From Lachnospiraceae bacterium (GTDB lineage: Bacteria; Bacillota; Clostridia; Lachnospirales; Lachnospiraceae): a stretch of DNA of 34,548 nucleotides. Made by a program: the position numbers and the translations under genes. Each line of letters opens with the position of its first letter. Position 1 is the stretch's first letter. Positions 1-34,548 of this stretch are shown here, piece after piece. The stretch covers positions 1 through 34,548 of the forward strand of contig JAFUGT010000008.1 of the NCBI GenBank assembly GCA_017469275.1. The letters are read 5' to 3'. The notes beneath the pieces were generated by a model. That model ran no database searches. It saw only the letters and a program-made list of their open reading frames with translations, and was not told where the DNA came from.

Positions 1-2
1 AA

Positions 3-140
3 AGACAGGAAGACGGACGCATCTTAAAGCAGCTGCATTTAGGATTTCCGGTGTTTTATGAAGGTTCTGAGGGCGATACAATTCGGTTGCTCAAACAAAA
101 CACAGTCGAGACTGTGTGCTTACTATCAAAGCAACATTGA
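3..140 (+). CDS. C-terminal tail of a probable large serine recombinase (partial, runs off the left edge)
   Basis: An open frame enters from the window edge and stops at 138-140, giving 46 residues. The tail contains FPVFYEG and ends in NTVETVCLLSKQH. This pattern resembles the last residues of DUF4368-type large serine recombinases of clostridial integrative elements, recalled from family knowledge. The end VETVCLLSK also resembles the conserved C-terminal motif of the 23S rRNA uracil methyltransferase RlmD/RumA, whose 3' end is a known insertion site for such elements. It could therefore be the recombinase reading into the attachment site, or an RlmD end piece. The upstream FPVFYEG part favours the recombinase. 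The rest of the gene lies outside the window, so function is inferred from the tail only. Confidence 0.45.
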   Translation, partial: RQEDGRILKQLHLGFPVFYEGSEGDTIRLLKQNTVETVCLLSKQH

Positions 141-188
141 GTTTATTAAGGTTTCGGTTTTTTGATGAATATGTACCTGTGTTTTTAG

Positions 189-356
189 ATTAGAAAAGGA
201 GATACTATTGTTACTATAAATGGTGTAACCCAGATACTTCATGCAGGTGATGAATTATTCCTTCCTAAGGGAAGTCTTTTCATAAGATATCCCTGTGAAA
301 GAATCTACCCGGCGTGGAAAACGATTGACTTTATTCTCCTGATTGAGTATCCTGTT
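189..356 (+). pseudogene. Remnant of a cupin-domain protein (EutQ-like C-terminal part)
   Basis: The frame opens after a stop at 186-188. It reads GDTIVTINGVTQILHAGDELFLPKG, followed by a degraded stretch ending near IEYPVG. The pattern of TINGV, HAGD and PKG with a late YP is typical of the last strands of a small cupin barrel such as EutQ-type proteins. There is no start codon with a ribosome binding site and no N-terminal half of the barrel, and the frame runs on into the next gene in another frame. I read it as a decayed gene fragment. Its former function cannot be told from so short a piece. Confidence 0.45.
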
Positions 357-387
357 GGAAAGAAGAAAACACAGGGGGAAGAATCAA

Positions 388-1419
388 ATGGTACGGTGTA
401 TTTTTTACGCAGCCACCATCATTGCATGGGGAATATTTATTTACGCATTTCAACGGGACAGGAGCCGCTATCGCAACTGTCTGATTTTGTTTGCCGCCTT
501 GATGATGTCTGCGGAGGGACTGCTCCTTCTTGCTGGTGCCCGGATATTCACGATGGTATTACTTATTGTGTTTTTTGGGCTTCTGCTGGTGCCGGTATTT
601 CTGATCTGGAATGGTGTGATCACGCTCCGGAAAGAAGGGCTTTCCATAACCCACCTGCTTTCACTGGCGTTGGGTATGCTTGTTGGAATTGGTGAGGTGA
701 CCACGCTTGTGCTGTATTTTCGGCAGCAGGAGAACCTCATGTTCGATAAACAGCAGATGGTTGGTTTTAATATCAATACCCTGATGCTCATTATAAGCGT
801 GTCCGTGATATACCTGTCCATATCCTTTTTGATGTTCATGATTTATTCGATATTTCTGATGCTGATTCCACATAAGAGGAATTTCGACTATGTCATCATT
901 CATGGTGCCGGTCTATCCAAAGGCGAAAAGCTGACAAAGCTTCTTGCTGAAAGAGTGGACAAGGCGATGCTTGTCTACCAAAAGGCTCCGACGCCGCCAT
1001 ACCTGATTCCATCGGGTGGCCGGGGAGACGATGAAAAAATCTCCGAAGCTGAGGCAATGAAGAAGTATCTGATCGAAAACGGGATCCCGGAAGATCATAT
1101 TCTTGCAGAAGACCAGTCGACGACCACGTTCGAGAATCTTGTCAATTCCAAGAAGATTATCGATGCGAGAGGTGGGCGTTGTTATACTGCGCTTGTCACC
1201 AGCAACTATCATGTATACCGTGCGCTCCGTTATTGCAGAAAGGTGGGACTGCAGTGTACCGGAATCGGAAGTCATGTGGCATTCTACTACTGGCCGAGCG
1301 CTCTGATTAGGGAATATGTTGCGGTGCATGCCGAGAAGAAGCATGCAGTCATGCTGGTGGCAGGGTGGATTCTGGTAATGGCTGCGGTGATGATCATGTT
1401 GATGCTCTACTACAGGTGA
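388..1419 (+). CDS. YdcF/DUF218 family integral membrane protein
   Basis: A 343-residue protein. The N-terminal ~150 residues form several hydrophobic segments and one more lies at the extreme C-terminus. Between them is a DUF218 (YdcF/SanA/ElyC-like) domain with the motifs VIIHGAG, PSGGRGDDE, SEAEAM, GIP..HILAEDQSTTT.EN and a following TSNYHVYRA. In this family those motifs form a Rossmann-like pocket, and members are linked to cell-envelope homeostasis; the exact reaction is not established. I chose the ATG at 388 because AGGGGG lies 8-10 bases upstream, while the earlier in-frame start at 343 has no ribosome binding site. The base composition is clearly more GC-rich than the genes to the right, and gene remnants lie on both sides, which suggests acquisition by transfer. 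Confidence 0.8.
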   Translation: MVRCIFYAATIIAWGIFIYAFQRDRSRYRNCLILFAALMMSAEGLLLLAGARIFTMVLLIVFFGLLLVPVFLIWNGVITLRKEGLSITHLLSLALGMLVGIGEVTTLVLYFRQQENLMFDKQQMVGFNINTLMLIISVSVIYLSISFLMFMIYSIFLMLIPHKRNFDYVIIHGAGLSKGEKLTKLLAERVDKAMLVYQKAPTPPYLIPSGGRGDDEKISEAEAMKKYLIENGIPEDHILAEDQSTTTFENLVNSKKIIDARGGRCYTALVTSNYHVYRALRYCRKVGLQCTGIGSHVAFYYWPSALIREYVAVHAEKKHAVMLVAGWILVMAAVMIMLMLYYR

Positions 1420-1471
1420 TTTTACGCAGTAAAAACAAATGGCGTGTTTTTCGTACTGTGTGGGCTGACCG

Positions 1472-1630
1472 GGAGGGTTGTCTCTTTTTCTGTATGGAAT
1501 GAATATTATGGGAAATGGTCTTTCCAAGATGGCAGGCGGTAAACTGGAAACAATTCTGGAAAAACTAACCAAGAAAGAAATTAAGAATAAAAATAATAAT
1601 TACCGAAAGCCAGGAAATAACCTTGCATAA
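1472..1630 (+). pseudogene. Remnant of a Na+/phosphate cotransporter (PNaS/NptA family), N-terminal piece
   Basis: In one frame the DNA reads GGLSLFLYGMNIMGNGLSKM followed by AGGKLETILEKLTKK, then loses similarity and stops at 1628-1630. The string of LFLYGM, MG.GL and GGKLE.ILEKLT is the hallmark start of Na/Pi-cotransporter II family proteins. The frame is closed by a TGA at 1466-1468 just upstream and has only about 50 codons, against several hundred in intact transporters. The beginning and nearly the whole body are missing. It could not be a working carrier. Confidence 0.6.
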
Positions 1631-1705
1631 AAATGGGTTAAGATTTATAATTACTATTAATTATAGACAAAATTAACTGTAACAGTATTATTGGGGGTAC
1701 TTGTT

Positions 1706-3121
1706 ATGGCAAATGAGCAGAAAAAAGAAAACGAGAATAAGAATCCAATTATTATCGAGATATCTGATGACAAGATGGAGGCGTATATAACACTGACGAC
1801 TCCTACGGGTAATATGCCCGCATATGGTCAGATGGAAGTAAATGGCGCCTTGGACAAAGCGGGGGTCAAGGGCGGCATTAATAAAATGTTGCTTAATGAT
1901 ATGTTGTTCAATCAGATATATGATGAGAGAACACTTATTGCAACAGGCAAACCTTGTGTAGATGGTATTGACGGATATTTTGAATATTTCTTCCATCAAA
2001 AGGATGCCAAATCAGGTAAGCCGCGAATATTAGATGACGGTTCAGTCGATTATACAAGTGTTAATACTGTGGGAACAGTGTCTGAGGGTGATCTGATAGC
2101 CATATACACACCTGCTGTACCGGGAAAATACGGTTATAATGTTACCGGTGATATGTTGAAACCCAAACCGGCAAAAGGATATCCGGTACCTAATCTTGTC
2201 GGGTGCAGGTATGAGGAAGAGTCCTATTCGTATTATGCATTGATTGATGGTAAAGTAGAAGCTACCCTGTCAAAGATTGAGGTTACGGGGCAGTTGGATA
2301 TTAACCGCAATATTAACGTGGCATATGGTAGTGTACATTTTATTGGTGATGTCAATATATACGGGGATGTGGATTCAGGAGTTGAGATTACTGCAAGCGG
2401 CAATGTTACCATAAGCGGAACGGTACAGGGTTCAAGTGTGTCGGCAGGTGGAGACATAACTGTAAGAGGCGGTGTTATGGGAGATGAAAAAGTAAAGATT
2501 ATCTGTGGAGGTAATTTGGAAACACGCTTTTTGCAGTATTCCAATGTAGTTGTTGGCGGTGATATTATAGTCAAATCAATATTAGATTGCGAAGTCTATT
2601 GTGGTGGAATGATACGGGTAGAGGACAATAATGGAATCATTTCCGGTGGTGATATCTACTGTGTGCGAGCAATAGACGGAAAAGTATTCGGTAATTCGCG
2701 CAAGGTTAAAACAAGACTTGCAATCGGTAAGAATAATGAATCGTTATCACGTAAGGTAGAATACCCTAAGCTGATTGAAGAACTGGAAATCAAACTTAAA
2801 GCGGTTAACGCCAGAGAGATACAATTAAGCAGAGAAGCAAAGACTGATCACTCTAAAGCCAATATGCTGCATATAGTAAGGCAGAACAAAGCCAATATCC
2901 TAACTCAGAAGAAGCAGCTCGAAGGATTGTTCTATGCAATTGATTCCTTATATGGTCCTGAAGAAGTGAGGGAATATATATTTGGAAGACATTTTTATCC
3001 CGGAGTCAGCGTTTGTATAGATATGCGGGAAAAGACAATAAATGAAGAGCTTATAAGAGTGAAATTCAAATGTAGGGATGAGAAGATATCTTATGTGATG
3101 GAAGATATGGATGAACAATGA
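1706..3121 (+). CDS. fapA: FapA/DUF342 family polymer-forming protein
   Basis: A 471-residue protein of the FapA (flagellar assembly protein A, DUF342) family. The N-terminal third is the conserved FapA domain, and the segment VYCGGMIRVEDNNGIISGGD is characteristic. The centre is a run of short beta-helix turns with repeated GDV, SGNV, AGGDI and CGGNL elements. The last ~130 residues are charged and probably coiled coil (KLIEELEIKLKAVNAREIQL). The family's biochemical role is unclear; despite the name it occurs far from flagellar genes, as here. I start at the ATG at 1706 because GGGGG lies about 8 bases upstream. The TTG at 1691 overlaps that site and is unlikely. The stop overlaps the next gene's ATG by four bases, so the two are probably translationally coupled. 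Confidence 0.88.
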   Translation: MANEQKKENENKNPIIIEISDDKMEAYITLTTPTGNMPAYGQMEVNGALDKAGVKGGINKMLLNDMLFNQIYDERTLIATGKPCVDGIDGYFEYFFHQKDAKSGKPRILDDGSVDYTSVNTVGTVSEGDLIAIYTPAVPGKYGYNVTGDMLKPKPAKGYPVPNLVGCRYEEESYSYYALIDGKVEATLSKIEVTGQLDINRNINVAYGSVHFIGDVNIYGDVDSGVEITASGNVTISGTVQGSSVSAGGDITVRGGVMGDEKVKIICGGNLETRFLQYSNVVVGGDIIVKSILDCEVYCGGMIRVEDNNGIISGGDIYCVRAIDGKVFGNSRKVKTRLAIGKNNESLSRKVEYPKLIEELEIKLKAVNAREIQLSREAKTDHSKANMLHIVRQNKANILTQKKQLEGLFYAIDSLYGPEEVREYIFGRHFYPGVSVCIDMREKTINEELIRVKFKCRDEKISYVMEDMDEQ

Positions 3122-3810
3122 TGAGTGATACAGGCAGGTTTTCGAGAACTAAATTAATAATAGGACAGGATGGAACAGATCGTCTCAAAAATTCCAGAGT
3201 GGCAGTGTTTGGATTGGGAGGCGTTGGTGGATATGTAGTTGAAGGTCTTGCAAGATCAGGTATAGGTTCCCTGGACCTTATAGACAGTGATACGGTTGAT
3301 ATTACTAATATCAATCGCCAGTTGATCGCCCTTGACAGCACTGTTGGAGAATACAAAGTTGATGCATGGACCAAACGGGTACATGATATTAATCCTGATT
3401 GCAATATAAGGGCTTACAGACTTTTCTATCTTCCTGAGACATCGGACAAGTTCGATTTTGCGGAATACGATTACGTTGTTGACGCCATTGATACAGTAAC
3501 CGGGAAACTTGAACTGATAACCCGTGCGAAAGCGTCCGGTACTAATATCATTTCTTCTATGGGAGCCGGTAATAAGCTGGATCCTACCGCTTTTGAGGTG
3601 GCTGATATCTATAAGACTTCCGTATGCCCCCTGGCAAAGGTTATGCGTAGAGAGTGTAGAAAAAGAGGCATAGAAAGTCTTAAAGTCGTATATTCTAAAG
3701 AAGAACCGGCAATAACAGCACAGACTCCCGGTTCGGTAGCATTTGTTCCGTCAGTTGTAGGCTTAATAATAGCCGGTGAAATAGTGAAAGATATTATTGG
3801 TGATAAATGA
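3118..3810 (+). CDS. tcdA: tRNA threonylcarbamoyladenosine dehydratase (TcdA/CsdL, ThiF-E1 family)
   Basis: A 230-residue E1-like protein. It carries the nucleotide-binding loop GLGGVGGYVVEGLARSGIG, followed by DLIDSDTVDITNINRQ, and the later DAIDTVTGKLELI and SSMGAGNKLDPT stretches, all diagnostic for TcdA. TcdA activates t6A37 in ANN-decoding tRNAs with ATP and dehydrates it to the cyclic ct6A form in the cytoplasm. Length is close to the usual 230-270 residues. The start ATG overlaps the fapA stop (ATGA); an in-frame ATG follows immediately at 3121. There is no functional link to fapA that I know of, so the coupling is probably just compact gene packing. Confidence 0.9.
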   Translation: MMSDTGRFSRTKLIIGQDGTDRLKNSRVAVFGLGGVGGYVVEGLARSGIGSLDLIDSDTVDITNINRQLIALDSTVGEYKVDAWTKRVHDINPDCNIRAYRLFYLPETSDKFDFAEYDYVVDAIDTVTGKLELITRAKASGTNIISSMGAGNKLDPTAFEVADIYKTSVCPLAKVMRRECRKRGIESLKVVYSKEEPAITAQTPGSVAFVPSVVGLIIAGEIVKDIIGDK

Positions 3811-3853
3811 TATCTCACATATTATTATGTTATTGGCAAGAGGCTGACATATA

Positions 3854-5428
3854 ATGCAGAGAGAAGATAAAGAAAGAACATATATTGCAATAGATCTGAA
3901 ATCATTTTATGCGTCTGTGGAATGTCACGAGCGCAAGTTAAATCCCCTCACTACTAATCTTGTGGTGGCAGATTCGAGTCGAACCGAGAAGACAATATGT
4001 CTAGCGGTTTCCCCTTCATTAAAGCAATATGGAATACCGGGACGGGCAAGACTTTTTGAAGTGGTTCAGAAGGTAAAAGAAGTCAATGCTTCCAGATTGA
4101 CAAAGACGCCTGAGGGCAGATTCGCGGGCGAATCCAATGACGCAGATGAACTGCGTCAAAATCCACAATTCAAATTGTCTTATCTTACAGCTACTCCGAG
4201 AATGGCACTTTATATGGATTATAGTGCCCGTATCTATAACACATATCTTAAGTATATCGCGCCTGATGATATACATGTATATTCTATTGACGAAGTTTTC
4301 ATTGATGCAACGGATTATCTTAATATCTATCATATGACGCCAAGGGAACTTGCGATGGCGATGATAAATGATGTATTTGCCGAGACGGGAATTACGGCAA
4401 CGGCAGGGATAGGGACAAATCTGTATCTGGCGAAGGTCGCAATGGATATTGTTGCAAAACATATTGATGCCGATAAAAATGGGGTAAGGATTGCAGAGAT
4501 TGATGAAATGTCATATAGAAAACTTCTTTGGACACATCAGCCTATTACAGATTTTTGGCGTGTCGGACGTGGGTATGCGGCTAAATTGGCTGAGGTAGGC
4601 ATTTATACAATGGGAGATATAGCCAGGTGTTCAATCGGAAAAGAGACTGATTTTTATAACGAAGACCTTCTGTATAAATTATTTGGTGTAAATGCTGAAC
4701 TTTTGATCGATCACGCCTGGGGGTATGAACCCTGTACAATGAAGCAGATTAAGGAATATAAGCCGGAAAGCAACAGTACCGGCGCAGGACAGGTGCTTAA
4801 AGAACCCTATGATTTTGAAAAGACGGAAATTGTAGTACGGGAGATGACGGAACTTCTTGTGTTGGGACTTGTGGACAAGGGATTGGTGACTGATCAGATA
4901 GTGCTTACAGTTGGTTATGACATTGAGAATTTGTCAAATGCCAAGTATAAGGATGCTTATAAGGGAGAGATAAAGAAGGATTATTATGGAAGGCTTGTTC
5001 CTAAACATGCTCACGGGACAGCTAATTTTGAAAATCACACCTCTTCAACTGCCGAAATAACCGAAGGAGTTATGGAGCTTTACAGGAGAATAGTTGCTCC
5101 AAATCTTTTGATAAGGCGTGTGTATGTTACGGCTAATAATGTTTTGCAGGAAAAAGATGCAAAAGAGAAGGAAAAATTCAAGCAGTTGTCCTTATTCGAT
5201 ATTAATATTGGAGACGACAAAGAAAAGGAAAATGAGGACGCTGAACAGGATGCGGAAGGCAAAGAGAACGCAGAGAAGATTGATAGAAATGATGAGAAGA
5301 AGCTGCAGGATGCAATGCTAGCAATACAAAAGAAATATGGGAAAAATGCTATACTTAAGGGCTTTAACCTGAAAGAGGGAGCGACTACCATTGAAAGGAA
5401 TGGTCAGATCGGAGGGCATAAAGCGTAA
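3854..5428 (+). CDS. Y-family DNA polymerase, UmuC/UvrX-like
   Basis: A 524-residue lesion-bypass polymerase. It has IAIDLKSFYASVECHE at the N-terminus (first metal-binding Asp and steric-gate region), IDEVFIDATDYL in the palm (catalytic Asp-Glu region), TATAGIGTNLYLAKVAMD, and a helix-hairpin-helix-like region near DFWRVGRGYAAKLAEVGIYTMGDI. The C-terminal ~60 residues are charged low-complexity sequence rich in Lys, Glu and Asp. It matches the Gram-positive UmuC/YqjW/UvrX group better than DinB because of the inserted segment after ICLAVSPSLKQYGIPGRARLFE. It starts 43 bases after tcdA with AGAGG upstream, and is followed by a YolD-like gene, the usual partner of this group. I saw no convincing LexA box in front of it. 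Confidence 0.88.
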   Translation: MQREDKERTYIAIDLKSFYASVECHERKLNPLTTNLVVADSSRTEKTICLAVSPSLKQYGIPGRARLFEVVQKVKEVNASRLTKTPEGRFAGESNDADELRQNPQFKLSYLTATPRMALYMDYSARIYNTYLKYIAPDDIHVYSIDEVFIDATDYLNIYHMTPRELAMAMINDVFAETGITATAGIGTNLYLAKVAMDIVAKHIDADKNGVRIAEIDEMSYRKLLWTHQPITDFWRVGRGYAAKLAEVGIYTMGDIARCSIGKETDFYNEDLLYKLFGVNAELLIDHAWGYEPCTMKQIKEYKPESNSTGAGQVLKEPYDFEKTEIVVREMTELLVLGLVDKGLVTDQIVLTVGYDIENLSNAKYKDAYKGEIKKDYYGRLVPKHAHGTANFENHTSSTAEITEGVMELYRRIVAPNLLIRRVYVTANNVLQEKDAKEKEKFKQLSLFDINIGDDKEKENEDAEQDAEGKENAEKIDRNDEKKLQDAMLAIQKKYGKNAILKGFNLKEGATTIERNGQIGGHKA

Positions 5429-5479
5429 GCCGATGTATGTAAATAAAACTGAAATTATATAGAAAGGTAATCGGGCAAA

Positions 5480-5683
5480 ATGGAACAACACAGTTATGAT
5501 GATATTATAAATCTGCCACATCACATATCAGAAAGACACCCACAGATGAGTCTTTATAAGAGAGCTGCTCAGTTTGCACCTTTTGCGGCATTGACAGGTT
5601 TTGAGGATGTAATAAATGATACCAGAATAGAATGGGAAAATACGATTGAAAACGAGATATTTCGGGAAGATTTTAATGAATGA
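5480..5683 (+). CDS. YolD-like protein
   Basis: A 67-residue protein with the YolD-like signature PHHISERHPQMS followed by RAAQFAPFAALTGFEDVI. YolD proteins typically sit beside UmuC-type polymerases in Firmicutes and have been proposed to be functional counterparts of UmuD; the mechanism is not settled. It lies 51 bases after the polymerase gene with AGAAAGG upstream of the ATG, so it is most likely cotranscribed. Its length is shorter than many YolD proteins (about 100 residues) but the core motif is complete. Confidence 0.8.
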   Translation: MEQHSYDDIINLPHHISERHPQMSLYKRAAQFAPFAALTGFEDVINDTRIEWENTIENEIFREDFNE

Positions 5684-5688
5684 TTTCA

Positions 5689-5717
5689 TTGACTTTTGGG
5701 GTGCTTGATGGTACAAT
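5689..5717 (+). promoter_or_regulatory. Promoter of the c-di-GMP riboswitch transcript
   Basis: TTGACT at 5689-5694 and TACAAT at 5712-5717 are separated by exactly 17 bases, and TG precedes the -10 box with one base between (extended -10). A start near 5724 would place the 5' end about ten bases before the aptamer, as expected. It begins just after the yolD stop codon. Confidence 0.7.
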
Positions 5718-5732
5718 TATCCATATAAAAAT

Positions 5733-5800
5733 ATGGGCAAAGCAGGAGAAATCTTGTGACGCAAAACTATAGGGCCTTTAGAATGGCAGCCAGTTGCTTC
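5733..5800 (+). ncRNA. Cyclic-di-GMP-I riboswitch (GEMM-I aptamer)
   Basis: The closing stem P1 pairs GCAA (5737-5740) with TTGC (5794-5797). P2 is CAGGA (5743-5747) with TCTTG (5752-5756) capped by a GAAA tetraloop. It is followed by the invariant core TGACGCAAAAC, a TATAGGG/CCTTTAG element resembling the tetraloop receptor, and ATGGCAGCCAGTTGC. All these are consensus features of the GEMM-I class that binds c-di-GMP. It sits between a strong promoter and an intrinsic terminator, upstream of a secreted transglutaminase-like gene. Whether binding turns the gene on or off cannot be read with confidence. Confidence 0.92.
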
Positions 5801-5835
5801 CGGTTACATATGCGGAATATATATTAGGATTTGGT

Positions 5836-5862
5836 GCTCATATTTTATATATGAGCTTTTTT
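5836..5862 (+). terminator. Riboswitch expression-platform terminator
   Basis: GCTCATAT (5836-5843) pairs perfectly with ATATGAGC (5849-5856) around a five-base loop, followed by six T (5857-5862). It lies 36 bases after the aptamer and 83 bases before the start codon, so it can attenuate the downstream gene. The AT-rich stretch between aptamer and stem could form a competing antiterminator. Confidence 0.85.
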
Positions 5863-5945
5863 GTTACCTTTTGAAGTAATTATTATACGTTGGATATAGC
5901 ATGGAGAATAGTAGGTTTGGGCATAGCGATAGAGAGGTGTTTTCT

Positions 5946-7949
5946 ATGATGAATAAAGCGGGTTTATACAAATTACACAGAAGAATAACTTCGTTGACAC
6001 TTGCTGTTGTTATGGGAGTTTCTGTTATATCGGCACCTGCTTATGCTGAAGCAGAAGAGGTAAAGACTGCTATAGAAGTTGAAGATGAGACCGCCCTTAT
6101 GGAGGTGCAGTCGGTAGAGGTCAGCAGATTTGCCGCTTTGAAGGGTCGTATAAAGCATCAGATTTCTCAGCAGATATCCTCTGATGAAGACAGTGAAACG
6201 GTTGTGGATGATAGGAACTGGCAGCTTTATAGATCAACTTATGTATTTGATCAGATGAATGCAGAAGAGAAGGCTCTTTACAACGAACTTGAGAATGTAT
6301 GTAACGACTATGCCAAAAACAGTGAAAAGGATGCGATTTATCTTACCGACACCAGCGGCAACGGAGCGTATTACCTCCCTGCGGTATCTGTCAAGGATTT
6401 TGATGGCAACGATTATGTTAAGGTTTTGCAGTTATTCATTTATTCCAATCCACAGTTTTATTTCACTACATCTTCATTTGCAAAGAGTGGCAATAACGTA
6501 TATATGTATTGCTATCCTGCATTTGCAGATGGTGAGGATAGAGCGGTTATTACCAATGCATTGTTCTCTAAGCTGGATTCGTGGATAGATATTATCAAGT
6601 CAGATAATGAGACAACTGCCGATATAGAAAAATATGCACATGATTTTCTTTGTGATAAATTAAGTTACGACTATGATGCTGCTGACAGTATGAATCAGGG
6701 GGATTATAGTGATGACGTATACTATTGCCAATCAATATATAGTGCGGTTAACAATTATAAGACGGTATGCGCCGGTTACGCGCTTACGTATGAGCTTCTT
6801 ATGAATGCAGCGGGAGTTGACACCGTTACGGTATTTAGTGATTATCATGCATGGAATAAAGTTAATTTAGGTAATGACAAATGGTATGCGTTGGATGTCA
6901 CCTGGGATGACTATGGGGATGCATCTAAGATAGATTACACTTTCTTTAATAAATCCGACGAAGAGATTCAGAAGTATGATGATGATCTGCCGGTGCATGT
7001 TGCTAAGACTCCGGAATATTATCCCGTAGCTGCGTATAATTACGAAGCGGAAGAAACAACAGGAGATGACCAGAGTGCCGAGAATATAATTAACAATGAT
7101 GATCTTATTATAGATACAAATGATGTTGAGAATAATACAATATCGGATGAATCATCAGATGGCACAGATGAGAATATCTCTGATGATTTTAACACAGAGG
7201 ATTACGAACATGATGACGGCATAGATGTGGTCAGTGATTCGGAAAAGTCTGATACAGAGATAGAAAATGTTGAAGCGAGTGGCGAAGAGATAACGGATGA
7301 AGGTGATTCTGATACAGAGATAGATGATGTTGAAGCGAGTGGCGAAGAGATAACGAATGAAGATATGGCTGATACAGAGATAGATGATGTTGAAGCAGCC
7401 AATAAAGAGACAACAGATGAACAAGCGACTGATACAAAATCAGAGAATACGGAAACATCTAATATTGAGAAAAAGAATGCTGATGCAGCAATTGAGGACA
7501 CCATCAGTACAGAAGTTGGGAATACAGAAGCAGATAAAACTGATGCATTAACAATGGACATAGTCGACAATGCAGCAGATAATTCAACAGGTAATTCAAT
7601 AGGCGATGTAGCATACAATTCGGTAAATGATAATGTCGAGACTGCGAACGAATATGAAGTGAAGTTAGCGCACTCAAAGATAACCAAGGTTAAAGCAGAC
7701 CGTAAGAAGATTCGGGTTACATGGAAGAAGATTAAGTCTATTGATGGTTATGAGATTCAACTCAGTAAGACAAAGAATTTTAAGAAGATAGCAAGAACTG
7801 TTAAGGCTTCTAAGTCGGCTACAAAGATATGGGTTAAAAAATTAAAGAAGAACACAACATATTATGTGCGGATACGTACTTATAAGAAGATTGATGGCTC
7901 TAAGATTACGTCTGATTGGTCTGGTGTAAAAAAGGTTACTACAAGATAA
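5946..7949 (+). CDS. Secreted transglutaminase-like protein with acidic repeats and a fibronectin type III domain
   Basis: A 667-residue exported protein. Residues 1-34 form a signal peptide (basic start, SLTLAVVMGVSVISAPAYA, cleavage before EAEE). A transglutaminase-core domain follows, with the triad Cys275 (TVCAGYA), His301 (YHAWNK) and Asp317 (LDVTWDD). Residues ~370-570 are acidic, Asp/Glu/Thr-rich linker including three 20-residue repeats built on DTEI.(D/N)VEAS. The last ~90 residues are a Lys-rich fibronectin type III domain ending in WSGVKKVTT. Such a layout suggests a surface or extracellular protein that cross-links, hydrolyses or binds proteins; the substrate is unknown. I chose ATG 5946 because GAGAGGTG lies about 7 bases upstream; the ATG at 5901 would put extra residues before the signal peptide. 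Expression is controlled by the c-di-GMP-I riboswitch in its leader. Confidence 0.88.
   Translation: MMNKAGLYKLHRRITSLTLAVVMGVSVISAPAYAEAEEVKTAIEVEDETALMEVQSVEVSRFAALKGRIKHQISQQISSDEDSETVVDDRNWQLYRSTYVFDQMNAEEKALYNELENVCNDYAKNSEKDAIYLTDTSGNGAYYLPAVSVKDFDGNDYVKVLQLFIYSNPQFYFTTSSFAKSGNNVYMYCYPAFADGEDRAVITNALFSKLDSWIDIIKSDNETTADIEKYAHDFLCDKLSYDYDAADSMNQGDYSDDVYYCQSIYSAVNNYKTVCAGYALTYELLMNAAGVDTVTVFSDYHAWNKVNLGNDKWYALDVTWDDYGDASKIDYTFFNKSDEEIQKYDDDLPVHVAKTPEYYPVAAYNYEAEETTGDDQSAENIINNDDLIIDTNDVENNTISDESSDGTDENISDDFNTEDYEHDDGIDVVSDSEKSDTEIENVEASGEEITDEGDSDTEIDDVEASGEEITNEDMADTEIDDVEAANKETTDEQATDTKSENTETSNIEKKNADAAIEDTISTEVGNTEADKTDALTMDIVDNAADNSTGNSIGDVAYNSVNDNVETANEYEVKLAHSKITKVKADRKKIRVTWKKIKSIDGYEIQLSKTKNFKKIARTVKASKSATKIWVKKLKKNTTYYVRIRTYKKIDGSKITSDWSGVKKVTTR
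7249..7428 (+). repeat. Three tandem 60-bp coding repeats
   Basis: Three consecutive 60-base units beginning TCTGATACAGAGATAGA or GCTGATACAGAGATAGA encode 20-residue acidic repeats in the linker of the transglutaminase-like protein. The first two are nearly identical in DNA; the third diverges at its end. Such repeats can change copy number by slippage or recombination. Confidence 0.85.
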
Positions 7950-8002
7950 TAAATCACGTTGATTATCGGCTTCGTGAGGATTTCTCCGTTCCACTTCGGT
8001 TC

Positions 8003-8035
8003 GCGCAGAATCAATGTCTACTGGACATTGTGCGC
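8003..8035. repeat. Imperfect hairpin in the spacer after the transglutaminase-like gene
   Basis: GCGCA (8003-8007) pairs with TGCGC (8031-8035), and AATGTC (8013-8018) with GACATT (8024-8029), with an asymmetric bulge between. No T-run follows, so it is not a clear terminator. CTGGACATT recurs at 8064-8072. It may be part of a dispersed intergenic repeat; nothing in this window tells. Confidence 0.45.
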
Positions 8036-8082
8036 TGCAAAATATCATAATATTTGGAAAACACTGGACATTAATGATAAGG

Positions 8083-8125
8083 AACTGCCATATTACGATT
8101 AAGGGATTAGTAATGTGGCAGTTTT
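8083..8125 (+). terminator. Probable intrinsic terminator
   Basis: AACTGCCATATTAC (8083-8096) pairs with GTAATGTGGCAGTT (8110-8123) around a 13-base loop, with G-T pairs allowed, followed by a short T run. It would end the transcript of the transglutaminase-like gene before the amidase start. Confidence 0.6.
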
Positions 8126-8186
8126 ATTGTATATTTGTGTGATTTGTGGTATAGGTTATAAAGAGAATAAATGGGAGCAAAAAATT

Positions 8187-9431
8187 ATGAGTAGGCTTAG
8201 GTTGGTGATTATAATTATGATGACGGGATTAATAGAATTGGTCAGCCCAATGCAAAGCAGAGCATCAGAGATTAACGGTGAACTTATTTTAGCTTTAGAT
8301 CCGGGACACGGTGGTGAAGAGGATGGAGCTAATTACTACGGAGAAGTGGAAAAGGATGTTAACCTTAAGATTGCACGATATGTTAAGGAAAGATTGGAAG
8401 AATACAATAATGTAAAGGTTGTTTTAACAAGAGATGGGGATGAGCAGGTAAGTCTTAAGGAAAGGGTGGACAGAGCGGTTCAGGCGGGAGCAGATATGTT
8501 CATAAGCCTTCATTGCAATGCCAGTGTATCCCACAAAAGTCATGGTGCTTCTGTATATATAAGTACAGGAGAAGGAAGAAGAAAAGAATTAAGAGAATTT
8601 GCTGATTATTTTCTCGGAGAGTTTGAGGCGATAGGATTAGACAATGCAGGCACCTTTGCAAGAGTTACCCAGATGGGTGGTCGTCGTGGTGACGGCAGTT
8701 TTGATGATTATTACGGGGTTTTGAGGCATTCCTATAATAACGGTATTCCTTCACTGTTAGTGGAGCATTGCTTTATGGATAGTCCAATGGATTGGAATTA
8801 TATTCGCAATGATGAAGGGATACATAAGTTAGCTGTGGCGGATGTAAATGCTATAGTTGCGTACTACGGATTGAAAGATAAGAACGGAGATGTGTATGAG
8901 GGCAAACACGCCAGACAATATGGAGCGACTACTGAGGCAATAAAACATAACTATTATGTTTCTCCCAAATTAAATGCGATCAAACTCAAAGAATTTGACG
9001 GGACATCTCCCGGAATGGCTACCTATGAGGTTGAGGTAGAAGATGGGATTGGCATTAATTCTATATATCTTGTGTATAAAAACAGCCAGGGTAATTCCTA
9101 TACGGTTTCATTGATGTTCAAAGATGAATTGAAAACAGGTACATACGAACTCAAGGGATATATTCCCGAGGATATAGATCCCCAGTATTTATCATTGCAG
9201 TATGTTGGGGTATATAACAGAGTAGGCTTTGATGCGGGATATAATAATTATGGTCAGAGTATGATAGGCTTCGGAAAATGCGACTGGCTTAATTCCTTTA
9301 ATTATAATGGGGAAGCGGATATTAATATTACAGGAAAGGGAGTTCTATCCGGAGCATACAAAAAGAAATTGGAAGAGGAGATACGTCTGGGGATAAAAAG
9401 TCGACAAAGCATATATCCATACAGGCATTAG
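8187..9431 (+). CDS. Secreted N-acetylmuramoyl-L-alanine amidase (Amidase_3)
   Basis: A 414-residue protein with a signal peptide (MSRLRLVIIIMMTGLIELVSPMQSRA). An Amidase_3 zinc domain over residues ~30-230 has LALDPGHGG (first zinc His), E..KDVNLKIA (zinc Glu), FISLHCNAS (second zinc His) and LLVEHCFMD (catalytic Glu). It cleaves the bond between muramic acid and L-alanine of peptidoglycan outside the membrane. The C-terminal ~170 residues are not a recognised wall-binding domain. They look like beta-rich sequence (YVSPKLNAIKLKEFDGTSPGMATYEVEVED). I chose ATG 8187 because GGGAG is about 9 bases upstream; the longer frame from 8115 overlaps the terminator hairpin. Confidence 0.88.
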   Translation: MSRLRLVIIIMMTGLIELVSPMQSRASEINGELILALDPGHGGEEDGANYYGEVEKDVNLKIARYVKERLEEYNNVKVVLTRDGDEQVSLKERVDRAVQAGADMFISLHCNASVSHKSHGASVYISTGEGRRKELREFADYFLGEFEAIGLDNAGTFARVTQMGGRRGDGSFDDYYGVLRHSYNNGIPSLLVEHCFMDSPMDWNYIRNDEGIHKLAVADVNAIVAYYGLKDKNGDVYEGKHARQYGATTEAIKHNYYVSPKLNAIKLKEFDGTSPGMATYEVEVEDGIGINSIYLVYKNSQGNSYTVSLMFKDELKTGTYELKGYIPEDIDPQYLSLQYVGVYNRVGFDAGYNNYGQSMIGFGKCDWLNSFNYNGEADINITGKGVLSGAYKKKLEEEIRLGIKSRQSIYPYRH

Positions 9432-9496
9432 TGGAATACATGTAACGAGATATACCATATCTTGTATTTGGCAATTACCTAAATAATAGATATCAA

Positions 9497-9521
9497 AAAG
9501 GAGATGCGCTGCATCTCCTTT
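9497..9521. terminator. Bidirectional terminator between amidase and PilZ genes
   Basis: AAAGGAGATGC (9497-9507) pairs with GCATCTCCTTT (9511-9521) around a three-base loop. It lies between two convergent genes, with A-rich and T-rich flanks suited to either direction. Confidence 0.75.
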
Positions 9522-9527
9522 AAATTA

Positions 9528-9893
9528 TTATTGTTCCTGTTCCTGATCGTCAAGCATCTTGGCATAATCTTCAAACACATAATTAAATATTCCCGCAAGT
9601 CCGACGAACTCGCAGCCATATCGATAACTGCCATCCTCAAGCTCACTTACGTTAAGGATTTTAACTACGGTTAAAATCTTCTGTTCTGATGATTCTAACA
9701 CGATTGTTGCATTGAAATAATATCCTTCGGGAAGATGGGCGGTTGTTGTAAATCCGATACCGGCCTGATTGATGTCAAATACATGAATTTCTGCATTAAG
9801 ATCCGGAATGATATCATTGTCCTGCTTGAACAATTGCGAAACTTCAAGGTTCAATTGTATAGGTAATCTTTTATAGCGTCTTTTCTCGTACAT
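9528..9893 (-). CDS. PilZ domain protein (probable c-di-GMP receptor)
   Basis: A 121-residue single-domain PilZ protein. It has the N-terminal arginine motif RRYKRLP (RxxxR) and, after the first strands, DINQAGIGF, matching the (D/N)xSxxG motif with Asn-Gln-Ala-Gly in place of the usual Ser. Those two elements clamp intercalated c-di-GMP in PilZ proteins. It has no signal peptide or membrane segment, so it is cytosolic. The C-terminus is acidic. GAGGG lies upstream of the ATG on the minus strand. The Ser of the second motif is replaced, so ligand binding is likely but not assured. Confidence 0.82.
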   Translation of the reverse strand: MYEKRRYKRLPIQLNLEVSQLFKQDNDIIPDLNAEIHVFDINQAGIGFTTTAHLPEGYYFNATIVLESSEQKILTVVKILNVSELEDGSYRYGCEFVGLAGIFNYVFEDYAKMLDDQEQEQ

Positions 9894-9999
9894 ATTTCAT
9901 ACCCTCCATCTATTATTAATCTCAAAAATCGTAAACACATTTCAACCATTTGTATTGTAACATACAAAACACAAAATAACAAATAAAAATGTGTTTTGA

Positions 10000-10028
10000 T
10001 TGACTTTTCTTTGATAAACAGTTACTAT
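10000..10028 (+). promoter_or_regulatory. Possible purB promoter
   Basis: TTGACT (10000-10005) and TACTAT (10023-10028) are 17 bases apart, about 90 bases before purB. The -10 region overlaps a 16-base motif (10021-10036) that matches the ends of the palindromic element at 11663-11855 at 15 of 16 positions. Confidence 0.45.
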
Positions 10029-10120
10029 TCACTGTAGAAATATGTTGAGATGTACTTTGGAATGTATTTGACACGAGGAAGAAGACATCTTGACCAGAAT
10101 TATATACACTAGGAGGAATC

Positions 10121-11569
10121 ATGAAAGATAAATATGTAAGTCCATTATCAGAACGTTATGCAAGTAAGGAGATGCAATATATTTTTTCTCCGGATATGAA
10201 GTTTAAAACATGGAGAAAGCTATGGATAGCTCTTGCTGAGACAGAGAAAGAATTAGGGCTTTCGGAAAATGGTAAGCCGGTAATTACTGATGAACAGATT
10301 GAAGAGCTAAAGGCTTTTGCAGAAGATATCAATTATGACGTGGCTAAAAAGAGAGAGAAACTTGTGCGACATGATGTTATGAGCCATGTGTATGCTTATG
10401 GTAAGCAGTGTCCGGCAGCAGCGGGAATCATTCATCTCGGAGCGACAAGCTGTTATGTTGGTGACAATACCGATATTATTATAATGACTGAAGCCATGAA
10501 GCTTGTGAGAAAGAAATTGCTCAATGTTATTAATGAATTATCAAAGTTTGCGATGGAGTATAAGGATCTGCCTACCTTGGCATTTACTCATTTTCAGCCT
10601 GCACAGCCTACTACCGTTGGAAAACGTGCAACTTTGTGGATAGAAGAATTGATGTTGGATCTGTCTGATCTTGAATATATGATAAGCCAGCAGAAACTTC
10701 TTGGCTGTAAGGGTACAACGGGAACACAGGCAAGCTTTCTTGAATTGTTTGATGGGGATCATGAGACGGTTAGAAAAATCGATGGAATGATTGCTGAGAA
10801 GATGGGATTTTCTGAGTGTTATCCGGTCTCAGGACAGACATATTCAAGAAAAGTAGATACAAGAGTATTGAACGTACTTGCCGGAATTGCACAGAGCGCA
10901 CATAAGTTCTCGAATGATATCAGATTGTTACAGCATCTTAAGGAAATTGAGGAACCTTTTGAGAAAAATCAGATTGGTTCATCGGCTATGGCATATAAGA
11001 GAAATCCTATGCGTTCCGAGAGAATAGCTTCTCTTGCCAATTACGTGATGGTTGACGCTCTTAATCCATCAATCACAGCGGCAACTCAGTGGTTTGAGAG
11101 AACACTTGATGACTCGGCTAACAAGAGAATTTCGGTACCGGAAGCATTTCTGGCAATTGATGGAATTTTAGATCTTTATCTCAATGTTGTAGATGGACTT
11201 GTAGTATATGATAAGGTAATTTATCAGAGATTTATGAAAGAGATACCATTTATGGCGACAGAGAATATCATGATGGACGCGGTTAAGCGAGGTGGTAATC
11301 GTCAGGAACTTCATGAGAAGATTAGAGAACATTCCATGGCAGCCGGAGCGGTTGTCAAGAAAGAGGGTAAAGAGAATGATCTCGTCGACAGAATTGCCAA
11401 TGACCCTGCATTTGGAATGACAAAGGAAATGATTGAGGAAATACTTGATCCTAAGAATTTCGTGGGAAGAGCACCATGGCAGACAGAGGAATTTATAAAT
11501 GAGGTGGTTAAACCTGTACTTGACGCTAACAGCGGATTACTTGGAATGACTGCGGAGATAAATGTTTAA
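10121..11569 (+). CDS. purB: Adenylosuccinate lyase
   Basis: A 482-residue enzyme of the fumarase/aspartase superfamily. It shows HLGATSCYVGDNTD, TLAFTHFQPAQPTTVGKRA (catalytic His region), GTTGTQASFLELF, and the signature loop GSSAMAYKRNPMRSE carrying the catalytic Ser. It splits adenylosuccinate to AMP and SAICAR to AICAR, releasing fumarate, in purine synthesis in the cytoplasm. Ala replaces the usual Pro in GSSAMPYKRNP, a mild change. Length fits the ~475-residue clostridial form. AGGAGG lies 7 bases before the ATG. It stands alone, with its own terminator. Confidence 0.95.
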   Translation: MKDKYVSPLSERYASKEMQYIFSPDMKFKTWRKLWIALAETEKELGLSENGKPVITDEQIEELKAFAEDINYDVAKKREKLVRHDVMSHVYAYGKQCPAAAGIIHLGATSCYVGDNTDIIIMTEAMKLVRKKLLNVINELSKFAMEYKDLPTLAFTHFQPAQPTTVGKRATLWIEELMLDLSDLEYMISQQKLLGCKGTTGTQASFLELFDGDHETVRKIDGMIAEKMGFSECYPVSGQTYSRKVDTRVLNVLAGIAQSAHKFSNDIRLLQHLKEIEEPFEKNQIGSSAMAYKRNPMRSERIASLANYVMVDALNPSITAATQWFERTLDDSANKRISVPEAFLAIDGILDLYLNVVDGLVVYDKVIYQRFMKEIPFMATENIMMDAVKRGGNRQELHEKIREHSMAAGAVVKKEGKENDLVDRIANDPAFGMTKEMIEEILDPKNFVGRAPWQTEEFINEVVKPVLDANSGLLGMTAEINV

Positions 11570-11617
11570 CTTAATGTTAAATAAGTTAAGATCTGATATA
11601 CAGATATAAATGTTTAT

Positions 11618-11661
11618 ACCTCTGGGAATTAGGTAATCCTACTAATTTCTAGAGGTTTTGT
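11618..11661 (+). terminator. purB terminator
   Basis: ACCTCTGGGAATTAG (11618-11632) pairs with CTAATTTCTAGAGGT (11642-11656) with one mismatch zone, followed by a T-rich tail (TTTGTTGTT). It lies about 50 bases after the purB stop. Confidence 0.75.
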
Positions 11662-11662
11662 T

Positions 11663-11855
11663 GTTACTACTCACAGTACTCCACATATACAAGCCGCAAA
11701 TCATCTGCTTACGCATATGTCGCAACTTCGTTGCTTTATTTGTGGCTGTATGTGGAGTTCCTGCTTTACAGTTTCGATATAAGTTAAGATATGTGTTTAA
11801 TCATGCAAGCATGTTAAAGCATATATCTTAACTTATATCTACTGTGAATAGTAAC
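11663..11855. repeat. 193-bp nested palindromic element (MITE/REP-like)
   Basis: Outer arms GTTACTACTCACAGTA (11663-11678) and TACTGTGAATAGTAAC (11840-11855) are inverted repeats with one mismatch. Inside lie two further palindromes. The first runs 11679-11757, with CTCCACATA arms and AGCC.CAAAT inner pairing. The second has perfect 17-base arms GATATAAGTTAAGATAT (11776-11792) and ATATCTTAACTTATATC (11823-11839). No open frame lies within. Structure and size suit a small non-autonomous mobile element or a folded regulatory RNA; no transposase is present. Confidence 0.7.
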
Positions 11856-11965
11856 GTTTTGTTAACATTTTATGAATAATAATAAAAAAAATAGGAAAAA
11901 TAATTAATTTGTGGTATACTCAATATTGGTTTTTTTAGTATGTTGAAATAGAAAGGGTGATTGTG

Positions 11966-13354
11966 ATGGATAACAACCACGATGAGAGAATCAATTCATT
12001 TGCAAGAGTATCGAAGGAGATACAGGATTTGTCCGAACTCTGTTTGGAGAATTTGAAGATTGATCCGGAACTTTATACAAAATATGAAGTTAAAAGAGGA
12101 CTTCGTGATATAGATGGCCGAGGAGTTCTTACCGGTCTTACAGATGTATCAAAGATTCAGTCATACACGGTTGAAGATAACGATATGATTCCCTGTGAAG
12201 GTCAGTTATATTATCAAGGAGTTAATGTAGAGGATATCGTTGCCGGATTTATGGAGGAGAAGCGCTTCGGTTATGAAGAGACAGTATATCTTCTTTTATT
12301 CGGGAAATTACCTAATAGAGAAGAACTGGATATCATTAAGGATATTTTAGGAGATTACAGAACATCCCTTCCTACACATTTTGTAAGAGATATAATCCTT
12401 AAGGCACCAAGTAAGGATATGATGAATACATTGCAGAGAAGTATTCTTACTCTGTATGCGTATGATGAGAAGGCTGATGACACATCAATACCGAATGTGT
12501 TAAGACAATGTTTACAGTTAATTTCAGTTGTGCCCCTGTTATCAGTATACGGATATCAGGCATACAGCCACTATCACGATGGTAACAGTTTGTTCATACA
12601 TACTCCGCAGAGTAATCTCTCTACTGCAGAGAATATATTGTATCTGCTTAGACCGGATAGTAAGTATACTGAACTTGAAGCGAGAATACTTGACCTTGCT
12701 CTTGTTCTTCACGCCGAGCATGGTGGTGGTAATAACTCAACATTTACCACACATGTTGTTACATCATCAGGAACAGATACATACTCATCTATGGCAGCGT
12801 CATTGGGCTCCCTTAAGGGACCTAAGCATGGAGGCGCAAATATCAAAGTTACCAAGATGTTTGCTGAGATGAAGGAAGCCGTAAGGGATTGGAACGATGA
12901 AGATGAGATTAAGGAGTACCTTAAGAAGCTCCTGCACAAAGAAGCATTTGATCATGCCGGTCTTATATATGGTATGGGGCATGCGGTTTATTCTATCTCA
13001 GATCCAAGAGCAAAAGTGTTCAAAGGCTTTGTAGAGAAGCTTTCTATTGAGAAGGGCTTGGAGAAAGAATATCAGTTATATGAAAATGTAGAGCGTCTTG
13101 CACCTATTGTTATCGCAGAAGAGCGTAAGATATATAAGGGTGTTAGTGCCAATGTGGACTTCTATTCAGGCTTTGTATATCAGATGCTTGGTCTTCCTAT
13201 GGAATTGTTTACTCCTTTGTTTGCTGTTGCGAGAATGGCAGGTTGGAGTGCTCATAGAATAGAGGAGCTCATTAATCAGGGCAAAATTATCCGTCCTGCT
13301 TACAAAGCAGTCAAGAAGAATCAACCATACATACCTATGGATGAGAGAAAGTAG
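11966..13354 (+). CDS. Citrate synthase family protein
   Basis: A 462-residue citrate/2-methylcitrate synthase family enzyme. Catalytic regions are present: LHAEHGGGNNSTFTT (first His), GPKHGGAN, YGMGHAVYSISDPRA (second His) and VDFYSGFVYQMLGLP (Asp). It condenses acetyl-CoA with oxaloacetate. In fermentative anaerobes the product usually feeds the partial TCA branch to glutamate. It is longer at the N-terminus than the compact bacterial type (about 370-430 residues), with ~60 extra residues. I start at ATG 11966 because AGAAAGGG lies about 8 bases upstream; the GTG at 11957 overlaps that site. No aconitase or isocitrate dehydrogenase gene lies beside it. Confidence 0.9.
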   Translation: MDNNHDERINSFARVSKEIQDLSELCLENLKIDPELYTKYEVKRGLRDIDGRGVLTGLTDVSKIQSYTVEDNDMIPCEGQLYYQGVNVEDIVAGFMEEKRFGYEETVYLLLFGKLPNREELDIIKDILGDYRTSLPTHFVRDIILKAPSKDMMNTLQRSILTLYAYDEKADDTSIPNVLRQCLQLISVVPLLSVYGYQAYSHYHDGNSLFIHTPQSNLSTAENILYLLRPDSKYTELEARILDLALVLHAEHGGGNNSTFTTHVVTSSGTDTYSSMAASLGSLKGPKHGGANIKVTKMFAEMKEAVRDWNDEDEIKEYLKKLLHKEAFDHAGLIYGMGHAVYSISDPRAKVFKGFVEKLSIEKGLEKEYQLYENVERLAPIVIAEERKIYKGVSANVDFYSGFVYQMLGLPMELFTPLFAVARMAGWSAHRIEELINQGKIIRPAYKAVKKNQPYIPMDERK

Positions 13355-13408
13355 AGACATAATATTAATGGCTGATAATGTAGCGTGAATGATATCATAT
13401 AATAAAAG

Positions 13409-13440
13409 TACACCGGATAATTAATATCCGGTGTATTTTT
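13409..13440. terminator. Bidirectional terminator, target of the group II intron
   Basis: TACACCGGATA (13409-13419) pairs perfectly with TATCCGGTGTA (13425-13435), followed by TTTTT on the plus strand. On the minus strand the stem is followed by CTTTTATT. Before intron insertion it would have served both citrate synthase and the convergent histidine kinase. Confidence 0.88.
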
Positions 13441-13441
13441 A

Positions 13442-15295
13442 GTTTGCGCGCCATGGGCGCGCTCTAACGGGTGAAAGTCCCGAACACGCCTAGGCAACGA
13501 GGAAGTGTATAGCTGAACAACAAGGGTGTCCATCGTGAGGTGGAATCTGAAGGAAGTTGTAGGCAAACTCTTGGTCCGACGAACAGAAATCACATATAAG
13601 GCTCGGAAATACGGATAAGTCTGCTAAAAGAGATGAAGTCCAAAAGTTGCTGGAAGTACGAGTAAATGTGGCGGATAGATGAGAGGAAGGAGCGTGCACC
13701 TTAAGCGTGGAGGTCTCATAGAGGTTTCATTAGCCTAGTAACAACGAACTGTGAGAAGTCAGCCGAACCCATAGTAGTGAAGAAGTCTCTGTAATGGAGA
13801 TGGAGCGAAGGGGTGAACAATCAATAAGTTTGAGTATGTCTCGTATTGCAGAGATGACAACACCTGCCGTAACCAATCGGGTAAAAGATGGTCAAATCAA
13901 GCGAGACGGAAAGGAAAGAACGCATGGACACAAGTAGTCTAATGGAACAGATACTATCTAGAGATAATCTCAACAGAGCATATCTGCAAGTCGTACGAAA
14001 CAAAGGTGCAGAGGGAGTGGACGGAATGAAGTACACAGAACTCAAAGAGTATCTTGAAAAGAACGGCGAGAACATCAAGGAGCAGTTGAGGACAAGGAAA
14101 TACAAACCTCAGCCAGTACGAAGAGTGGAGATACCAAAGCCTGATGGTGGTGTTAGAAACCTAGGAGTGCCAACGGTAACAGACAGATTCATACAGCAAG
14201 CCATAGCACAGGTGTTAACACCAATCTACGAGGAACAATTCCATGAACATAGTTACGGATTTAGACCTAATAGATGTGCACAACAGGCAATCCTAATGGC
14301 ATTAGACATGATGAATGATGGTAACGAATGGATTGTAGACATTGACCTAGAAAAGTTCTTTGACACAGTAAATCACGACAAGCTTATGACAATCATTGGC
14401 AGAACTATCAAAGATGGAGATGTCATCTCTATAGTTCGAAAATACCTAGTCAGTGGGATCATGATAGATGATGAATATGAGGACTCTGTAGTAGGAACGC
14501 CGCAAGGTGGAAACCTCTCGCCGCTATTGGCAAACATCATGCTCAATGAACTGGATAAGGAAATGGAAAAGAGAGGGCTGAACTTTGTACGATATGCTGA
14601 TGACTGTATTATTATGGTCAGAAGTGAAATGTCTGCTAACAGAGTCATGAGAAACATCTGTCGATTCATCGAAGAGAAACTGGGGCTCAAGGTCAACATG
14701 ACAAAGAGTAAAGTAGACAGACCAGGCGGGCTCAAGTACCTTGGATTCGGGTTCTACTTTGATATCAGAGCTCATCAGTTCAAAGCAAAACCACATGCTA
14801 AATCAGTAGAGAAGTTCAAGAAAAGAATGAAAGTACTCACCTGTCGTAGTTGGGGCGTTAGCAACAGCTATAAAGTTGAGAAATTAAATCAACTCATTAG
14901 AGGGTGGATTAATTACTTCAAGATAGGAAGTATGAAAACTCTTTGCAGAACGCTTGATGGAAACATCAGATACAGACTTCGCATGTGTATTTGGAAGCAT
15001 TGGAAAACTCCACAAATGAGAGCAAAGAACCTAATTAAACTAGGAATAAGTAAAGGTTACGCATGGTCAACAGCATACTCGGGTGCGAGGATTGCATATA
15101 TCTGTCAACGAGGAGCAATGAATTATGCAGTAACAAAAGAAAGACTAACCAAATTTGGATTAGTCTCAATGCTAGATTACTACACCGAAAGGTGTGTCAC
15201 TTGTTAAGTTGATTGAACCGCCGTGTACCGAACGGTACGCACGGTGGTGTGAGAGGTCGGAATTTCTCACTTATGAGAAATTCCTCCTACTCGAT
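13442..15295 (+). mobile_element. Class C (IIC) group II intron
   Basis: An about 1.85-kb retroelement. The 5' part from GTTTGCGCGCC carries domain I elements typical of IIC introns (GGGTGAAAGTCCCGAAC, CAAGGGTGTCC, GGAATCTGAAGGAAG). An intact reverse transcriptase lies in the middle. At the 3' end is a domain V hairpin (about 15213-15257, ACCGCCGTGTACCGAACGGT and pairing arm), then a domain VI hairpin (GGAATTTCTC/GAGAAATTCC) and the ending CTACTCGAT. The domain V triad appears as CGC, as in class C. It inserted right after a terminator stem in the T tract, the class C hallmark. Boundaries are inferred by resemblance and may be off by a base or two. Confidence 0.88.
13888..15207 (+). CDS. ltrA: Group II intron reverse transcriptase/maturase
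   Basis: A 439-residue intron-encoded protein. The fingers/palm contain LMEQILSRDNLNRAY, NKGAEGVDGM, VRRVEIPKPDGG and RFIQQAIAQVLTPIYE. The active-site motif is FVRYADDC and the flanking blocks VGTPQGGNLSPLLANIML and KSKVDRPGGLKYLGFGF are intact. The thumb/maturase X (GIIM) domain includes LNQLIRGWINYFKIG. There is no HNH endonuclease domain, as usual in class C. It should bind its own intron RNA, aid splicing and copy it at new terminators. I keep the ATG at 13888, because related proteins also begin MVKSSE; ATG 13924, with GGAAAGG upstream, is a good alternative. Confidence 0.93.
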   Translation: MVKSSETERKERMDTSSLMEQILSRDNLNRAYLQVVRNKGAEGVDGMKYTELKEYLEKNGENIKEQLRTRKYKPQPVRRVEIPKPDGGVRNLGVPTVTDRFIQQAIAQVLTPIYEEQFHEHSYGFRPNRCAQQAILMALDMMNDGNEWIVDIDLEKFFDTVNHDKLMTIIGRTIKDGDVISIVRKYLVSGIMIDDEYEDSVVGTPQGGNLSPLLANIMLNELDKEMEKRGLNFVRYADDCIIMVRSEMSANRVMRNICRFIEEKLGLKVNMTKSKVDRPGGLKYLGFGFYFDIRAHQFKAKPHAKSVEKFKKRMKVLTCRSWGVSNSYKVEKLNQLIRGWINYFKIGSMKTLCRTLDGNIRYRLRMCIWKHWKTPQMRAKNLIKLGISKGYAWSTAYSGARIAYICQRGAMNYAVTKERLTKFGLVSMLDYYTERCVTC

Positions 15296-16711
15296 TTATA
15301 TATGGAGTCTTACCGTGAAGGTGGTCGTTCCTTCGGCACAATCTACACTTATCTTACCTTTGTGATTGGTAACGATAGTCTTGGCGATAGAAAGACCGAG
15401 ACCGAAATGACCGCTTGCACGATGTCTTGATTCGTCTGCGCGATAGAAGCGTTCAAATAACCGTTCGCGTTCTTCTATGGGAATTTCCTTTCCGGTGTTT
15501 GCCACAGTTAGGTTCATGTGGTTTGAGGTCTTCCATAGTGCGATAGTTATTGTTCCACCTTTGTCGGTATGGGTTATTGCGTTATCGATTAATATGGCGG
15601 CAACCTGACCGATCTGTTCTTTAACACCATATAAATGGAGCTCCGGGGTCACATTGTCATAGTTCATTGTAATCCCTTTTTCAAATGCAACACTTTCCAA
15701 GGGAAGTATGCGTTCCAATACAGTATCACTTATGCAAAAATCATTTTTTTCCACGTCTTTGTATGGAGTTTGTTCAAGCCTTGTCAATGTAAGCAGTGAG
15801 GTGACGAGATAATGCATTTGATCACACTCTTTTTTGATATATGAAAGCTGTCGGTTCTCACCTATCTGATCCTCTAATAGTTCACTGTTGGAAAGGATGA
15901 CCGTAATGGGGGTCTTAAGTTCATGACTGGCATCAGAGATGAACTGTTTCTGTTTGGTAAATGCGTCTTCTACGGGTTTTACCATCCAGCCGGATAGGAT
16001 ATAGGAGAGCAGAGCAAAAAATGCAATGGCAAAAATGGTTGAAATGATGGAAATAATACGAAGATTCTTTCCTGATTCTACAGCGGATGAGTGATCAATA
16101 AATGCAATAAGAATATTATCCTTATTTTCCCGTACCATGTATCTAAGCTGCTCAAGGATACCTTCTTTTTTACCTGCTGAAAGTATTTGATTGCAGTAAT
16201 TGGTAATATCTTCGTCTGAATAACTGTCAGATAAGGTATTAGCTATAGATTGAATTTTTTTGCTTTTGTCTAATTTCACTAATATATAGTGTGATGTCGC
16301 AATCTCATTGTGACGGTCGGGTATACGGGAGATGGCGCTGTCAGGTTTTTCAGGAGGAGATGTGTTTTCAAAGTTTTTCCGGGCAGCATCCGATTGACCG
16401 TTGGCATCAGGGTTTGTAGTTGCGGCATCTGATTGACCGTTGGTATCAGGGTTTGTAGTTGTTGCATCTGATTCAGAAATATTTTCAGATTCTTTGTCAC
16501 TGGGATTGTCAGTTGCGTTGTCACCGGGAGCAGGCTCCGACATATCAGGAGGGCGGCTCTCTCGTTGCAAAAGAAATTGAAGGCTGTCATTTGCAAAATT
16601 GCGATTTCCCTTATTAAGTCCAAAGTTGATAGCAACAATAATAGCGGTGAAGGTTGCACTCAAAAGAAGAAATAAGATTATCATTATTCGAATTCGTAAT
16701 TGTTTTGTCAT
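15296..16711 (-). CDS. Sensor histidine kinase
   Basis: A 471-residue membrane kinase. TM1 is at residues ~8-29; an extracytoplasmic region of ~190 residues begins with low-complexity Pro/Asp/Asn sequence containing two 13-residue repeats (SDA.TTNPD.NGQ). TM2 is near IISIISTIFAIAFFALLSYILSGW. The cytoplasmic part has the H-box SDASHELKTPITVI, the N-box LIDNAITH, and the G-boxes FERFYRADESRHRASGHFGLGLSIAK. It would phosphorylate the OmpR-type regulator encoded just upstream on the same strand (23 bases between). The stop codon TAA directly abuts the 3' end of the group II intron, so the coding region is untouched but now lies 1.85 kb from the ancestral terminator. The signal is unknown. Confidence 0.92.
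   Translation of the reverse strand: MTKQLRIRIMIILFLLLSATFTAIIVAINFGLNKGNRNFANDSLQFLLQRESRPPDMSEPAPGDNATDNPSDKESENISESDATTTNPDTNGQSDAATTNPDANGQSDAARKNFENTSPPEKPDSAISRIPDRHNEIATSHYILVKLDKSKKIQSIANTLSDSYSDEDITNYCNQILSAGKKEGILEQLRYMVRENKDNILIAFIDHSSAVESGKNLRIISIISTIFAIAFFALLSYILSGWMVKPVEDAFTKQKQFISDASHELKTPITVILSNSELLEDQIGENRQLSYIKKECDQMHYLVTSLLTLTRLEQTPYKDVEKNDFCISDTVLERILPLESVAFEKGITMNYDNVTPELHLYGVKEQIGQVAAILIDNAITHTDKGGTITIALWKTSNHMNLTVANTGKEIPIEERERLFERFYRADESRHRASGHFGLGLSIAKTIVTNHKGKISVDCAEGTTTFTVRLHI
16386..16463 (-). repeat. Two tandem 39-bp coding repeats in the kinase sensor region
   Basis: Two adjacent 39-base units, 16386-16424 and 16425-16463, differ at a few positions, and a partial third copy starts at 16464. 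They encode 13-residue Asn/Pro/Asp-rich units in the extracytoplasmic linker of the histidine kinase. Confidence 0.8.
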
Positions 16712-16734
16712 GATGATGTATCCTTTCTTGCAGT

Positions 16735-17412
16735 TTACTGTAACTTGTAACCTAATTTGCGGACTGTCTGTATAGAGGTTTCTGATTTGAGAAAACCAAG
16801 TTTCTTGCGCAGAAATGAAATGTAGACTTCAACATTATTATATTCTGCATCTGTATCATATCCCCATACCTTTTCAATTATCTGTTCCCGGCTTATTATC
16901 TGCCCGCCGTTTCTCAATAGATATTCCATAAGCTGGTATTCTTTGCCGTTAAGGACCATGCTGTTTCCTGTTGTTCTACAGAATAATTCATTGCCGCCCT
17001 GCAACATATAGATATCACCAAATGCAATTTCTGTCGGAGCATTCGAATCGGTTGTCTGGCGCCTTGTTAGTGCACGCAATCTGGCATATAGCTCCTCGCG
17101 GTGGAAAGGCTTTGTGAGGTAATCGTCAGCGCCCATATCAAGTCCGGTTATCTTATCATTTAACTCTGACTTAGCAGTAAGCATTAGCACAGGAGTATGA
17201 ATGCCCTGTTTTCGAACCTCCTTTAATATCTCAAGTCCATTCATTTTTGGAAGCATAATATCAAGAATTATGGCGTCATATACATCATCGAGGGCAAGAT
17301 CCAAGCCTTCTTCACCATCTGCTGCCCAGTCTACGATGTAGTGCTCCATTTTCAAGGAGGTGCAAAGAGCTTCTGCAAAACCTTCTTCGTCTTCTACCAA
17401 TAATAGTCGCAT
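16735..17412 (-). CDS. OmpR/PhoB-family response regulator
   Basis: A 225-residue two-domain regulator. The receiver domain has LLVEDEE (acidic pocket), DAIILDIMLPKMNG with the phosphorylatable Asp, VLMLTAKSE and GADDYLTKPF. The winged-helix output domain has LNGKEYQLMEYLLRNGGQIISREQI and WGYDTDAEYNNVEVYISFLRKKLG. It acts in the cytoplasm as a DNA-binding transcription factor paired with the adjacent kinase. The frame extends further upstream, but MRLLLVEDEE at 17412 has GGAGGG upstream, so I start there. It is transcribed away from the fusion protein/permease pair, which is a likely target by analogy with similar modules. Confidence 0.94.
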   Translation of the reverse strand: MRLLLVEDEEGFAEALCTSLKMEHYIVDWAADGEEGLDLALDDVYDAIILDIMLPKMNGLEILKEVRKQGIHTPVLMLTAKSELNDKITGLDMGADDYLTKPFHREELYARLRALTRRQTTDSNAPTEIAFGDIYMLQGGNELFCRTTGNSMVLNGKEYQLMEYLLRNGGQIISREQIIEKVWGYDTDAEYNNVEVYISFLRKKLGFLKSETSIQTVRKLGYKLQ

Positions 17413-17641
17413 AAATGATCCCTCCGATCTTTGTCGTTTTTTAGTACGATTAAATGTAATTATAAAGTAATAACTATCGAAAAACAATAATTCGTTTTTA
17501 CATTTCCCGCAGCTTATGTTCAGATAATACAATTGAAATCTTAAAGTAATGTTGAAAAAACAAAAATACTTCAAATATTTTCAAGGTTTATTTAAGAATT
17601 GACTGATAAAGTAGGAGAAAATTAAGTAAGGAGGAAGCGTT

Positions 17642-19840
17642 ATGAAGATTAGAGAATATATGAATAGAGAAAATGATAAAAACAAAAAAAGAAGAAAAAA
17701 AGTAATTGCTTTGGCGCTTGTCCTTTGTCTGGTTGTTACTACGGCAGGTATTACAATTAATAAAAAAAACAAAAGTAATGCAAAGGAGAGCAAAGCGATA
17801 AGTGCGACTGTCAAGACAGGCACCATTAAGGAAAGCGTATCCGGAACAGGGACCATTTCTTATGCGGATTCCACAGATATTGTTGTGCCGGCTGACCTTG
17901 AAATGAGCGAGATTCTTGTAAGTGAAGGCGAAAATGTTAAAAAAGGTACATTGCTGGCAACGGTGGATGAGACATCACTTGACGTTTGTATCTATGATGT
18001 GAAGGAGGCAATCAGTGACCTTGATAGCACGATCACATCTGAACAGAGCAGTACGACGACAAAGTATATTACTGCTGATGTTTCCGGAACGGTTGAGAAA
18101 GTATATGTAAAATCGGGTGACGATATAGCTGATGTCATGATTGAAAATGGAGCACTGTTACTTATAAAAAACGGAAGCGAAACAATTAAAGTGATAGGAA
18201 GTGATGGTGTTGTTTCAGGAATCAATGTATCAGAAGGAGATACTGTCAGTTCTACTACAAAGGTGTTGACAATAGAGTCAGAGGCACAGTCCGGGGATTA
18301 TCTTCAGGCAATAAAGGACAGGGAAGAATTGGTTTCAATTTTGGAAATACTTCTTTCCATAAAGAAAAATGGTGGTGTGGTTGCAGCGACCGATGGCGTG
18401 GTTGCAGCAATAAATATCACAGATAATAGTAAATCCTCAGGTAAAGATAGCTCATCGGAGGGTACGGATGTGACGAGTAATGACAGTTCGTCAGACAACA
18501 GCAAAGATGTGACTGATGTTGAGGGTTCGATTAATACAATAGAAGCAGTCACCATGACATATCTGTCACAGGGGACATGTGATGATAGCGGAAGTGTTGT
18601 ATCTGATAATTCTTCCTTGGAATATAGCTATGGCACAGCAGATAATTCCGGAGCATCTGCAGATAGAATACAAATTTTGAAAGAACTTAAAGCGGGTGCG
18701 GGAAGAATTGAAGGAACAACAAAGGATATGGAATATGCTGACAAAGAGGATGCGGAGGTCTGGACAGAGTGTACCGATGAATATACCGAGGTGTCAAAAG
18801 GAACATGGTATGTAAGGTATAAGACGACCGATTCTGAGAAGGCTAGTGAGAGTGTTGAGATAAAGGTTACAGAAGAGGCTTCAGATTCTTCTGTTGAGGG
18901 TAGTGATTCGGAAAGTAGTTCGACAAGTTCCGCAGGCAAGAGCAGTTTGGCAGACAGTACAACAGATTCTACAGGCAAGAGCAGTTCGGCAGACAGTACG
19001 ACGAATTCTACAAGTAAGAGCAGCTCAGTAGACAGTTCTTCAGGAAAGAGCAGCAGCACAGGAAGCAGTTCTTCCGGTTCTTCGGGAAAGAGTAGCAGCA
19101 CAGGAAGCAGTTCTTCCGGTTCTTCGGGAAAGAGCAGCAGTTCAAGCAGCAGTTCTTCCGGAGGAAGTTCAAACGATACTTCAGTTGTAAGTACTGTTAG
19201 TGCATTTACTATCGCAGGCGGTGATAAGATGCTGGTTACTATGAATGTGGATGAACTTGATATTCTTTCAATGAAAGAAGGACTTTCGGCAGAAGTGACA
19301 TTGGATGCTGTTGAAAATGAGACTTATGAAGGAACCATAACGACGGTATGTGGAACTACCAATTCAAGTGACAAAACAGCGCAATATTCTGTTGAAATCA
19401 CATTTGATAAAACAGATGAAATGCTGTCTGGAATGAATGCGTCTGTTGCTGTCATTGTTGAAGAGGCCTCTGATGTTATGACAGTACCCCTTGTGGCAGT
19501 ATCAGACGAGGGCAGAAGCAGTTATGTATATACCGGTTATGATGAGAAAACAGGAGAACTTACAGGAAAAACAGAGGTTACTCTTGGAATGTCAGATGCA
19601 AACAATGTAGAGATAAAAGAAGGTCTTTCGGAAGGTGACTTGGTTTATTACATTATGCAGGAAAGTGAAAGCTCAGACAGTAAGTCAGGTCATAATGGGA
19701 TGAATGGCATGGGAATATCAGGAATGAACGGTTCCGGCAGCATGAAAATGGGCGGAGAGCGGCCGTCAGGAAGTAATGGTGGGGAGCGCCCTTCAGGCGG
19801 AAACGGAGAGCGGCCATCGGGAAGCGGTAAGAGTAATTAG
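17642..19840 (+). CDS. Efflux-type membrane fusion protein (MacA/HlyD-like) with a long Ser-rich linker
   Basis: A 732-residue protein with one N-terminal membrane segment (VIALALVLCLVVTTAGITI). Lipoyl-like half-motifs follow (GTISYADSTDIVVPADLEMSEILVSEGENVKKG; SGTVEKVYVKSGDDI; GVVSGINVSEGD). Around residues 354-412 (GTTKDMEY..W.EC..EYTEVSKGTWYVRYKTTD.) is a module that I know from clostridial surface proteins rather than from fusion proteins. Residues ~420-515 are Ser-rich repeats. The beta-barrel and C-terminal domains resume at FTIAGGDKMLVTMNVDELD and DVMTVPLVAVSDEGRSSYVY. The C-terminus is Gly/Met/Ser-rich (GERPSG repeats). It likely couples a MacB-type permease to the wall or exterior. 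It is nearly twice the usual ~400 residues. AAGGAGG lies before the ATG. Confidence 0.82.
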   Translation: MKIREYMNRENDKNKKRRKKVIALALVLCLVVTTAGITINKKNKSNAKESKAISATVKTGTIKESVSGTGTISYADSTDIVVPADLEMSEILVSEGENVKKGTLLATVDETSLDVCIYDVKEAISDLDSTITSEQSSTTTKYITADVSGTVEKVYVKSGDDIADVMIENGALLLIKNGSETIKVIGSDGVVSGINVSEGDTVSSTTKVLTIESEAQSGDYLQAIKDREELVSILEILLSIKKNGGVVAATDGVVAAINITDNSKSSGKDSSSEGTDVTSNDSSSDNSKDVTDVEGSINTIEAVTMTYLSQGTCDDSGSVVSDNSSLEYSYGTADNSGASADRIQILKELKAGAGRIEGTTKDMEYADKEDAEVWTECTDEYTEVSKGTWYVRYKTTDSEKASESVEIKVTEEASDSSVEGSDSESSSTSSAGKSSLADSTTDSTGKSSSADSTTNSTSKSSSVDSSSGKSSSTGSSSSGSSGKSSSTGSSSSGSSGKSSSSSSSSSGGSSNDTSVVSTVSAFTIAGGDKMLVTMNVDELDILSMKEGLSAEVTLDAVENETYEGTITTVCGTTNSSDKTAQYSVEITFDKTDEMLSGMNASVAVIVEEASDVMTVPLVAVSDEGRSSYVYTGYDEKTGELTGKTEVTLGMSDANNVEIKEGLSEGDLVYYIMQESESSDSKSGHNGMNGMGISGMNGSGSMKMGGERPSGSNGGERPSGGNGERPSGSGKSN
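19048..19131 (+). repeat. Two tandem 42-bp coding repeats (Ser/Gly-rich)
   Basis: Two almost identical 42-base units encode KSSSTGSSSSGSSG twice, then a third diverged unit follows. They form the core of the Ser-rich linker in the membrane fusion protein. The position is accurate to a few bases. Confidence 0.7.
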
Positions 19841-19881
19841 TGTCAGCATGAGAGACAATTATTAAGAGGAGTGTGAAGGCA

Positions 19882-21060
19882 ATGATACTACAATCGATTA
19901 AGATGGCAATGGATTCAATACTGGCAAATAAAATGCGGTCATTTCTTACCATGCTTGGAATGATAATAGGTGTCATGTCTCTTGTGGTACTTGTGTCTAT
20001 AGTAAATGGTGCTACAAAGAATGTCACAGACTCAATAGCAAGCATTGGCACTAATCTTCTTGCAGTTAACATCAAAGACGATAAAGATAACCCGTTAAGT
20101 CTTGAGGAAGTAGAGGAGTTGGAGGATTTGGATTCCGTAAAATATGTGGCAGCGTTTACATCAGAAAATAATACTGCAAAGTTTGAGAGAAATAGCGAGA
20201 GTATAACCCTATACGGAACTACAGGTTCATACTACGATATAAAGGGGCTGACTCTTGATAGTGGTAGATTTATCAAAAATGCGGATGTGGACGGCAGTAC
20301 CTTTGTTGCAGTGATTAATCAGACTGCTGCTGAAGAACTGTTCGGGCAGACACATGTTGTGGGGGAAACTATGTCTTTGAACGGTTATCATTTTACCGTA
20401 ATCGGTGTTTTGAAGGAAGACGAGAGTACCACGGGGAATATCTCAGATAGATTAGAAGCGTATGTGCCAATAACCGCATTGAGTAAAATTACAGGCAGTA
20501 GCAGAAATGTAACCAGCTTCTATATTTCTTCTGCTGACGAAGAAAGTATGGACCAAGTAGAAAATGAGATTACCGGATTTCTGTATCAACGATTTTCTTA
20601 TGATTCGGATGCATTTTCCGTTACAAATTCTTCAACTATAATGGAAACCATGAGTAGTGTAAATGATACCATGAAGTGGATGCTTGGCGGAATAGCTGCT
20701 ATATCACTTCTTGTGGGTGGCATAGGTATTATGAATATAATGTTGGTGTCTGTAACAGAGAGAACAAGAGAAATCGGGATAAGAAAGGCCATAGGTGCAA
20801 AAAAGAATATGATACTAATGCAATTTCTAATTGAGGCTTTACTTATAAGTATAATTGGATGTCTTGTGGGAATAGGACTATCGGCACTAACGGTTGTTGG
20901 AATTAACCAATATGTGGATTCGATATCTGCTAATATGTCTGCTGATGTTATGATAATTGCCATGGGATTTTCAGCATTTATCGGAGTAGTCTTTGGCATT
21001 TATCCCGCTTATAAGGCGGCAAACAAAACACCGATAGAAGCGCTGAGATATATGAACTGA
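19882..21060 (+). CDS. MacB/FtsX-type ABC transporter permease without ATPase domain
   Basis: A 392-residue permease. The N-terminal part (MAMDSILANKMRSFLTMLGMIIGVMSLVVLVSI) carries TM1 and the coupling region. A MacB_PCD extracellular domain (~residues 50-240) follows, then three membrane helices of the FtsX domain with the signature LLVGGIGIMNIMLVSVTERTREIGIRKAIGA. It would transport substrate or transmit force across the membrane with a separate MacB-like ATPase. Such an ATPase is normally the next or preceding gene, but none is found here. I chose ATG 19882 (AGAGGA about 11 bases upstream) over GTG 19873, which is too close to that site. It follows the fusion protein by 41 bases, clearly one operon. 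Confidence 0.88.
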   Translation: MILQSIKMAMDSILANKMRSFLTMLGMIIGVMSLVVLVSIVNGATKNVTDSIASIGTNLLAVNIKDDKDNPLSLEEVEELEDLDSVKYVAAFTSENNTAKFERNSESITLYGTTGSYYDIKGLTLDSGRFIKNADVDGSTFVAVINQTAAEELFGQTHVVGETMSLNGYHFTVIGVLKEDESTTGNISDRLEAYVPITALSKITGSSRNVTSFYISSADEESMDQVENEITGFLYQRFSYDSDAFSVTNSSTIMETMSSVNDTMKWMLGGIAAISLLVGGIGIMNIMLVSVTERTREIGIRKAIGAKKNMILMQFLIEALLISIIGCLVGIGLSALTVVGINQYVDSISANMSADVMIIAMGFSAFIGVVFGIYPAYKAANKTPIEALRYMN

Positions 21061-21132
21061 ACTTTACGTAAATTATCTGGAGTGATAGATGGCTGTTATA
21101 TTCCAAATAATAATGAATGAAATTAACCATGG

Positions 21133-22167
21133 TTAAAATTGTGTGCTGTTAATGTTAGTGTCATCAAAATCATCCTCGATTACTGTACCTACGACAGACG
21201 AACCGTATGATACCGAAACTCTTGATTTCATAACTATAGATATTACTATAACTAAGATAATAATAAAGCTGACTATTAATAATATATGCAGGAGATTATT
21301 CGTCAATGTTGTTGGAGTATTATAAGACTCCTCGGAAATCGAATTGAGAAATTCACTACTGTTATAAAGACCCTCAGGATAATGATTTGGGAAGTCATTC
21401 CGTCCTTTAAGAAAATAATTATAGCCTACGTCGTTGCCACCCAAGTCATCCCAGGTGGCATCATAGTTGTACCATTTACCGTCTATCTGTACAACATTCC
21501 AGGCGTGATTCTCACGCTTATTGTCGTCTCCGGCTTTCCCGATTACTATACGGGTAGGAATACCCATGTATGAGAGAAGAACATAGCTTGCCATACTATA
21601 CCCCTGACAAACCATTCTATTTTCCCTAAAGCCTTCTATGTCGGTATAGTTCGTGCTGACATTATTATAGTCATATTCTACACGACGGATAATATAGTCA
21701 TGTACTGCTTTGACACTTTCGTAATCATTTTCTCCGCGAAGTTCGTTGGCGAGCTGCTGCATTTCCTTAAAGTATTCCTGCATGGTATCCTTAGGAACAA
21801 AGAAGTTCATCTGTACATTAAGGGTACGGCTTCTGCTGAGAAACCAGGACATGTGAAAATCGTGTATGGTCAGATATGTGTAACAACCTGAGGCCAAAGG
21901 TTCTTTGGGGTTATAGTGGTAAAGGAAGGGTTCTTCAATGTTCTGACTTACAGTTATCTGCTGCTTGAGCTCCTCTGATGAAAGGTAATACAGTTGTTGC
22001 GATTTGTGCTCTAATATCTGATGGCTTAAAGCGGTGAAAAACTCGTCGGCTGTAGAAACGGAATTCTCTGTGCTGTCTGCCCTGACACAAGTAGGGATGA
22101 GACAGGTTACAATACCGATGATAAATATCAGCTTTTTAAGAGTACACAATAATTCTTTCTTTTTCAT
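21133..22167 (-). CDS. Membrane-anchored transglutaminase-like protein
   Basis: A 344-residue protein with an N-terminal signal peptide (LIFIIGIVTCLIPTCVRADS). A transglutaminase-core domain has the triad Cys in NRMVCQGYSMA, His in ENHAWNVVQ and Asp in YDATWDDLGG. A C-terminal membrane helix (LLHILLIVSFIIILVIVISIV) follows, then a short tail. It should face the outside, tethered to the membrane. Members of this family may be proteases or cross-linkers; the substrate is unknown. The catalytic block resembles that of the secreted protein at 5946-7949, so the two may be distant paralogues, but this one lacks the repeats and the fibronectin domain. Confidence 0.85.
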   Translation of the reverse strand: MKKKELLCTLKKLIFIIGIVTCLIPTCVRADSTENSVSTADEFFTALSHQILEHKSQQLYYLSSEELKQQITVSQNIEEPFLYHYNPKEPLASGCYTYLTIHDFHMSWFLSRSRTLNVQMNFFVPKDTMQEYFKEMQQLANELRGENDYESVKAVHDYIIRRVEYDYNNVSTNYTDIEGFRENRMVCQGYSMASYVLLSYMGIPTRIVIGKAGDDNKRENHAWNVVQIDGKWYNYDATWDDLGGNDVGYNYFLKGRNDFPNHYPEGLYNSSEFLNSISEESYNTPTTLTNNLLHILLIVSFIIILVIVISIVMKSRVSVSYGSSVVGTVIEDDFDDTNINSTQF

Positions 22168-22527
22168 TGTTTAATTCTCTCCATATTATGATAAATCGGT
22201 ACGTTCTTCTGTCGGCAATTTGTATATCTTAATTTGATATAGACTTGTTATAGTTCATAATAGTTCAAGGATAAGCATCTCTTTATGGTTAAGGTCTAAG
22301 TTCAACATCTTTGCTCATTATTATATAATATAGTATAATATGGTACAAGTATCAAAAGATAAAAATGAGTATGTTTATATACAAGTGTATATATTTATCT
22401 TATGACTTATAAAACATGAACAAATAGCGAGAATGTTTTTGTCCCATTTATAATATTGATTATAAAATACAGTATAGAATAATACAGTAATCTGTGGGAT
22501 TGGAAACAGATAAAGACGAGGAAGAAA
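22168..22527. other. AT-rich spacer without genes
   Basis: A divergent intergenic region between the membrane transglutaminase-like gene and the metallopeptidase. I see a possible minus-strand promoter and several AT-rich palindromic stretches (for example around 22380-22400), but no convincing RNA gene, repeat family or open frame. Confidence 0.5.
22320..22348 (-). promoter_or_regulatory. Possible promoter of the membrane transglutaminase-like gene
   Basis: On the minus strand, TTGTAC (22343-22348) and TATAAT (22320-22325) are 17 bases apart, leaving a leader of about 150 bases. The area is very AT-rich, so a chance match is possible. Confidence 0.35.
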
Positions 22528-23091
22528 ATGATAGAGCATCTTGTGATAGAAGATATTGACCTGCCGATAGAGTTTGTAAGAAGCAGCAGAAAAACACTTG
22601 CACTTACCATAACAGAAGATATAAATCTTAGTATCAAAGCACCCCTTAGAATGTCTGAACGTGAGATAGTAAGGTTCGTTAATCAGAGAAGGTTCTGGCT
22701 GTACAAGCAGGCGAAAAGAATGCAGGAAATGTCATCAAAACGTGTAGAGTATTCGGAGTATGAAGAGGTCAAACTTCGTGAAAAGGCGAGACGGATGTTG
22801 ACGGCAAAGACAGACTTTTTTAAGATGAAATTAAATGTGGATTACAAGAGAATTAGAATAGGAGATCAAAGAACCCGTTGGGCAAGCTGCAGCAGTAAGG
22901 GAACGATATCCTATAGCTGGCGTCTTATATTAATGCCCGAGGAGATTCAGGATTATGTTGTGGTGCATGAGCTTTGTCATTTACACGAAATGAACCATTC
23001 TAAGAAATTCTGGGAGTGGGTGGAGAGTATAATACCGGACTATGAAAAGAGAAGAAAATGGCTTAAGGAGCATGGCGGTGAGTATATGTGA
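22528..23091 (+). CDS. YgjP/SprT-like zinc metallopeptidase (DUF45)
   Basis: A 187-residue protein with the DUF45/YgjP pattern: IRIGDQRTRWASCSSKGTISYSWRLILMP, then the zinc motif VVHELCHLHEMNHSKKFWEWV (HExxH with a third His). The family is predicted to be cytosolic zinc-dependent peptidases related to SprT/WLM. The substrate is not known. AGGAAG lies before the ATG. No signal peptide. The gene ends before a strong terminator at 23198 and seems to be a single unit. Confidence 0.88.
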   Translation: MIEHLVIEDIDLPIEFVRSSRKTLALTITEDINLSIKAPLRMSEREIVRFVNQRRFWLYKQAKRMQEMSSKRVEYSEYEEVKLREKARRMLTAKTDFFKMKLNVDYKRIRIGDQRTRWASCSSKGTISYSWRLILMPEEIQDYVVVHELCHLHEMNHSKKFWEWVESIIPDYEKRRKWLKEHGGEYM

Positions 23092-23197
23092 GAGAATAAA
23101 TAAAACTATAAAAAGTATAATAGATTTTTATTATGGCAAAGCAGAAAACGAAGAGCGCAAAGCGTTCATTTCACCAATACTGAAGAATAGTCATAAG

Positions 23198-23227
23198 CGG
23201 CAGGTGACTCACACCTGTCGTTTTTTT
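23198..23227 (+). terminator. Terminator after the metallopeptidase gene
   Basis: CGGCAGGTG (23198-23206) pairs with CACCTGTCG (23212-23220) with one G-T pair, five-base loop, then seven T. Confidence 0.9.
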
Positions 23228-23264
23228 GAATATAATATATTTGAGAAACATTGGAGGTGGGAAA

Positions 23265-24167
23265 GTGGCTAATCCCACAATAATAATAGATGCAGGACAT
23301 GGTGGATTTGATAATGGGGCTTCGGATAACGGAAGGCTGGAGAAGGATGATAATTTAAGACTTGCAATGGCTGTAGGCAACAGGTTAGAGGCAGATGGTT
23401 TTCCGGTTTTATATACCAGAACTACGGATGTATATCAACGTCCGATTGATAAGGCGCGTATAGCAAATGAGAGCAATGGTGACTATTTTGTATCATTTCA
23501 TCGAAATGCCAGTCCGGAACGCAATACTTACAGCGGTGTTCAGACCTTGATATATGCTGATGAGGGCATCAAGGGAGAACTTGCAAGAAATATCAATTAT
23601 GAACTTGGCAAGGTGGGTTTTGCTGATCTTGGCGTACCGATAAGAACTAATCTGGTAGTGTTAAAGAGAACAAAAATGCCTGCCGTTCTTATTGAAACCG
23701 GCTTCATCAATACAGATGCAGACAATGTTCTTTTTGACGAGAAGTTTGATGATATTGCCGATGCCATTGCAAGAGCCATCGAGGAGACAGTGGGAGAAAA
23801 TGATAGTGACGGAGATATGTATTTAGGAGAAAATGACAGTGCCGGAAGTATGTATTTGGATGATAATAATATTGACGGGGATATGTCGTTAAACGATAAC
23901 GACACTGCCACAAAGGAAAGATTTAAAGGTAATAGACTGCCCTCTGAGAAGCGCTTTGGGGTGCAGGTTGGATTATATACCAGATATGAAAATGCTCTAT
24001 ATCAGGCAATGGAATTAGAGGATAAGGGATATGACGTGTCTGTTATGAATCGCCGTCCGTTTTACGCAGTTGTGGCAGGCAGTGAAGAGGATATTGACAG
24101 TGCAAGAGAATTGGAAAAAACCTTACAAAGACAGGGTTACGATACCTTAATAATTAATCTTCCATAA
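23265..24167 (+). CDS. N-acetylmuramoyl-L-alanine amidase with C-terminal SPOR domain, no signal peptide
   Basis: A 300-residue enzyme. The Amidase_3 domain (residues ~1-170) has IIIDAGHGGFDNGA, RLEKDDNLRLA, YFVSFHRNASP and AVLIETGFI, which supply the zinc ligands and catalytic Glu. A ~45-residue acidic linker follows with imperfect repeats of ENDS.G.MYL. The last ~75 residues are SPOR-like (KRFGVQVGLYTRYENALYQAMELEDKGYDVSVM.RRPFYAVVAG). SPOR domains bind glycan strands lacking stem peptides. The protein begins straight at the catalytic domain with no export signal, as phage endolysins and some mother-cell lysins do, and SFHRNAS also recalls endolysins. GTG 23265 has GGAGGTG 8 bases upstream. 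No phage genes are nearby. Confidence 0.85.
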   Translation: MANPTIIIDAGHGGFDNGASDNGRLEKDDNLRLAMAVGNRLEADGFPVLYTRTTDVYQRPIDKARIANESNGDYFVSFHRNASPERNTYSGVQTLIYADEGIKGELARNINYELGKVGFADLGVPIRTNLVVLKRTKMPAVLIETGFINTDADNVLFDEKFDDIADAIARAIEETVGENDSDGDMYLGENDSAGSMYLDDNNIDGDMSLNDNDTATKERFKGNRLPSEKRFGVQVGLYTRYENALYQAMELEDKGYDVSVMNRRPFYAVVAGSEEDIDSARELEKTLQRQGYDTLIINLP

Positions 24168-24268
24168 GGAATATTTGTGCTTTAGCTGTGAAAAGAGAAA
24201 TTGTATTGATAATTAATATAATCTTAAGAAAATTTTGTTTTATTGGGTATAGATTTTTTATAAAAGTG

Positions 24269-24277
24269 TGATATACT
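24269..24277 (+). promoter_or_regulatory. Extended -10 promoter element before the deacetylase gene
   Basis: TGATATACT fits an extended -10 box (TGnTATACT). The -35 region is poor, as is typical of such promoters. It lies about 110 bases before the deacetylase start codon. Confidence 0.45.
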
Positions 24278-24389
24278 AAGGAATATAAGAAGTTTACATA
24301 ATTAAAACAGGAAAATTATAAGAAGATTATATACTGACAAAATGATACATGGATGAATGACATAATGATAAAGGACTGATAATCAGATA

Positions 24390-25415
24390 ATGAGTATTAA
24401 TAGATTAAAGAAAAAATTCAGAAGGAACGCAAGAAGATTAGTAAAAAGAATCAATTATAGCAGAAAAAGAAGATATAACAGAAGGCGCAACAGAAGCTAT
24501 AAAAGAACACATTCAAGTGAGTACAGAGTTGCGGACGGTATATACTATATTAGGGAGTATCTTGCATATAACAAACTGTTCTTTGCAGGTTTTATTTTGG
24601 TTGCAAGTGTTATATGTATTCTGGTATCTCAAGCGGCACCGGGCAGCAGATTCAGGCAGTGGTATTACACTTTAACACACAAGGAAACTATTAACAAAGG
24701 TGTAGCGAGGGATGATGAAGTCAAGGACATTAGTGCAGGAGTTGGTAAATTCCTTACTATGTACAGATATAGAAAGATTGGAGAAACTAACCCGGAGGAG
24801 ATAGATCCAACTGCACCTATGGTGGCATTTACTTTTGATGACGGCCCTGCGGCTCATTCCACGGAGCGTATTCTTAATGCGCTTTCTGCCAATTATTCGC
24901 ATGCCACATTTTTTGTTGTGGGAAGGCAGACGGAACAGTTTCCGGAATTGCTTCAGGCTATAATAGCTAATGGGTGTGAGATAGGTAACCACACAAAGGA
25001 TCACAAGAATCTGACTGAATTGTCAGAGGGAGATATTGAACAGCAGATTAGTTTTGTTAATGAATCTGTAAGTAAAGCTACCGGAGAGGTGACCACTGTT
25101 ATCCGACCTCCTTACGGAGCGTATGATGATAAGGTTATGTCTATATTAGATAAGCCGGTAATTCTGTGGGATGTGGATTCGGAGGATTGGGACAGTAGAA
25201 ATGCCCAGATGGTTTGTGATAAAGTGTTATCCGATGTTAAAGATGGCGATATAATACTTATGCACGACATATATGATTCAACGGCTGAAGCGGTGGAACT
25301 GCTTCTTCCAAAACTCAAGGAGCAGGGATATCAGGTGGTATCAGTAAGCGAGCTGGCTCAATATAAGGGAAAGACCTTGGAACTTGGTAAAGCCTATGGA
25401 AAGATTGAACCCTAG
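24390..25415 (+). CDS. Membrane-anchored polysaccharide deacetylase (NodB/CE4)
   Basis: A 341-residue protein. The first ~45 residues are extremely basic (many Arg/Lys), followed by one membrane helix (LFFAGFILVASVICILVS). The NodB domain holds MVAFTFDDGPAAHST (catalytic and metal Asp), IGNHTKDHKNL (metal His pair), IRPPYGAYD, VILWDVDSEDW and DIILMHDIYD. CE4 enzymes remove acetyl groups from peptidoglycan GlcNAc or MurNAc or from other wall polymers, outside the membrane. The strongly basic cytoplasmic tail is unusual and may bind nucleic acid or acidic lipids, but that is speculation. The start ATG has a weak ribosome binding site (TGATAATCAGATA). Confidence 0.88.
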   Translation: MSINRLKKKFRRNARRLVKRINYSRKRRYNRRRNRSYKRTHSSEYRVADGIYYIREYLAYNKLFFAGFILVASVICILVSQAAPGSRFRQWYYTLTHKETINKGVARDDEVKDISAGVGKFLTMYRYRKIGETNPEEIDPTAPMVAFTFDDGPAAHSTERILNALSANYSHATFFVVGRQTEQFPELLQAIIANGCEIGNHTKDHKNLTELSEGDIEQQISFVNESVSKATGEVTTVIRPPYGAYDDKVMSILDKPVILWDVDSEDWDSRNAQMVCDKVLSDVKDGDIILMHDIYDSTAEAVELLLPKLKEQGYQVVSVSELAQYKGKTLELGKAYGKIEP

Positions 25416-25447
25416 TACCCCATGGAAAGATTTGATTGTAATGACAG

Positions 25448-25474
25448 GCCTCGGAGATTATCTCCGGGGCTTTT
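25448..25474 (+). terminator. Terminator after the deacetylase gene
   Basis: GCCTCGGAGA (25448-25457) pairs with TCTCCGGGGC (25461-25470), a three-base loop and one G-T pair, followed by TTTT. Confidence 0.85.
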
Positions 25475-25503
25475 CTAACTTGATTAAGTGAATTAATTTT
25501 AAT

Positions 25504-25532
25504 TTGCCTGAATTACATATATGTGGTATAAT
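25504..25532 (+). promoter_or_regulatory. Promoter of the GH13 gene
   Basis: TTGCCT (25504-25509) and a perfect TATAAT (25527-25532) are 17 bases apart, with TG one base before the -10 box. It lies 70 bases before the start codon. Confidence 0.75.
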
Positions 25533-25599
25533 TATGAAAGTTATAACGCAAGCACTTGTGTTCATATTTTAATAAACAGGATATAGGAGGTCATTTGAC

Positions 25600-26910
25600 A
25601 TGTGGGCATACGAAAGTGTATTTTATCAGATTTATCCGTTGGGATTTTGCGGAGCTCCATTTGATAATGACGGTAATCAGCAATCGAGAATCTTGAAGGT
25701 GATTGACTGGATACCTCATATTGAGAAATTGGGAGCCAATGCCATATATTTCTCTCCGGTATTTGAATCCGATACTCATGGATACAATACAAGAGATTAT
25801 ACTAAGATCGACTGCAGGTTAGGTACTAATGAAGATTTCAAGAAGGTATGTGACGAATTGCACAAGGCAGGAATCAAAGTCGTACTAGACGGAGTATTTA
25901 ATCATGTGGGCAGAGGTTTCTGGGCATTTCAGGATGTTCTGAGAAATAGAGAAGGTTCTCCCTATAGAGACTGGTTTCATATAAGTTTTGAGGGTAATTC
26001 CAATTACAATGACGGACTTTGGTACGAAGGATGGGAAGGCAACTTTGATCTCGTCAAATTGAATCTTCGAAATGAGGATGTTATACAGCACATTTTCTCT
26101 GCTGTAAAGGGATGGATTGAAGAGTTTGACATAGATGGTTTGAGACTTGACGTTGCATATTGTCTTGACCATGATTTCTTAAGAAGACTTCGCCAACATA
26201 CAGATGGACTCAAAAATGATTTCTATCTTGTCGGGGAGACATTACATGGAGATTATAACCAGTGGATGAATGACAGTATGTGCCATTCGGTTACTAACTA
26301 CGAGTGCTACAAGGGACTTTATTCAAGTTTTAACAGCATGAATATGTTCGAGATTTGTCATTCCCTTGCCAGACAGTTTGGACCGGAGCAGTGGACACTT
26401 TACAAGGGAAAACATCTGCTTTCATTTGTTGACAATCATGATGTTACAAGAGTCGCGAGTATATTGAGTAACGAGAAACATCTTCCTCTCATTTATGCGC
26501 TTTCCTTTGGAATGCCGGGAATTCCTTGTGTATATTACGGAAGTGAGTGGGGCGCAAAGGCTAACAAGAGTGAGGGCGATCCGGCGCTTCGTGCATGTTT
26601 TGATAAGCCGGAATTCAATGAACTTTCAGAATTCATAGCAAAATTAGCTGCGGCTAAAAAGGGAAGTAAAGCTCTTAATTACGGGAATTTCAGAAATGTG
26701 GTACTGACAAATCATCAGTGTATATTTGAACGTGCCTGCGATGGTGAGAGAGTTTTGGTTGCAATAAATGCTTCAGATCAGCCTTATACTGCACACTTCG
26801 ATGCGGGATGCGGAATGGCGACCGACCTTATAACAGGACAACCCCATGATTTTGGCGGCGGTAGTGAGCTGCCCCCATATTCTGCAGCATTTTGGTTGAT
26901 GGAGAGATAG
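25600..26910 (+). CDS. GH13 alpha-glucosidase/maltodextrin-degrading enzyme
   Basis: A 436-residue cytosolic alpha-amylase family enzyme. Conserved regions: DGVFNHVGRG (I), DGLRLDVAYC with the nucleophile Asp (II), LVGETLHGDY with the acid/base Glu (III), LLSFVDNHDVTR (IV). It has no signal peptide and no N-terminal CBM34 domain, and it begins directly at the barrel (YESVFYQIYPLGFCG). This points to an intracellular enzyme acting on maltooligosaccharides, such as a cyclomaltodextrinase- or glucosidase-like activity. The precise specificity cannot be read from sequence alone. At 436 residues it is short for the family. AGGAGG lies upstream of the ATG. The following CarD-like gene starts 18 bases later. 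Confidence 0.88.
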   Translation: MWAYESVFYQIYPLGFCGAPFDNDGNQQSRILKVIDWIPHIEKLGANAIYFSPVFESDTHGYNTRDYTKIDCRLGTNEDFKKVCDELHKAGIKVVLDGVFNHVGRGFWAFQDVLRNREGSPYRDWFHISFEGNSNYNDGLWYEGWEGNFDLVKLNLRNEDVIQHIFSAVKGWIEEFDIDGLRLDVAYCLDHDFLRRLRQHTDGLKNDFYLVGETLHGDYNQWMNDSMCHSVTNYECYKGLYSSFNSMNMFEICHSLARQFGPEQWTLYKGKHLLSFVDNHDVTRVASILSNEKHLPLIYALSFGMPGIPCVYYGSEWGAKANKSEGDPALRACFDKPEFNELSEFIAKLAAAKKGSKALNYGNFRNVVLTNHQCIFERACDGERVLVAINASDQPYTAHFDAGCGMATDLITGQPHDFGGGSELPPYSAAFWLMER

Positions 26911-26928
26911 TCATAAGAGGTGACGGGA

Positions 26929-27252
26929 ATGTTTGAGAAAAAAGATATCATTTACAGTGAGACATTGGGCGTATGTCAGGTGGCGGAACTTACGAAGCTG
27001 GCAGCCAAGAATGGAGAACAGATATTATATTATGGTCTTCGCTCAATCTCTGATAAAAAGAAAGTTTCATATATTCCCGTGGAACATCATAAGGTGTTGC
27101 TTCGCCCGTTGATAACTAAGGAAGAAGCTTTGGAACTAAAAGAGAATCCTCCGGAGGAACTTGACGAATTAAGACGGGGAGAAATTGAGTACGTGTTATC
27201 AATAGAAGAGATTAAGAAAAAGAAGAATAAGCCTAAGAAGGAAGAGTCTTGA
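26929..27252 (+). CDS. Short CarD-like protein
   Basis: A 107-residue protein. The N-terminus MFEKKDIIYSETLGVCQVAEL and YIPVEHHKVLLRPLITKEEA recall the RNA-polymerase-interacting domain of the CarD/CdnL/TRCF family (MF..GD.VVY...GVG.V). The C-terminal helical DNA-binding half of CarD (about 160 residues in total) is missing and replaced by a short Glu/Lys-rich tail (EEIKKKKNKPKKEE). It may bind RNA polymerase beta without DNA contact, or be only a structural relative. ATG 26929 has AGAGGTG upstream and lies 18 bases after the GH13 gene, so they are likely cotranscribed. Confidence 0.6.
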   Translation: MFEKKDIIYSETLGVCQVAELTKLAAKNGEQILYYGLRSISDKKKVSYIPVEHHKVLLRPLITKEEALELKENPPEELDELRRGEIEYVLSIEEIKKKKNKPKKEES

Positions 27253-27324
27253 TTGGACTAATCTAATTTGCAAAGGTTAATAATCGAGGAACTTATTGAC
27301 CTGATAAGGTTAAAGAAGAATATT

Positions 27325-27353
27325 AAAGGTGCTGCATTAACTGCAGCACCTTT
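27325..27353. terminator. Bidirectional terminator between the CarD-like gene and dut
   Basis: AAAGGTGCTGCA (27325-27336) pairs perfectly with TGCAGCACCTTT (27342-27353) around a five-base loop, between convergent genes. Confidence 0.85.
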
Positions 27354-27354
27354 G

Positions 27355-27801
27355 TTACTTACTTCCGGTGGAACCGAATCCGCCCGTACCTCTTACTGTG
27401 TCACTTAACTCTGACTTCTCTTCAAAATGTGCAGTGAGATATGGGGTTATAACAAGTTGAGCAATTCGCTCATTAGGCTCAATTGCTTGTTTTTCTGTGC
27501 TGTGGTTATGCAGCGACACCATAATCTCGCCTCTGTAATCGGCATCCACAACACCGACTTTGTTGGCTGGCGCAAGCCCTTTCCTGGTTGCAAGACCGCT
27601 TCTTGCGTAAATGAGTCCGGCATAGCCGGCAGGAATCTCCATGGCAATACCGGTTGGTATCATCTTAGTCTCGCCGGGTTCAAATTCAACAATTTCATCT
27701 ATACAGGCATATAAATCTGCCCCTGCAGCATACTCGGAACCATAGGTAGGTATAACTGCAGTATCTCGTAACTTCTTAACTGATACATTTTCGCTTAGCA
27801 T
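27355..27801 (-). CDS. dut: dUTP diphosphatase (trimeric dUTPase)
   Basis: A 148-residue protein with all five trimeric dUTPase motifs: GADLYACID (1), IYARSGLATRKGLAP (2), NKVGVVDADYRGEI (3), NERIAQLVITPY (4), RGTGGFGSTG (5). It converts dUTP to dUMP plus pyrophosphate, keeping uracil out of DNA and supplying dTMP synthesis, in the cytoplasm. It lies on the same strand as nrdG/nrdD, with a 96-base gap to nrdG. AGGATC-type ribosome binding sequence precedes the ATG. Chromosomal placement beside nucleotide metabolism genes makes a phage origin unnecessary. Confidence 0.95.
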   Translation of the reverse strand: MLSENVSVKKLRDTAVIPTYGSEYAAGADLYACIDEIVEFEPGETKMIPTGIAMEIPAGYAGLIYARSGLATRKGLAPANKVGVVDADYRGEIMVSLHNHSTEKQAIEPNERIAQLVITPYLTAHFEEKSELSDTVRGTGGFGSTGSK

Positions 27802-27897
27802 GTGATGATCCTCATTTCTATCGTTTTAGATAAATATAATGGTATGGGTGTCAAAGGTGAATTTTGACATTCGATAAAACAGCAGCATATCTAATGA

Positions 27898-28440
27898 TCA
27901 ATAAATAGAGAAATCCTTTGTATCATCCCATAGTACCACTTTGTTCTGCTCTAAGGATTCTGGAACCATTATGATTCGCTGGTTAGAAGAACCTCGAAAT
28001 CTCAATGCAAGATCTTTCTTTGCCTCAACAAACTCACCATCCACTAGGATGTCTATGAGAGATAACATCTCGTATGTTTCAGGCCACTGTTTTGCCATCT
28101 CTCCAAGTAGATCCTTCTCAAAATCATATCCGGTGTAGCACCATATATCCTTATCGGGATAACGTGTCCGAATCTCTTTTAACAGGGGTAGTACCCCTAA
28201 TTGATTCTTGTATTCAAAGGGTTCACCGCCAAGTAGTGTAAATCCGCGTATATAACTTGGTTGAAGTGCTTCTAATATTTCGTTGATAACATCACTGTCA
28301 AAAGGTTTTCCAAAATTGAAATCCCAAGTCTCAGGATTGAAGCAGCCCTTACAGTGATGAGTACAGCCGCTGACAAACAGGCTGACACGTACACCCGGTC
28401 CGTCGGCAACGTCGTATTTTTTGATTGTTCCGTAATTCAT
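27898..28440 (-). CDS. nrdG: Anaerobic ribonucleotide reductase activating protein
   Basis: A 180-residue radical-SAM activase. The cluster-binding motif is CTHHCKGC (CxxxCxxC), preceded by VSLFVSG, and GFTLLGGEPFE is the SAM-binding GGE motif. It uses a [4Fe-4S] cluster and S-adenosylmethionine to make the glycyl radical on NrdD. It lies 113 bases downstream of nrdD on the same strand, the usual arrangement. Confidence 0.95.
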   Translation of the reverse strand: MNYGTIKKYDVADGPGVRVSLFVSGCTHHCKGCFNPETWDFNFGKPFDSDVINEILEALQPSYIRGFTLLGGEPFEYKNQLGVLPLLKEIRTRYPDKDIWCYTGYDFEKDLLGEMAKQWPETYEMLSLIDILVDGEFVEAKKDLALRFRGSSNQRIIMVPESLEQNKVVLWDDTKDFSIY

Positions 28441-28490
28441 AATTTCTGTTAATTCCTGTTCTGAGTATATTTGTAAAATATCGACTTCGG

Positions 28491-28534
28491 TTTTGCATCT
28501 GTTGGGTAAATGTCAACTTTTCAAGGATGCAAAA
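28491..28534. repeat. Inverted repeat in the nrdD-nrdG spacer
   Basis: TTTTGCATC (28491-28499) and GATGCAAAA (28526-28534) are perfect inverted repeats spaced 26 bases. On the minus strand the second arm is followed only by short T stretches, so it may be an mRNA stability or attenuation element rather than a full terminator. Confidence 0.4.
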
Positions 28535-28553
28535 TTTAACCGTAGTTAAATTA

Positions 28554-30680
28554 TCAAAGGTGAAGTACTCTTGCTTTAATCTCTTTGGTCTTACCTACAT
28601 TCCAGAAATTCTCTCCGAGATATCCACAGGTCCTTCTTGTGACATTCATCTTAGAGTGGTCTTTATTACCACATTGAGGACATTCCCACTCATTGTCATC
28701 ATTTATCATAATCTCACCATCATAACCGCATTCGTGACAGTAGTCAGACTTGGTGTTGAATTCCGCATATTGAATATTGTCATAAATAAAGCGTACTACC
28801 TCAGCCAAAGCATCAAGATTATTCCTCATGTTCGGTATCTCGACATAGGAGATTGCACCGCCGGAAGATATCTTCTGGAACTGGCTCTCGAATCGGAATT
28901 TGCTGAAGGCATCAATGCTCTCTCTTACATCTACATGGTAAGAATTGGTGTAGTAACCTTTATCCGTAACATCAGGTATGCTTCCGAATCTCTCAAGATC
29001 AATTCTTGCAAAACGGTAGCAAAGACTTTCTGCGGGAGTTCCGTATAGTCCGAAGCCGATTCCTGTCTCTGCCTTCCATTTATCCGTTGCTGCGCGGAGT
29101 CTGTTCATAACACGCAGTGCAAATTCAGAGCCTGTAGGAGTGGTATGACTCACACCTTTCATAAGTTTAGTAACTTCGTATAATCCAATGTATCCGAGAG
29201 AGATAGTTGAGTATCCATTCATCAGAAGTTTGTCAATAGTCTCGCCCTTCTTTAGTCTGGCAATGGCACCATACTGCCAATGGATAGGGCTTACATCTGA
29301 GGTTACTCCCATCAATGCATTGTGTCGGCACATCAACGCCTCATAGCAAAGATCAAGTCGCTCCTCCAAAAGTTCCCAGAATTTCTCCTCGTCTCCCTGG
29401 GCGATAATACCAATCTGTGGAAGGTTAAGGCTTACAACGCCCTGGTTGAAACGTCCCTCGAACTTGTACTCGCCGTTTTCATCCTTCCATGGAGTCAGGA
29501 AGCTTCTGCATCCCATACATGAGAATACATTGCCCTCATAGTTCTCTCGCATTTTCTTAGCGGAAATGTAGTCGGGATAGAGACGCTTAGCCGAACATTT
29601 GACAGCCAGCTCGGTAATATAATCATATTCGCCACCCTTAAGGCAGTTATGTTCATCAAGCACATAAATGAGCTTTGGAAATGCAGGGGTTACATATACG
29701 CCCTTCTCGTTCTTGATACCCTCAAGACGCTGACGAAGAATCTCCTCGATTATCAATGCATTCTCTTTGATATATTCATCATCCTTGTCAAGATTTAAGA
29801 AGAGGGTAACAAATGGTGACTGTCCGTTGGTAGTCATTAGTGTGTTAATCTGGTACTGAATGGTCTGTACGCCGGAACGAAGCTCATCGGTAAGACGCTC
29901 ATTTACCATCTTCTCTATAACATCTTCGGAAACCATGTCGCCAAATTCTGCGGTTATCTTTGTCTTGAATTTCTCGTATGATTTTCTGAGATATTTGCCT
30001 AAGTGTCTGACATCAACCGATTGTCCGCCGTACTGGCTGCTGGCTACGGCTGCTATAACCTGAGTCATGACCGTACATGCAACCTGAAAGCTCTTGGGAC
30101 TTTCTATAAGTTTGCCGTTCATTACTGTGCCGTTGTCAAGAATATCTTTGATGTTGATAAGACAGCAGTTAAATATGGGCTGAAGGAAATAATCTGAGTC
30201 ATGGAAATGAAGAACACCTTCTTCATGGGCTTTGGAAATCTTCTCCGGAAGAAGAATTCTCTTTGTAAGATCCTTGGATACTTCACCTGCAATCAGGTCT
30301 CTCTGTGTAGAGGCTACAGTTGCATTCTTGTTGGAATTCTCTTCCATGACATCCTTGTTTCTGTTCTGAATAAGACTAAGTATCGAATCGTCGGTGGTGT
30401 TAGCCTTACGGACAAGTTCTCTTGAGTATCTGTATATAATGTAAGTTTTGGCAAGCACGAACTTCTTCTCATCCATAAGCTTTTGCTCGATAATATCCTG
30501 AATATCCTCAACCAGCATACGCGAACGATTCTTGGTCTCTATGCAGTTGATGATGTATTCAATAGTGTCATCAGTCACTTTCTCTGATGGCTCTACTTCT
30601 GCATTTGCTTTCTGAATAGCAGTTTTGATCTTATTGCGATCGTACGAAACGGTGGATCCGTCTCTCTTGATTACTTTCAT
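28554..30680 (-). CDS. nrdD: Anaerobic ribonucleoside-triphosphate reductase
   Basis: A 708-residue class III ribonucleotide reductase. An ATP-cone domain opens the protein (KVIKRDGSTVSYDRNKIKTAIQKAN). The catalytic barrel contains QVACTVMTQVIAAVASSQYGGQSV, and the C-terminus has the zinc site CHECGYDG...CPQCGNKD and the glycyl radical motif RRTCGYLG. It reduces NTPs to dNTPs with formate under strict anoxia. The frame extends upstream to 30797, but MKVIKRDG at 30680 has AGGAG upstream on the minus strand, and the promoter lies just beyond, so I start there. Confidence 0.96.
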   Translation of the reverse strand: MKVIKRDGSTVSYDRNKIKTAIQKANAEVEPSEKVTDDTIEYIINCIETKNRSRMLVEDIQDIIEQKLMDEKKFVLAKTYIIYRYSRELVRKANTTDDSILSLIQNRNKDVMEENSNKNATVASTQRDLIAGEVSKDLTKRILLPEKISKAHEEGVLHFHDSDYFLQPIFNCCLINIKDILDNGTVMNGKLIESPKSFQVACTVMTQVIAAVASSQYGGQSVDVRHLGKYLRKSYEKFKTKITAEFGDMVSEDVIEKMVNERLTDELRSGVQTIQYQINTLMTTNGQSPFVTLFLNLDKDDEYIKENALIIEEILRQRLEGIKNEKGVYVTPAFPKLIYVLDEHNCLKGGEYDYITELAVKCSAKRLYPDYISAKKMRENYEGNVFSCMGCRSFLTPWKDENGEYKFEGRFNQGVVSLNLPQIGIIAQGDEEKFWELLEERLDLCYEALMCRHNALMGVTSDVSPIHWQYGAIARLKKGETIDKLLMNGYSTISLGYIGLYEVTKLMKGVSHTTPTGSEFALRVMNRLRAATDKWKAETGIGFGLYGTPAESLCYRFARIDLERFGSIPDVTDKGYYTNSYHVDVRESIDAFSKFRFESQFQKISSGGAISYVEIPNMRNNLDALAEVVRFIYDNIQYAEFNTKSDYCHECGYDGEIMINDDNEWECPQCGNKDHSKMNVTRRTCGYLGENFWNVGKTKEIKARVLHL

Positions 30681-30722
30681 ACCCCGAACTCCTTTATTAT
30701 TTAATAATTTGCGTTGAGAAGT

Positions 30723-30751
30723 ATTATACCACTCTATCTTGATAATGTAAA
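30723..30751 (-). promoter_or_regulatory. nrdD promoter
   Basis: On the minus strand TTTACA (30746-30751) and TATAAT (30723-30728) are exactly 17 bases apart, with TG one base before the -10 box. The start codon follows about 40 bases downstream. Confidence 0.7.
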
Positions 30752-30759
30752 TGAGAAAA

Positions 30760-30775
30760 ACACAATATAATGTGC
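30760..30775. promoter_or_regulatory. NrdR-box-like operator
   Basis: ACACAATATAATGTGC matches the NrdR consensus ACACWATATATWGTGT at 14 of 16 positions, directly upstream of the nrdD -35 box. NrdR boxes normally come in pairs. A second match (near CCGCAATATAAGGG, ~30808) is poor. Confidence 0.5.
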
Positions 30776-30975
30776 GAAAATTAATGCAATTACGCAAAAT
30801 ACCGCAATATAAGGGAAAAATGGTATTTCTGTGAACTTTTGTAATATGGGGTTTATTTTTGTTAAAGATTGTGTTATAACAGAAGAAGTGTGTTTCTATA
30901 AAAGAAGAAGATATACTTCTTATTTTATGGAAACGCTCCGTACAAACAACTTTTATATGGAAGGAATTTTAAAAA

Positions 30976-32151
30976 ATGAAGAAACAAAGAATAGGTGCAT
31001 TTTTGTTAGCCGGTGCAATGATGTTTGGGCTTGCGGGCTGTGGCAATAATCAGGCAAAGTACTATAATAAGTATGTTAAACTTGGCAACTATAAGGGTAT
31101 TGAATATAGTTTGGATATTGCCGAGGTGACAGATGATGATGTTCAGAGCAAACTTGATTCATTTGTTGATGGATTAAAGACAAAGGATGAAGTTAAAGAT
31201 CGTGCTGTCAAAGATGGTGATATTGTCAATATTGATTACGTTGGTACAATGAACGGTGAGGAGTTTGATGGAGGCAGCGCTGAAGGTTATGATCTTACAA
31301 TCGGTTCGGGATCATTTATTGAAGGCTTTGAGGCAGGTCTTGTAGGACATAATATCGGTGAGAAAGTTACATTGGCACTCAAATTTCCGGATGAATATCC
31401 AAACGATCCTGACAAAGCAGGTAAGCCGGTAACATTTGATGTGACTATCAATTCTATTTCCGTAGAGAACGTCCCTGATTTAACAGATGCACTTGTTAAG
31501 GACAATACAGATTATGATACAATAGATGCATACAAAGAATCTATTCGCAAAGATCTTGCTGAGGAGAACAAGACTACAGCAGAGAACAATGCTCGTAGAG
31601 ATGTATTTGATAAGGTTGTTGCCAATGCTGAGATTTCAGGATATGATGAGGCGGAGGTTAAGAAGCTTATCGATGAGGAATTTAATAATTTCAAACAACA
31701 GGCTGCAAGCTATGAAAGCTACGGTTACTCATATGAGGATTTCCTTTCAATGAACGGATTTACTTCTGAGGATTCCTTGAAGGAAGGAATAACAGATTAC
31801 GTTAAGGAATATCTTAATCAGAAGATGGTGCTTTACTGTATAGCTGATGCAGAAGGTATCTCGGTTACACAGGAAGAGAGAGATGAGAAGGTTAAAGAAG
31901 CTGCGGATATGTTCTCAGGCAAGAAAACTACTGATGATATCCTTAAGGAGTATGGTGAGGATTATTTTGATGTACCTCTCTTAACACAGAAGGTTATGGA
32001 TTTTCTTATGAAGAATGCGGTCAAGGTAGAAAGTACTGAGGAGACTACAGAGAGTGAAGATGCTTCTACTGAAGCGGAGGCAACTGAGACAGAGACAACT
32101 GAGGCAGCAACAACAGAAGCAGAAACAACAGAAGCAACATCTGAGGAGTAG
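30976..32151 (+). CDS. Trigger-factor-like FKBP peptidyl-prolyl isomerase lipoprotein
   Basis: A 391-residue lipoprotein. Residues 1-22 form a lipoprotein signal (MFGLAGC, lipobox Cys22). An FKBP domain (residues ~75-155) holds DGDIVNIDYVGTMNGEEFDGGSAEGYDLTIGSGSFIEGFEAGLVG and FPDEYP. A helical region like the trigger factor C-terminal domain follows (ARRDVFDKVVANAEI, LIDEEFNNFKQQA, LNQKMVLYCIADAEGISVT). The N-terminal ribosome-binding domain of trigger factor is absent and replaced by the lipid anchor. The C-terminal ~45 residues are Glu/Thr repeats. It probably helps fold exported proteins at the outer face of the membrane. GAAGG lies before the ATG. Confidence 0.88.
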   Translation: MKKQRIGAFLLAGAMMFGLAGCGNNQAKYYNKYVKLGNYKGIEYSLDIAEVTDDDVQSKLDSFVDGLKTKDEVKDRAVKDGDIVNIDYVGTMNGEEFDGGSAEGYDLTIGSGSFIEGFEAGLVGHNIGEKVTLALKFPDEYPNDPDKAGKPVTFDVTINSISVENVPDLTDALVKDNTDYDTIDAYKESIRKDLAEENKTTAENNARRDVFDKVVANAEISGYDEAEVKKLIDEEFNNFKQQAASYESYGYSYEDFLSMNGFTSEDSLKEGITDYVKEYLNQKMVLYCIADAEGISVTQEERDEKVKEAADMFSGKKTTDDILKEYGEDYFDVPLLTQKVMDFLMKNAVKVESTEETTESEDASTEAEATETETTEAATTEAETTEATSEE

Positions 32152-32280
32152 ATTCCACTGATAAAGATGCAAGGGGATTTGGCAGCATTTATTGTGGAAT
32201 CCTAAGAAAGCACAACCAGGATAATTATATATAATTAGAATAATCATATAAAATGAATATTTATGGAAGGGTGAGATGAT

Positions 32281-32766
32281 ATGGCAGAGAAGAAAAATCT
32301 TTTGACAGACAAGGGTTTGAAAAAACTTGAAGATGAGTTACAGGAACTCAGAGTAGTTAAACGTAAAGAGGTAGCACAGAAGATTAAGGAAGCCAGAGAG
32401 CAGGGAGACTTGTCCGAGAATGCTGAGTACGATGCTGCGAAGGATGAGCAGAAAGACATCGAGGCAAGAATTGAGGAATTAGAGGCAATTCTTAAGAATG
32501 TCGAGATAGTATACACAGACGAAGTTGACAAAGAGAAAGTAAATGTCGGATGTGCCGTTACAGTTAAGAGATTAGAGAGCGGCAAGGTTGAGAAGTTCAA
32601 ACTTGTGGGTTCTACTGAGGCAGATTTCCTCAACAATAAGATTTCTAATGAGTCACCGATCGGTGCAGCACTTATGGGTTCTAAAGCAGGTGAGATAGTT
32701 GAGGTTGAAGCGCCTAACGGTACTTTCCAGATTGAGATACTTGATATAAGCTTGGATGACGAATAA
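32281..32766 (+). CDS. greA: Transcription elongation factor GreA
   Basis: A 161-residue protein with the GreA N-terminal coiled coil (LTDKGLKKLEDELQELRVVKRKEVAQKIKEAREQGDLSENAEYDAAKDEQ), where DLSENAEY contains the acidic tip that reaches the RNA polymerase active site. A C-terminal FKBP-like domain follows (SPIGAALMGSKAGEIVEVEAPNG). It rescues backtracked polymerase by stimulating transcript cleavage. Length is standard. GGAAGGG lies before the ATG. It is followed by a terminator. Confidence 0.96.
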   Translation: MAEKKNLLTDKGLKKLEDELQELRVVKRKEVAQKIKEAREQGDLSENAEYDAAKDEQKDIEARIEELEAILKNVEIVYTDEVDKEKVNVGCAVTVKRLESGKVEKFKLVGSTEADFLNNKISNESPIGAALMGSKAGEIVEVEAPNGTFQIEILDISLDDE

Positions 32767-32784
32767 AACATTTAATGCAGATGC

Positions 32785-32814
32785 GGGAATAGTCAGCGGG
32801 CTATTCCCCTTTTT
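32785..32814 (+). terminator. Terminator after greA
   Basis: GGGAATAG (32785-32792) pairs with CTATTCCC (32801-32808), eight-base loop, then TTTTT. It lies between greA and lysS, so lysS may be partly read-through or separately transcribed. Confidence 0.85.
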
Positions 32815-32850
32815 ATATAAATGCATATAAAATAAAAAAGGAGAAAAGCA

Positions 32851-34455
32851 GTGGGAGATAATAAGAATCAACAGCAGGAACCGGATATTAATCAGCTTAG
32901 AAAGGTGAGACGTGAGAAGCTTGCTGACCTTCAGGCAGCGGGAAAGGATCCGTTTGTAATTACAAAATATGATGTGACATATCACACAACAGATTGTGCA
33001 GAAGAATATAATAAGTTAGAGGCAGAGCTACTTGCAGGCAGAGAACCTGTAGATGTATCAGGACTTCCGGAGGAGGAGGCAAGACCGCTTCGTAAGAAAG
33101 ATTATGAAGAGCGCAGAGCGATAATGGATGCTAAGCCCATTGAGGTAAGTGTTGCGGGACGTCTGATGAGTAAGCGTGTAATGGGTAAGGCAGCATTTGC
33201 CAATGTTCAGGACAAGCTGGGGAATGTTCAGTTGTATGTTTCAAGAGACGGAATCGGAGAAGATAATTATGCGGATTTCAAGAAGTATGATATCGGCGAT
33301 ATCGTTGGTGTTAAGGGCTTTGTTTTCAGAACCATGACAGGTGAGATTTCCATTCACGCTCATGAAGTTACCTTGCTTACAAAGTCATTGCAGATACTTC
33401 CTGAGAAGTTCCACGGACTCAAAGATGTGGATATGAGATATCGTCAGCGTTACGTTGATCTCATCATGAGTCCTGAAGTTAAGGATACATTTATCAAGAG
33501 ATCACAGATTATAAGCACAATCCGTAAGTTCCTTGATGCTAAGGGCTTTATGGAGGTTGAGACACCGATGCTCGTAAGCAATGCCGGTGGTGCCGCAGCA
33601 AGACCTTTCGAGACGCATTTCAACGCCCTTGATGAGGACTTGAAGCTTCGTATTTCACTTGAGTTATACTTGAAGCGTCTTATCGTTGGCGGACTTGAGA
33701 GAGTGTATGAGATTGGTCGTGTGTTCCGTAATGAGGGACTTGATACAAGGCATAATCCAGAGTTCACTTTGATGGAGTTATATCAAGCTTACACTGATTA
33801 CAACGGAATGATGGATCTTACCGAGGAAATGTATCGCTATGTTGCGCAGGAAGTTCTCGGAACAACCAAGATTTCTTATAACGGAATCGAGATGGATCTT
33901 GGCAAGCCGTTTGAGAGAATTACAATGGTTGACGCTGTTAAGAAATATGCAGGCGTTGACTGGAATGATGTTAAAGATACAGAGGCGGCTAAGAAGCTTG
34001 CTGATGAGAAGAATATCGAGTACGAAGATCATCACAAGAAGGGTGATATCCTTAATCTCTTCTTCGAGGAGTTCGTTGAGGAGCATCTTATCCAGCCTAC
34101 ATTCGTTATGGATCATCCGATTGAGATATCACCGCTTACAAAGAAGAAACCTGACAATCCAGAATACGTTGAACGTTTCGAGATGTTCATGAACGGTTGG
34201 GAGATGTGTAATGCATACTCAGAATTAAATGATCCAATCGACCAGAGGGAGCGTTTTGCTGAGCAGGATAAACTTGCTGATGCAGGTGACGAGGAAGCTA
34301 ACCACACAGATGAGGACTTCTTAAATGCTCTTGAAATTGGTATGCCACCTACAGGCGGTATCGGATATGGAATTGATCGTCTTTGTATGTTGCTTACTGA
34401 TAGTGCTGCGATTAGAGATGTATTGCTCTTTCCGACTCTCAAGAGCGTGAACTGA
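32851..34455 (+). CDS. lysS: Lysyl-tRNA synthetase (class II)
   Basis: A 534-residue class II lysyl-tRNA synthetase. The anticodon-binding OB fold spans about residues 90-190 (ISVAGRLMSKRVMGKAAFANVQD, here IEVSVAGRL). The catalytic core has motif 1 (RKFLDAKGFMEVETPML), motif 2 (YEIGRVFRNEGLDTRHNPEFTLMELYQAY) and motif 3 (PPTGGIGYGIDRLCMLLT). It charges tRNA-Lys in the cytoplasm. The start is GTG at 32851 with AAAGGAGA about 8 bases upstream. Slightly longer than the 490-505 residues typical, through an N-terminal extension and a 30-40-residue insertion. It is often next to greA in Firmicutes. Confidence 0.96.
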   Translation: MGDNKNQQQEPDINQLRKVRREKLADLQAAGKDPFVITKYDVTYHTTDCAEEYNKLEAELLAGREPVDVSGLPEEEARPLRKKDYEERRAIMDAKPIEVSVAGRLMSKRVMGKAAFANVQDKLGNVQLYVSRDGIGEDNYADFKKYDIGDIVGVKGFVFRTMTGEISIHAHEVTLLTKSLQILPEKFHGLKDVDMRYRQRYVDLIMSPEVKDTFIKRSQIISTIRKFLDAKGFMEVETPMLVSNAGGAAARPFETHFNALDEDLKLRISLELYLKRLIVGGLERVYEIGRVFRNEGLDTRHNPEFTLMELYQAYTDYNGMMDLTEEMYRYVAQEVLGTTKISYNGIEMDLGKPFERITMVDAVKKYAGVDWNDVKDTEAAKKLADEKNIEYEDHHKKGDILNLFFEEFVEEHLIQPTFVMDHPIEISPLTKKKPDNPEYVERFEMFMNGWEMCNAYSELNDPIDQRERFAEQDKLADAGDEEANHTDEDFLNALEIGMPPTGGIGYGIDRLCMLLTDSAAIRDVLLFPTLKSVN

Positions 34456-34548
34456 AAAAACTCAGTAAAATCAAGGGTTTACGGCACTTCAGTGGCTTGG
34501 AAGTAACACAGAAGTCACACATTTTTCAAACCTTGTGAATACGGATTA

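Follow-up and report, generated by a model that had tools for sequence, protein, structure and literature searches.

Introduction

Pseudomonas exports a cysteine protease of transglutaminase-like type, LapG, whose residues include a Cys-His-Asp triad and which frees an adhesin when c-di-GMP is low (PMC3032545), and in the LapD-LapG system as described there it is restrained post-translationally by LapD. In C. difficile, the gene of the zinc metalloprotease PPEP-1 (Zmp1) stands behind a class I OFF switch and adhesins are freed at low c-di-GMP (PMC6366702, PMC11477304); every one of the seven class I switches that are functional in this species is given as an OFF switch (PMC6366702). The substrates of PPEP-1 are under c-di-GMP-II switches. 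In Bacillota, according to Table 2 of a 2025 survey, tandem c-di-GMP-I riboswitches are enriched in front of genes for transglutaminase-like enzymes (COG1305; P 1.08E-34), with two aptamers in 94% of the cases and three in 6% (PMC12452182).

Here we analyze a stretch of 34,548 nucleotides (the window) from a Lachnospiraceae bacterium whose 2.8 Mb genome, in 182 contigs, is 82.6% complete. In it an earlier note, made from the sequence alone, had read a c-di-GMP-I riboswitch with its own promoter and terminator before a secreted transglutaminase/Fn3 protein, from the start of the promoter at 5689 to the end of the stop codon at 7949. This chain of promoter, aptamer, terminator and exported transglutaminase-like/Fn3 protein is as first read, and the interpretation built on it is partly supported: sequence comparison makes it likely that the leader is a transcriptional OFF switch for the transglutaminase-like gene, so that the "c-di-GMP-driven" output suggested in the earlier note is most likely reversed.

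The locus shares with LapD-LapG, as far as that system is described in the cited text, an exported transglutaminase-like Cys-His-Asp protein and a low c-di-GMP state, the difference being that control here would be transcriptional; the LapG family (DUF920) is absent among the five Pfam families that the window protein matches at E up to 0.1. With PPEP-1, in the accounts cited, it shares a class I riboswitch, predicted here to be OFF, before the gene of a secreted enzyme, although the enzyme itself is transglutaminase-like with Cys-His-Asp rather than a zinc metalloprotease, and a search of its own genome found no c-di-GMP-II switch (the control genomes likewise gave none). As in the tandem systems, a c-di-GMP-I aptamer precedes a transglutaminase-like gene, but the aptamer is single in the window and in the genome where the survey describes two or three contiguous ones, and the window protein is larger than those described there and carries an Fn3 domain; the survey text cited does not take up the direction of control. 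The pairing of c-di-GMP-I with a transglutaminase-like gene, about whose description the earlier note was unsure, is thus already in print; a search of the open-licence literature by title and start of abstract found no paper on a transglutaminase/Fn3 protein behind just one c-di-GMP-I aptamer.

Results

Promoter, Aptamer and Terminator

The elements of the leader all lie on the forward strand. The sigma-70-type promoter (TTGACT-17-TACAAT, 5689–5717) belongs to a class of matches that is frequent by chance (15 found vs. 11.1 ± 3.7 in shuffles), and its TTGAC and TA(A/C)AAT elements have identical placement in six aligned leaders, five of them in front of the gene and the sixth from genome G002. 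The aptamer at 5726–5801 is a full-length match to the c-di-GMP-I (GEMM-I) family RF01051, with 56.6 bits against a gathering cut-off of 35 and an E value of 1.2e-8 for the window; the covariance-model search proposed in the earlier note therefore bears out its reading of a c-di-GMP-I riboswitch over the whole model (positions 1–87), including the GAAA loop that caps P2 at 5748–5751. In the RF01051 alignment model position 11 is a G, which we take to be the ligand-pairing G20 and which falls on G5736; an A instead of G at this position marks cGAMP sensors. We infer from the family match that c-di-GMP is the ligand. The 27 GGDEF matches in the genome, 25 of which are above the cut-off, indicate that c-di-GMP is probably made in the organism, and the aptamer at 5726–5801 is the single RF01051 match found there. 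A second transglutaminase-like protein is encoded in the window at 21133–22167 (− strand), and the window's only c-di-GMP-I match remains the one at 5726.

We considered whether the apparently missing P1 helix is a peculiarity of these leaders and rejected it: the six leaders have 1–4 contiguous pairs, but 29 of 52 other measured leaders also have 3 or fewer, so a short P1 is not distinctive. Right behind the aptamer, a small hairpin at 5799–5816 folds in all six leaders with differing sequences and is perhaps a spacer or a pause element. The intrinsic terminator comprises a stem at 5836–5856 and a U-tract to 5862 (terminator-like sites: 2 found vs. 1.3 ± 1.2 in shuffles), and is followed by a ribosome-binding site (agagaggtg, 5931–5939) in front of the ATG at 5946. 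A further ATG in the same frame, at 5901, lies upstream of both the ribosome-binding site and the signal peptide.

The Predicted Exported Protein and Its Neighbors

The open reading frame at 5946–7949 (+ strand) encodes 667 amino acids, of which approximately residues 1–34 form a signal peptide as predicted by eye, so that export is read from the sequence. A Transglut_core-like domain at 6609–6896 emerges from Pfam, alignment and a profile match: Transglut_core (PF01841) scores 19.2 in the window protein, below the cut-off of 23, but lies above it (27.8–41.3) in all five orthologous proteins or fragments scanned, and a four-sequence profile matches the sequence of PDB 9crn, a solved transglutaminase-like protein, with an E value of 2.9e-14 (a search of open-licence papers for a publication on this structure found none). 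C275 (codon at 6768), H301 (6846) and D317 (6894) are invariant in the four aligned full-length sequences, the window's included; their catalytic role is assumed from the transglutaminase family. The acidic tandem repeats of the first reading are found as about three copies of 60 nt (20 amino acids) at 7247–7436, a linker that is not conserved among orthologues. At the C-terminus, a fibronectin type III domain (7695–7892) scores 30.5 in Pfam against a cut-off of 25, and is also over the cut-off in four of the five orthologous proteins or fragments.

Behind the gene, a strong hairpin at 8082–8124 with a U-rich tail (8082–8131, + strand; folding z −5.4) probably ends the transcript before the adjoining amidase gene, which suggests that the transglutaminase-like gene is transcribed alone. 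A PilZ-domain protein, of a c-di-GMP receptor family, is encoded nearby at 9528–9893 (− strand). The PilZ gene occurs in 22 of the 26 genus genomes and has an amidase frame beside it in 19 of these 22 loci, 15 of the 19 lying in genomes without a close transglutaminase orthologue. We therefore rejected PilZ and amidase as specific evidence of a functional partnership, and both say little on function since they are common to the genus. Elsewhere the window holds a group II intron, with D1-D4 ribozyme matches at 13529–13698 and 13735–13813 followed by a reverse transcriptase/maturase frame at 13888–15204.

Distribution of the Aptamer and the Gene

Ten of the 26 genus genomes have c-di-GMP-I matches (15 in total), and six have a close orthologue of the gene, 44–54% identical over the main matched pieces: the window's own genome (G000), G006, G010, G015 (on two contigs), G016 and G021 (in two frames). 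The orthologue in G021 (locus L050, 378–2251) is split by a frameshift or an assembly error. An aptamer lies just upstream in five of the six. In G016, neither the gathering nor a relaxed search found one in the 156 nt from the contig edge to the start codon; the distance from aptamer to gene is about 100–225 nt in other leaders, so this stretch is not decisive and G016 may be a true exception. In G002 (locus L052, 1668–2130), the aptamer and the antiterminator/terminator are in the same place, the transglutaminase gene is absent and the amidase is next.

Outside the genus, the best match of the four-sequence profile among 150 family genomes, in G027, again has an aptamer in front. The comparison of orthologous leaders that the earlier note called for thus favors the association in the genus and in one member of a second genus, while the weaker relatives do not share it. 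Relatives of the protein occur in 22 named records, mostly metagenome assemblies, of which 14 are titled Lachnospiraceae. For 17 more distant relatives from the named collection (25–35% identical), RF01051 was found in none of the fetched stretches, at least two of which had just 320–400 nt upstream. Eleven more genomes of the family have weaker matches, none of them preceded by the aptamer, which is missing from five of these genomes and lies on other contigs in six. The pairing thus belongs to the close orthologues and not to the wider protein family.

At the level of the family, c-di-GMP-I matches occur in 135 of 397 sampled genomes, the window's own included. Ninety loci were drawn in order of score, with tandem duplicates and a number of matches at contig edges passed over, so that high-scoring aptamers are over-represented; a first downstream frame was called in 81, five of these were mostly masked, and 76 were scanned with a local profile, many of them cut by the end of the stretch. 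A transglutaminase-like domain was found in 4 of these 76 other proteins (L084, L085, L123 and L133; by Pfam three are over the cut-off and L084 is below it), which looks enriched relative to the 9 Transglut_core matches in the 2.8 Mb of the window's own genome. L123 and L133 are small proteins, and that of L133 (genome G049) shares 24% identity with the window protein across 97 residues, so that the pairing may have more than one origin.

A Predicted Antiterminator Built from the Aptamer

Between the end of the aptamer and the start codon, or an arbitrary cut in G002, GCTCATAT is the only 8-mer common to the six leaders, in a region that is otherwise poorly conserved among them; a shared 8-mer of any kind arose in 0 of 500 sets of base-shuffled regions. 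In all six it falls within the terminator's 5' arm, and it is complementary, with one G-U pair included, to AUAUGGGC, a segment at the start of the aptamer that takes in the two bases closing the bottom of P2 and presumably contains the ligand-pairing G20. In the window, the antiterminator would join a left strand within the aptamer (AUAUGGGCA, 5731–5739, + strand) to a complementary right strand (UGCUCAUAU, 5835–5843, + strand) that holds the shared 8-mer and overlaps the 5' arm of the terminator.

The duplex of this arm with the aptamer's 5' strand was equaled by 4, 0, 0, 0, 0 and 1 of 500 same-arm shuffles in the six leaders. In G006 the terminator is 65 nt further off and the arm match is retained; in G027, of the second genus, the arm differs (GUCCAUA) and still pairs, as read by eye, through G-C/G-U exchanges. 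If the arm is free to pair anywhere in the 95-nt aptamer stretch, the same segment is best in the five gene-bearing leaders, but the window arm does not reach significance, since 31 of 200 shuffles do equally well, with 81, 14, 3 and 1 of 200 for L006, L002, L008 and L011, respectively; the case for an OFF switch is therefore carried by conservation across leaders and not by the window taken by itself. Applied generally to 95 leaders (5 skipped, 28 without a terminator and 62 remaining), the antiterminator test gave a weak signal, with 12 of 62 reaching 10 or fewer of 200 shuffles, and the automatic terminator finder chose the wrong hairpin in L005.

Other genus c-di-GMP-I leaders, before other apparently secreted proteins, show a comparable arrangement: in L003, L007, L012 and, less completely, L013, downstream GCGUCAC, ACGUCAC and GCGUCAU match by eye the GUGACGC at the end of P2. 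The match is equaled by 7, 4 and 29 of 200 shuffles in L003, L007 and L012, respectively, and no terminator was found in L013. These leaders also point to OFF designs. For G049 and G152 a translational OFF design, with P1 over the ribosome-binding site, was suspected by eye, and the fold of the G049 leader is unremarkable (z 0.06).

Folding energies, which ignore kinetics and tertiary contacts, place the antiterminator fold 3.8–8.4 kcal/mol ahead of the aptamer fold in all six leaders when the arm has just been transcribed and no ligand is bound, and the terminator and the aptamer are compatible in the folds of all six. For the full window transcript the antiterminator and terminator folds are nearly equal (−37.8 vs. 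−38.2), and for the full G002 leader the antiterminator is the better of the two (−44.8 vs. −41.6). With energies near-equal or, in G002, reversed, the switch would need to work kinetically and might be leaky. A rival hairpin involving 5721–5726 is also present in the window leader.

Direction of the Switch

On structural grounds the leader is predicted to have the architecture of an OFF switch, an antiterminator exclusive with the aptamer and followed by an intrinsic terminator, which is also the direction given for the functional class I switches of C. difficile (PMC6366702). In the mechanism we propose, the sigma-70-type promoter would start a leader with two possible folds, the c-di-GMP-I aptamer or an antiterminator in which the aptamer's 5' strand (5731–5739) pairs with the 5' arm of the terminator (5835–5843). 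Since the antiterminator takes the aptamer's own 5' strand, ligand binding should stop transcription: with c-di-GMP bound, the aptamer would hold this strand and the terminator, which is free once the aptamer has formed, would fold. When c-di-GMP falls, the antiterminator would form and the exported transglutaminase-like protein would be made. Bound ligand would have to outweigh the 3.8–8.4 kcal/mol advantage of the antiterminator. Published c-di-GMP affinities suffice for this.

Two other readings of the leader have to be weighed against an OFF switch. An ON switch, in the sense of the earlier note, with c-di-GMP promoting read-through so that a surface cross-linker is made during attachment, would fit an Fn3 domain and an acidic linker that suit a surface protein, and class I ON switches do exist, such as Bc2 of B. 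thuringiensis before a collagen adhesin as given in PMC6366702. It is nevertheless improbable, as the sole conserved 8-mer behind the aptamer can pair with the 5' strand of the latter, and the six leaders fold in such a way that aptamer and terminator can coexist. We consider it similarly improbable that the aptamer is a remnant or a weak sensor with the gene in effect constitutive or otherwise controlled. Non-functional copies of c-di-GMP riboswitches are described in C. difficile (PMC6366702), G002 retains aptamer and terminator without the transglutaminase gene, and the short readable leader of G016 shows no aptamer; against this, the promoter, aptamer and antiterminator arm are retained in five of six genus orthologues while the remaining leader has diverged, and the aptamer and the pairing arm are retained in another genus (G027).

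Discussion

What the protein does at low c-di-GMP is a separate matter from the direction of the switch. By analogy with LapG and PPEP-1, which act on surface adhesins at low c-di-GMP, our tentative suggestion is that the enzyme processes surface proteins, as a cysteine protease or a transamidase, when cells leave the sessile state. Cross-linking or wall remodelling is the next likeliest job. The transglutaminase fold family includes cross-linkers as well as proteases, and this breadth, together with the adjoining N-acetylmuramoyl-L-alanine amidase gene, gives some substance to a protein that acts at low c-di-GMP as a true cross-linker or an inactive transglutaminase-fold binder, for example in wall remodelling. 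Such a role, which competes with the proposed enzymatic activity and leaves the OFF direction as it is, has a reasonable but less than even chance in our estimate: the invariance of the triad in the four aligned full-length sequences argues against an inactive protein, and the amidase, which accompanies PilZ at 19 of the 22 loci in the genus, 15 of these in genomes without a close orthologue, is unspecific as a pointer to wall remodelling.

The broadest reading of these results is a doubtful one, though worth stating: Lachnospiraceae would release or trim surface proteins with a secreted cysteine protease of transglutaminase type whose production is confined to falling c-di-GMP, a LapG-like job done through a riboswitch, with several distinct transglutaminase-like families placed separately under c-di-GMP-I aptamers. 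The analysis identifies the one gene that was found to follow a c-di-GMP-I aptamer in this organism, whose genome is 82.6% complete and has 27 GGDEF matches, and gives the recurrent pairing of c-di-GMP-I aptamers with transglutaminase-like genes a concrete, testable direction, namely OFF. Should surface proteins be what the enzyme processes, there would be at least three designs for shedding under c-di-GMP control, LapD-LapG, PPEP-1 and the present one, and if the broadest reading is true, these Gram-positives would use a transcriptional riboswitch to the end that LapD-LapG serves in Pseudomonas.
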